A stretch of 64,000 nt of DNA from an uncultured Anaeromyxobacter sp. (GTDB taxonomy: Bacteria > Myxococcota > Myxococcia > Myxococcales > Anaeromyxobacteraceae): positions 29,497-93,496 of the forward strand of contig CAIQRS010000142.1 of NCBI GenBank assembly GCA_903874275.1, in the 5' to 3' direction. Below the pieces are notes generated by a model. That model was given only the letters and a program-made list of their open reading frames with translations, made no database searches and had not been told where the DNA came from. The position numbers were made by a program, and so were the translations under genes. This document shows, one piece after another, positions 1 through 64,000 of this stretch. The first letter of the stretch is position 1; every line of letters starts with the position of its first letter.

Positions 1-33
1 GGATCCGTCAAGTCTCCCTGTTCGCCCACGGGC

Positions 34-447
34 TCAGGGACCTGCTGGCAACGGCGACGGAGGAACCCAGCCCGGATCGAGCCGGAGGCAGGCGGCCCCG
101 TCACCGGCGATGCAGGCGGAGTTCTCCACCTTGACCTCCTCGCATCGGCTTCGCTGGACGTATCCCAGGGCGGCGAAGCCCCCGAAGCAAGCGGCCCCGA
201 TCATGGCTCCCCCGCCCTCCAGGTTCGTCGCCTTCGACCCCGCGAACGCCGCGATCCCGATTCCCACCCAGGCGAGGGCGATGGCCGTGTCGATCGCAGG
301 GGCTACGTAGCCGTCGTTGCACTCCACCGGCTTGTCGGGCCTCTCGATCGGCCCGGACGGCACCGTCCGCACGAAGAACGAGCAACTGCACTGCGACGAG
401 GCCAGGAACAGGGACAGGAGCCGTGTCCTCACGCGCCACCCCTGCAA
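34..447 (-). CDS. putative small secreted/membrane protein, function unknown
   Basis: 137-aa ORF with hydrophobic N-terminus and a second hydrophobic stretch (AIALAWVGIGIAAFAGS); no family recognised. Confidence 0.5.
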   Translation of the reverse strand: MQGWRVRTRLLSLFLASSQCSCSFFVRTVPSGPIERPDKPVECNDGYVAPAIDTAIALAWVGIGIAAFAGSKATNLEGGGAMIGAACFGGFAALGYVQRSRCEEVKVENSACIAGDGAACLRLDPGWVPPSPLPAGP

Positions 448-859
448 GGACCGTCAGTGGACGAGGCCATCGGGGCACGGTACCCGATCTCCCCGGGCCT
501 CAACCAATGCGGGGGATGCGGCCACGGGTCCCGGGGTAGGATCTCTCCCTTGGGCGAGAGGCGCGTCGTCATGTCCCTGATCGAGGAGCAGATTCAGATC
601 CACGTCACAGCACCGTAAACCCCACTGGGCTGGTGTCCACCAAGACGGATCAAGCCCACCCTCCGCGCCGTGCCTCCCGGGCCCGGGGGCCGTCCCGTCG
701 TTTCACGGGCGATTCTGCACGTAGGCGGCTGCTCCCCGCCTCAGGGCTGTACCCCCCGCCCGGGAATTGCCACCTCGATTACCACCTGGGATGAGCTAGC
801 CAAAGAAAACGGGATGCCACCTCGAGAAGGTAACAGCCCGTTATTCCTAATCATTTAGT

Positions 860-934
860 TGGTGGGCGCTGAAGGTTTCGAACCTTCGACCCCTGCCGTG
901 TGAAGGCAGTGCTCTACCGCTGAGCTAAGCGCCC
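860..934 (-). tRNA. tRNA-Val (anticodon CAC), CCA encoded
   Basis: Reverse complement GGGCGCTTAGCTCAGCGGTAGAGCACTGCCTTCACACGGCAGGGGTCGAAGGTTCGAAACCTTCAGCGCCCACCA folds as a cloverleaf: 7-bp acceptor, anticodon loop TTCACAC, TTCGAAA T-loop. Confidence 0.96.
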
Positions 935-981
935 GATCCTCTCAAAATGGCCGCGGAGTATGCCGGGGGCTCCCCACCCTG

Positions 982-1275
982 TCAACGCTTCCGCTCCGCG
1001 TCCACCTGCTTCGCCAGGTCCCGCAGCTTTCGCTTGAGGCGGGCCATGCTCTTCGCCACCTCGTCGTAGTCCCCCTTGGTGGGAAGCCCGGCGGCGCGCA
1101 TCACCATCCCCTGGACCTCCTCGAGTTGCCGCTTGCCCTTCTGCGCCGCTCCCACGGCCGCGGCGAGGACCTCCTGCCCCCGGGGATCCTCCAGGACCAC
1201 CCGGGCCGCTCGCGCGGCCGCGGCCACGCCCTGCTCCATCAGGACCTCTGGAATGCCCTTCCGCTTCTCGCTCAT
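982..1275 (-). CDS. conserved hypothetical, helical/coiled-coil 97-aa protein
   Basis: MSEKRKGIPEVLMEQGVAAAARAARVVLEDPRG...; internal ATG (cat 1273-1275) in the longer track ORF; SD-like sequence upstream. Confidence 0.6.
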   Translation of the reverse strand: MSEKRKGIPEVLMEQGVAAAARAARVVLEDPRGQEVLAAAVGAAQKGKRQLEEVQGMVMRAAGLPTKGDYDEVAKSMARLKRKLRDLAKQVDAERKR

Positions 1276-1721
1276 CGGCTCACCTCGTCGGGAAATTCGG
1301 TGGGCACCTTCCGCAGCGCCTCGTCCACGATGTACCGGTAGCCGGCCCGGCGCACCAGCCCCTCCAGGTCCCCCTTCACCTTCACCCGGCCGGAGAGCGC
1401 CGCCTGGACCGGGTCGGCACGCCCGGTCAGGAGGTCCTTCCAGAGCGGGAGCGGCGCCCGGACCACGTAGGCCGGCTCCAGTTCCAGGACGTCGTCCTCG
1501 TCGGGAAGGACCCGCCACTCCACGATGCGCCCACCCGCCTGCCGCCCCCAGGCGGCGGCCCCGTGGGGGAAGTGGCGTCCATCCCGCTCCACGACGGCGG
1601 CCAGGTCCGCACCCAGCCCGGCCAGGGCCCGGCCCAGGTCGGCGTGGGCGTTCACCTCCCGCACGACCGCGTCGAGCCAGGCCTGGGACGCGAAGCGCAA
1701 CGTCAGCTCCGGGTGAGCCAC
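1272..1721 (-). CDS. SCP2 sterol-binding-domain-like protein
   Basis: GTG start at 1721; C-terminal part ...LPLWKDLLTGRADPVQAALSGRVKVKGDLEGLVRRAGY resembles SCP2 domains; overlaps the end of the Hsp70-like gene. Confidence 0.6.
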   Translation of the reverse strand: MAHPELTLRFASQAWLDAVVREVNAHADLGRALAGLGADLAAVVERDGRHFPHGAAAWGRQAGGRIVEWRVLPDEDDVLELEPAYVVRAPLPLWKDLLTGRADPVQAALSGRVKVKGDLEGLVRRAGYRYIVDEALRKVPTEFPDEVSR

Positions 1722-3331
1722 CCGAAGAGCCCGCGCCGCTGCTCGCGCGGCGCCGCCCCGGCTGCGCCCGGCGGCGGCGTCTTCTGGGCGATGGCCCTGC
1801 GGATGGCCTCGGGGGTGTCCCGGGTGGCGAAGGGGACCTCGACCATCCCCCGCTCCGGGTCGTCGAAGGTGACCCGCAGCAGGCACTCCTCGTCGAGCTT
1901 GAAGTCGATGCGCCGGCCGGTGGCCGCGGCGGGGAGGCGCAGCGAGCCCAGGAACTCGTCGTCCACGATCTGGTCGCTGTCGCCCTGGTAGATGTCGATC
2001 TCGATGGGCCGGCCCGGCTCGCGGGGGGGCGGAAGCCGGAAGCTGCGCGTCGCCGGAATGGGCTGGTTCTTCTCGAGAACCTTGCGCATCCGGTCGTTGG
2101 CGGCGGCGATGCCGATGGGCATGGAGAGCACGTCCACCAGGGTCACCGAATCGATGCTGTCGAGCGAGTCGCCGAGGAGCGCTGCGCCCAGCGCGACGCA
2201 CTCGTCGGGGTGGACCCCCTTGCGCGGCGGCTTGCCGAAGTGCTCGCGGATGCGCTGCTGCACGAGCGGCATCCGGCTCTGCCCGCCCACCAGGATGATC
2301 TCGTCGATCGAGCTCCGGGAGATCCCCTTCTGCGCCAGCACCTCGTCGCAGAGCTGGAAGCTCCGGTCCACGAGGTCGTACGACAGCCCCTCGAGCTGCT
2401 GCCGGGAGATGGGCATGCGCACGTCGAGCGGCTTCCCGCGACGCTCCTCGATGAAGGGCAGGTCGATCACGGTATTGGGGATGAGGGAGAGGTCGATCTT
2501 GGCCGCCTCGGCCGCCTTCTTCACCCGTTGCAGCGCGATGGGGGACTGGGCCAGATCGACCTTGTGCTCCTTCCAGAACTGGTCGAGCACCCAGTCGATG
2601 ATCCGGTTGTCGAAGTCCACGCCGCCCAGGAAGGTGTCGCCGCCGGTGGCCAGCACCTCGAAGACGTTCTGCTGGAGCTGGAGCACCGAGATGTCGCAGG
2701 TCCCCCCGCCCAGGTCGTAGACCAGCACCCGCTGGTCGAGCCCGCGGTTGAACCCGTAGGCGAGAGCGGCAGCGGTGGGCTCGTTGACGATGCGCTTCAC
2801 CTCGAAGCCGGCCAGGCGCCCGGCCTCCTTCACGGCATGGCGCTGGTTGTCGTTGTAGTAGGCCGGCACCGAGATGATGGCCTGGGGCATGGGCCTTCCC
2901 AGGAAGGCCTCGGCGATCTTCTTCACGTGGGCGAGGACCATCCCCGAGATCTCGGGCAGCCCGTAGATCCGGTCGCCCAGCGAGACCGCCGCCTCCCCCT
3001 GCGGCCCCTCGACGATGTCGTACGAGTAGTACGACCTCAGGTCCTGGACCACGCGCGAGTTGAACTTCCGGCCGATGAGCCGCTTGGCCCCGTAGATGGT
3101 GTTGCGGGGGTTGGTGAGGAGCTGATCCTTGGCGGCTCCGCCCACCAGGAAGTCTCCGCGGCTCCCGAGCGCCACGACGCTGGGCAGGACGAGGCTGCCC
3201 TTGTCGGTCGGCACGACCCGCGGGATGCGGTTCCGCACGTGGGCCACGCAGGTGTTGGTGGTCCCGAGGTCTATGCCGAGGATTGGCTTGTCCCGGCTCA
3301 GGGAGGGAGGCATCTCCCGGAAAGGTAGCAC
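1703..3331 (-). CDS. Hsp70/DnaK-family protein, short form
   Basis: LGIDLGTTNTCVAHV, VPAYYNDNQRHAVKEAG, NEPTAAALAYG, VYDLGGGTCDISVL, ILVGGQSRMPLVQ; true start may be MPPSLSRDKP (about 3313). Confidence 0.93.
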   Translation of the reverse strand: MLPFREMPPSLSRDKPILGIDLGTTNTCVAHVRNRIPRVVPTDKGSLVLPSVVALGSRGDFLVGGAAKDQLLTNPRNTIYGAKRLIGRKFNSRVVQDLRSYYSYDIVEGPQGEAAVSLGDRIYGLPEISGMVLAHVKKIAEAFLGRPMPQAIISVPAYYNDNQRHAVKEAGRLAGFEVKRIVNEPTAAALAYGFNRGLDQRVLVYDLGGGTCDISVLQLQQNVFEVLATGGDTFLGGVDFDNRIIDWVLDQFWKEHKVDLAQSPIALQRVKKAAEAAKIDLSLIPNTVIDLPFIEERRGKPLDVRMPISRQQLEGLSYDLVDRSFQLCDEVLAQKGISRSSIDEIILVGGQSRMPLVQQRIREHFGKPPRKGVHPDECVALGAALLGDSLDSIDSVTLVDVLSMPIGIAAANDRMRKVLEKNQPIPATRSFRLPPPREPGRPIEIDIYQGDSDQIVDDEFLGSLRLPAAATGRRIDFKLDEECLLRVTFDDPERGMVEVPFATRDTPEAIRRAIAQKTPPPGAAGAAPREQRRGLFGWLTRS

Positions 3332-3351
3332 GGTCCCGGGTCGGGGGACTC

Positions 3352-5475
3352 CTAGAACGGAACGTCATCCCCGTCGGCGTCCCCGTCCGGCGCCGCCCCG
3401 AAGAGGCGCGGCATCGCCATGGCGGGGAGCGCGGGACCGCCCTCCCGGGCCGGAGCGAGCGCCGGCAGCCCGCGCCCGTCGTCGAGCTGCCAGCGCTCGT
3501 AGACCGCCGGGTCTCCGGGGAGCTCCTCGACGAACCGGGAGGCCTTGAGGACCACCCGCTCCCTGTCGCGCGGGGCGGTCACGAGCGGGTGGCACAGCGT
3601 GAGCTCGTCCCTGGCCCGGGTGCAGGCCACGTAGAAGAGGCGCCGTTCCTCCTCCTCGCCCTCCGGGTCGCGGAGCGCCTGCGCGCTCGGGAAGCGGCCG
3701 TCGGCGAGCCAGACCACGAAGACCGCGCGCCACTCGAGCCCCTTGGCCTGGTGGACGCTGGAGAGCACCATCTTCTCGTCGGGCTCCTCCCCCTCGGCCA
3801 CCGTCTCGGCGGTGAGCTCGGTGAGGAGGGCGATCTCGGCGAGGAAGGTCTCGCCGTCCTCGTAGCCACGGGCGTAGTCGGCGAGCTGCCGGATGTCCTC
3901 GATGCGCGAGTCGGCGTTTGGGTAGGCGGTGCGCAGGTGCTCCTCGTAGCCCCCCTCCAGGACCCGGTCGATCGACTCGCCCGGCAGGTCCCGGGTGGGG
4001 GCGCGCGTGAGCGCCCGCAGGAGCTCCGCCGCCCGCCGGTAGCCCTCCCTGGCCTTCGGCGGGACGTGGCTCGCCACGTCGGGCGAGGAGAGCTCGTCCA
4101 CCGAGCCGGCCCCGCCCCGCCGCCGGGCGGCGAGTGCGTTCCACACGGCGTCGGCGGTCATGCTGCCGATGCCCGGGAAGAGCTTCAGCACCCGCTTCAG
4201 CGCCAGCTCGTCCCCCGGGTTGTGGGCGAAGCGCAGGTGGGCCAGGACGTCCTTGATGTGGGCCGCCTCGAAGAAGCGGACGCCGCTCCGCACCACGAAG
4301 GGGATGCCGCGACGGGCCAGCTCGAACTGCACCTCCATGGAGTGGTGGTGCGCCCGGTAGAGGACGGCGATCTCCTTGAGGGGAAACCCCTCGTCGCGCA
4401 ACTCGAGCACCCGCTGGGCCACGAAGGCGGCCTGCTGCTCCACGTCGCGGCAGGGCACGAGCCCAGGCATCGACCCCGACGGCCGGACGCTCCGCAGCTC
4501 CTTCTTGAACTGCTTGAAGTTGTTCTCGATGGAGGCGTTGGCCAGGTGGAGGATCTCCGGCGTGGACCGGTAGTTCACCGTGAGGTGAAAGCGGCGCGCG
4601 TCCGGGTAGCGCTTCTCGAACTCGAGGATGTTGGCGAAGTGGGCGCCCCGGAACGAGTAGATGCTCTGGGCGTCGTCGCCGACCACGCAGAGGTTGCGGT
4701 GGTGGGAGGCGACGAGGTCCACCACGTCGCCCTGCAGCCGGTTGGTGTCCTGGTACTCGTCCACGAGCACGTGCCGGAAGCGCTCGGCGAGGAGCCGCCG
4801 GACCCCCTCGTGCTCCACCAGCAGGACCTTCCAGTTGAGCAGGAGGTCGTCGAAGTCCATGGCGTTCATGCCGTGCTTGCGCTCGGCGTACCGGCGCGCC
4901 ACGCGCAGGACGTCCTCGACCAGCGGGGCGAACTGCGGGCGCCGGTCGAGGAGGACGTCGGCGAGCGGCGTCTGGGTGTTCACCGCCATGGAGACGAGGT
5001 CGATGAGGACGTCGGCCTTGGGGAAGCGGCGCGCACCCACCGCGAGGCCGCAGTCGGCGATGGAGGCGGCCATCACGTCGCGGCCGTCCTCCCGGTCGAG
5101 GATGGAGTAGCCCTTCTCGTAGCCCAGCAGTCCGGCGTGCTCGCGCAGGACCCGGTGGGCGACGTGGTGAAAGGTGCCGCCCCAGATGCGCCGGGTGTCG
5201 ATCTGCGCCACCTCCTCCACGCGGCGGAGCATCTCGTGCGCGGCCTTGTTGGTGAAGGTGAGGAGCAGCAGCGACTCGGGCTCGAGGTGGCCGTGGAGGA
5301 GCCGGGCCACGCGCCAGGTGAGCGTGCGGGTCTTGCCCGAGCCGGCGCCGGCGATGACCAGCAACGGACCGTCGGGGGCCTCGATGACCGCCCTCTGCTC
5401 GTCGTTCAGCTGGTCGCCGGAGTCGAACGGGCGGGGCGCGCCGGCGGAGGGTCGCAGCTGATAGCGGCGCGTCAT
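3352..5475 (-). CDS. UvrD/Rep/PcrA-type ATP-dependent DNA helicase (SF1)
   Basis: LNDEQRAVIEAPDGPLLVIAGAGSGKTRTLTWRVA (Walker A), LVDEYQDTNRLQ, VVGDDAQSIYSFRGA, SSVHQAKGLEWRAVF. Confidence 0.95.
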   Translation of the reverse strand: MTRRYQLRPSAGAPRPFDSGDQLNDEQRAVIEAPDGPLLVIAGAGSGKTRTLTWRVARLLHGHLEPESLLLLTFTNKAAHEMLRRVEEVAQIDTRRIWGGTFHHVAHRVLREHAGLLGYEKGYSILDREDGRDVMAASIADCGLAVGARRFPKADVLIDLVSMAVNTQTPLADVLLDRRPQFAPLVEDVLRVARRYAERKHGMNAMDFDDLLLNWKVLLVEHEGVRRLLAERFRHVLVDEYQDTNRLQGDVVDLVASHHRNLCVVGDDAQSIYSFRGAHFANILEFEKRYPDARRFHLTVNYRSTPEILHLANASIENNFKQFKKELRSVRPSGSMPGLVPCRDVEQQAAFVAQRVLELRDEGFPLKEIAVLYRAHHHSMEVQFELARRGIPFVVRSGVRFFEAAHIKDVLAHLRFAHNPGDELALKRVLKLFPGIGSMTADAVWNALAARRRGGAGSVDELSSPDVASHVPPKAREGYRRAAELLRALTRAPTRDLPGESIDRVLEGGYEEHLRTAYPNADSRIEDIRQLADYARGYEDGETFLAEIALLTELTAETVAEGEEPDEKMVLSSVHQAKGLEWRAVFVVWLADGRFPSAQALRDPEGEEEERRLFYVACTRARDELTLCHPLVTAPRDRERVVLKASRFVEELPGDPAVYERWQLDDGRGLPALAPAREGGPALPAMAMPRLFGAAPDGDADGDDVPF

Positions 5476-5562
5476 CGAACCGCGAAACGTAGCACCGCGG
5501 TCCGACAGATCCGATATCGCGATCCGGCCCGCGAACTGGACGGGCGAGCCCGCGCGGATAGC

Positions 5563-6240
5563 ATGACCGGCATGGCGGCATCACGCGCGTTCCTCCTCCT
5601 GGCCCTGGCGATCGGCAACGTCGCCTGCGCTTCGGCCAAGGCGAGCGCCACCCGCCGACCCCTGCCCCCGCCCGCCGGTGATGGCCGGGCCGGTGCCCGC
5701 GGAACAGGCGGCACTGGCCCGGCTCTCGCTTCCGGGCACACGGCCCCCGCACCCGAGCTGAAGCTGGACGTCCGGCGCGCCGTGGACACCGCCCAGTCGC
5801 TCGTCGGCAGCCGCGACGTGGTGGTGGACGGCCGCAACTACGGCGCCGGCTGCACCGCGCTGGTCCGCGCCGCCTTCGACCACGCCGGCAGGCCCCTCCC
5901 CACCGACGCCCGGACCGCGGGCGCGCTCCTCCTCGTGGCCAGGGAACGGGGCGCCATGCGCACCGGGATCCGCTGCTCCCCTGGCGACGTGGTCTTCCTG
6001 GCCGACCGGCCGGGGGGGACGGCGGCCCACGTCGGGCTGGTGACCGTGGTGGAACCGGACGGGACGGCGGTCGTCGTCCACCGGCTGGCGCGCGGCGTCG
6101 CCCGGATGCGGGTGAACCTGGGCTATCCGGGAAAGGTCACCGACCCGTCCACGGGGAAGCGGCTCAACGACACGCTTCAGGTCGGGAAGAGCTCCACGCC
6201 GGCGGGCAGCCTGGTCGTCGGCGTCGCGACCCTGCTCTGA
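5563..6240 (+). CDS. secreted NlpC/P60- or CHAP-like putative peptidase, lipoprotein-like N-terminus
   Basis: Signal sequence MTGMAASRAFLLLALAIGNVACASA; GAGCTALVRAAFDHAG and HVGLVTVVEPDG resemble Cys/His catalytic regions. Confidence 0.6.
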   Translation: MTGMAASRAFLLLALAIGNVACASAKASATRRPLPPPAGDGRAGARGTGGTGPALASGHTAPAPELKLDVRRAVDTAQSLVGSRDVVVDGRNYGAGCTALVRAAFDHAGRPLPTDARTAGALLLVARERGAMRTGIRCSPGDVVFLADRPGGTAAHVGLVTVVEPDGTAVVVHRLARGVARMRVNLGYPGKVTDPSTGKRLNDTLQVGKSSTPAGSLVVGVATLL

Positions 6241-6686
6241 AGGGCGTACCAGCCCGCGGCGAGCGCCAGGGCTGCGAGGACCGCCGCGAGCAGCATCCAC
6301 GGCCAGCGCATTCCCTTCTCCCCACCGGCCGTCGGGCCGGGCTTCTGGCGCAGCCCGGAGGTCGCGGGCTGTACCGGGTCGCGCCTCCTGGGCGGAGCGG
6401 GCTCGGGTGGCTTCACGCCGGCGATGTTCGCCGTCTGCTCCTCTCCACCGGGCGCGGAGAAGCCGAAGAGGGCCGTCTTCTCGTCACCGGCCGGCCGAAC
6501 CTCGACGGACCGCTCTTCCGCCTGCGAGACGGCGATTCCGGGCGCCGGGGGCGCCGCACGGAAGACGTGCTCGCACCGGGTGCACTTCACGAGCGCCCCG
6601 TGGGGCGGGAGCCGCTTCTCGTCCAGCTCGTAGATGGTCGCGCAGCGTTCGCAGCGGATCCGCACGGGTTCACTCCTCGGTCCCAC
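6177..6686 (-). CDS. zinc-ribbon (MJ0042-type) domain membrane protein
   Basis: [36 protein letters not shown]-terminal ribbon plus TM segment [24 protein letters not shown]. Confidence 0.8.
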
Positions 6687-6711
6687 AGTACCCCGACCCT
6701 TCGACCCACGG

Positions 6712-7107
6712 CTACGGCGTCGTGACCGTGAGGAAGGGGCGCGCCTGCCTCATGCGGGCGGGGCCGATGCCCCTCACGCGGAGGAGCCCGTCCGGACGGC
6801 CGAAGGGACCCCGCTCCTCCCGGTCCCGGACCACCTCGGAGGCGAGCCCAGGCCCGATGCCCGGCACGGCGGCGAGGTCGGCTGCGGTCGCCCGGTCGAG
6901 GTCCACGGCACGGCCCAGGAGGACGAGCTCGAGGCCGGAGAGCGGACGGTCCGCTCCAGGATCGCCCCGGCAGCCGATCCAGTGGGCCGGGGGAGTTCCG
7001 CGCCCGGCCGGCTCGCAAGCCGGCGGATCGGCGCGCGGAAGACGCCTCAGGGCGGACGGTCCGAGGGATGCGAGCAGGAGCGCGGCGAGAGCCATGCGTC
7101 GGGGCAC
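6712..7107 (-). CDS. ComEA-like helix-hairpin-helix protein
   Basis: Signal-like N-terminus and [52 protein letters not shown]. Confidence 0.75.
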
Positions 7108-7194
7108 GGGGGCCCGGAGAGCAAGGCGCGCGCCATCCCGGCCGAGGTGGGAATCGGTAGGGAAACGTGCGATTCATTTTCGCCGGAGGTGGTC

Positions 7195-8700
7195 ATGGCG
7201 AGGGTCGTCCTGGACGGGGAGAGCCTGGCGCTCGAGCAGATCGAGCAGGTTGCGCGGGGCGGCGCCCGGGTCGAGCTCGCTCCGATGGCGCGGGACCGGG
7301 TCCGCGCCGCGCGCGCGCTCGTCGAGGCCCGCCTCGACGACGGGGAGGCCCATTACGGGATCAACACCGGCTTCGGGACGCTGGCGGAGGTCCGGATCGC
7401 CCGTGGAGATCTGGAGAGGCTCCAGCGCAACCTGGTCCTCTCCCACGCGGCGGGCGTCGGCGCCCCCCTCTCCCCCGGGGAGGCCCGGGCCCTCGTGCTC
7501 CTCCGGGCCAACGTCCTCGCCAAGGGGCGCAGCGGCATCCGGGAGGAGACCCTCGACCTCGTCCTCGCCCTCCTGGAGCGGGACTGCATCCCGGTCGTCC
7601 CGGAGCGCGGCTCGGTGGGCGCCTCGGGCGACCTCGCCCCGCTGGCCCACCTGGCGCTCGTCGTCATCGGCGAGGGGGAGGCCTGGGTGGGTGGCCACCG
7701 CCTGCCTGGACGGGAGGCGCTCGCCCGGGTGGGGCTGCGCCCGGTGGTGCTGCAGGCCAAGGAGGGGCTCGCCCTCGTGAACGGGACCCAGGCCATGGTG
7801 GCGGTGGGATCGCTCGCCCAGGTCCGCGCCGACCGGCTCGCCGCGATGGCCGACGTGGCCGGCTCGATGACGCTCGAGGGGCTGCTCGGTTCCCACCGCC
7901 CGTTCCTGGCCTCGATCCAGGAGGCCCGCGGGCAGCACGGACAGGCGGCCGCAGCAGCCCACCTGCGGGAACTGCTCGCCGACTCCCCCCTGAACGCCTC
8001 CCACCAGGGGCCCGACTGCCACCGGGTCCAGGACCCCTACTCGCTCCGGTGCATGCCCCAGGTGCACGGGGCGGCCCGCGACGGACTGACCTTCTCCCGC
8101 GGCGTGCTCGGGCGCGAGGCGAACGCGGCCACCGACAACCCGCTGGTCTTCGCCGAGGTGGGGGAGATCGTCTCGGGCGGCAACTTCCACGGGCAGCCGG
8201 TGTCGCTGGCGCTCGACGTGATGGCCATCGCCGCCTCCCACCTGGCCACCATCTCGGAGCGGCGGGTGGAACAGCTGGTGAACCCCATGCTCTCCGGGCT
8301 GCCGCCCTTCCTGGCCCGCAACCCCGGGCTCGACTCCGGGTACATGATCGCCCAGGTCACCAGCGCCGCGCTGGTCTCGGAGAACAAGGTGCTGGCCCAC
8401 CCGGCCAGCGTGGACTCCATCCCCTCGTCGGCCGGACGGGAGGACCACGTCTCGATGGGAATGACCGCCGCGCTCAAGGCCCGCTCGGTGGTGGAGAACG
8501 TCCGCACCTGCCTGGCCATCGAGATGCTGGTGGCCGCGCAGGCCCTCGACCTGCGCCGCCCGCTGCGCCCGGCGGCGCGCGTCGCCGAGGCCCACCGGCG
8601 CATCCGCGAGGTCGTCCCCCACCTCGACGAGGACCGGGAACTCCACCGGGACATCACGGCGGTGTGCCGCCTCGTGGACGAGGGCGCGCTGGACCTCTGA
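7195..8700 (+). CDS. hutH: histidine ammonia-lyase
   Basis: MIO motif [48 protein letters not shown] at 7195. Confidence 0.92.
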
Positions 8701-8718
8701 GGCCCGGCCCTGGAGGCC

Positions 8719-10110
8719 CTACCCCACCGCGGGCGGGTGGAGGCAGAGGGCCTCGTTCAGCGCCGCCACCGCCCGCTTGTAGTCCTCCCGGCCGATGACG
8801 AACTGGATGCTGGTCTGGCGCAGCGACTGGGACACCGCGTTCACGTTGATGCGCTGCTCGGCGAGGGCCTGGGTGGCGCGGGCCAGCACGCCGGGGAAGG
8901 CGATGTTGGTGCCGATGGCGCAGACCATGGCCGAGGGGACCACCGTCACCGTCTCGTAGGCGTTCTCGAGCTCCTCGATGAAGGACGGGGTGACCGACTT
9001 GTCCCAGACCACCTGGGTGATCGAGTTCGCGTTGGTGGCCTTGAGGATGTACGAGACGCCGTGGCGGGCGAAGACCTCCATCACCCGCGCGTCGAAGCCG
9101 ACGGTGCCCACCATCGACGGGTCGTGGATCTCGATGGCGGTGACCTTGGGCGAGCCGGCGATGACCTCGATGCGGGCCTTCGTCCCCACGTACTCCTTGG
9201 TGATGAGCGTGCCGGGGTGGTCGGGCTCGAAGGTGTTCTTGAGCCGCAGCGGGATGGCGGCGAGTTCCATGGGCTTGGCGGCCTTGGGATGGATGGCCTC
9301 CATCCCCACGTCGGCCAGCTGATCGGCCACGTCGTAGTTGGTCATCCCGACCAGCACGGTGTTCTTCGCCCCCACGATCTCCGGGTCGGCCGAGGAGAGG
9401 TGGAACTCCTTGTGGATGATGGCCTCCGCGGGCCTGAGCTCGACCGCCACCTTGCTGAAGGTCACCTCGGAGTAGCCGCGGTCGAACTCCCGCATGATGC
9501 CCTCGATGCCCTTGGTGTAGCCGGTGACCACCACGACCTGCCCGGCCACGTCCACGCCCTGGAACGACTTGTGGATGCGCTGGTCGATGGTGAGGGCCTC
9601 GTCGTCGTCGAAGCCGGAGAGGTCGAGGAGCTGGGCCTTCACGCCCCTGGCCTTCAGGATGGCCACGCTGTTGAACGCGCTGTGGGCCTCGCCGATGGCG
9701 GCCAGCATCTCCCGGGCTGCGAGGAGGACGTTGTCGCGGCGCAGGTAACCGCTCGCCAGCACGTGGCGCATCGAGTCCAGGTAGGCGCGCAGCTCCCTCA
9801 TGCGCCTGTCGAGGAAGTCGTCGGCCGCCTTCACGTCGAGCCCGATGGCGGCGAAGCCGGCGTTGGTCGCCTTGAGCTTTCCGAGCAGGGCCTCGAGGGC
9901 GCCGTGGTAGTCGTCGCCCGAGGCGAACTTGGCGTAGATGCCCGGAGCGCCGCTCTTCTTGTTCTCGAGCAGCTCGTTGGTCACGCCGGCGTAGGCGGAG
10001 ACGATGTAGACCCGGCCGTACACCTGCTTGGGGTCGCGCAGCATGATGTTCGCGAGGACGTCGTCGAACTTCGACATCGACGTCCCGCCGATCTTCTCTA
10101 CGGTGATCAT
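8719..10110 (-). CDS. aspartate kinase (Ask_Ect-like subgroup suspected)
   Basis: ITVEKIGGTSMSKFDDVLANI, ACT-type C-terminus; 463 aa, not fused to homoserine dehydrogenase. Confidence 0.85.
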   Translation of the reverse strand: MITVEKIGGTSMSKFDDVLANIMLRDPKQVYGRVYIVSAYAGVTNELLENKKSGAPGIYAKFASGDDYHGALEALLGKLKATNAGFAAIGLDVKAADDFLDRRMRELRAYLDSMRHVLASGYLRRDNVLLAAREMLAAIGEAHSAFNSVAILKARGVKAQLLDLSGFDDDEALTIDQRIHKSFQGVDVAGQVVVVTGYTKGIEGIMREFDRGYSEVTFSKVAVELRPAEAIIHKEFHLSSADPEIVGAKNTVLVGMTNYDVADQLADVGMEAIHPKAAKPMELAAIPLRLKNTFEPDHPGTLITKEYVGTKARIEVIAGSPKVTAIEIHDPSMVGTVGFDARVMEVFARHGVSYILKATNANSITQVVWDKSVTPSFIEELENAYETVTVVPSAMVCAIGTNIAFPGVLARATQALAEQRINVNAVSQSLRQTSIQFVIGREDYKRAVAALNEALCLHPPAVG

Positions 10111-10149
10111 CTTCGGTCTTTCCGGTCGTTGGAGGAGCCGGAAAAGGAA

Positions 10150-11274
10150 TCACGAAGCGAGGTCGGGGGCAAGCACGACGCGCGGGTCGGCCCCGGCCCC
10201 GGCGAGCCGCACCGCCCTGCCCAACCCGGCCCAGGGGACCCGCGCGACCGCCTCGTCGGGCGTGAACCAACCCCACTCGCGGTGCTCGTCGGAGAGGCGC
10301 GGCGCGAAACCGTCGGGGAGGACCGCGGCGAAGGCGGTCTCCCTCCCGGTACGCATCCCCCCGCCGGCCCGGGCAGACTGGGAGGGGCCGAGGGCGAAGC
10401 CGTGCACGTAGCCGAGGGAGCGGACCGGCTGGTCGGCTCCGGTCTCCTCGCGCAGCTCGCGGCGCGCCGCCGTGGCCGGGTCCTCGCCGGGCTCGATGCA
10501 ACCGGTGACCTGCTGCCAGAAGCCTCCGCGCTCCTCCGAACGGCGCAGGAGCAGGACCTTCCCGTCCGCGCGGGTCGCCGTCACCGAGATGGTGTGGAGG
10601 TCGAAGTCGCCGTCCCGGCGCTCCCGTTCCAGGACCTCGCAGAGGTGGACGGCCAGCCTCTCCTCGACCTCGGCGAGCGTCGGCGCGGCCCGGCCGGCAC
10701 GCGCCAGCTCCGCCGCCAGCGTCGTCACCCCAAGTGACGGGTCTCCGATGCCGCAGGGAACGATGGCTCCGAAGTGGGCCAGGTCGGCGTGGGCGTTGAA
10801 GGCCAGTCCGTGCGTGGAGATCCAGCGGGAGAGGTGCACCCCGACGGCCCCCACCTTGCGGGGGCCGATCCAGGTCCCGCGGTGCTCCGGGTGGCGCTCC
10901 GCCTCGACCCCCCAGTCGGCGCAGGCCCGGATCATGGCCTCCTCCAGCGCGCCCACGAACTTCCGGACGTCCGGCTTGCCCGACAGGTCCACCACCGGGT
11001 AGGCCACCACCTGGCCGGGCCCGTGGTAGGTCACGTCCCCTCCCCGGTCGGTCTCGTGGATCTCGAAGCCCCGCGCGGCGAGCCATTCCGGCGAGGCCAC
11101 GACGTTGGCGGCTCCCGCCCCCCGACCCAGCGTGAGGACGGGCGGGTGCTCGAGCAGGAAGAGCCAGTCGGTGTCGGGGTCGCGGGCGCGCACCCGCTCC
11201 GAAGCGAGCCGCATGAGCTCCAGGCCGTCGGCGTACTCGACCCTCCCGAGCCGGTGCACCCGGAGCGTCCGCAC
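10150..11274 (-). CDS. lipB: octanoyltransferase LipB fused to a C-terminal Nudix hydrolase
   Basis: LipB motifs HPPVLTLGRGAG, ETDRGGDVTYHGPGQVVAYPVV, GAVGVHLSRWISTHGLAFN, VPCGI; then Nudix box GCIEPGEDPATAARRELREETGAD. Confidence 0.93.
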   Translation of the reverse strand: MRTLRVHRLGRVEYADGLELMRLASERVRARDPDTDWLFLLEHPPVLTLGRGAGAANVVASPEWLAARGFEIHETDRGGDVTYHGPGQVVAYPVVDLSGKPDVRKFVGALEEAMIRACADWGVEAERHPEHRGTWIGPRKVGAVGVHLSRWISTHGLAFNAHADLAHFGAIVPCGIGDPSLGVTTLAAELARAGRAAPTLAEVEERLAVHLCEVLERERRDGDFDLHTISVTATRADGKVLLLRRSEERGGFWQQVTGCIEPGEDPATAARRELREETGADQPVRSLGYVHGFALGPSQSARAGGGMRTGRETAFAAVLPDGFAPRLSDEHREWGWFTPDEAVARVPWAGLGRAVRLAGAGADPRVVLAPDLAS

Positions 11275-11284
11275 GCGCGCCCCT

Positions 11285-12730
11285 CTATCCCTTCGCGGCC
11301 GGCTCCGCCTTCTCCCGGCGGGGGCGCTCCGGCCGGTTGATGGCGTGGATGGCCTCCCCCAGCGCCGCCTTCGACGCCTCCATGAAGGCCTCGGCCAGCG
11401 TCGGGTGGGCGTGGATGGTGAGCGCGACGTCCTCGACGTAGGCCCCCATCTCGAGCGCCAGCGTGGCCTCGGCGATGAGGTCGGAGGCCTCCGGACCGAC
11501 CATGGTCACCCCGAGCAGGAGCTTCGAGTCGCGGTCGCCGATCACCTTCACGAACCCCTCGGTGTGGTCGATGGCGATGGCGCGCCCCAGCGCCGCGAAG
11601 GCGAACTTTCCGACGATGGGGTCGAGCCCCTTGGCGCGGGCCTGCTCCTCGGAGAGGCCGGTGGTGGCCACCTCCGGGTCGGTGAAGATGGCGCCGGGCA
11701 TGGCCACCCAGTCGCGCGCCGACTTGTGGCCGGCCACGACCTCGGCGGCGATCTCGCCCTCCTTCGAGGCCTTGTGGGCCAGGAACGGGGGGCCGACCAC
11801 GTCGCCGATGGCGAAGATCGCGGGATTCGAGCTGCGGAGCTGGTCGTCCACCTGCACGTAGCCCCTGGCGTCGAGCTTCACCCCCGCCGTCTCGAGTCCG
11901 AGCCCCTCCGTGTTGGGGCGGAAGCCCACCGCCACGAGCACCTTGTCGGCCGGGATGGCCTGCTCCTTCCCCTCCACCTCGATGCGCACCGAGAGCGCGC
12001 CCCCGGCGGCGTCGAGCCCCTTCGCCTTGGCGTTCAGGTGGACGTCCACGCCCCGCTGCCGCAACCCCTTCTGGACGATGCGCACCGCCTCAGGGTCAAC
12101 GCCGGTGAGGAGCGCAGGCAGCGCCTCCACCACGGTGACCTTCGACCCCAGCTTGGCGTAGACCGTGCCCAGCTCGAGCCCGATCACCCCGCCCCCGATG
12201 ACGACGAGCCGCGCCGGAACCTCCGGCAGGTCGAGCGCCTCGCGCGCCGTCCAGACGTCCTTGCCGTAGGCGAACCCGGGGATGGCGATGGGGCGCGCGC
12301 CGGTGGCCAGGATGAAGGCCCCGGCCTCGACGCGGGTCTTCTCGCCGCCGGCCTCGACCTCCACCGCGTTCGGCCCGACGAAGGTGGCCTTGCCCTTCAG
12401 CACCTCCACGCCGTTGCCCTTCTCGAGCGCGCCGACCCCGCCGACGAGCTTCTTCACCACGCCCTCCTTGAAGGCGCGGAGCTTCGCCACGTCCACCTTG
12501 GGCTCGGAGACCAGGATCCCGCGCTCGGCCGCGCCGCGGATCTCGTCCACCAGGTTGCCCACGGCGATGAAGGCCTTGGAGGGGATGCACCCCCAGTTCA
12601 GGCAGACGCCGCCCAGCGACTCCTTCTCCACGAGCGCCGTCCTCTTGCCCAGCTGGGCGAGCCGGATGGCCGCCACGTATCCGCCGGGTCCGGCCCCGAT
12701 CACCACCGCGTCGAAGGTCTTGGTCGTCAT
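11285..12730 (-). CDS. lpdA: dihydrolipoyl dehydrogenase (E3)
   Basis: MTTKTFDAVVIGAGPGGYVAAIRLAQLGKRTALVEKESLGGVCLNWGCIPSKAF; start ATG at 12730; the 1418-aa track ORF is an artefactual upstream extension. Confidence 0.96.
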   Translation of the reverse strand: MTTKTFDAVVIGAGPGGYVAAIRLAQLGKRTALVEKESLGGVCLNWGCIPSKAFIAVGNLVDEIRGAAERGILVSEPKVDVAKLRAFKEGVVKKLVGGVGALEKGNGVEVLKGKATFVGPNAVEVEAGGEKTRVEAGAFILATGARPIAIPGFAYGKDVWTAREALDLPEVPARLVVIGGGVIGLELGTVYAKLGSKVTVVEALPALLTGVDPEAVRIVQKGLRQRGVDVHLNAKAKGLDAAGGALSVRIEVEGKEQAIPADKVLVAVGFRPNTEGLGLETAGVKLDARGYVQVDDQLRSSNPAIFAIGDVVGPPFLAHKASKEGEIAAEVVAGHKSARDWVAMPGAIFTDPEVATTGLSEEQARAKGLDPIVGKFAFAALGRAIAIDHTEGFVKVIGDRDSKLLLGVTMVGPEASDLIAEATLALEMGAYVEDVALTIHAHPTLAEAFMEASKAALGEAIHAINRPERPRREKAEPAAKG

Positions 12731-13602
12731 CCGTCTCTCCTGGTTCCCCTGGATATACCGCGCTTTTGCCGCCTCGCCCGCTCCGCGTCCGTCAGGACCC
12801 GGGGGGTTCGCGGGGCCACCCCGCCCAGGTCCTGCACGACCACGGCGGCCGCCACCAGGCCGAAGACTCCGGTCACGAAGGCCACGCTCCCGTAGCATTT
12901 TGGATCGCGCCGGCGCTGCCCGTCCGGACGGGCTCGGGTCCCGGGGATGCCCTCCTCGTCCCCCGGGAGGGACAGGGTTTCCCGCGCCTCCTCGACCGAC
13001 CAGACCGCCTTCACCCCGAGCGGGGCGGTGGCGGAGATGGCGTGGCGCCTGCGCAGGTACTTGCGAACGTCCTTGGCCAGCTGATCGGTGTGGGTCTCGG
13101 ACAGGTCGGTGACCTGGACCGCGGTGGGGTCTATCCGCCGCGCCGCCCCGAGGGCCGTGACCACCGGGATGCCCAGGTCGAGGCAGCGGGCGATGACGTG
13201 CAGCTTCGCCACCACGGTATCCATGGCGTCCACGACGTAGGACGTCCCGGCTGGCACGAGCCGGTCGGCCGTCTCCGGCCCGTAGGGCACGCACTCCGGG
13301 TCGAACCGGGCGGTGGGGGCGACCCGGGAGAGCCGCTCGGCGAGCACCTCCGCCTTGAATCGCCCGAACTCCCCGTCGAGGGCGTGGAGCTGACGGTTGG
13401 CGTTGGTCTCGTCCACCCGCTCCCCGTCCACCAGCGTGAGCCTCCCCACCCCGGCGCGGGCCAGCGCCTCGGCGCTGAAGGAGCCCACTCCGCCGAGCCC
13501 CAGGACGATCACGTGGGCCTCCCCGAGCCGGGCCACCGCCTCGAGTCCGAGGAGGCGCGCGTTCCGGTCGGCGCGGGGGGAGATCTTGCGGCTCGTGGTC
13601 AA
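12727..13602 (-). CDS. tcdA: ThiF/E1-like tRNA threonylcarbamoyladenosine dehydratase
   Basis: VIVLGLGGVGSFSAEALARAGVGRLTLVDGERVDETNANRQLHAL; VVDAMDTVVAKLHVI; GVKAVWSVE. Confidence 0.88.
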   Translation of the reverse strand: MTTSRKISPRADRNARLLGLEAVARLGEAHVIVLGLGGVGSFSAEALARAGVGRLTLVDGERVDETNANRQLHALDGEFGRFKAEVLAERLSRVAPTARFDPECVPYGPETADRLVPAGTSYVVDAMDTVVAKLHVIARCLDLGIPVVTALGAARRIDPTAVQVTDLSETHTDQLAKDVRKYLRRRHAISATAPLGVKAVWSVEEARETLSLPGDEEGIPGTRARPDGQRRRDPKCYGSVAFVTGVFGLVAAAVVVQDLGGVAPRTPRVLTDAERARRQKRGISRGTRRDG

Positions 13603-13605
13603 GAA

Positions 13606-14391
13606 TCAGGTGGGGGTGAGGCGCAGGAGGCGTCGCGCGTTTTCGGTGGTGAGTCGGTCGAGCTCGGCGGGGGTGGCGCCCCGGGCGAGGGCCACGGCGC
13701 CGAGCACGAGCGGCAGGTGGGCCGGCTCGTTCCTCGTCCCGCGGTGCGGGTGGGGGCTCTGGTCGGGGGCGTCGGTCTCCACGAGCAGCCGGTCCGGCGC
13801 GACCGCCCGGGCGGCGGCCAGCGGCTTGCGCGCCCCCTCGTAGGTGACCGGCCCGGCGAAGGAGAAGTGGAGCCCCAGCGCCGCGAGGGGGGGGACCTGC
13901 TCGGCGCTCCCGGAGAAGCTGTGCAGGACCCCACCGGCGGGCAGGCCGTCCCGCGCGAGCTCCTCGAGCATGGCGTCGTGGGCCCGCAGCGAGTGGAGCA
14001 GGACCGGGAGCCCCAGCCTGCCGGCGATGGCGAGGTGCCCGCGGAGGACCGCCCGCTGCCGGTCGAGCGGAGCGCCGGCCTCGACGCTCGGGCCGTCGAG
14101 TCCGCACTCCCCGACCGCCACGGCCCCTCCCCGGGCGAGGAGCGATTCCAGGTCGGCCAGGTGGCGATCGTCGCTGGCCGGTGCCATCCCGGGCAAGGCC
14201 TGCGGGTGGATGCCCAGGGCCACGTGAACGCCCGGGTGGCTGGCGCCGAAGGTGAGGAGCCCAGCCCAGCCGGAGGGCTCCACTGCCGGGATCACCACGT
14301 CGGTGACCCCCACGGCCCGGGCCCGCGCCAGGGCCTGCTCCCGGTCCCCGTCGAAGGCGGGGGAGTCGAGGTGGCAATGGGTGTCGATCAC
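13606..14391 (-). CDS. TatD-family metal-dependent hydrolase
   Basis: MIDTHCHLDSPAFDGD, GIHPQALPG, AVGECGLDG, LVETDAPDQSP. Confidence 0.9.
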   Translation of the reverse strand: MIDTHCHLDSPAFDGDREQALARARAVGVTDVVIPAVEPSGWAGLLTFGASHPGVHVALGIHPQALPGMAPASDDRHLADLESLLARGGAVAVGECGLDGPSVEAGAPLDRQRAVLRGHLAIAGRLGLPVLLHSLRAHDAMLEELARDGLPAGGVLHSFSGSAEQVPPLAALGLHFSFAGPVTYEGARKPLAAARAVAPDRLLVETDAPDQSPHPHRGTRNEPAHLPLVLGAVALARGATPAELDRLTTENARRLLRLTPT

Positions 14392-14394
14392 CCG

Positions 14395-15603
14395 CTACAC
14401 CGTGTGCAGGAAGAGCAGGGCCGGGTTCTCGAGGTGACGGATGACCTCGTAGGTGAACGCGGCCGCCTCGGTTCCGTCCACCACCCGGTGGTCGCTGGTG
14501 AGCGAGACGTACATCACGTCCCGGATGACCACCTGCCCGTCGCGCGCCACCGGCGTGGGGCGGATGCGGTGTATCCCCAGGATGGCCACCTCGGGGAAGT
14601 TGATCACCGGGGTCGCGAACATGCCTCCCAGCGCCCCCAGGCTCGTCACCGTGAAGGTGGAGTTGCCCACGTCCTCCGGGCGCAGCTTGCCGGCCCGGCT
14701 GTCGGCGCCCAGGCGGGCGATCTCCCGGGCCAGGTCCACGATGGAGCGCTGGTCGGCGCGCCGGACCACCGGAACGGTGAGCCCCTGGTCGGTGGCCGCG
14801 GCGATGCCCAGGTCGTACCAGTGCTTGCGGTGGATCTCCCCGCGTGCCTCGTCGAAGGAGGCGTTGAGCTGCGGGAACTTGCGGAGCGCCGCCACCGCCG
14901 CCTTGAGCACGAAGGGGAGGAAGGTGATCTTCACCCCCTCGGCCTCCGCGCCCTTCGCCATCCGGTCCTTCAGCACCACCAGGTCGGTGGCGTCCACCTG
15001 CTCGACGAAGGTGAAGTGGGCGGCGGTGCGCGTCGACTGCGCCATCTTCTCGGCGATGCGGCGGCGCAGGCCGCGGACCGGGACGACCTCGACGGTCCCC
15101 GGCAGGGCGGAGGGAGCCGCGCCGGACGCGGCGGACCCGCCCGCGCCCGCGCTCCCCCGCACGTCCTCCTTGGTGACCCGGCCCGACGGGCCGGTGGGGG
15201 CGACCTTCTGGATGTCCACCCCGAGCTCGCGGGCGAGCGCACGGACGGCCGGCGCGGCCAGCGCCCTCCCCGCCGCCCCCGGAGCCGGACGGGCCTCCAC
15301 GACAGGCGGGACGGGCGCGGCCGGAGCGGCCGCCGCCACGACGGCGGGAGCCTGCACGGAGCCCCCCTCGAGCTCCATCTCGACGAGCGGGTGGTGCACC
15401 CTGGCCACCTCGCCTTCCTTCCAGTGCAGGCGGGTCACCCGGCCGCGCTTGGGCGACGGGATGGTCACGGTGGCCTTGTCGGTCATCACCTCGGCGAGCG
15501 GCTGGTCCTCCACCACGGAATCGCCGGGCTTCACGAACCACTTCAGGATCTCCGCCTCGACGACCCCTTCGCCGATGTCGGGCAGCAGGAACTGGTAGGC
15601 CAT
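14395..15603 (-). CDS. 2-oxoacid dehydrogenase E2, dihydrolipoyl acyltransferase
   Basis: MAYQFLLPDIGEGVVEAEILKWFVKPGDSVVEDQPLAEVMTDKATVTIPSP lipoyl domain; peripheral-subunit-binding domain; LTSDHRVVDGTEAAAF active site. Confidence 0.95.
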   Translation of the reverse strand: MAYQFLLPDIGEGVVEAEILKWFVKPGDSVVEDQPLAEVMTDKATVTIPSPKRGRVTRLHWKEGEVARVHHPLVEMELEGGSVQAPAVVAAAAPAAPVPPVVEARPAPGAAGRALAAPAVRALARELGVDIQKVAPTGPSGRVTKEDVRGSAGAGGSAASGAAPSALPGTVEVVPVRGLRRRIAEKMAQSTRTAAHFTFVEQVDATDLVVLKDRMAKGAEAEGVKITFLPFVLKAAVAALRKFPQLNASFDEARGEIHRKHWYDLGIAAATDQGLTVPVVRRADQRSIVDLAREIARLGADSRAGKLRPEDVGNSTFTVTSLGALGGMFATPVINFPEVAILGIHRIRPTPVARDGQVVIRDVMYVSLTSDHRVVDGTEAAAFTYEVIRHLENPALLFLHTV

Positions 15604-15622
15604 GTTTCCTCTTCCGGTGCGG

Positions 15623-16597
15623 CTAGAACGCGACGACCTCGCGGATGGCCCTGAGGATGCGCGGTGCGCGAGGAAGGTACTCGTTCTCGAGCGTGTAGGG
15701 GAACGGCGTGTCGAATCCGGTGACCCGAGTCACCGGGGCCTCCAGGTGGAGGAAACAGCGCTCCTGGATGAGCGCCGCGATCTCGGCGCCGAAACCGCAA
15801 GTCCTGGGCGCCTCGTGGACGACGACCGCGCGGCCGGTCTTGCGGACCGATTCCTCGATGGCGTCGATGTCGAGCGGTTGGAGCGAGCGAAGATCGAGGA
15901 GCTCGGCGTCGATCCCCAGGGCCGCGCCCTCCTTCACCGCCTGGTCGGCCTCGTGCCACATGGCGCCCCAGGCGATCACCGTGACCTGCGTGCCCTCCCG
16001 GGTGACCCTGGCCTTGCCGATGGGCACCACCACCTCGCCCTCCGGGACCTCCCCCTTGGCAGCGCGGTACATCCTCTTCGGCTCGAAGAAGAGCACCGGG
16101 TCGGGGTCGCGGATGGCCGCGGTGAGGAGCCCCTTGGCGTCGTGCGGGTTCGCGGGCACGACCACCTTGAGGCCTGCGGTGTGGATGAAGTGGGCCTCCG
16201 GTGACTGGGAGTGATAGTGGCCGCCGCGGATCCCGCCGCCGTAGGGGGTGCGGATCACCATGGGGCAGGCGTACTGCCCCCCCGATCGGTACCGGTACTT
16301 GGCCACCTCGCTGAGGATCTGGTCCATGGCCGGGAAGATGAAGTCGGCGAACTGGATCTCCGGCACCGGCTTCAACCCGTAGAGCGCCATTCCCAGCGCA
16401 GTCCCGATGACGCCGCTCTCGGCCAGCGGCGTGTCGATGACCCGCTCCTTGCCGAACTCCTCCTGGAGCCCCTGGCTGGCGCGGAACACTCCGCCGAACT
16501 TCCCCACGTCCTCCCCCAGGACGACGACGCTGGGGTCGCGCCGCATCTCGAGCCGGAGGGCGTCGTTCACCGCCTGGATGATGTTCATCGTCGGCAT
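15623..16597 (-). CDS. 2-oxoacid/pyruvate dehydrogenase E1 component, beta subunit
   Basis: VNDALRLEMRRDPSVVVLGEDVGKFGGVFRASQGLQEEFGKERVIDTPLAESGVIGTALGMALYGLKPVPEIQFADF. Confidence 0.95.
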   Translation of the reverse strand: MPTMNIIQAVNDALRLEMRRDPSVVVLGEDVGKFGGVFRASQGLQEEFGKERVIDTPLAESGVIGTALGMALYGLKPVPEIQFADFIFPAMDQILSEVAKYRYRSGGQYACPMVIRTPYGGGIRGGHYHSQSPEAHFIHTAGLKVVVPANPHDAKGLLTAAIRDPDPVLFFEPKRMYRAAKGEVPEGEVVVPIGKARVTREGTQVTVIAWGAMWHEADQAVKEGAALGIDAELLDLRSLQPLDIDAIEESVRKTGRAVVVHEAPRTCGFGAEIAALIQERCFLHLEAPVTRVTGFDTPFPYTLENEYLPRAPRILRAIREVVAF

Positions 16598-16606
16598 GTG
16601 ACCGCG

Positions 16607-17791
16607 CTACCGGGGGCTCGCGGTTCGGGGGTCGGCGGCGATGGCGGCGCGCAGCTCCGCGAGCTGCTCCCGCTGCTGCCAGAGCGGCTCGGCGTAGACG
16701 CCCGCGAAGAGGGTCTCGACGGGGGGCTTCGGGTCGAAGGCCTCGGCTTCCTCCACGGCGCGACGGACCTGGTCCTTGGCCTCGGCGCGGAACTTCTCCG
16801 TGTCCTTGGCGGCGACGAGCCGCTTCCATCCCAGGTATCGCCCCATCCGGAGGATGGGATCCCGGGCCCGCCAGGCCTCGACCTCCTCGGCGCTCCGGTA
16901 GGCGCGCGGGTCGTCGGAGGTGGAGTGCCCCTCGACCCGGTAGGTGACGCACTCGAGCAGCGTGGGGCCGAGGCCGGCGGCGCCCCGCTCCCTGGCCCGG
17001 AGGGTGGCGGCGTGGACGGCGAGCAGGTCGTTTCCGTCCACCCTCTCGCCGTGGATCCCGTAGGCGACCGCCTTCTGGGCGATGGTCTCGGAGGCGGTCT
17101 GCAGCTCGCGGGGGACGCTGATGGCCCAGCCGTTGTTGCGGCAGGCCATGACCACCGGGATCTTGTGCACGCCGGCGAAGTTGGCCCCGGTGTGGAAGTC
17201 GTTGGCGCTCGTGGCCCCCTCGCCGAACCAGGTGAGCGCCACCATGTCGTCACCGCGGATGCGGGCCGCCCAGGCGGCGCCGACAGCCTGGGGGACCTGC
17301 GTGGCGATGGGGGCGCTGATGGAGACGAAGCGGCCGGCGGCCCAGGCCTCGTGGCAGGGCATCTGGTGGCCGAGCATCCGGTCCCCGGCGTTGCCGAGGA
17401 GGTCGCAGACGAAGGTCGAGAGCGGCATCCCGCGGAAAAGGGCCCCGGCGTGCTCCCGGTAGGACGGGAAGAGCCAGTCCTGCTGCCGCATCCCGGCCAC
17501 GGTGCCGAGGACCGTCGCCTCCTCGCCGATGGCGCCGATGTAGAAGGCGATGCGCCCTTGCCGCTGCAGCTGGACCATGCGCTCGTCCACCTCGCGGGAG
17601 AGGAGCATCCAGCGGTAGAGCCCCACGGCCTCCTCGTCGGAGAGGGTCACCGCGGCCGGATCGGCCGAGCCGTCGTCGGCGATCACGGTCCGGAGCGGGA
17701 ACTCGCGCTCCCAGCGCCCCTCGCCCCCGCCGACGGCCGGAAGGTTCCCCTTGCGCATCCGCGCCTCCTCGATGTCGCGCACCCGTCGCAT
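16607..17791 (-). CDS. 2-oxoacid/pyruvate dehydrogenase E1 component, alpha subunit
   Basis: ThDP-binding region GDDMVALTWFGEGATSANDFHTGANFAGVHKIPVVMACRNNGWAIS; ECVTYRVEGHSTSDDPRAYR. Confidence 0.95.
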   Translation of the reverse strand: MRRVRDIEEARMRKGNLPAVGGGEGRWEREFPLRTVIADDGSADPAAVTLSDEEAVGLYRWMLLSREVDERMVQLQRQGRIAFYIGAIGEEATVLGTVAGMRQQDWLFPSYREHAGALFRGMPLSTFVCDLLGNAGDRMLGHQMPCHEAWAAGRFVSISAPIATQVPQAVGAAWAARIRGDDMVALTWFGEGATSANDFHTGANFAGVHKIPVVMACRNNGWAISVPRELQTASETIAQKAVAYGIHGERVDGNDLLAVHAATLRARERGAAGLGPTLLECVTYRVEGHSTSDDPRAYRSAEEVEAWRARDPILRMGRYLGWKRLVAAKDTEKFRAEAKDQVRRAVEEAEAFDPKPPVETLFAGVYAEPLWQQREQLAELRAAIAADPRTASPR

Positions 17792-17804
17792 CAGGAACCC
17801 TCCC

Positions 17805-18794
17805 TCACGGCCTGGCCGGCACGCCGCGCGACGCGAGCACGCCCTTCATGAAGAGCTCTCCCGCCCGGTAGCTCGACCGGACCAGCGGACCGCTCGCGAC
17901 GTAGCGGAAGCCGAGGCGCCGTCCCTCCGACTCGTAGGCGGCGAAGGCCTCGGGGGTCACGAACTCGACCACCGGCAGGTGCCAGGCCGACGGGCGGAGG
18001 TACTGACCGAGCGTCAGGACCTCGACGCCGACCGCGCGCAGGTCGCGCATCGACTGCTCGACCTCGGCGGAACCCTCCCCCAGCCCCACCATGATGGAGG
18101 ACTTGGTCACCACCCCGGGGAACTCCCGCTTCATCCGTTCGAGCACCCCCAGGGTCTGGTCGTAGCCGGCGCGGCCGTCCCGCACCGCCGGCGTGAGGCG
18201 ACGGACGGTCTCCAGGTTGTTCGCGAAGACGTCGGGGGAGGCCCGTCCGACCGTCCGGACCGCCGCGGCGTCGCCCTGGAAGTCGGGGGTCAGCACCTCG
18301 ACGAGGAGCCCCGGGATCTCCTTGAGGCGGCGAATGGCCTCTGCGAAGTGGGCGGCGCCTCCGTCGGGCAGGTCGTCGCGGTCCACGCTCGTCACCACCA
18401 CGTAGTCGAGCGAGAGCTTGCGGACCGCCTCGGCCATGTGGCGCGGCTCGTCCGGGTCGAGCGCAGGGGGGCGGGCCGCGGTCTTCACCTGGCAGAAGCG
18501 GCAGCCCCGTGTGCAGGTGTCGCCCATCAGCATCACCGTGGCCGTGCCACCCCCCCAGCACTCGGCGACGTTCGGGCAATGGGCCTCGGCGCAGACGGTG
18601 TGGAGGTTGAGGCCGGACAGGGTGTCCCGGACCCGCCCGTATCGCTCCCCCCCGGGAACCCCCACGCGAAGCCAGGCCGGCTTGCGGGCGTTCACGGGAA
18701 GCCCGGCCGCCCGGATCGAGGCGACCGCCTCCCGACCCCGGTCGTCGGCGGGGTCGGGGGCGATCACCGGCAGTCTGGATCCGGGGGTGGTCAT
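17805..18794 (-). CDS. lipA: lipoyl synthase
   Basis: [39 protein letters not shown]: both LipA Cys clusters. Confidence 0.97.
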
Positions 18795-18905
18795 CCCGGC
18801 GGTTCCTATTCGCGGGCCCCGGCCGGTTCAAGGGTGCTTGCACCTCCTCCCGCGGTGGGACTTCCCGTGGCCCCACGACCCCCTGTGGGGTATGAAGGTA
18901 GGCCG

Positions 18906-19993
18906 ATGAACCGCGACCCGTCGACCCTGGAGCCGGACGACGGCACGGCGATGCGCGTGCTGATCGTGGACGACGATGCGGTCGTCCGCGATGCCATCGG
19001 CATGGTGCTCACGGACGAGGGGTACGACTGCCAGACCACGTCCGGGGCCGAGTCCGCGCTCGACCTGGTCCGCGACGCCGATCCCCACCTCGTCATCAGC
19101 GACATGAAGATGCCCGGCAAGGACGGCCTCTGGCTCCTCGATCGGTTGCGCCGCGAGCGGCCCGACACCGCCGTGGTGATGCTCACCGCCTACGGCGACA
19201 CCGAGGCCGCGGTGGAGTGCCTGCGCCGGGGCGCCACCGACTACCTGCTCAAGCCGCCCAGGACGGTGGATCTCCTGCGGGCCATCGACCGCGCCCTCTC
19301 CCGGCGCCGCGACGAGCGGGCCCGGGAGCGCTACCGGACCAGCCTGCAGCGGACGGTCCGCGAGAAGGCCACCGACCTGCGGCGCGCGCTCGTCGAGGTG
19401 GAGGCTGCCTACAACAGCACCCTCTACGCGCTGGTGGCGGCGCTCGACGCCCGGGAGCAGGAGACCGGCGATCACTCCCAGCGCGTGGGGCGCTACACGC
19501 TGGCCCTCGCCGACCGCCTGGGCGTCCCCATGAGCGAGCGGCACGACATCTTCCGCGGGGCGCTCCTGCACGACATCGGCAAGATCGGCGTGCCCGACGC
19601 CATCCTGCTCAAGCCCGGGCCCCTCGACCCCTCCGAGTGGGAGGAGATGCGCAAGCACCCCCAGACCGGCTTCAACATCCTGAAGTCGATCGGATTCCTC
19701 CGCATCCCTGCCGACATCGTCCTCTCCCACCAGGAGCGCTTCGACGGCTCGGGCTATCCCCGCGGGCTGGGCGGAGATCGCATCCCGGTCGGGGCGCGGA
19801 TCTTCGCCATCGCCGATGCGCTCGACGCGATGTCGAGCGACCGCCCCTACCGGAAGAGCCTGGGCTTCGCCCGGGCCATCGAGGAGATCGCCCGGCAGTC
19901 GGGGACCCAGTTCGACCCCCAGGTGGTCGAGGCGCTCCTCGCCATCGGCCAGGCCGGCATCGAGACCATCGCCAGGCTGGAGACCCGGCCCCT

Positions 19994-19997
<4 letters not shown>
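18906..19997 (+). CDS. response regulator with HD-GYP c-di-GMP phosphodiesterase domain (RpfG-like)
   Basis: VLIVDDDAVVRDAIGMVLTDEGY receiver; HDIGKIGVPDAILLKPGPLDPSEWEEMRKHPQTGFNIL...HQERFDGSGYPRGLGGDRIPVGARIFAIADALDAM. Confidence 0.94.
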
Positions 19998-22401
<2,404 letters not shown>

Positions 22402-22431
22402 TCAAACCCCGTCCAGGCCGTGTATCGGCGC

Positions 22432-23754
<1,323 letters not shown>

Positions 23755-23811
23755 CTATTTGCCCGCTCGATCGCGCCGGCGTCAACCGATCTTCTCACCC
23801 CATCCCGGGGT

Positions 23812-23982
23812 CTACCCGTAATCGATGATGATGACGCCGCCGGACGGGGGCGGCTCGGGCGGCTTCTCGTCGTCGGAGGGGCGGTCCGGCGCCTGGACGG
23901 GGATCTGGATCCCGGGGCGGTCGTCGCGGCCACGCTCCCGCTCGCGCCGGCGGATCTCCTCGATCACGAACGCGTCCAGCAT
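23812..23982 (-). CDS. small 56-aa protein (MLDAFVIEEIRRREREREGRDDRPGIQIPVQAPDRPSDDEKPPEPPPSGGVIIIDYG), function unknown
   Basis: Hand-translated ORF below the track length cutoff; strong SD (GGAGGAGGTGGGCAGGGG-ATG); amphipathic charged N-terminus and VIIIDYG C-terminus. Confidence 0.72.
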   Translation of the reverse strand: MLDAFVIEEIRRRERERGRDDRPGIQIPVQAPDRPSDDEKPPEPPPSGGVIIIDYG

Positions 23983-24044
23983 CCCCTGCCCACCTCCTCC
24001 GATCTCGGTAGCACGCGCCGATCGGAGGGGTCAAGAATCCGAAG

Positions 24045-24494
24045 TCAGCGACCTTTTTCGGCCTGCGCCTTGAACGCGTCCAGCGTGCGGGGGAGCTGGA
24101 CCTTGGTCAGTTCGTCGCTGACCCGGTCCATGATGGCCTGGGGCACGAGCGGCGGTTTCTGGACCTGGACCTCCACGGTGTAGCGCGCCAGGGTCTTCCC
24201 GGCGTGGGCGGAGAGTTCCCAGGCGCCGTTGGAGACCTTCATCATCTCGCCCTTGACGAGTGACCAGGTCATCTTCGTCGGCGCCTGTTCCACGTGACGC
24301 AGCACGTACTTGATGGTCTTCACTCCCAGATCCACCTGGTACTCGACGTCCTTCACGCCCCTGTTGTCGTGGACCACGCGGCAGCCCTTCACCCCGGGGA
24401 CGAAACCGGGGTAGGCCTCGTAATCGGCCACCACCTCCCAGAAGCGCTCCACCGGCACGTCCACCACCATCTCCTTCGACACCTTCGACGCCAT
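24045..24494 (-). CDS. SRPBCC/START-like (RatA/COQ10-type) protein
   Basis: VDVPVERFWEVVADYEAYPGFVPGVKGCRVV...; 149 aa. Confidence 0.83.
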   Translation of the reverse strand: MASKVSKEMVVDVPVERFWEVVADYEAYPGFVPGVKGCRVVHDNRGVKDVEYQVDLGVKTIKYVLRHVEQAPTKMTWSLVKGEMMKVSNGAWELSAHAGKTLARYTVEVQVQKPPLVPQAIMDRVSDELTKVQLPRTLDAFKAQAEKGR

Positions 24495-24516
24495 GGGGCC
24501 TCCGTCCTCTCCGGTG

Positions 24517-25482
<966 letters not shown>

Positions 25483-25498
25483 GGTGCCCCCCTCCTGC

Positions 25499-25903
25499 CT
25501 ATGCGATCCCCTCGCCGGCCTTCATCCGCACGGCGAAGTCGTCCGGCAACCGCCGGATGCGCCCGTTGCCGTCCACGCAGGCGTGGACGGTGAAGCCCGT
25601 GGCGAGGAGATCGTCCCCCCTCTTCACGGCGTACTCGAACCTCGCCGAGGCCCGTCTGGCCAGCACCAGGCTGGTCTCCACCGCCACCAGGTCGTCGTAG
25701 CGGGCCGGCTGGAGGTAGTTCACCCCGGCCTCGGCCACCGGGAGGATGAGCTTCTCCCGGGACTCGAACTCGGAGTAGGAGAGCCCCTTGGCCCGCAGGA
25801 ACTCGGTGCGCCCCGCCTCGAACCAGCGCAGGTAGTTGGCGTAGTACACGACCCCCATCTGGTCGGTGTCGCCGTAGATCACCCGGAGCTCGCAGCGGAC
25901 CAT
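25499..25903 (-). CDS. acyl-CoA thioesterase, YbgC/4-hydroxybenzoyl-CoA thioesterase family
   Basis: VIYGDTDQMGVVYYANYLRWFEAGRTEFLRAKGLSY hot-dog fold signature. Confidence 0.9.
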   Translation of the reverse strand: MVRCELRVIYGDTDQMGVVYYANYLRWFEAGRTEFLRAKGLSYSEFESREKLILPVAEAGVNYLQPARYDDLVAVETSLVLARRASARFEYAVKRGDDLLATGFTVHACVDGNGRIRRLPDDFAVRMKAGEGIA

Positions 25904-25908
25904 CGGGG

Positions 25909-27219
25909 TCAGACCTGCTCGATGCGGATGAGCCGGGTGGGGGCTGCGGTGGTGTCGTAGGCGTCGATCTCCCCGATGGCGGAACGCAGGTCCGCCTCGC
26001 GGGCCTGGTGGGTGACGATGACCAGGGGAACCGGCGCCCCCTCCTCCTCGTGCTCGCGCTGCTGGACCGCGGCGATGGAGATGCCGTGCCTGGCCAGCGT
26101 GGCGGCGATGCGCGCCAGGACCCCGGGCGCGTCCTTCACCGAGAAACGCAGGTAGTAGCCGGTCCGGATCTCGGCGTGGGAGCGGAGCCGCACCAGCGAG
26201 GCGGCCGGCGGGAGCGGAACCCGGCCCGGGCTTCCCGAGAGCAGGTTGCGGGAGAGGTCGATGATGTCGGCCACCACCGCGCTCCCGGTGGGCATGGCCC
26301 CGGCCCCCTGGCCGAAGAGCAGGGTCGGCCCGAGCGCCTCCGACCGGAGCAGGACGGCGTTCATGGCCCCGCGGACACCGGCCAGCATGGAGTCGCCCGG
26401 GATGAACGCGGGGTGAACCCTGGCCTCGATGAGCCCGTCGCCGCCGTTGGGCCCGGAGCGCCGGGCGACCGCCAGCAGCTTGAGCGCGTACCCGAACTCC
26501 TTCGCCCAGGCGAAGTCCTCGGGGAGGAGCCCCATGATCCCCTCGGTGAGGACGTCCTGCGGGGCCAGCCGGGCTCCGAAGGCCAGCTGGGCGAGCAGGC
26601 AGAGCTTCTGGGCCGCGTCGCCGCCCGAGACGTCGAGCGTGGGGTCGGCCTCGGCGTAGCCGAGCCGCTGCGCCTCGGCGAGCGCCTTCTCGAGAGGCTC
26701 CCCCTTCTCGGCCATCGAGGTGAGGATGAAGTTGGTGGTCCCGTTGACGATCCCGTGGATGGCCTGGATGCGATCGGACGCCAGCGCCTCGCGCAGCGTG
26801 CGGATGACCGGGACGCCGCCGGCGACGGCACCCTCGTAGTAGACGTCCACACCCTTCTCCTGGGCGAGACGGAAGATCTCGTCGCCGTGGAAGGCCAGCA
26901 GCGCCTTGTTGGCTGTGACCACGTGCTTCCCGGCGCCCAGCGCGGCGAGAACCAGGCTGCGCGCCTCCGTCGTCCCGCCCACCAGCTCGACCACCACCTG
27001 GACCGTGGGATCCTCGACCAGGTCCTGGTAGCGGGTGGTGAGCAGGGAGCGGTCCAGGTCGATGGCCCGCTCCTTCTCGGGGTCCCGCACGGCCACCCGC
27101 CGGACGACGATGCGCGCCCCCAGCCGCGCCTCGATCTCCCGGGCGTGGCTGCGGAGGATGGAGAGGACCCCTCCTCCCACGGTGCCGAATCCTGCGATGC
27201 CGATGCCGACCTCTTTCAT
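25909..27219 (-). CDS. hom: homoserine dehydrogenase (ACT-domain type)
   Basis: MKEVGIGIAGFGTVGGGVLSIL; VNGTTNFILTSM; EADPTLDVSGGDAAQKL; C-terminal ACT; start ATG at 27219. Confidence 0.95.
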   Translation of the reverse strand: MKEVGIGIAGFGTVGGGVLSILRSHAREIEARLGARIVVRRVAVRDPEKERAIDLDRSLLTTRYQDLVEDPTVQVVVELVGGTTEARSLVLAALGAGKHVVTANKALLAFHGDEIFRLAQEKGVDVYYEGAVAGGVPVIRTLREALASDRIQAIHGIVNGTTNFILTSMAEKGEPLEKALAEAQRLGYAEADPTLDVSGGDAAQKLCLLAQLAFGARLAPQDVLTEGIMGLLPEDFAWAKEFGYALKLLAVARRSGPNGGDGLIEARVHPAFIPGDSMLAGVRGAMNAVLLRSEALGPTLLFGQGAGAMPTGSAVVADIIDLSRNLLSGSPGRVPLPPAASLVRLRSHAEIRTGYYLRFSVKDAPGVLARIAATLARHGISIAAVQQREHEEEGAPVPLVIVTHQAREADLRSAIGEIDAYDTTAAPTRLIRIEQV

Positions 27220-27854
27220 CTCGATGCCCTCACGATGCGATGGGATGCCAGTTCCGCCTTCACCTGGGGGACCCTCTTCCCGCCCACCAGCGCGAAGGTC
27301 TCGATGCGGACCGGCCCGACGCCCGGCGCGTAGGTGGTCTCCAGGATCACCTCGGCGTCGTCGCCGGCGCGGTTGCGCGCGCGCACCAGGACGCATCCCT
27401 CGAAGGTGCCCGCCGGCACCGAGGCGGTGAGGCCGGTGGCGGCGATCTGGTAGCGCTCGGTGGAGGTCTCGCTCACGATGGAGATCCAGGAGCGGTCGGC
27501 CTCGAACGGGGCGCAGAGGATGCGGCGGACCCGGTCCTGGATGCAGCCGTGGGCGACCTTGAGCGCCCCCCGCCCGTCGTCCACGAAGTAGCCCTCGGCG
27601 TCGCGCGACACGATGCGGACGGTCCGACGCTTCGGCGCGCCATCGCCGGCGACCGGGGAGCTGTCCACCCAGGTCCACTCGTTGCCCACCGCGAGAGGGA
27701 AGTAGGCGGTCGGGTCCGGGGCGGCCGGCGGCGGGGCCGGCGCCTCCGCGGGCGCGTGGGCGCAGGCCGCGAGCGCGGCGCAGAGGATCAGTGCGGGTCT
27801 CCGGATCACGCCGCGCATCTTACCCTCAAAGCCGTCCCCGCACGCGTGGTTCAC
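27216..27854 (-). CDS. putative lipoprotein, function unknown
   Basis: Lipobox-like ILCAALAACAHAP; YFPLAVGNEWTWVDS region; 4-bp overlaps with both neighbouring genes. Confidence 0.65.
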   Translation of the reverse strand: MNHACGDGFEGKMRGVIRRPALILCAALAACAHAPAEAPAPPPAAPDPTAYFPLAVGNEWTWVDSSPVAGDGAPKRRTVRIVSRDAEGYFVDDGRGALKVAHGCIQDRVRRILCAPFEADRSWISIVSETSTERYQIAATGLTASVPAGTFEGCVLVRARNRAGDDAEVILETTYAPGVGPVRIETFALVGGKRVPQVKAELASHRIVRASR

Positions 27855-28741
27855 CTCGACCCGCCCCCCACCTTGCCGGCCGCGCGCCGCCGCCGGGCGT
27901 CACGGAGCGCGTCCCGTGCGGCCTGGGCGACGAACGGGTCCGGGTGGCCGGAGGACATCGTCTCGAGGTAGGCCTCCGCCTCGTCGCCGCCGATGTCCCC
28001 CACGGCCCTGACCATCTGCGCCACGAAGGGCCCCTCCCGGCGGCGGGAGAGCTCGACGATGGGGCCGACCGCCCTGGGGTCCCCGATCTGCGCGAGCGCG
28101 CCGACGGCGCGGCTCGCGATCGTCGGGTCGGGGTCCTGGAGCCGGGCCAGCAGCCCGGGAACCGCGGCCGGATTCTTCCGGTCGGCGAGGACGCCCACCG
28201 CGAGATCCCGCGTCCGGGGATCGGCCGACTCCAGGTCGCGGATGACCTCCGCGTCCGGCTTGCGGGCCTCGGCGAGGGCCAGCGCGAGGCCGCTCGCCGC
28301 CCGCGCCGCGGTGGACAGGATGGCGCGGCGGAAGGCGCTCCCCGCCGGCTCCCCGGGGACGAGGGCCTCGGCGCCGCGCACCCGGTCGGCGAGCGTGTCG
28401 GCGCCGTCACCGGGCTTCACCTCCAGCCGGAGGAGGACCTCCGCCTGGGTTCCTGCCCCCTTGGCCACGAGTCGTGCGTCCTCGAGCGAGACCGAGCCTC
28501 TGCAGCGCAACGCCCCCTTCGGTGGCTCGGCGGCAGGAACCTCGAACCCGGGGGTGCGCGCGAAGGCGTCGATGGCGATGCGCCGGAGTTCGTCCCTGCC
28601 GATCCCCACCGCCGCCATCCGGGAGGGGCCCGGCCCCTCCTCGACGGTGACACCGGTCACCACGCAGGGCGGGGGCCCGCCCCGGCAACCAGCCGAGGCG
28701 AGCACCAGGATGCCGATGAGGAGCCCTGCAGCCGTTCGCAT
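27851..28741 (-). CDS. HEAT-repeat lipoprotein
   Basis: Lipobox LVLASAGC; repeats DPRTRDLAVGVLADRKNPAAVPGLLARLQDPDPTIASRAVGALAQIGDPRAVGPIVEL. Confidence 0.8.
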   Translation of the reverse strand: MRTAAGLLIGILVLASAGCRGGPPPCVVTGVTVEEGPGPSRMAAVGIGRDELRRIAIDAFARTPGFEVPAAEPPKGALRCRGSVSLEDARLVAKGAGTQAEVLLRLEVKPGDGADTLADRVRGAEALVPGEPAGSAFRRAILSTAARAASGLALALAEARKPDAEVIRDLESADPRTRDLAVGVLADRKNPAAVPGLLARLQDPDPTIASRAVGALAQIGDPRAVGPIVELSRRREGPFVAQMVRAVGDIGGDEAEAYLETMSSGHPDPFVAQAARDALRDARRRRAAGKVGGGSR

Positions 28742-28768
28742 GGCCCTTCCCCCGGCCCCGGACTCCCG

Positions 28769-30640
28769 TCAGGTCCCCTCGCCCGAACCCCCGGGCGGAG
28801 CATCTCCGGAAGGAGGCGGGGGAGGCTGCGGTGCGCTTCCGTCGCCACCCTGCGGCGCCGCCGTGCCGTCCGGCCGGCGTTCCCCACGCCCCCTGCCACC
28901 ACGACGCCTGCGACGGCGCCGCCTGCGGCGCGCCTCTCCGGCGGCGCCCTCCTTGGGAGCCTCGCCCGGCGCGCCCTCGGAGGCCTGGGCCTCCGGCGTG
29001 CCGTCGTCGTCGCCCTCGTCGTCGCCGTCCCCGCCGTCATCGGCGTCGTCGTCCTCGGGGAGGGGCTCCGTCCGGGCCGTCTCGGCCGCGGGCAGGAGCG
29101 CGAGCGGCCTGGCTGGCGCGGCAGGCTCCTCGCCGGCGGGGCGCTCCTCGGTGGTGGGGGCCGGGTAGACCGCGATGGCTGCGATCTCGACGACCTCGCC
29201 GGTCGCGGCGGCCACCGGCTCCGGGCGCGGGCGGCGCTCCTCGCGCCGCTCGCGGTCCCTGCCTCGGTCGCGGTCCCGGTCGCGATCGCGGCCGCGCGCC
29301 TGACCCGGAACCTGATCCGCCCCACGCTCCGGAGCGGCGGACTCGTCCCGCTCCTCGCGCCCATCCCGGCGATCACGCTCCTCGCGGCGCGCCTTGCGGG
29401 CCGTCTCCTCGCGCTGGGCGGTCTCCGCCGCCGCGGCGAGGAACTCCTCGTCCGCCTCGGGGATGGAGACGATGCGGCAACCGATGCCGGCGTCGGCGAA
29501 GGCCTCGGCGAACGCCTCGCCGGCGATGAGCAGCACGGGCATCTGGCCGGCCGCGGAGGCCTCTCCGCGGGCATCCCGCTGGGCCTCCCCCGAGCTCACC
29601 AGCACGCCGATCTGGGCGCCGTAGTGACCGAGGTCGCGCCGGACGTCGGCGACGTCCCGGCGGCTGATGTCGCCCCCGGTGCGCAGGACGCGGACGGCGT
29701 GGCGAACCTCCACGAGCCCCATGCGCTTGCGCCCGGTGAAGACCACGCTCTCCCGGCCGCGCTTCGCGACCTTGACTTCGCGCAGGCCGTCCTTCTCGAG
29801 CAACCGCTCGACCAGGTGCTCGATGGTCGGGCCATCGCACTCGCGCAGGCGGCGCCGGAGCGCGGCCAGCGCCGAGCGGCGCATCTCGGCGGGGCTCGCC
29901 AGCGCGCGCGCGGCAACCACCGGCGCCGGCCGATCTCCCGGCTCGGGCGCCGCACCCAGGACGATGCTCTCCCCGTCGATGGAGAAGAGCGACTTCCGGC
30001 CAGCGGACTCCCTGCGCCGGTTGTCCTCGAGCAGCGCGGCGGCCAGCGAGGCGGTGTCCCGCACGAAGGCGTCGGGCATGAGCATTCGCTCCGCCCCCAG
30101 CGAGGCCAGTTCACGAAGGGTGAGCGGCCGGTCGGCTCCCGACAGGATCTCGTAGGCCACCTCGGCGGGCGGCGGGTAGCGACGCTTCTTCTCGTCGATC
30201 TCCTCGCGCCTCCGTCCCCGTCCCGCTTCGCGCCCCGCATCCCGTCCCGGGCCCCGCGAGAGTTCGCGGGTCGGGATGGGATGGCGTTCGCGCGGGCGGT
30301 AGGCCGGCTCGTTGGCCGGGGGCAGCTCGACCAGGTTCTCGAGCCCCAGGGGGTCCTCGGGCAGGCCCCACTCTTCCAGGGCGAAGGTCGCGTGCTGGAT
30401 CACGACGATGGCCCGATCAGACCGCGGCAACTTGCAGTGCGCGGCCAGCTGGTCGGCCATCGTGTCCTCGGGAATCTTCCCGACGTGGTCGAGAAGGCTC
30501 TCGTGGATCGCGATCTCGGCGATCTTCCGGAAGTGGAGTGGCTTGCCTTCCCGCTTCAGCACCTCGACGGCTGCTTCGGTGAAGGTCATGAAAGTCTCAG
30601 GATTCCTTGAAGTTTTCGCGGCGGATGTCGCCGCGGGCAA
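28769..30640 (-). CDS. HARE-HTH/winged-helix protein with Mrr-like restriction-endonuclease-fold region and disordered Arg-rich tail
   Basis: MTFTEAAVEVLKREGKPLHFRKIAEIAIHESLL and second PPAEVAYEILSGADRPLTLRELASLGAERML resemble HARE-HTH; GPTIEHLVERLLEKDGLREVKVAKRGRESVVFTGRKRMGLVEVRHAVRVLRTGG is Mrr-like; poly-R tail; likely start is M at about 30589. Confidence 0.7.
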   Translation of the reverse strand: MPAATSAAKTSRNPETFMTFTEAAVEVLKREGKPLHFRKIAEIAIHESLLDHVGKIPEDTMADQLAAHCKLPRSDRAIVVIQHATFALEEWGLPEDPLGLENLVELPPANEPAYRPRERHPIPTRELSRGPGRDAGREAGRGRRREEIDEKKRRYPPPAEVAYEILSGADRPLTLRELASLGAERMLMPDAFVRDTASLAAALLEDNRRRESAGRKSLFSIDGESIVLGAAPEPGDRPAPVVAARALASPAEMRRSALAALRRRLRECDGPTIEHLVERLLEKDGLREVKVAKRGRESVVFTGRKRMGLVEVRHAVRVLRTGGDISRRDVADVRRDLGHYGAQIGVLVSSGEAQRDARGEASAAGQMPVLLIAGEAFAEAFADAGIGCRIVSIPEADEEFLAAAAETAQREETARKARREERDRRDGREERDESAAPERGADQVPGQARGRDRDRDRDRGRDRERREERRPRPEPVAAATGEVVEIAAIAVYPAPTTEERPAGEEPAAPARPLALLPAAETARTEPLPEDDDADDGGDGDDEGDDDGTPEAQASEGAPGEAPKEGAAGEARRRRRRRRRRGGRGRGERRPDGTAAPQGGDGSAPQPPPPPSGDAPPGGSGEGT

Positions 30641-30729
30641 TCGCTCATCTTGTGTCGAGGTCGGCCCCCTGTCAACGTGGAATTCCTCCGAATCACCGGA
30701 GATTTACGTCACGTGGAGGGTTGCGGCCG

Positions 30730-32958
30730 GTGATTCGCATCCGGATCGGCGTGGGCTGGGCCTCCGACCCCGAGGTCAGGGCCGGCCTGCGGGCCGGGTC
30801 CTCGGAACCCCGCCGGGCCGCCATCCGGGCCATCGTGGACGTCGTCGCCATCGAGGTCGAAGGGGTGGACATCGCCGCCGGGAGGACCGAGGGGCCCGTC
30901 GCCGAGGGTGTGCTCGGGATGCTCCGGGCCATCGACCGGCTGGCCGCGGGAGAGGAGCATGCCTCGGTCCCCTTCGAGGACGGGGCGGTCGAGCTTCTCC
31001 TGCACCGCCGCGGAGGGGTCGCGCTGCTCTCGGTGGCCACCCTTTCACGGCCGGCCAGGCTGCTCGCCCACGACGTGGAGGTGGACCTTCCCCGGCTCGC
31101 CGAGGCGGCGCGGGCGGCTGCGACGAGCTTCTGCGACCGCGTGGCGGAGATCGCGCCCTCGGCCCGCGCCCTTCCCGAGCTGCGCCGCCTCCTTCGCGCC
31201 GCCGCCCGGACGCCGCCGACGCCCTCTCCGGGCCCCGTCGTCCTTCCGGCGACTCGGGCCAGGCGGACCCACCGCCGCCGGCGGGACGCGGCCTGCAGCT
31301 TCGAGATCAACGACGAGGCGGGGCGCCTCTCCACCTGGCGCGGCCGGGGAGCCGACCTGGACTCCCTCCTCGTTCGCGGGCGCGTCTCCTTCCGCTCCCC
31401 GGCCGGGGACGAGTTCCTGTCCGTCGCCGGAGCGCCGTACCTGACCTTCCGGGACCTCTGCGCCGCGGCCGCCCGGATCGCCGCGTCGCCGGGGGCTCCG
31501 GTCGCCTTCGACGTGGCCCGCCCCGGCCGCAACGCCACCTCCCGGGTGACCGTCGCCGACGGCGCCGTCACGGTCGTGGGAGCCGATCCGGTCCGGTGTG
31601 GCTCCCTGGATCTCGCCCGGGCCATCCTGGAGGGGGCCGCCGACTTCTGCGCCGTGGTCCGGCGCCGCGCTCCAGGCCAGGCCGGAAACACCCTGCTCTC
31701 CGACCTGGAGACCTCGGCCGCCGCCACCCTCGCCCACGTCCTGGAGGCGCGCGAGGGCGACCGGCTTTTCGCCTCCCGGCGGCGGGTCAGGACCGGCCGG
31801 GAGGAGCGCCCCTCCCCCCGCCCCCTGGGTCCGGGCAGCCTGCGACGGATCTCGTTCAGGAGCATCGCCTCCGCCGACGTCGGGCCGCCGGCCGGGGTCG
31901 GGCTCCTCCTCCGGGGCGACGTCCTCGTCGCCTGCGGCCGGGAGGAGACGCTCGCGCTCGACGCAGGGCGCGGCACCGTCCTCTGGAGGGCCCCCGGCGC
32001 CTTCCAGGGCGCGGCCGACGACCGCGCGTGCGCGCTGCTGCGCGGCGCTACCCTCGAGGCGCGCGACGTCGGGAGCGGGTCGGTGGTATGGACCCGGCCG
32101 GCGCCCCCAGAGGCCGACGCCCGCAGCGTCCTGTCCCTCCCACCTGGCGGGCGCCTGTTCGTCGCCGCTGGACCCTCCGTCTCGGCACTCGACGCGTCGC
32201 GGGGAGACGCCCTCTGGACCTTCCTGTCCCCCGGGGCGTCGCGCCTCTCCCTTCTCCCGCTCGGGCCCCTCCTCGTCGTGGCGTCCGACACCGGGATGGT
32301 CCACGCCCTCGACCCGGCCGGCCGGGTGGCCTGGCGCCTGCGGGGGGCCGGACCTCTCGCCGCTCCGCTGACGGGGACGGGGCGCTCCTGTCTCCTCGCC
32401 TTCCTCACCCCCACCGGCGCGACCCTGGCCTCGGTGGACCCGTCCACGGGCGCGCGCCTCTTCGAGGCCTCCCTCGACTTCACCCCCGTAGGCCCGCCGC
32501 TCCGGTTCGCAGGCCGCATCGCCCTGGCCGGGAGCGTCGCGGGCGACGCCGTCATCGCCGCGCTCGAGGAGGACGGCTCGCCGGCGTGGGTCGAGCCATC
32601 CCCCACCGGCGGCGCGCCCTCGCTCGCAGCCTGCGGGGCCGGGCTGCTCGCCAAGGGGGCCGACGGGACCTGCGGCGCGCTGGACCGGGACGGCAGGACG
32701 CTCTGGCTGCGATCCTGCGCGGGGAGGCCGGTTCCTCCCGGAAACGTCCCGCCGGTCGCTGCGCGCGGCGTCGTCGTCGCCGCGGCGGAGGAGGTCGAGA
32801 TCCTCGACGTCTCGACCGGCGCGCCGATCGGGCGCGTCCCCGCACACGCCCCGGCGCGGCTCGTGGTGGACGGGGACCTGACCACCTGGGCGCTCGACGC
32901 GGACGGGCTGCTCACCGGCGCCCGCGTCCGCGGCCACCTCTCCGTGGTCGAACGCTAG
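30730..32958 (+). CDS. PQQ-like beta-propeller repeat protein with unique N-terminal domain
   Basis: GTG at 30730; repeats LALDAGRGTVLWRAPGAFQG, SALDASRGDALWTF, HALDPAGRVAWRLRGAGPLAAP, GALDRDGRTLWLRS. Confidence 0.7.
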   Translation: MIRIRIGVGWASDPEVRAGLRAGSSEPRRAAIRAIVDVVAIEVEGVDIAAGRTEGPVAEGVLGMLRAIDRLAAGEEHASVPFEDGAVELLLHRRGGVALLSVATLSRPARLLAHDVEVDLPRLAEAARAAATSFCDRVAEIAPSARALPELRRLLRAAARTPPTPSPGPVVLPATRARRTHRRRRDAACSFEINDEAGRLSTWRGRGADLDSLLVRGRVSFRSPAGDEFLSVAGAPYLTFRDLCAAAARIAASPGAPVAFDVARPGRNATSRVTVADGAVTVVGADPVRCGSLDLARAILEGAADFCAVVRRRAPGQAGNTLLSDLETSAAATLAHVLEAREGDRLFASRRRVRTGREERPSPRPLGPGSLRRISFRSIASADVGPPAGVGLLLRGDVLVACGREETLALDAGRGTVLWRAPGAFQGAADDRACALLRGATLEARDVGSGSVVWTRPAPPEADARSVLSLPPGGRLFVAAGPSVSALDASRGDALWTFLSPGASRLSLLPLGPLLVVASDTGMVHALDPAGRVAWRLRGAGPLAAPLTGTGRSCLLAFLTPTGATLASVDPSTGARLFEASLDFTPVGPPLRFAGRIALAGSVAGDAVIAALEEDGSPAWVEPSPTGGAPSLAACGAGLLAKGADGTCGALDRDGRTLWLRSCAGRPVPPGNVPPVAARGVVVAAAEEVEILDVSTGAPIGRVPAHAPARLVVDGDLTTWALDADGLLTGARVRGHLSVVER

Positions 32959-32962
32959 CCGG

Positions 32963-33697
32963 TCACACCCCGAGGAACAGGCGCCGCCCGAAGTTGGCCG
33001 CCACCTTGGCCGCGAAGATGCGCTGGGCCGCGGTCTCGATGTCGTAGGGGACCCGCACGTACTCCACGCTCCGCTCCTCGGTGTCGTGCAGGACGAAGCA
33101 GGCCCGGTTGTCGCAGTCCCGGGGCTGCCCCACCGCACCCACGGTCACGACGTACTTGTAGCCGGGCCGGAGCCGGAACCTGCGCCCCGAGACCTCGATC
33201 ACCTCGCTCCCGGCCTGGAGTGCGAAGACCTTGGTGAGGTGGGAGTGGCCGATGAACGTGACCCGCGGAAGGGTGTCCACGATGGGAAGGAGCTCGGCCG
33301 CCTGCTCGCTGGCCAGGATGTAGTCGTAGGCCTCGGGATCCCGCGGGGAACCGTGGCTGAAGCCGACGTCCCCGAGCCGCGCGGCGTAGGGCAGCCCGGC
33401 GAGCCAGGCCCTGTTCTCGGGGCGGAGCACCCTGGCGGTCCAGTCGAGGGCGTGCCGGGCCGCGTCGTAGTAGAACGCGTAGTCCATGCGGGCGGTCACC
33501 GCCGCGTCGTGGTTCCCGAGGAGCGCGATCCCCACCAGCCGGCGCAGGATCTCGCAGCACTCGTTGGGGCTGGCGCCGTAGCCGACCACGTCGCCGAGCG
33601 ACACCACCATGTCCACCCGGCGCTCGGCGATCGTCCGCTCCACCTCGGTCAACGCCTCGAGGTTCGCGTGGACGTCGCTGAGGATGGCCAGGCGCAT
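32963..33697 (-). CDS. calcineurin-like metallophosphoesterase (YfcE/MJ0936-type)
   Basis: MRLAILSDVHANLEAL, SLGDVVGYGASPNEC, LLGNHDAAV, FSHGSP, FIGHSHL. Confidence 0.93.
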   Translation of the reverse strand: MRLAILSDVHANLEALTEVERTIAERRVDMVVSLGDVVGYGASPNECCEILRRLVGIALLGNHDAAVTARMDYAFYYDAARHALDWTARVLRPENRAWLAGLPYAARLGDVGFSHGSPRDPEAYDYILASEQAAELLPIVDTLPRVTFIGHSHLTKVFALQAGSEVIEVSGRRFRLRPGYKYVVTVGAVGQPRDCDNRACFVLHDTEERSVEYVRVPYDIETAAQRIFAAKVAANFGRRLFLGV

Positions 33698-33699
33698 CG

Positions 33700-34641
33700 T
33701 CAGGGGCGGGGGGCCACCGGAAGGACGTCCACGTCGAGGTCGTCGAAGTGGGACAGGCGCCGGAACTCGGCGTAGCGGGCCCGGATCTCGTGCGGCCCCA
33801 GGTCGCGCAGTCGGTCGAGGCTGAAGCGCTCGACCGCGTAGCTCGCCAGGACGCTTCCCACCACGATGGCCCGCCGCATGGCCGGGACGTCGAGCGCGCC
33901 GGACCGGGCCAGGTACCCCATGAAGCCCCCGGCGAAGCTGTCGCCCGCACCGGTGGGGTCGAAGAGCTCTGCCAGCGGGTAGGCGGAGCTGGCGAAGACC
34001 TCGGTGCCGGAGAAGAAGAGCGCGCCGTACTCCCCTCGCTTCACCACCACGGCGCGCGGGCCGAAGGAGAGGATGGCCCGGGCCGCCTTGACGATGTTGT
34101 GCTCGCCGGCCAGCTGCCGGGCCTCGGCGTCGTTGACGAAGAGCAGGTCCACCCGGCGCAGCACCTCGAGGAGTGCCTTCTTCTTCGAGGTGATCCAGAA
34201 GTTCATGGTGTCGGCCGCCACGATGCGCGGCGCCCGAACCTGGTCGAGCACGGAGAGCTGCAGCTCCGGGTCGATGTTGCCGAGGAAGACGTGGCTCGAG
34301 TCGCGGAAGGGCTCGGGGAGCACGGGGCGGAAGTCGGCGAAGACGTTGAGCTGGGTGTCGAGGGTGTGGGCCTGGTTCAGGTCGAACTCGTAGCGCCCCG
34401 ACCAGCGGAAGGTCCGCCCGGGGCGCCGCTCCAGCCCGGAGACGTCCACGCCGCGCCCTCGCAGGAACTCCACGTGGGCTTGGGGAAAGTCCTCCCCGAC
34501 CACGGCGACCACCCGGACCGGGGCGAAGAAGCTCGCCGCCGTCGAGAAGTAGGTCGCCGATCCCCCCAGCACGTCCTCGCGGACGCCGAAGGGCGTCTGG
34601 AGCGAGTCGAGCGCCACCGAACCGACCGCGAGCAGAGCCAT
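33700..34641 (-). CDS. PfkB-family carbohydrate kinase
   Basis: LGGSATYFSTAASFFAPVRVVAVVGEDF and C-terminal FDPTGAGDSFAGGFMGYLA. Confidence 0.93.
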   Translation of the reverse strand: MALLAVGSVALDSLQTPFGVREDVLGGSATYFSTAASFFAPVRVVAVVGEDFPQAHVEFLRGRGVDVSGLERRPGRTFRWSGRYEFDLNQAHTLDTQLNVFADFRPVLPEPFRDSSHVFLGNIDPELQLSVLDQVRAPRIVAADTMNFWITSKKKALLEVLRRVDLLFVNDAEARQLAGEHNIVKAARAILSFGPRAVVVKRGEYGALFFSGTEVFASSAYPLAELFDPTGAGDSFAGGFMGYLARSGALDVPAMRRAIVVGSVLASYAVERFSLDRLRDLGPHEIRARYAEFRRLSHFDDLDVDVLPVAPRP

Positions 34642-34652
34642 GGTGCGGTGCT

Positions 34653-35771
34653 CTACCCTGCGGAACCACGGCCGGTCAACGTCTGCGTTCGATCGGCGCC
34701 CCGGCGGCGAGGATCCCCGGGCCCTCCCTCGGCCGCGAGCTGCCCGCAGGCCGCCGCGATGTCGCGCCCCCGGTTGCGGCGCACCACCGCGGTCACGTTG
34801 GCCGCCACGAGCCGGTCCCGGAAGGCCTCCACGCGCCCCGGCTCGGGCGCCCGGAACCCCAGCCCGGGGTTCTCGTTGTAGGGGATGAGGTTCACCTTGG
34901 CCGGGATCCCCTTCACCAGCCGGGAGAGCCGGACGGCGTCCTCGTCGGAGTCGTTCACGCCACCGAGCAGGACGTATTCAAAGGTGATGCGCCGCCCCTT
35001 CTTCATGGGGAACTCGCGGCAGGCGGCGAGCAGGTCTCGGAGCGGCCAGCGCCGGTTGAGCGGCATGAGCGCGTTGCGCACCTCGTCGGTGGTGGCGTTC
35101 AGCGAGACCGCCAGCTTCACGTCGGTCTCCTCCCCGAAGCGGCGCATCTCCGGAACGATCCCCGCCGTGGAAACGGTCACGTGCCGGTTCGAGAAGTTGG
35201 GCCCGTCCTCCGAGAGCAGGACCTCGAGGGCCGCCTTGACGTTGTCGTAGTTGTGGAGCGGCTCCCCCATCCCCATGAACACCAGGTTGGTGAGGGGGCG
35301 CGGAGGGGCGCCCTCCCCCAGTTCGAGGAGGCGGCGGTTGGCCCGGGCGACCTGGTCCACGATCTCGCCGGAGGTGAGGTTCCGGGAGAGCCCCATCGTC
35401 CCCGTCATGCAGAAGGTGCAGCCCACCGCGCAGCCGGCCTGGGTGGAGACGCAGAGGGTCTTGCGCCCCGTCTCGGGCATGTAGACCGACTCGATGAGCT
35501 TCCCGTCCACGGTGCGCCAGGTCCACTTGATGGTCCCGTCGGCGGAACGGCGCTCCTCGGCCCGCTCCAGCGCCGAGAGCGGGATCTCGGCGGCGATCCG
35601 GGCCCGCAGGGCGGCCGGCAGGTCGCTCATCTCGTCGAGCGTGGCGGCTCCCTTCTGGTGCAGCCAGCGGAAGATCTGACGGGCCCGGTAGGGCTTCTCC
35701 CCCAGCCGGGCCACCAGCGCGTCCACCCCGGCGCGGGAGAGCGACCGGAGATCCGCGACGGCGTGGGGCAC
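34653..35771 (-). CDS. rlmN: dual-specificity rRNA/tRNA adenine C2 methyltransferase RlmN
   Basis: CVSTQAGCAVGCTFCMTGTMGLSRNLTSGEI radical SAM motif; FMGMGEPLHNYDNV; GTG start at 35771. Confidence 0.95.
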   Translation of the reverse strand: MPHAVADLRSLSRAGVDALVARLGEKPYRARQIFRWLHQKGAATLDEMSDLPAALRARIAAEIPLSALERAEERRSADGTIKWTWRTVDGKLIESVYMPETGRKTLCVSTQAGCAVGCTFCMTGTMGLSRNLTSGEIVDQVARANRRLLELGEGAPPRPLTNLVFMGMGEPLHNYDNVKAALEVLLSEDGPNFSNRHVTVSTAGIVPEMRRFGEETDVKLAVSLNATTDEVRNALMPLNRRWPLRDLLAACREFPMKKGRRITFEYVLLGGVNDSDEDAVRLSRLVKGIPAKVNLIPYNENPGLGFRAPEPGRVEAFRDRLVAANVTAVVRRNRGRDIAAACGQLAAEGGPGDPRRRGADRTQTLTGRGSAG

Positions 35772-35773
35772 CG

Positions 35774-37174
35774 TCAGCCCCCCTCGACGGCCGCCGGGAC
35801 CGGATCGGGCCGGGCGATCTCCACCCGGGTGACCCGCCTGTCGTCGGCTCCACGCACGGTGAAACGGAACCCGTCGCGGTCCACGTGGGCGCCGACGGTC
35901 GGGACGCGCCCGGAGGTCGCCGTGACGAACCCTCCCAGCGTCTCGTAATCCCCCTCGTCCGGGAAGCGCAGGACGCCCCGCTCCCCCGGCTCGACGCCGT
36001 TCTCGCGGTCGATGTACTCCTCCAGCTCCCGCAACGGGACCGCCGCGTCGGCCATCCAGACACCGGCGCCCACCTTCTTCACCTGGGCGGACTCTGCGTC
36101 CCCCTCGTCCTGGATCTCGCCGACGATCTCCTCGAGCACGTCCTCGAGGGTGACCACGCCGCTCGTGCCGCCGAACTCGTCCACCACCACCGCCAGGTGG
36201 GTCTTGCGCCGCTGCATCTCCTTGAGGAGCCGCGAGACCTTCATCTGCTCGGGGACGAAGAAGGCCGGCTTGAGCACCCGGTCCCAGGGGATGGGTTGCG
36301 GACCGCGGGCCACCTCGAGGACGATGTCCCGCACCATGAGGATCCCGACGATGTTGTCGGCCGACCCCTCGTAGACCGGCATGCGGCTGTAGGGGTTCTC
36401 GGTGACCACCCGGACGATCTCGTCCCGGGGCGCGTCGCGGTCGAGGGCCACCATCCGGGTCCGCGGGACCATGATCTCCTTCACCACACGGTCGGCGAAC
36501 TCGAGGACGCTGTTGAGAAGCTCCTCCTTCACCTCGTCGAGCACGCCCTCGCGGGTGCCCATCTCGATGATGTACTCGATCTCCTCGCTGGTCACCGCCG
36601 GCCCGGGCGGGAGCTTGCCGCCGCCGAAGAGGCGCATCAGCCCGTGGGTGGCGCGGACGAGCCCGATCGAGATGGGCCAGAGAATCCACGAGATGGCGCT
36701 CACGAAGGGGATGAGCGCCATGGAGAACTGGATCGGGTGGCGCTTGGCCAGGGTCTTCGGCACGACCTCACCGGCGAAGAGGACCACCACCGTCGCCACG
36801 CCGGTGGCCACGCCGAGCGCGGTCGCCGGCGAGAACCCGTGGGCCGAGGCCACGCTCGCCGCGATCTCCCCGGCCAGAACACCCCCCCCGATGTTGAGGA
36901 GGGTGTTGGTGACGAGCACGGCCGAGAGGACGCGCTCCGGGTGCTCCATCCAGACCCTCATGAGCCGGGCGCGCCTCCCCCCCGACTCGACCAGTTGTCG
37001 AGTCCTGAGTTCGCCGAGCGCGGTCAGCGCGGTCTCGGAGGCCGAGGTGGCTGCGGAGCCCAGCACCACCCCCGCGGCGGCGAACCACTCCCATGTCGAA
37101 GGTCCCAGCACGTTTCCTTCCATATAGCGCAGCGCCCCGCTCCGGGCCGTGCCGGGCGGGGCGCATCGCCACAA
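35774..37174 (-). CDS. hemolysin-family/CNNM transporter with CBS and CorC_HlyC domains
   Basis: ATSASETALTALGELRTRQL; MVPRTRMVALDRDAPRDEIVRVVTENPYSRMPVYEG; VVVDEFGGTSGVVTLEDVLEEIVGEIQDE; likely start MEGNVLGPS downstream of the track start. Confidence 0.9.
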   Translation of the reverse strand: MWRCAPPGTARSGALRYMEGNVLGPSTWEWFAAAGVVLGSAATSASETALTALGELRTRQLVESGGRRARLMRVWMEHPERVLSAVLVTNTLLNIGGGVLAGEIAASVASAHGFSPATALGVATGVATVVVLFAGEVVPKTLAKRHPIQFSMALIPFVSAISWILWPISIGLVRATHGLMRLFGGGKLPPGPAVTSEEIEYIIEMGTREGVLDEVKEELLNSVLEFADRVVKEIMVPRTRMVALDRDAPRDEIVRVVTENPYSRMPVYEGSADNIVGILMVRDIVLEVARGPQPIPWDRVLKPAFFVPEQMKVSRLLKEMQRRKTHLAVVVDEFGGTSGVVTLEDVLEEIVGEIQDEGDAESAQVKKVGAGVWMADAAVPLRELEEYIDRENGVEPGERGVLRFPDEGDYETLGGFVTATSGRVPTVGAHVDRDGFRFTVRGADDRRVTRVEIARPDPVPAAVEGG

Positions 37175-37193
37175 GGTGAACTAGATCAGGCGC

Positions 37194-37637
37194 TTAGCGC
37201 TTGTCCTTCCAGTCGTAGGGGTGGACCTCGATCTCCGGGAAGAAGTAGGAGATCTCGATCTTGGCGGTCTCGGGGGCGTCGGACCCGTGGACCGTGTTCT
37301 TCTCGATGTCTGTGGCGAAGTCGGCGCGCAGGGTGCCCGGCGCAGCCTTCTTCGGGTCGGTCGCTCCCATGACCTCTCGGTTCTTGGCGATCGCTCCCTC
37401 GCCCTCGAGGACCATGAGGACCACCGGGCCGGCCGTCATGGACTTGACCAGGTCGGCGAAGAAGGGGCGCGCCCGGTGGACGGCATAGAAGCCCTCCGCC
37501 TCGGCCTGCGACAGCCGCTTCAGCTTCATGGCCACGGGCTTCAGGCCGACCGCCTCGAAGCGGGCGATGACGCGGCCGATGACGCCCTTCTCGACCCCGT
37601 CCGGCTTGATGATGGAAAACGTCCTCTCGATCGCCAT
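37194..37637 (-). CDS. ndk: nucleoside diphosphate kinase
   Basis: [45 protein letters not shown]. Confidence 0.97.
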
Positions 37638-37653
37638 GTGTCTCTCCTCTTCG

Positions 37654-38709
37654 TTAACGCCTGGAGGTCTTCTTCTTCGCCGGCGCGACCTTCGCGGCCG
37701 GCTTCGCCACGGCCTTGGGCGCCGCCTTGGCCGGGGCCTTCGCCGAAGCCTTGGCCGGGGCCCGTGCGACGGCCACCTTCGCCGGGGTCGCCTTTGCCGG
37801 GGTCGCCGCAGGGGGCGCTGCCTTGGTCTTGCGCCCTGCCAGCAGGTCCCTCATGGCCGCTCCCAGCACCGAAGGGGATTCGCAGACCACGATGCCGGCG
37901 TCGCGCATGACGGCCATCTTGGCCTCGGCGGTGTCGCCCCCGCCCGAGATGACCGCTCCGGCGTGCCCCATGCGCTTGCCGGGAGGGGCGGTGCGGCCGG
38001 CGATGAACCCCACCACCGGCTTCGTCATGTTGGCCTTGACCCACTCGGCGCCGCGGGCCTCCTCGGTGCCGCCGATCTCGCCGATCATGATGACGCCGTC
38101 GGTTTCCGGGTCGGCCTCGAAGAGGCGCAGCACCTCGATGAAGTCGAAGCCGTGGACCGGGTCGCCGCCGATGCCCACCGCGGTGGTCTGGCCGAGCCCG
38201 GTCTGGGTGAGCTGGAGCACCGCCTCGTAGGTGAGCGTGCCGGAGCGCGAGACCACGCCGATGCGCCCGGGCCGGTGGATGTGCCCGGGCATGATGCCGA
38301 TCTTGCACTGGCCCGGCGTGATGACGCCGGGGCAGTTGGGCCCGAGCAGCCTCACGCCCGGCTGGTCCTGCAGATAGCGCTTCACCCGCACCATGTCGAG
38401 GACAGGGATTCCCTCGGTGATGGCGATCACCAGCGGGATGCCGGCATCGGCGGCCTCGAGGATCGAGTCGGCCGCGAACGGGGGCGGGACGAAGACGGCC
38501 GATGCGTTGGCGCCGGTCTCCCGGACCGCCTGCTCGACCGTGTTGAAGATGGGCACCTGCCCCTGGAAGCGCGTGCCGCCTCGCCCCGGGGTGACGCCGG
38601 CCACGACCTTGGTGCCGTAGGCCAGCATCTGCTCCGAGTGGAAGCTGCCGGCCGAGCCGGTGATGCCCTGGACGACGACGCGCGTGTTTCGATCGACGAG
38701 GATGCTCAC
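37654..38709 (-). CDS. sucD: succinate-CoA ligase alpha subunit with Ala/Lys/Pro-rich C-terminal extension
   Basis: GTG at 38709; [64 protein letters not shown]; low-complexity [16 protein letters not shown]... tail. Confidence 0.95.
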
Positions 38710-38723
38710 GGTGTTCCTCCCGC

Positions 38724-39896
<1,173 letters not shown>

Positions 39897-39982
39897 CGGG
39901 GCCTCCTGATGGTCACCCTGCGGGGGCGTCTCTCGCCTCCTGCGGGCCTCCCTTTTATACGGAATGCTCTCCGCGGGGGGCG

Positions 39983-40017
39983 AAAAGAGGCGGGCCCGCC
40001 CCGAAGAGCAGGCCCGC
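39983..40017 (-). terminator. probable intrinsic terminator downstream of mdh
   Basis: On the minus strand GCGGGCC-(14 nt)-GGCCCGC hairpin followed by CTCTTTTC. Confidence 0.5.
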
Positions 40018-40042
40018 GCGGGACGCCGGAGGCACAGGACGT

Positions 40043-41704
<1,662 letters not shown>

Positions 41705-41708
<4 letters not shown>

Positions 41709-42778
41709 CCCGGGATCTCGACCGAGAACACGGCGCCCTTCCCCGGCTCGCCCCGGGCCAGGATCCGTCCACCGTGGGCCTCGACGATCTCGCGGGCCAC
41801 GTAGAGCCCGAGCCCCAGTCCCGGGTAGTGGTGGGCCGGCGCGGCGCGCTCGAATCGGCCGAAGATCCGGTCGGCCTCCCCGGCGTCGATCCCCACGCCG
41901 CGGTCGACCACCTCGATGCGGACCCTGCCTGCATCGCCATCGACCCGGACCTCGACCGGCTTGCCCTCCCCGAACTTCACCGCGTTGCCCACGAGGTTCA
42001 CCAGCACCTGCTCGATGCGCACCCGGTCCAGGGAGGCCACCACCGGTCCTGGCGCGACGACGGTCACCGAGGACCCGCGGGCCAGGTCGAGGTCGGCCTG
42101 GTAGGGCGCCGCGACCTCGCGGGCCAGGGCCGCGACGTCCACAGGCTCGCGGGAAAGCTCCATGCGGCCGAGCCGTATCCGCGAAAGGTCGAGCAGCGCC
42201 TCGACAAGCCCGGCCAGCCTGCGGACCTGCCCGTCGAGCGAAGCCACCCGCTCCCGCACCGGGTCCGGCGCGCCGACCCGCTCGACCACCTTTCCGAGCA
42301 TCTGGAGCTGCACGTGGAGCGCGGTGACCGGGGTGCGCAGTTCGTGGGAGGCCACCGAGAGGAACTCGTCCCGGGCCCGGACCTCCTCCTTCGCCTGCCG
42401 GTAGAGGAGCGCCTTGGCCTCGACGCGCCGCCGCTCGGTGGTGTCGCGGACCGCCGCCACCGCCCAGGTGGTGCCGCCGGATCGCAGCGGGGACAGGCTG
42501 ATCTCGGCGGGGAACTCGCTTCCGTCCTTGCGGAGCGCGGCCAGGTCCGACCCGAGCCCCATGGGACGCGGCCGCGGGGCCTCCTGGTAGCCGCGCCGGA
42601 GCCCCCTGTGGACGCCCCGGTGGCGGGCCGGGAGGAGGACCTCCACCGCCTGCCCGACGAGCTCCTCCCGCTCCCAGCCGAAGAGGTTCACCGCCATGGC
42701 GTTCGCGAAGACGATGATCCCCTGTTCGTCGGCGACCACGATCCCGTCGGGGACGAACTCGAGGAGGGAGAAGTCCAT
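41705..42778 (-). CDS. PAS-domain sensor histidine kinase
   Basis: PAS N-terminus; FLSVASHELRTPVTALHVQLQML H-box; VNLVGNAVKF N-box; VDRGVGI, GLGLGLYVAREI G-boxes. Confidence 0.93.
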
Positions 42779-42798
42779 GGCCGCCTTCCGGAAGGCGC

Positions 42799-43457
42799 TC
42801 AGACGGCGGGGCGCCCCTGCGGTGCGTCGAAGTCGTAGATCGATTCGACCCGCACGTTGCGGTAACGCTCGAGCCTTAGCGCCATCCTGGAGAGCTGCGC
42901 CATGAATTCGTCGGCGTCGGGCCCCTGCCCGGGAGGCGCGGCCTCGGTGAGGCGCCTGGCCTCCTTGAGGATGGCCCGGCGGACCTCCCGCGGATGGTAG
43001 ACGAAGGACGAGGAGAACTGGAGCGTGCCCTCGTGGGGCAGGAGCCTGGCCTCGAGGATGTCCCCCTTGGCGAGCGCCACCACCGCGCGCCGCTCCAGCA
43101 CCTCGTGGCGCGCCCCGCCCAGCACCTCGTCGAGCTCCACCACGCCGGGTCGGATGCGCCGGACGTCGAAGAGCGCCCTCCGGCTGCGGCCGAGCTCGCG
43201 CACCTGGGCACGCTCGTCGGTGGTGAGCCCCTCAGCTCCGTCCCGCAGGAAGAGGTCGATGGTGCGTTCCGTCCCGTCCGGCCGGTAGTCGTACAGGTAG
43301 TGGTCGAGCAACCCGTTCATGCGCAGCTCGTAGCTCTTGTCCTCGTCGTGCGGCTCACCCACACGGGCGAACCAGGCGCGCCGCGCCTCGAGGAGCCAGG
43401 GCTGGCGCACCTCCGCGCCCGCCCAGGCGAGGAGCCGGTCGTGCAGGTCGGCGAGCG

Positions 43458-43461
<4 letters not shown>
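42799..43461 (-). CDS. conserved hypothetical protein, 220 aa, translationally coupled to carA
   Basis: ORF with 4-bp overlap with carA; no family recognised. Confidence 0.75.
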
Positions 43462-44575
<1,114 letters not shown>

Positions 44576-44579
<4 letters not shown>

Positions 44580-45883
44580 CCTGGGTCTCCCGTCTCGTGC
44601 ACCAGCCGGCCCCCCACGAAGGCATGGGTGCACCGCCCGGTGAGGGTCCGCCCCTTCCACGGGGTGTTGCGGCTCTTGCTGAACCCGCGCATCGGGTCCA
44701 CGACCCAGGAGGCCGCGGGGTCGAGGATGACGACGTCGGCGGGCGCGCCCACCGAGAGCGTTCCGCCCGGGAGGCCGAAGCAGCGTGCCGCACCGATGGT
44801 GAGGGCCTCGACGAGCCGCATCTCGGAGAGGAGACCCTTGCGGACCAGCTCGAGGCAGACCGGGAAGGCCGTCTCCAGGCCGAGCACGCCGTTCAGCGCC
44901 GCGTCGAACTCGAGCTTCTTCTCCTCCGGCGAGTGGGGGGCGTGGTCGGTGGCGATGGCGTCGAGGGTGCCGTCGGCGAGCCCCTCGCGCAGCGCCTTCA
45001 CGTCCTCGGCGGAGCGGAGCGGGGGGTTCATCTTGAAGTCGGGGTCGTAATCGCTGGCCGCGACGTCCTCGTCGGTGAGCACGAGGTGGTGCGGGGTGAC
45101 CTCGGCGGTGACCGGCAGGCCGCGCCGCTTCGCCTCCCGGATGGCCCGGACGCTCCCCGCCGTGGAGACGTGGCAGATGTGCAGCCGCCCTCCGGTGAGC
45201 TCGAGCAGCGAGAGGTCGCGCAGGACCATGACGTCCTCGGCCTGCGCCGGCGCGCCCTTGAGGCCGAGCCGGGTGGCCGTGGGCCCCTCGTTCATGACCC
45301 CCTTGCCAACCAGGTGCAGGTCCTCCTCGTGGACGGCGAGCGGCAGCCCGAAGGCCCGCGAGTACTCGAGTGCCCTCCGCATCATCGAGGAGGACATGAC
45401 CGGGCTCCCGTCGTCGGAGAGGGCCACGCATCCGGCCGCCTTGAGCTCGCCGTACTCGGCCAGCTCCTCGCCCTTGCGCCCCTTGGTGGCGGCGCCGACC
45501 GGGTAGACCCGGGCCAGGGCGGCCGCCGCGGCCCGCGCCAGCATGAGCTCGGTCACGCTGGTGTTGTCGTTGGCGGGCACGGTGTTGGGCATGGCGCACA
45601 CCGAGGTGAACCCGCCCGCCACGGCGGCGCGGGTGCCGGTGGCCACGCTCTCCTTGTACTCCTGCCCCGGCTCGCGCAGGTGCACGTGCAGGTCCACGAA
45701 GCCGGGCGTGACCCACCGCCCCTTCGCGTCCACCACCCGGGCGCCGGCCGGGACGTCCACCCGCTCGGCGACCGCAACGACCTTGCCGTCGCGCAGGAGC
45801 AGGCTGCGGACCCCGTCCACTCCGCCACTGGGGTCGATGACCCGCCCGCCCTGGATGACCACCACTTCCTTCGGATCGCTCAT
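44576..45883 (-). CDS. pyrC: dihydroorotase
   Basis: [39 protein letters not shown]; start ATG at 45883. Confidence 0.95.
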
Positions 45884-46833
45884 GCCGAGACCTTCTCCGC
45901 GCGGTCCTCTCCGGCGCCGCCGGCGAGGAGGTAGAGGATGGCCATGCGGACGGCCACGCCGTTCTGGACCTGATCGAGGATCACGCTGCGCGGCCCGTCC
46001 GCCACGTCGGAGGAGAGCTCGACGCCGCGGTTGATGGGGCCGGGGTGCAGGATGACCGCCTCCGGCTTCAGCCACTCGGCAGCCTTCTTGGCGTTCAGGC
46101 CCCAGTACTTCGAGTACTCGCGGGTGTTGGGGATGAGCGGATCGCCGATGCGCTCGTGCTGGATGCGCAGCATGACGACGGCGTCGGCGCCCTCCACGGC
46201 GGTGCGCAGGTCGTGGTGCACGGTGGCCCCGAGCCGCTCGATGCCCAGGGGGATCATGGTGGGGGGGCCGCAGAGGCGAACCTTGGCGCCCAGCTTGGGC
46301 AGGGAGTGGAGGTCGGAGCGGGCCACCCGGGAGTGGCTGATGTCGCCGACGATGGCCACCGTGCGCCCCTCCAGGCTCCCGAAACGTTCACGGATCGTGA
46401 AGCAGTCGAGGAGCCCCTGGCTGGGGTGCTCGTGGGCGCCGTCGCCGGCCGAGACCACCGAGCAGCCCACGTGTCGGGCCAGGAAGTTGGGGGCCCCGCT
46501 GGCCGAGTGGCGGACCACCAGCACGTCGGGGCGCATGGCCTCGAGGTTCCGGGCGGTGTCGAGCAGCGTCTCCCCCTTGGTGGTGGAGGACTGGGCCGCG
46601 GTCCAGTTGAGGGAGTCGGCCGAGAGCACCTTGGCGGCGATCTCGAAGGAGCTGCGGGTGCGCGTGGAGGTCTCGAAGAAGAGGTTCACCACGTTCTTCC
46701 CGCGCAGCGACGGGACCTTCTTCACCGGGCGGGAGAGGACCTCCTTCATGGAGACGGCCAGGTCGAGCACCTGGAGGATCTCCTCGCGGGAGAGTCCTTC
46801 CAGGCCGATGAGGTGGCGATGACGTCCGATCAC
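45880..46833 (-). CDS. pyrB: aspartate carbamoyltransferase catalytic subunit
   Basis: [53 protein letters not shown]. Confidence 0.97.
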
Positions 46834-47366
46834 GGCTTCCTCCCCTCGCGAACGACCACCGAGTCCTCGGCGTCGCCGTTCTCCCGCCAGCGAACCTGCA
46901 CGTCGGCCCCCTCGGGAACCTCGAGCCGTGCGCCGGCGAAGTCGGCGCTGATGGGCAGCTCCCGCCCTCCCCGGTCCACCAGCACCGCCAGCCAGACGCG
47001 GCGCGGCCGGCCGAAGTCCACCAGCTCGTCGAGGGCGGCCCGGATGGTCCGTCCGGTGTAGAGCACGTCGTCGGCGAGGACGATGGTGCGCCCCTCCAGC
47101 GGGAAGCGCACGTCGGTGGGGCCGACCACCGGGGCCGCGCCCCGCTCGGCCAGGTCGTCCCGGTAGAGGGCGATGTCGAGCGTCCCCAGCGGCGGTTCCG
47201 ACCCGGTCGCCCTGGCGATCTCGGCCCGGATCCGCTCGGCCAGCGGGACCCCGCCCCTGCGGATCCCCACGAAGGCCAGCCTCTCCAGGGACCCCTGCGC
47301 CCGCGCCCGCTCCAGCACCTCGTGGGCGATCCGCTGGACGGCGCGCTGCACGGCCTCGGCGTTCAT
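46830..47366 (-). CDS. pyrR: bifunctional pyr operon regulator/uracil phosphoribosyltransferase
   Basis: [37 protein letters not shown]. Confidence 0.94.
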
Positions 47367-47388
47367 GTCCTCGCTCCCCCTCTCCCGG

Positions 47389-47853
47389 TCACCGCTGCGG
47401 GCCCCAGTCCGCCCGCTTCTGGTCCATGGTCAGGTCCACCTGGTAGACGCGCTCGACGACCCGGTCCACGAAGGGCAGCTCGAGCGTGCGCGGATACTCG
47501 AAGGCAACGTGCAATTCGGAAGGGTCCTTGCTGCGCTCCCAGAGGACGTCCTCCTTCTTGAGGTCGATCACCGGGACGCGGACGTTTCGCCCGGCGTCGT
47601 CCACGCCCGCGACGCTGTCGAGGGAGCGGACCTTCTGGATCATGTCCCGGACCAACTGCTCGTCGTAGGGGTTCTTGATGGCCTGGTTGCCGTAGTCGCG
47701 GACCACCTGCTTCACCTCGTAGTGGAGCACCGCGGGCGGGCCGAAGACCACCGCGGCGTAGGCCGCGGCGGCCAGTCCCAGCACGAGGAGCACCGTCACC
47801 CAGCTCGCGGCTCCGCGTTCTAGCCGCTTCGCCCGGCGCAGGGAAGCGGGCAT
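47389..47853 (-). CDS. DUF4845-like single-TM protein
   Basis: N-terminal TM (WVTVLLVLGLAAAAYAAVVFGPP) and small extracytoplasmic domain; next to lepA. Confidence 0.55.
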   Translation of the reverse strand: MPASLRRAKRLERGAASWVTVLLVLGLAAAAYAAVVFGPPAVLHYEVKQVVRDYGNQAIKNPYDEQLVRDMIQKVRSLDSVAGVDDAGRNVRVPVIDLKKEDVLWERSKDPSELHVAFEYPRTLELPFVDRVVERVYQVDLTMDQKRADWGPQR

Positions 47854-47882
47854 GCGGGTCGTGCTCGGTCCGTATTCCACGA

Positions 47883-49688
47883 TCAGTCCTCCACCTTGAG
47901 CACGGCGAGGAACGCCTCCTGGGGAATCTCCACCTGGCCCACCTGTTTCATGCGCTTCTTCCCCTCCTTCTGCTTCTCGAGGAGCTTCCGCTTGCGGCTG
48001 ATGTCGCCACCGTAGCACTTGGCGAGGACGTTCTTGCGGTAGGCCTTGACGGTCTCCCGGGAGATGACCTTGGCGCCGATGGCGGCCTGGATGGCGACCT
48101 CGTACATCTGCTTGGGAATGACCTCGCGCAGCTTCTGGCAGTTGTCCCGGCCGCGCTGGTAGGCCCGCTCCCGGTGCACGATGACCGAGAGGGCGTCCAC
48201 CGGCTCCCCGTTGATGAGGATGTCGAGCCGGACCAGGTCGGCCTCCTGGTACCCCAGCAGCTCGTAGTCGAGCGAGGCGTAGCCCCGCGAGACGCTCTTC
48301 AGCTTGTCGAAGAAGTCGAAGACCACCTCGGCGAGCGGGATCTCGTAGGTGATCTGCACGCGCTTCGTCCCGATGTACTTGAGGTCGCGCTGGACCCCGC
48401 GCCGGTCCTGGCAGAGCTTGAGGATGTTCCCCACGTCGTCGGTGCGGGCGTGGATGTGGCAGGTGAGGATGGGCTCCTCGAAGGTGGCGATCTTCTGCAC
48501 CGGCGGGAGCTTGGCCGGATTGTCGATCTCCACCACTTCGCCCTGGGTATTGGTGATCCGGTAGACCACCGAGGGTGCGGTGGTGATGAGGGTGAGGTTG
48601 TACTCGCGCTCCAGCCGCTCCTGGACGATCTCCATGTGGAGGAGCCCCAGGTACCCGCAGCGGAACCCGAAGCCCAGCGCCTGGCTGGTCTCCGGCTCGA
48701 AGGTGAAGGCCGAGTCGTTGAGCCGCAGCTTCACGAGCGCGTCGCGCAGCTGGTCGTAGTCGGCGGCGTCCACCGGGAAGACGCCGCTGAAGACCATGGG
48801 CTTCACCACCTTGAAGCCCGGGAAGGGCTCGGAGATGGGGCGGCGCGCCTCGGTGATGGTGTCGCCCACCTTGGCGTCGAGGACCTCCTTCACGTTGGCG
48901 ACCACCACGCCCACGTCCCCGGCCTGGAGCTGCTGGACTGGCCTCGAGAAGGGGGCGAAGACGCCCAGCCCCTGCACCTCGAACTCCTTCTTGTTGGCGA
49001 AGAGCAGGATCTGCTGGCCGGGGCGGAGCGTTCCCTCGAAGACCCGCACCAGCATGACCACGCCCCGGTAGGTGTCGTACCAGGAGTCGAAGATGATGGC
49101 TTTGAGCGGCCCCTCCGGGTCGCCGGAGGGAGGCGGAACCTTCCTCACCACCTGCTCGAGGATCTCCTCGATGCCGATGCCCTCCTTGGCGCTGGTGGGG
49201 ACCGCCTCGGAGGCGTCGAGGCCGATGACCTCCTCGATCTCCTGCCGGACCCCGGCCACGTCGGCGCTGGGAAGGTCGATCTTGTTGATGACCGGGATGA
49301 TCTCCAGGTCGTGGTCGAGGGCCTGGTAGACGTTGGCCAGCGTCTGGGCCTCCACGCCCTGGGTCGCGTCCACCACCAGCACGGCGCCCTCGCAGGCGGC
49401 CAGGGACCGGGACACCTCGTACGCGAAGTCCACGTGACCGGGAGTGTCGATGAGGTTGAGGATGTAGTCCTTGCCGTCCCTGGCCCGGTACGTCATCCGG
49501 ATGGTCTGCGCCTTGATGGTGATGCCCCGCTCCCGCTCCAATTCCATGTTGTCGAGGAACTGGGCCTGGGCCTCGCGGGCCGTGACGGTACCGGTGCGCT
49601 CGAGGAGGCGGTCTGCGAGCGTCGACTTGCCGTGGTCGATGTGCGCGATGATGGAGAAGTTGCGGATGTTCTGGTTCGAGTCAGCCAT
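47883..49688 (-). CDS. lepA: elongation factor 4 (LepA)
   Basis: [63 protein letters not shown]-terminal [24 protein letters not shown]. Confidence 0.97.
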
Positions 49689-49892
49689 CGGGTCGGGGCT
49701 TTCTAGCACGCGATACCGACCGAGACACCCCCCGCTCAGTACCGCATTGACGCTCTGCGTCACCGGAACAGGGTACGCACATCGGGGGAAGCCCGGTTGG
49801 GGATCGGACAGGGGGCTCAGCCCGGGTCCTACATTTTCTTACCCGTGGATCAGGCTAAATTCACCGCGGCTGGTGGCTGTCAAGACCATACC

Positions 49893-49908
49893 CCACAATA
49901 TATTGTGG
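49893..49908. promoter_or_regulatory. candidate NrdR box
   Basis: CCACAATATATTGTGG, perfect 16-bp palindrome, about 220 bp upstream of nrdJ; agrees with the NrdR consensus acaCwAtATaTwGtgt except at the outer positions. Confidence 0.75.
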
Positions 49909-49930
49909 TTCACGCCTTGACTGTCGGATC

Positions 49931-49951
49931 ATGGCGGATATCGTCCGCCAT
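49931..49951. other. inverted repeat/hairpin in the nrdJ leader
   Basis: ATGGCGGA-TATCG-TCCGCCAT, perfect 8-bp arms. Confidence 0.6.
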
Positions 49952-50129
49952 CACCGGACGCGTGCAGGAGGGAGACGCGGCCGGCTGCAGAAGGCGACGG
50001 GGCGAAGGCGCCCCCCGTGTCAGAGGCGACGGGTAAAGCCTCCGGTCCGCAGGGACGGGGGCAGGGTTGGGAAACGGGGCTCGAGGGCGACCACGCTTCA
50101 TGCTCCATAAAGCATCTGGGAGGCCGGAA

Positions 50130-52922
50130 ATGATCGAGCGGGAGAGCGCGTCCGCGCAGCGTCGCGGCGCACGGCAGCAGCGCAAGGTGGCACGGAAGGG
50201 CATCACCGTTCCCCGGTTCTTCACCACACCGGGAGTCGACCCGGCCGAGGAGCTGGCCTGGGAGACCCGCACCGCCGGGATCACCGGCGAGGGTGGCAAG
50301 GTCATCTTCGAGCAGAAGGACGTCGAGGTTCCCAAGAGCTGGTCCCTGCTCGCCACCAACGTGGTCGCCTCCAAGTACTTCCGCGGCCAGCAGGGCACCG
50401 CGCAGCGGGAGACCTCGGTGCGCCAGCTGGTGGGGCGCGTGGTCCGCACCATCTCCGCCTGGGGGCGCAAGGACGGCTACTTCGCGACCGAGGCCGACGC
50501 CGAGGCCTTCGAGGCCGAGCTCAGCCACCTGGTCTACCGGCAGAAGATGAGCTTCAACTCGCCGGTCTGGTTCAACGTGGGCGTCGAGGAGCACCCGCAG
50601 TGCTCGGCCTGCTTCATCAACGCGGTCAGCGACTCGATGGACTCCATCCTGCGCCTGGCCCACACCGAGGGAATGCTCTTCAAGTACGGGTCGGGAACCG
50701 GCTCCAACCTCTCCCGCATCCGCTCCTCCAAGGAGAACCTCTCGGGCGGCGGCGAGGCCTCCGGCCCGGTCTCCTTCATGCGGGGCTTCGACGCCTTCGC
50801 CGGCGTCATCAAGTCGGGCGGCAAGACCCGGCGCGCCGCCAAGATGGTCATCCTCGACGCCGATCACCCGGACATCGAGGAGTTCGTCTCCTCCAAGGCC
50901 ACCGAGGAGAAGAAGGCCTGGGCCCTCATCGAGGCCGGCTACGACGGCGGCTTCAACGTGCACGGCGGCGCCTACGACTCGGTGTTCTTCCAGAACGCCA
51001 ACCACTCGGTGCGGGTCTCCGATGCCTTCATGCACGCGGTGGTGGACGACGCGGAGTGGCCGCTCTTGGCCCGCACCAACGGCAAGCCCATCAGCCGGGT
51101 CCGCGCCCGCAGCCTCATGCGCCAGGTCTCCGAGGCCGCCTGGCTGTGCGGCGACCCGGGGCTCCAGTTCGACACCACCGTGAACACCTGGCACACCTGC
51201 CCGGACACGGCGCGCATCAACGCCTCCAACCCGTGCTCCGAGTACATGTTCCTCGACGACAGCGCCTGCAACCTGGCGTCGTTGAACCTCATGCACTTCC
51301 GCTCCATCGAGGGCGGGTTCGACGCCGAGTCCTTCCGCCGCGCCGTGGACCTCACCATCCTGGCCCAGGAGATCCTGGTCTCCAACTCCCGCTACCCCAC
51401 CGAGGCCATCGGCAAGAACAGCGAGGACTACCGGCCCCTCGGGCTCGGATACGCCAACCTGGGCGCGTTCCTCATGGCCACCGGCGTCCCCTACGACTCG
51501 GCGGGCGGCCGGGCCACCGCCGCGGCCATCACCGCGGTGATGACCGGCGAGGCCTACGCGCAGAGCGCCCGCATCGCCGCGCACAAGGGTCCCTTCAACG
51601 GCTTCCAGCACAACCGGGCCTCCTTCCTCTCGGTGATGCGCAAGCACGCCGCGGCGGTGGACCAGATCGACGTGGGCCTGGCGGCGCCCGAACTGGTGGA
51701 CGCGGCCCACCGGGCCTGGACCGACGCGGTCGCGCTGGGCACCCAGCACGGCTACCGGAACGCGCAGGCCACCGTGCTCGCGCCCACCGGCACCATCGGC
51801 TTCATGATGGACTGCGACACCACCGGCATCGAGCCCGACATCGCGCTCGTGAAGTACAAGAAGCTGGTGGGCGGCGGCATGCTCAAGATCGTGAACAACA
51901 CGGTCCCGCTGGCGCTGCAGCGGATCGGCTACTCCACCGGCGAGATCGGCTCCATCCTGCAGTACATCGACGAGGTGGAGACCATCGAGGGCGCCCCCGG
52001 GCTCCGCGACGAGCACCTGCCCGTCTTCGACTGTGCGTTCAAGCCGCAGAACGGCAGCCGCACCATCCACTACATGGGGCACATCCGGATGATGTCGGCG
52101 GTCCAGCCCTTCCTCTCCGGGGCCATCTCCAAGACCGTCAACATGCCCAACACGGCCACCACCGACGACATCGAGACGGCCTACCTGGAGGCCTGGAAGC
52201 TGGGGCTGAAGGCCATCGCCATCTACCGGGACGGCTGCAAGCGCAGCCAGCCGCTCAACACCGGCAAGGGGGCCGAGGCGAAGCAGGAGGAGGTGCCCGC
52301 CGAGACGCTGGCCAACCTCCAGCGGCGCCGCCTGCCGGACGAGCGCAACGCCATCACCCACAAGTTCTCCATCGGCGGCCACGAGGGCTACATGACCGTG
52401 GGCATGTACGCCGACGGCACCCCGGGCGAGCTCTTCGTCACCATGGCCAAGGAGGGCTCGGTGGTCTCGGGCCTGATGGACAGCTTCGCAACGTCCATCT
52501 CCATGGCGCTCCAGTACGGGGTTCCGCTCAAGGTGCTGGTGGACAAGTTCAGCCACACCCGCTTCGAGCCCTCGGGCTTCACCGGGAACCCGGACATCCC
52601 CATCGCCAAGTCGATCACCGACTACATCTTCCGGTGGCTGTCCCTGAAGTTCCTCCCCTCCGAGGAGGGCCTGGCCGCGGCCAAGGACCTCACGCCGGGC
52701 GCCGCACCGGCCGCGCCGCGCCTCAGGGCGGCCGCACGGATCGTGTCGGCGGCCTCGACGTCGATCGTGGCGACCCCGGTCATCGCGCTGCCCGCGCAGG
52801 AGGACTCGCCGTTCCTGGCCCAGGCCGACGCACCACCCTGCCCGAACTGCGGCAGCATCACGGTGCGAAACGGGGCTTGCTACAAGTGCATGAACTGCGG
52901 GACGACGACAGGCTGTTCCTAA
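50130..52922 (+). CDS. nrdJ: adenosylcobalamin-dependent (class II) ribonucleotide reductase
   Basis: SFNSPVWFNVGVEEHPQCSACFINAV; GSGTGSNLSRIRSS; NPCSEYMFLDDSACNLASLNL; C-terminal Cys-rich PCPNCGSITVRNGACYKCMNCGTTTGCS; ATG at 50130 preceded by GGGAGG. Confidence 0.96.
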   Translation: MIERESASAQRRGARQQRKVARKGITVPRFFTTPGVDPAEELAWETRTAGITGEGGKVIFEQKDVEVPKSWSLLATNVVASKYFRGQQGTAQRETSVRQLVGRVVRTISAWGRKDGYFATEADAEAFEAELSHLVYRQKMSFNSPVWFNVGVEEHPQCSACFINAVSDSMDSILRLAHTEGMLFKYGSGTGSNLSRIRSSKENLSGGGEASGPVSFMRGFDAFAGVIKSGGKTRRAAKMVILDADHPDIEEFVSSKATEEKKAWALIEAGYDGGFNVHGGAYDSVFFQNANHSVRVSDAFMHAVVDDAEWPLLARTNGKPISRVRARSLMRQVSEAAWLCGDPGLQFDTTVNTWHTCPDTARINASNPCSEYMFLDDSACNLASLNLMHFRSIEGGFDAESFRRAVDLTILAQEILVSNSRYPTEAIGKNSEDYRPLGLGYANLGAFLMATGVPYDSAGGRATAAAITAVMTGEAYAQSARIAAHKGPFNGFQHNRASFLSVMRKHAAAVDQIDVGLAAPELVDAAHRAWTDAVALGTQHGYRNAQATVLAPTGTIGFMMDCDTTGIEPDIALVKYKKLVGGGMLKIVNNTVPLALQRIGYSTGEIGSILQYIDEVETIEGAPGLRDEHLPVFDCAFKPQNGSRTIHYMGHIRMMSAVQPFLSGAISKTVNMPNTATTDDIETAYLEAWKLGLKAIAIYRDGCKRSQPLNTGKGAEAKQEEVPAETLANLQRRRLPDERNAITHKFSIGGHEGYMTVGMYADGTPGELFVTMAKEGSVVSGLMDSFATSISMALQYGVPLKVLVDKFSHTRFEPSGFTGNPDIPIAKSITDYIFRWLSLKFLPSEEGLAAAKDLTPGAAPAAPRLRAAARIVSAASTSIVATPVIALPAQEDSPFLAQADAPPCPNCGSITVRNGACYKCMNCGTTTGCS

Positions 52923-52924
52923 CG

Positions 52925-52948
52925 GCGCCGGCTTCAGCCGGCGCAAGA
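52925..52948 (+). repeat. TTCA-loop hairpin repeat, copy 1
   Basis: GCGCCGGC-TTCA-GCCGGCGC-AAGA starting 2 nt after the nrdJ stop; exact 24-bp match to 60968..60991. Confidence 0.75.
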
Positions 52949-52967
52949 ACGGGGCCTCGGTACCGTC

Positions 52968-55124
52968 TCATCGCAGGGACGTGAAACGAGAAGGGCGCCC
53001 GGATCGATCCCCGGGCGCCCTTCTCGAGCTCTGGTCGCCGTCGCGCGCGCTGCCCGCGCCGCATGAAGTCGCCGCCGCGTTCGCCTGCCCGACGGCGGGC
53101 ATCTCCAGCCGGAACGTCGCGCCCTTGCCGGGCTCGCTCCTGGCCGTGACGGTCCCATCCATCTCCGTCACCACGGAGTGGACGATCGAGAGCCCCAGCC
53201 CCGTTCCCCTCCCCGGTCGCCGGGTCGAGAAGAACGGGTCGAACATCCGCTCCATCACGTCGGGGGCGATGCCCGCTCCGTCGTCCTCCACCTCGAGAAA
53301 CGCCCTTCCCTCGCGTGCCGGGCCGATCCGGACCGTGACGTTTCCGTTCCGTCCCTCCGGCATGGCAGATGCGGAGTTGTCGATCAGGTTCACCACCACC
53401 TGCGCCAGCCGTCCCTGCGGCGCCGCCACGGTGACCGGACCCGAGTCCTCGACGCGAATGCGCACGCGGTCCACGGTGGACGGGGGCAACCACCGGATCG
53501 CCTGCTCGACTCCTTCCGCCAGGCTCGTACGTCCTGGACGGGCGTCCGGGCGTCCGAGCGCGGCCATGTCCTTCACGATCCGCGCGATGCGAAGGCCCGA
53601 TGCCTGCCCGTCCCGCAGCGCCTCGAGGACCTCGACGAGTTGCCCCGAGAGGGCCTCGCGGTCCGGCGGAGCGTCCGACTGCATCCGCCCCAGGAGGTCC
53701 TCGATCTCCCCGATGGCGAAGCCCCCGCTGGCGATCTCGCCGGCCAGGGGGTTGTTGATCTCGTGAGCCAGCCCCGACACCAGCGTCCCCACGGCGGCGA
53801 GGCGGGATGCGGTGGCGACCTGCTCCTGGAGCCGCCTCTTCTCGGAGAGGTCGCGGACGATGCCCCAGATGCCGACGGGCGTGCTTCCCTCGCGGAGGAG
53901 GAAGGCCCGGATCTCCACCGGGAAGACCGACCCGTCCTTCCGCCGGTACTCCTTCTCGTAGACGTCGGAGTAGCCGCGCGCGAGGATCTGGAACCGGACG
54001 ATCCTGGCCTCCTCGTCGTGCCACCGCTCCGGGGTGATCTGCTGGTAGGTGAGCCCCGCCAGCTCCTCGGGGCCATACCCGAGCATCCGCCGGTAGACCT
54101 CGTTCGACTCCAGGATGGCGCCGTCCATCCCGACCCGGACGAAGCCGTCCATCATGCTCTCGTGGAGGCGGCGGTACTTCGCCTCGGAGGCCGCCAGCAC
54201 CGCGCTGCGCTCGTCCGCGGCCCGCTTGTGCTGGGTGATGTCGGTGAGGGTCCCCGCGAAGCGCGTGGGCTTTCCTGTTCCGTCCCAGGCGACGTCCTTG
54301 GCCCGGGTCCGGACCCAGGCCCACGAACCATCAGGCCGCCGGATCCGGTGCTCGACGTCGATGCGGGGTGCCCGCCCCTCCATGAAGGCGACCAGTTCCG
54401 GCAGGACAGCCGACAGGTCGCCGGGGTGGACGAGCGCCGTCCACTCGTCCAACCCGATGGAGGACAGGCCCGGGTCGCGCCCGGCGATCTCGTTCCAGCG
54501 CCGGCTGACCATGCACTTCCCGGTCGCGATGTCGTACTCCCCGTAGCCGTCGGAGCTGCCGTCGAGCACCCGGACGAGCCGCTCCCGCTCCTCCTGGAGT
54601 TCCCGCTCCGCGCGCTTGCGCTCCATGACGTTCTGGACCGTGGCCACGACCAGCGCCACCTCACCCCGGGCGTCCAGGACGGGCTGAAGCCAGTATTCGA
54701 CGTCGACCTCCCGCAAGCGCCCCTCGCAGTGCACGGCGGCGCCTGCCAGCGCCTTGCGCCAGGCCGGCTCGAGCCGCCGGAACTCGTCGGGGCTGAGGAG
54801 ATCGCTCCCGAGCTGCCCGGTGAGATCCTTCACCGGGATGCCGGTCAGCGTGTTGGCCCCTCCGGTCGCCACCAGGCGCAGGTCCCGATCGACGATGAAC
54901 ACGCGGCCGCTCGGGATGTTCTCGAGGATGGTCCGGTAGAGGGCGTCGCCGCCCAGCGGATCCGCTTGCGGTAGCTGCCCGGGTGCTGGCCCCGGTGCGC
55001 CCTCACGACTTCGAACCAAGGCCACCCCTCGGTGATCGAATCCTGCCCTCGCCAGGATGCTCCCGCCGCGTTCGCCGCATCCCGTCCCTCTTGGGTGCAG
55101 CGCCCTTCTCGGCGTGGATGGCAT
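52968..55124 (-). CDS. multi-PAS sensor histidine kinase
   Basis: Three PAS/PAC modules; ASRLAAVGTLVSGLAHEINNPLAGEI H-box; VVNLIDNSASAMPEG N-box; RRPGRGTGLGLSIVHSVV G-box; N-terminal start uncertain. Confidence 0.92.
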   Translation of the reverse strand: MPSTPRRALHPRGTGCGERGGSILARAGFDHRGVALVRSREGAPGPAPGQLPQADPLGGDALYRTILENIPSGRVFIVDRDLRLVATGGANTLTGIPVKDLTGQLGSDLLSPDEFRRLEPAWRKALAGAAVHCEGRLREVDVEYWLQPVLDARGEVALVVATVQNVMERKRAERELQEERERLVRVLDGSSDGYGEYDIATGKCMVSRRWNEIAGRDPGLSSIGLDEWTALVHPGDLSAVLPELVAFMEGRAPRIDVEHRIRRPDGSWAWVRTRAKDVAWDGTGKPTRFAGTLTDITQHKRAADERSAVLAASEAKYRRLHESMMDGFVRVGMDGAILESNEVYRRMLGYGPEELAGLTYQQITPERWHDEEARIVRFQILARGYSDVYEKEYRRKDGSVFPVEIRAFLLREGSTPVGIWGIVRDLSEKRRLQEQVATASRLAAVGTLVSGLAHEINNPLAGEIASGGFAIGEIEDLLGRMQSDAPPDREALSGQLVEVLEALRDGQASGLRIARIVKDMAALGRPDARPGRTSLAEGVEQAIRWLPPSTVDRVRIRVEDSGPVTVAAPQGRLAQVVVNLIDNSASAMPEGRNGNVTVRIGPAREGRAFLEVEDDGAGIAPDVMERMFDPFFSTRRPGRGTGLGLSIVHSVVTEMDGTVTARSEPGKGATFRLEMPAVGQANAAATSCGAGSARDGDQSSRRAPGDRSGRPSRFTSLR
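52987..53026. terminator. long GC-rich hairpin between convergent nrdJ and histidine kinase genes
   Basis: CGAGAAGGGCGCCCGG-(8 nt)-CCGGGCGCCCTTCTCG, 16-bp perfect stem, no T-tract; overlaps the 3' coding end of the minus-strand kinase. Confidence 0.5.
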
Positions 55125-55141
55125 CCAATCCGGGGTTGCTG

Positions 55142-55489
55142 CTAGTCGGAGATCACGATCTTCCCGTCCCCCATCGCCATCGCCGTGCAGTGGAACTTCT
55201 CCACGCCCGCCTTGGCCGGCGTGATGGTGACCGCCACCGCCTTGTTGAGCGGCAGCTCGAACCCCTTCACCTTCTCGGCCGGGATGTCGATGGCCTTGAT
55301 GCAGGTCCGGTCGGTGGTGCGCAGGAAGGAGAGCGTCACGGGCTGCCCCTTCTTGACCTTGATCTCCTTCGGCTCGAAGCCGTTCTCGGTGACCTTGATC
55401 TCGATCGTCTTCCCCGTGGCGGCGGGGGCCTTGTCGGCGGCGAGGACGGGGAGCGCGACGAGGACGGCGAGCAGCGCGGCGAGACGCAT
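55142..55489 (-). CDS. secreted cupredoxin-domain protein
   Basis: Signal peptide MRLAALLAVLVALPVLA; IEIKVTENGFEPKEIKVKKGQPVTLSFLRTTDRTC...EKFHCTAMAMGDGKIVI. Confidence 0.85.
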   Translation of the reverse strand: MRLAALLAVLVALPVLAADKAPAATGKTIEIKVTENGFEPKEIKVKKGQPVTLSFLRTTDRTCIKAIDIPAEKVKGFELPLNKAVAVTITPAKAGVEKFHCTAMAMGDGKIVISD

Positions 55490-55555
55490 TGGGGAATCCT
55501 CCAGGGGGTCGAAAGGGTAGACATCATAACCTCGGCGTAAATTCCCGCGACCTCG

Positions 55556-58500
55556 TCAGTGGAAGTCCCGCGACGCCGTCCGCACCTCCTCGAGCGGCGA
55601 GAGCGGCAGGAGCTCCCTCACTTGAAGATTCACCACCTTGCCGGTTCGCTCGACGCGCCCCCGGGCGATGAGGAAAGGGGCGTTGCGCGCCAGCGGCCGG
55701 AACCGCTCGTAGACGTCGGGCATGACCACCAGGTTGGCGATGCCGGTCTCGTCCTCCAGGGAGACGAAGGTGATCCCGGCCGCCGTCTCCGGCCGCTGCC
55801 GCACGATGACGATGCCGCCCACCTCGACCGGCGCCCGGTTGGGCAGGCGATGGAGCTCCCGGGCGGTGCGGGCCCCGCGGGCCGCGAGCGCCGCGCGCAG
55901 GAAGGAGACCGGGTGGGCCCTCTCGGAGAGGCCGGTGGCGGCGTAGTCCCGCGCCACCTCCTCGGCCGCGGCAGGCTCCCCGAGCACGGCGGGCGCCTCG
56001 GGTGGCAGCCGCCCCGCGAAGAGGTCCCCCACGTCCCCCTCCCCGCCCGGCGGGAGCCCGAGCGCCGTCCAGAGCGCCGCCCGTCGCCCCGGCGACAGCG
56101 ATCGGAGCGCGGCCGCCTCGGCCAGGCGCGCCAGCCAGGCCCGCGACAGCCGGGCCCGCCGCGCCAGGTCCTCCACCGAGGCGAAGGGCGCCTCCCGCCG
56201 CGCCGCCAGCACCGCCTCCCCCACCGCCCTCGGCAGCCCGCGGATGCGGGAGAGGCCGAGCCGCAGCGAAGGCCGCTCCCCGGGCGCCGCCGGGCGCCCC
56301 TCCGCCGCCCCTTCCAGCGTGCACTCCCAGTCGCTGAACGCGGCGTCCACCCCGCGCACCTCCACCCCCTGCCGCTTGGCGTCCTCCACCAGCGTGTGGG
56401 GCGCGTAGAAGCCCATGGGCTGGCTGTCGAGCAGCGCCGCCACGAAGGCGGCCGGGTGGCGCCGCTTCATCCAGGCCGACGCGTAGACCAGCAGCGCGAA
56501 TGAGGCGGCGTGCGACTCGGGGAAGCCGTAGCCGGCGAAGCCGTGGAGCTGCTCCAGGATGGCGTCGGCGTCCTTCCGCGGGATCCCCTTCGCGGCCATG
56601 CCGGCCGTGAGCCTCCCGCGCATCTCGTCGATGCGCTCGTGGGAGCGCTTGTGGGTCATGGCCCGGCGCAGTTCGTCGGCCTCTCCGGGGGTGTAGCCGG
56701 CGGCCACCACCGCGAGCCGCATGGCCTGCTCCTGGAAGAGCGGGATGCCGAGCGTGCGCTCGAGCACCGCCCGCAGCGGCTCGTAGGGGTAGCGGACCTC
56801 CTCCAGGCCGTCGCGGCGGCGCAGGAAGGGGTGGACCATGCCCCCCTGGATGGGACCGGGGCGGATGATGGCCACCGAGATGACGAGGTCGTAGAAGCGG
56901 CGCGGGCGCAGCCGGGGCAAGAGCGACATCTGCGCCCTCGACTCGATCTGGAAGACGCCGATGGTGTCGGCCCGGGAGATCATCTCGTAGACCTCCGGCT
57001 CCTCGGCGGGGATGGCGGCCAGCGTGGCCGGCCAGGGGTCGGTCGTCGCACCGCAGGGGGCGGGCCGGTGGCGCTCGAGCAGGGCAAACGACCGGGAGAG
57101 CGCGGTGAGCATGCCCAGCGCCAGCAGGTCCACCTTGAGCAGCCCGAGCTCGGCGAGGTCGTCCTTGTCCCACTGGACCACGGTGCGCCCGGCCATGGCG
57201 GCGGGCTGCACCGGCACGGTCTCGACGAGCGGCCGCTTGGTGATGACGAATCCGCCCACGTGGATGGAGAGGTGGCGCGGGAAGCCGGCGATCTCCGCGG
57301 CGAGGCGCAGCGCGTGGCGCACCGCCGGGGAGCCCTCCGGGTCGAGCCCGGCCTGCTCGAGCACCGCCGCCGGGATCTCGCCGGCCGCGTCGTGGCTGCC
57401 GACCAGCTTGGCCAGCCGGTCCACCTGGTCGGGGGCGAGCCCGAGCGCCTTGCCCACGTCGCGGATGGCCGAGCGGCCCCGGTAGCTGATGACCTCGCAG
57501 ACCATGCCGGCGCGGTCGCGCCCGTAGCGCCCGTAGACGTACTGGATGACCTCCTCGCGCCGCTCGTGCTCGAAGTCGACGTCGATGTCGGGCGGCTCGC
57601 CCCGCTCCGCCGACAGGAAGCGCTCGAAGAGCAGCCCCGTTCGCACCGGGTCGATGGAGGTGATGCCGAGGGCGAAGCAGACCGCCGAGTTGGCCGCGCT
57701 CCCCCGCCCCTGGCAGAGGATGCCGCGCTCGCGGGCGAAGCGGACCACGTCCCAGACGGTGAGAAAGTAGCTCTCGTAGCCGAGCTGCTCGACGAGCGCG
57801 AGTTCCCGGGCCAGCTGCCGCTCCACGTCCTCGGGCGGCGCGCCCCCGTAGCGCCAGCGCGCGCCGTCGCGCACCAGCCGCCGGAGCAGGTCCATGCCGC
57901 CGACCGGCCCGTCCCGCCCTCCGGCCCCCTCCCCGGCCGCGGCGGCGGCCTCGGCCAGCACCGGCGGGAGCGGGTGCTCACCGCGGATCTCCTCGAGCCG
58001 GAAGGTGCAGGAGGCGGCCAGGTCGGCGGCCGCGGCGAGCCCCTCCGGGAAGTCGGCCCACAGCCGCGCCATCTCCGCCGGCCCCTTCAGCGTGCGCTCG
58101 GCGTTGGGGAAGAGGCGCCGTCCCACCCGATCGACGCTCGTTCCCAGCCGGACGCAGGTGAGGACGTCCTGCAGCGGCTGGCGGCGGCGCTCGTGGGTGT
58201 GGACGTCGTTCACCACCGCCACCGGGATGGCGAGGCGCCGCCCCACGCTGCGCACCGCGGCGATGCGCGCATCCTCCCCGGCGACCCGGTGGCGCGACAC
58301 CGTGAGCGCGAGGCGCGGGCCGAAGGCATCGCGCAGCCGCGCGGCCACCCCGGCGTCTGTGCCGGCGTGGAGGGCCACCAGGCCGCGGGCCCGCTCGGCC
58401 ACCGCCAGGAAGGGGAGCCGCGGCTCGGGCGGCCGGACCACCGTCCCGTCGGGCGCCTCGCCCTCCGCTAGCGGCGCGCCCGCGTGGGCCTCGGTGAGCA

Positions 58501-58789
58501 ACCGGCAGAGCCCGGCGTACCCCTCGCGGTCCAGGGCGAGCAGGGTGAGGCCGGAGGGCCCCGGCCCGAGGCCGTCGCAGGCCACCTCGGCGCCGACGAT
58601 CAGCGGGAGCCCCCGCTTGCGGGCCCGGGCGTGGGCCCGCACCACGCCGTAGAGGCCGCCGCGGTCGGCGAGCGCCAGCGCCTCGAGCCCCAGGTCGGCG
58701 GCCCGGTCCACCAGTTCCTCGGGGTGGCTCGCCCCTTCCAGGAAGGAGAAGCTGGACCGGCAGCGCAGCTCTGCGTAGCGGGGGGGCAT
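55556..58789 (-). CDS. dnaE2: error-prone DNA polymerase DnaE2/ImuC
   Basis: PHP N-terminus [94 protein letters not shown]; ATG at 58789. Confidence 0.95.
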   Translation of the reverse strand: [1077 protein letters not shown]

Positions 58790-58797
58790 GGCGCGCC

Positions 58798-60315
58798 TCA
58801 GTCGAAGAGACCGTGGAGCCAGAGCCGGCCGTCGCGCCCGTCGCGGTAGATCCAGGCCTCGCCCAGCCCCTCGAGCCGGGCCCGGTAGTAATCGCGGTCG
58901 AAGGGCTCGTTCCACCACTCGCCGGCCAGCCGCTCGGGGCCGGAGAGGGAGAGGACGGCGCGGACCGTGCCTTCGACCCGGAGTGAAGTGAGCCGGCCGC
59001 CCTCCCCCAGCGCCACGACCGGGCGCGGCGGGTCGAGGAGGCGCGTGGGGCGTCCGGGATGCGGCGGCTCCGGCCGGGCCTCCGGCGGTCCGGTCCTTCG
59101 CCCGGCCACCTCGTGGCGGAACGGGGCCACCCGGTAGGCCGCCTCCGGCCGGTGCCGGTCGGCCGACTCGGCCGCGAGGATGGAGCGCTCCCCCAGCCGG
59201 GCCGCGAGGCGCGACAGCGCCACGTCGAGCGCGCGCGCCACCTCGGGCCGGTCGCCCACGGCGAGCTGCTCGGCCGGGACCTCGGCGGCCTCCACCACCG
59301 CGAGGTCGATGGCGCGCACCGGCGCGGGGAGCCGCAGCCCGGCGAGCCGCTCCCGCAGCGGCGCGAGCCAGAGGGCCGCGTCGGCGCCCGGCCGGGCCAG
59401 CGGCAGGTCCACCCGCTCCTCACCGCGCGGGTCGAGGAAGAGGGTGAGCCTGAGCCGGCTCGCCCCCATGCCGCGCCCGGCGAGGCGCGCCGCCACCCGG
59501 TCGGCCAGCCGCTTGGCGGCGAAGATCACCGGCTCGGCGCTCTCGAGCACCCCCACCTCGCCGTCGAGATCCCAGCGCTCGCGCGGGAAGGTCTCCGGCG
59601 CGAAGGGGACGAGCGGCCGGGGATCGACGCCGCGGGCCAGCCGGGCGGCCACCGCGCCGGGCGCGCCGAAGCGGTGGGCGAGCGTCTCCGCCGGGAGCGC
59701 GGCCAGCGCGCCCACGCGCTCCACCCCCACCGCGGAGAGCCAGCGCAGCACCTCGGCCGACAGGTCGAGCGCCGCGAGCGGCAGAGGGGCGAGGGCGAGC
59801 GCCCCCTGGCCCGGGGCCGCCCGCGTCCGCTCCCGGCCGGCGTGGCGGGCCAGCGAGAGCGCCACACCCTTGCCGTCGGCCACCGCGAGCCATCCCGCGA
59901 AGCCCATGTCGCGGCAGAGGGCGAGCACCCGCTCCGCCAGCAGCCGCTCCGCCTCCTCCGGCTCCTTGCCGGCGAGGCGCGCGCCGCCGGCGTCGAGGAG
60001 CACCGCGTCGGGGTGCGCCACCTCGACCACGGGCGACAGGGAGAGCAGCGCCTCGGCGAGCGCGCGCAGCGCGGCCTGGTCCGCGGCGGCGTCGAGCGGT
60101 ACGGCCTCGAGCCCGGCGCAGGCGGCCCGCGCCTGCACCAGGGAGTCGCCCGGCCGGACCCCGGCGGCGAGGGCCGGGGCGGTGGCGTGGCGGACCTCCC
60201 CCTCCGACACCACCGCGAGCGGGCCGGCCGGAGGGCGCGTCCGGAGCACCCGCTGCAGGGGCAGCGCCGGGACGACGACGGCGAGGACGCGCGGCGGGCC
60301 CCGCTCAGGCGGCAT
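58798..60315 (-). CDS. imuB: ImuB, Y-family-polymerase-like mutagenesis protein
   Basis: RVLAVVVPALPLQRVLRT..., PALAAGVRPGDSLVQARAACAGLEAVP; position between imuA and dnaE2; ATG at 60315. Confidence 0.9.
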   Translation of the reverse strand: MPPERGPPRVLAVVVPALPLQRVLRTRPPAGPLAVVSEGEVRHATAPALAAGVRPGDSLVQARAACAGLEAVPLDAAADQAALRALAEALLSLSPVVEVAHPDAVLLDAGGARLAGKEPEEAERLLAERVLALCRDMGFAGWLAVADGKGVALSLARHAGRERTRAAPGQGALALAPLPLAALDLSAEVLRWLSAVGVERVGALAALPAETLAHRFGAPGAVAARLARGVDPRPLVPFAPETFPRERWDLDGEVGVLESAEPVIFAAKRLADRVAARLAGRGMGASRLRLTLFLDPRGEERVDLPLARPGADAALWLAPLRERLAGLRLPAPVRAIDLAVVEAAEVPAEQLAVGDRPEVARALDVALSRLAARLGERSILAAESADRHRPEAAYRVAPFRHEVAGRRTGPPEARPEPPHPGRPTRLLDPPRPVVALGEGGRLTSLRVEGTVRAVLSLSGPERLAGEWWNEPFDRDYYRARLEGLGEAWIYRDGRDGRLWLHGLFD

Positions 60316-60907
60316 GGCCACCCCCCGTGGAGCGAACCGCGTCCAGGTCGATCCGGATCGCCGCCGGGATGGCCGGGTCGCCCGGCCCGGAGAGCAGGAG
60401 CGCCGCCGCCCCGCCCTTCTCGGCCGCCGCCCGCAGCCGGCGGAGCATGGGCTCGGCGCGCGCCGCCGGCACCCCGCGCAGGGGCACGTCCACGACGACG
60501 GCCGGGAAGGCACCGCTCGCCAGCAGGACCTCGGCGGCCCAGAGCCCCGGGAGCAGCGCGCCCAGCGCCGGCTCGGGGCGGACGATGAGGAGACGCGCCA
60601 GATTCACCCCAAGTATAAGCGCAGCCGGCGGATAGAGCTCGCCCCGGCCGTCCACGAAGGCGGCCAGGCCGCCCCCGGCCTGCGCCTCCCGCAGCACCGC
60701 GAGGGCCACTCCGGTCTTGCCGCTGGCCGGGCCACCGCACAGCGAGGAGAGGGCCCCGCGTGGGAAGCCTCCGCCGGGGAGCAGCGCCTCCACCTCGGGA
60801 CGGCCGCAGGCGAGCACTCCCTCGCGACGCCCCGGCCGCCGCTCCATGCGGCGGATCTGGCTGCGAAGCTCCTCGAGGACTTCCTGCTGGCGGGTGGCGA
60901 TGCCCAT
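60305..60907 (-). CDS. imuA: ImuA, RecA/SulA-like cell-mutagenesis protein
   Basis: LPGGGFPRGALSSLCGGPASGKTGVALAVLREAQ; ILGVNLARLLIVRP; 11-bp overlap with imuB. Confidence 0.88.
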   Translation of the reverse strand: MGIATRQQEVLEELRSQIRRMERRPGRREGVLACGRPEVEALLPGGGFPRGALSSLCGGPASGKTGVALAVLREAQAGGGLAAFVDGRGELYPPAALILGVNLARLLIVRPEPALGALLPGLWAAEVLLASGAFPAVVVDVPLRGVPAARAEPMLRRLRAAAEKGGAAALLLSGPGDPAIPAAIRIDLDAVRSTGGGHAA

Positions 60908-60916
60908 GGCTCACGT

Positions 60917-60944
60917 CCTGAACGATACTGCTCGTTCGTTCAGG
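60917..60944 (-). promoter_or_regulatory. candidate LexA/SOS operator of imuA-imuB-dnaE2
   Basis: CCTGAACGA-(10 nt)-TCGTTCAGG perfect inverted repeat 9 nt upstream of imuA ATG. Confidence 0.7.
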
Positions 60945-60967
60945 TAGCAAGCGGGTCTGACAAAGCA

Positions 60968-60991
60968 GCGCCGGCTTCAGCCGGCGCAAGA
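60968..60991 (+). repeat. TTCA-loop hairpin repeat, copy 2
   Basis: GCGCCGGC-TTCA-GCCGGCGC-AAGA, identical to 52925..52948. Confidence 0.75.
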
Positions 60992-61102
60992 GCCACTCAC
61001 GGAACCGCTTCGTCCGAACCACGACACGGGCGTCGCGGTTCACCAGTTGAACCCCTCCTTGGAGGCATCGCCCCAAGGCGGGCCCGGTCGAACGCGAGCC
61101 TT

Positions 61103-61122
61103 CCGCCGCCTGAAGGCGGCGG
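61103..61122 (-). repeat. related TTCA-loop hairpin, opposite orientation, 2 nt after thioredoxin stop
   Basis: Minus strand TAA-CA-CCGCCGCC-TTCA-GGCGGCGG-AAG; same architecture as copy 1 but different stem sequence. Confidence 0.6.
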
Positions 61123-61124
61123 TG

Positions 61125-61523
61125 TTACGCCACCCCGCTCTGCTGCTGCCCCTTCCCCTTCTCCTCCTCCGCGGCGATCTCCGCCCGCACCTTGTCCATG
61201 TCGAGGTCGCGGGCCTTCTGGATGAGCTCCTCCAGCGCCGCCTCGGGCAGCGCGCCCGGTTGCGAGAAGAGCAGGATCTTGTCGCGGAGGATCATGAGCG
61301 TCGGGATCGACATGATCTGGAAGGACCCCGCCAGCCCCTGCTGGTCCTCGGTGTTCACCTTGGCGAAGGTGACGTCCGGGTGGCGCCCGGCGACCTTCTC
61401 GTAGGTGGGCCCGAAGGAGCGGCAGGGGCCGCACCAGGGCGCCCACCAGTCCACGAGGACGAGCCCGTCCTTCTCCACGACCTCCTTGAAATTCGCCTCG
61501 GTCACGTCAACGGTGGGCTTCAT
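61125..61523 (-). CDS. thioredoxin
   Basis: VLVDWWAPWCGPCRSFGPTYEKVAGRHPDVTFAKVNTEDQQGLAGSFQIMSIPTLMIL. Confidence 0.96.
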   Translation of the reverse strand: MKPTVDVTEANFKEVVEKDGLVLVDWWAPWCGPCRSFGPTYEKVAGRHPDVTFAKVNTEDQQGLAGSFQIMSIPTLMILRDKILLFSQPGALPEAALEELIQKARDLDMDKVRAEIAAEEEKGKGQQQSGVA

Positions 61524-61665
61524 CTTTCGTCCCTCGGTGGCGGCGCCGTCCATCGGCGCGTTTGCCTCTCTCTCCCGAGAGCCGTAACCGCGCCAAACGG
61601 TTCGCGCCACGCCGGCGCCAAACGGCGCCTTGACGCCGCGCGCCCACCGGCCCCAAGGTTCGGCC

Positions 61666-61983
61666 ATGGAAGGGCGCAGCCCCAGGGGACGACGCAGGAC
61701 GCTCGCCAGCGTGGTGGCCGAGTCGCTCTCGCGACGCTCCGAGGCCCGCCGGCCTGCCGCCGCCGCGGCCTTCGCCGAGGCCTGCGGGTGGCCGCTCTCC
61801 CGGGAGTTCACCGTGCGCGGGCTCGGGCCCGACGGCCACCTCTGGGTGGTGGCGTCGTCCCCGGAGTGGGCCCGCCAGGTGGAGGGGCTCTCCGCCACGA
61901 TCCTGTCCCGGATGAACGAGCGGCTCGGCCGCCCGGTCGTCACCGCACTCGACGTGCGGGTCCGGCAGGCCCGGAAGGGATGA
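61666..61983 (+). CDS. DUF721/DciA-like protein (candidate replicative helicase loader)
   Basis: WPLSREFTVRGLGPDGHLWVVASSPEWARQVEGLSATILSRMNERLGRPVVTALDVRV matches the DUF721 pattern; ATG at 61666. Confidence 0.72.
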   Translation: MEGRSPRGRRRTLASVVAESLSRRSEARRPAAAAAFAEACGWPLSREFTVRGLGPDGHLWVVASSPEWARQVEGLSATILSRMNERLGRPVVTALDVRVRQARKG

Positions 61984-63173
61984 TCACCGCCGCCGCGGCG
62001 TCGGTGATGCTCCTCGCCGCGCTCGGTCAGGCGCCGGCGTCGTCCTTGGCACCGGCGCTTTCCCCGCTCGAGGCATCCACCCTGGCGAAGGTCCGCGCGG
62101 CGCTGCCGCAGCGCACCGTGCCGGCGCTGTCGGAGGCGCTCGTGCAGGCCGCCCGGGCGCTGGCCCGCTCGGCCGCCCGGGGTGACCCGCACCCCCTCTC
62201 CTCCCCCGCGCTGCGCGCCGCGCTCGGGGATGCCGGCGTCACCGATCCTTCGCCGGCCGCCGTCGTGCTCTCGGCCGGCGTCGGCTCCCTTCCCGAGGCC
62301 GTCGCCGCCGCCGCCCATTTCCGGGGCGCCACCCACCTGGGGATCGGGGTGGTGGTCCACGAGCAACTCGCCTGGGCGGTGCTGCTCGCCTCGGAGCGGC
62401 GGGCCGAGCTCGACCCCTTCCCGCGCCGCGTGGCGCCAGGTTCCCGCGCGGTCCTCGCCGGGCGGCTGCTCCTGCTCGACGGGCCCCGGGCGTGGGTCGC
62501 CGCGCCCTCCGGCGCCGCCTTCGAGATCCCGGTCGAGGCGGAAGGGCGGCGGTTCCGGGCGCCGATCCACTTCGACCAGGCCGGGACCTGGCGGATCGAG
62601 GTGGGCGGGACGGGCGCGCGGGGGGCGACGGTGGCCGCCCTCCTGGAGGTGTCCTGCGCCGACGGTGCGACGGCCGCGCCGCCGGGAGGAACCCCGGGCC
62701 CGCCGGGATCCGAACCGCCGGGATCCGAACCGTCCGGACCCAGCGACGAGGCCCGCATCCGCGCCGCCGTGAACGGGCTGCGGGCGCGCCAGGGGCTCGC
62801 ACCCATCCAGGGGTCGGCCGCGCTCGACGAGCAGGCCAGCAGCCAAAGCCAGGCCATGCTCGCCGCCGGGACGGTGGCCCACCGGCTCCCGGGAGGGGAC
62901 GACCTCCCGGCGCGGGTCGCCGCGTCCGGCGTGCGCTTCCGGTCGGCGCGGGAGAACGTGGCCCGCGGGGACGTCGCGCTCGACGCCCACCGGGCCACGG
63001 TGGAGAGCCCGGCGCACCTCGCCAACCTGCTTGCACCGAGGGTGGAATTGATGGGACTGGGGATCGCCCGCGGAGCCCTTCCCGGCGGGCAGCCGGTGGT
63101 CTACCTCACGGAGATCCTGGTCGAGCCGCTCGACCCCGTCCCGGTCGGCGCGTCGCCGACCGGGGAGCGCTGA
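61980..63173 (+). CDS. secreted CAP/SCP-like (YkwD-type) domain protein
   Basis: Signal peptide; C-terminal IRAAVNGLRARQGLAPIQGSAALDEQASSQSQAMLAAGTVAHRLPGG...RENVARG; 4-bp overlap with the DUF721 gene. Confidence 0.82.
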   Translation: MITAAAASVMLLAALGQAPASSLAPALSPLEASTLAKVRAALPQRTVPALSEALVQAARALARSAARGDPHPLSSPALRAALGDAGVTDPSPAAVVLSAGVGSLPEAVAAAAHFRGATHLGIGVVVHEQLAWAVLLASERRAELDPFPRRVAPGSRAVLAGRLLLLDGPRAWVAAPSGAAFEIPVEAEGRRFRAPIHFDQAGTWRIEVGGTGARGATVAALLEVSCADGATAAPPGGTPGPPGSEPPGSEPSGPSDEARIRAAVNGLRARQGLAPIQGSAALDEQASSQSQAMLAAGTVAHRLPGGDDLPARVAASGVRFRSARENVARGDVALDAHRATVESPAHLANLLAPRVELMGLGIARGALPGGQPVVYLTEILVEPLDPVPVGASPTGER

Positions 63174-63179
63174 GGCCGG

Positions 63180-63404
63180 CTAGGCCATCCGGCGCTGCGT
63201 CGCGTAGTTCTCGATGCTCGACTCGATCTGCGGCTGGATTGCGAAGAGCGTGCAGCGCGTGCAGGTCCAGCTGTTCCAGGACCGCTTCACCGCCTCGTCG
63301 AGGCAGGAGTCGTAGTTGCCGCAGAAGAGGTTGCGGTGTCCTTCGACACCCCTCTCCGGATTGATGGGGGAGTTGAGCTCGGCGGGGGTTGGCTTGCTGA
63401 ACAA
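63180..63404 (-). CDS. small Cys-rich (putative zinc-binding) protein, 74 aa, TTG start
   Basis: Reading MFSKPTPAELNSPINPERGVEGHRNLFCGNYDSCLDEAVKRSWNSWTCTRCTLFAIQPQIESSIENYATQRRMA; TTG at 63404 preceded by CAGGAGAACGCC; track start at 63746 looks artefactual. Confidence 0.68.
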   Translation of the reverse strand: MFSKPTPAELNSPINPERGVEGHRNLFCGNYDSCLDEAVKRSWNSWTCTRCTLFAIQPQIESSIENYATQRRMA

Positions 63405-63588
63405 GGCGTTCTCCTGACCGTGAGCGTCGTTTAATGTTTCCTTCAAGGAATCGGGGCGGTTATGCCCCCCCGCGCCGCAGGGTGTCAACCCCCCGGCGCC
63501 GCACGATTTGCCGGTATGTGAAGAAACGTATTTGCCTGTAAGTCTCAGCGGTTGTGGCATCATCCGGCTCGTTTTGCGCACCCCATTC

Positions 63589-64000
63589 GTGACCATCTTG
63601 CTTTTACTGTGCGTCACGGCACGGGCCGCCGCCCAGACGCCCTTCACCGGATGGGCCGAAGGGGCCGGCGGCGCGGCCCTGGCGATCGTGTCGGGAGATC
63701 CGGCGGAGGCGCTGCGGGCCTCCCGGTCGGCCGCGTCCAGTATCACTTATGGTGAAGCCGGCGCGCGGGCCCGGCTCCTCTCCGCCCGTGCCCTCGAACT
63801 CGGCGGGCGCCCCGCCGAGGCCGCGACCGAACTGGCGGCGGCCCTCCATTCACTCCCCGTCACACTCCTCCCGGCCGCCAGGGCCCGCCACGCCGCCGTG
63901 CTGTACGCGGCCGGACGCCCCGCCGAGGCGGCCGCCGCCTTCGCGCTCGCCGCGGCGGGAGCCGACCCGGCCGACCTGCCCGCGCTGGCCAGCGCCGAGG
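63589..64000 (+). CDS. secreted TPR-like protein, truncated by window end (possibly soluble lytic transglycosylase)
   Basis: Hand-translated GTG ORF open to the last base: VTILLLLCVTARAAAQTPFTGWAEGAGGAALAIVSGDPAEALRASRSAASSITYGEAGARARLLSARALELGGRPAEAATELAAAL... Confidence 0.6.
   Translation, partial: MTILLLLCVTARAAAQTPFTGWAEGAGGAALAIVSGDPAEALRASRSAASSITYGEAGARARLLSARALELGGRPAEAATELAAALHSLPVTLLPAARARHAAVLYAAGRPAEAAAAFALAAAGADPADLPALASAE

Follow-up and report, generated by a model that had tools for sequence, protein, structure and literature searches.

A nuclease-dead HARE-Mrr protein retained as a single-copy core gene of the class Myxococcia

The stretch of DNA analysed (the window, 64,000 nucleotides of an uncultured Anaeromyxobacter sp.; 5.07-Mb draft genome, completeness 98.9%) harbors a minus-strand gene coding for a protein that combines two HARE-HTH-like winged helices, a Mrr/REase-fold domain devoid of its nuclease active site and a disordered charged tail. 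The folded domains are under purifying selection, and the gene belongs to the core of the class Myxococcia, in which it is inherited vertically, in single copy and within a conserved locus. The best explanation, which we regard as somewhat probable, is that a HARE-Mrr restriction enzyme was exapted, in nuclease-dead form, as a constitutive nucleic-acid-binding housekeeping protein of the nucleoid or of transcription. Both HARE-HTH fusions and inactive restriction-fold domains have precedents. We found no description in the open-access literature of a nuclease-dead HARE-Mrr protein as a near-universal core gene of a class, an earlier mention being possible, and nothing relevant in that literature on HARE-HTH in Myxococcus, Myxococcus nucleoid proteomics or Arg-rich proteins of Myxococcota.

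Gene extent, expression signals and folded domains

The gene spans positions 28769-30589 of the minus strand, from an ATG at 30589 to the stop codon. A sequence-only reading of the window had proposed a TTG-started ORF of 623 aa (28769-30640, minus strand); this frame exists, but its start was misplaced, the ATG lying 17 codons inside. The same start Met is found in 57 of 58 orthologs (extracted automatically from the loci, duplicates included), so the product is 606 aa long; the sole exception is L046, whose HARE part is in another frame. A sigma-70-type promoter is predicted upstream (30647-30675, minus strand), made of TTGACA (30670-30675), a 17-bp spacer and CAAGAT (30647-30652). Within the 120 bp compared upstream of the orthologs, a perfect TTGACA lies 39-114 bp 5' of the ATG in most members of families f1 (Anaeromyxobacteraceae) and f4 (mostly large genomes) and in several of f7 and others, followed in most cases by a -10-like hexamer 17-18 bp further on. 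A stricter consensus promoter scan called nothing, and the prediction thus rests on conservation; such a promoter would be consistent with housekeeping expression.

Some other features of the 5' region are worth recording. In two loci (L009 and L031) the TTGACA lies only 39-41 bp before the ATG, and transcription may start near the start codon there, giving a leaderless mRNA. In the f4 loci L039-L043 and L045, a strongly conserved 5' leader (TACGGACCTACATTTTTGTAACCGTT) is present about 20-60 bp before the ATG, between promoter and gene. Moreover, synonymous divergence in the first 85 codons (30335-30589) seems unusually low for two of the three congeners compared (pS 0.12 and 0.17, versus 0.38-0.70 in the rest of the gene), which may point to a regulatory or RNA element.

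Two regions of the protein are assigned by Pfam with scores well above the curated cut-offs, namely HARE-HTH (PF05066; residues 1-74, E 2.1e-22, 79.7 bits against 25.9) and Mrr_cat (residues 248-363, E 3.5e-13, 50.1 bits against 21), and both are matched by all 32 members of the ortholog alignment (at E<=0.1 for HARE-HTH). The AlphaFold model computed from these 32 orthologs (mean pLDDT 82.7) contains three folded units, at about residues 1-83, 141-211 and 233-370, connected by low-confidence linkers; with a pTM of only 0.41, the model does not predict how the units are arranged with respect to one another. The first unit is HARE-HTH domain 1 (residues 1-85, 30335-30589), supported by Pfam, AlphaFold and ortholog profile matches, in which M1, T2, E5, A6, L11, P17, L33, H35, G37, P40, F69 and W74 are invariant. 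It is followed by a basic linker (residues 86-140, 30170-30334; pLDDT 37-68 over residues 81 to 140) that nonetheless has invariant columns: R98, E101, R102 and P104 (residues 98-104, 30278-30298) stand out amid this low-confidence region as a candidate partner-binding peptide.

The second unit is a HARE-like winged helix (residues 141-213, 29951-30169), modeled at pLDDT about 90 over residues 141-211 with the same order of helices and strands as domain 1. Its sequence match is weaker (HARE1 against HARE2 by hhalign: E 2e-5, prob 77%, versus E 0.05-0.06 for Mrr controls). The last unit is the Mrr/REase-fold domain (residues 233-384, 29438-29893), recognized by Pfam, AlphaFold, Foldseek and hhalign, whose core is modeled at pLDDT above 90 over about residues 241-370 and has the PD-(D/E)xK superfamily fold. 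Its best Foldseek neighbors are MspJI (E 6.6e-5), FokI (4.4e-4) and AspBHI (7.5e-4), then eukaryotic RPB5 (4e-3); when PDB sequences were searched with the profile, or with HARE1 on its own, only chance matches came up. The two HARE-HTH-like segments and the Mrr/REase-like region proposed by the sequence-only reading are therefore borne out, the first segment by Pfam, the second by AlphaFold and hhalign and the Mrr region by Pfam, AlphaFold and Foldseek, and the structure prediction that it had called for shows winged-helix and REase folds in domains that are conserved.

Loss of the nuclease active site

Homology of the last domain to canonical Mrr domains is secure, since an hhalign comparison with five of them gives prob 99.5 and E 3e-23. 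All five have a GG[IV]D Asp and a QxK motif, whereas the PD-(D/E)xK site is missing from the 33 aligned sequences of our protein, where the Asp and Lys of the D...QxK signature expected of an active Mrr-type enzyme (D...(Q/E)xK) are both gone; the presence of this triad had been left as a question by the sequence-only reading. The position of the Asp is non-acidic in the Myxococcia orthologs, where KRSKEG-PL or KRGRES-VV takes the place of the motif; the strand corresponding to QxK has a sequence like VELRYAVRLL. The Lys is substituted by a hydrophobic residue in the hhalign register or by the invariant Arg296 in a manual register, and the catalytic residues are lost either way. The D and QxK are retained by two HARE-Mrr fusions found elsewhere in the phylum (L076 in genome G069 and L074 in G077; the L074 sequence has up to four wrong N-terminal residues in one alignment, A2, outside the domain motifs) and by a separate Mrr protein of the source genome itself (L079).

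The dead domain is not decaying. With respect to three congeners, dN/dS is 0.11-0.21 in the Mrr domain, 0.12-0.20 in HARE1 and 0.13-0.24 in winged helix 2, and five residues of the Mrr domain are invariant among the orthologs, three of them Arg (R277, G291, R296, R317 and A359). An inactive REase domain is also the hallmark of the Pfam family NA-iREase1 (NACHT-associated inactive restriction endonuclease), which matches 26 of the 32 orthologs at E<=0.1; however, no NACHT ATPase was found, and the protein of the window scores 20 bits against a gathering score of 27.

Distribution, descent and conserved locus

The gene is present in 42 of the 43 good genomes among 60 relatives and, in a search of the whole phylum, in 137 of the 147 genomes of the class Myxococcia (114 of the 116 good ones), the ten genomes with no match being draft assemblies of 320 contigs or more. 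There is one copy per genome, with the exception of one poor draft and of matches that are split. The source genome has no other HARE-HTH gene, and nearly all HARE-HTH matches in the phylum correspond to this one. In a maximum-likelihood tree, the multi-member families f1, f4, f6, f7 and f10 each form one group, and the number of label changes is the least possible. No relative was found in collections of viral contigs, phages and plasmids. A mobile defence gene was considered and rejected, given the single-copy core status, the monophyly of the families and the absence of viral, phage or plasmid relatives; the class-wide distribution in single copy, the conserved synteny and the lack of any sign of mobility likewise argue against an ordinary restriction enzyme.

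The locus is conserved as well. Downstream, the gene adjoins in most cases a gene coding for a HEAT-repeat protein with a lipoprotein-like N-terminus by eye (27851-28741, minus strand). On the other side, a divergent gene (30730-32958, plus strand) codes for a 742-aa protein with a BamB-like PQQ propeller (predicted at pLDDT 87), and lies at the same divergent place in 18 of the 23 loci compared. Its uncharacterised N-terminal region of about 340 residues is seemingly duplicated, and no obvious signal peptide was seen by eye. A metallophosphoesterase gene follows (32963-33697, minus strand), and PfkB and metallophosphoesterase genes are found farther upstream in several families, including in the sister order. 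In genome G073, which belongs to another class, a HARE gene follows the same metallophosphoesterase on the same strand, at a distance of about 20 bp; this gene has diverged, and its Mrr-like region is weak (E 1.4e-6). From this one genome, it seems that both the association with the locus and the active-site loss may be older than the class Myxococcia. The same frame of the G073 gene (L082) also encodes, further on, a LipB-like domain (resembling lipoate ligases by eye), for a total of 883 aa, which represents either a fusion or an assembly error.

Charged tail, rival readings and possible function

The closest known systems are the HARE-Mrr restriction fusions mentioned above, which share an N-terminal HARE-HTH and a homologous Mrr_cat. 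They retain GG[IV]D...QxK and are sporadic, whereas the Myxococcia protein has lost both residues, is a class-wide core component and carries in addition a charged tail and another winged helix, also HARE-like. Under the favored explanation, the ancestor would have been a modification-dependent HARE-Mrr restriction endonuclease whose active site was lost before the radiation of the class Myxococcia, the protein being kept as a single-copy housekeeping gene. We infer that it would be expressed constitutively and bind DNA or RNA as part of the nucleoid or of the transcription apparatus. DNA binding, or docking on a protein partner, would fall to HARE domain 1 at the N-terminus and to the second winged helix, whereas the dead Mrr domain would grip the backbone through its Arg-rich face and leave it uncut. 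The tail, which is flexible and has the acidic run and Arg-Gly block in two families only, might tune affinity or tether RNA or DNA. Winged helices and REase folds can also serve as protein-protein modules, and the persistent neighbors (PQQ propeller, HEAT-repeat protein and metallophosphoesterase) do not point to transcription.

A more specific alternative is a delta-like partner of RNA polymerase, which we consider unlikely. The RNA polymerase delta subunit (RpoE) likewise has a HARE-HTH at the extreme N-terminus followed by linkers and a disordered charged region, the source genome harbors no other HARE gene, and the invariant W74 aligns with a delta Trp adjoining the residues that cross-link to the beta' jaw. 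Moreover, Foldseek retrieves the delta subunit of S. aureus (8x6g_E, E 0.26, prob 0.93) as well as the RPB5 subunit, in an alignment of about 150 columns, and the delta family model TIGR04567 weakly matches 7 of the 32 orthologs (best E 3e-4). However, the score of the protein against this model (16.3 bits) is far below the equivalog cut-off of 42, and membership of the delta family was rejected on this ground, a delta-like function being kept as a rival reading. HARE1 is also much closer to the HARE of a restriction fusion (62 bits) than to that of delta (7 bits), and the protein differs from RpoE by an extra winged helix, by a dead nuclease that makes up its bulk and is missing from delta, and by a tail of mixed charge and not polyanionic.

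This tail (residues 385-606, 28772-29437) is composed of 18% R, 17% A, 14% E, 13% G, 12% P and 10% D. It contains an RD/RE-repeat segment (RDRDRDRDRGRDRERREERRPRPE, residues 434-457, 29219-29290), an acidic stretch (residues 510-529, 29003-29062; 13 D/E out of 20) and an Arg block, R10-GGRGRG (residues 554-569, 28883-28930), all on the minus strand. The sequence-only reading had rightly listed the RD repeats, the acidic stretch and the ten Arg, and its general interpretation holds in part, for the domains and the disordered Arg-rich tail; the nucleic-acid binding that it had also suggested is plausible, whereas condensate behaviour would be a conjecture, and core status and synteny were beyond its reach. 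Families f1 and f4 have in common an acidic run, then 7-11 Arg and a block like GGRGRG, with 9-11 Arg in f1 and RKRRRRRRRGRRGRG, or R10GGRGG in L057, in f4. The codons of the Arg run are mixed (CGC, CGG, CGT and AGG) in f1, which argues for selection on the protein and, together with the recurrence in f1 and f4, rules out an artefact of a DNA repeat. A RIO-kinase-like protein (by eye) of the same genome (L137, G000:C177:2-1108) has a similar R9GG C-terminal tail, and we therefore make no claim that the Arg tail is unique in the genome.

The R10-GGRGRG block resembles RG-rich RNA-binding tails. This likeness, together with the conserved acidic-plus-Arg layout and the RIO-kinase-like protein, would fit an RNA- or ribosome-associated scaffold whose Arg-Gly tail would bind RNA or promote condensates, a reading to which we likewise give a low probability. 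Against it, the sister-order orthologs stop at 396-404 aa, before any Arg tail, f10 has no tail, and f2, f5, f6, f7 and f8 have lost the Arg block or keep a reduced one, whereas the folded core is universal; the Arg tail cannot therefore represent the core function.

The dead enzyme might instead still recognize modified bases in DNA, regulating or marking the sites, which appears quite improbable. MspJI and AspBHI, to which its REase-fold domain is structurally similar, are modification-dependent enzymes. Both are active nucleases with SRA-like readers, whereas the Myxococcia protein pairs HARE-HTH domains with a dead nuclease. Recognition of modified bases by HARE-HTH has been proposed (PMC10853773), with doubt on which base (PMC11037411); for HARE this is a prediction, for which neither paper cites experimental proof, and no methyltransferase was seen among the conserved annotated neighbors. 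Finally, a type IV restriction enzyme that is still active through an atypical catalytic site, suggested by the matches to Mrr_cat and to the PADLOC profile PDC-S02, is highly improbable and was rejected on motif loss and distribution, both catalytic residues being missing in all orthologs of a gene that occurs once per genome, descends vertically and is not found in mobile elements.

Returning to the exaptation of a dead HARE-Mrr nuclease, its boldest form would be a Myxococcia-wide chromatin or transcription factor, acting as a partner of RNA polymerase or an organiser of the nucleoid and essential or nearly so, which we put forward only as a tentative possibility. If true, a bacterial restriction enzyme would have become a housekeeping factor through a transition that can be placed on the tree, in parallel with the presence of HARE-HTH in the RNA polymerase delta subunit and in chromatin proteins, and the myxobacteria would gain a lineage-specific and probably important nucleic-acid-binding protein.
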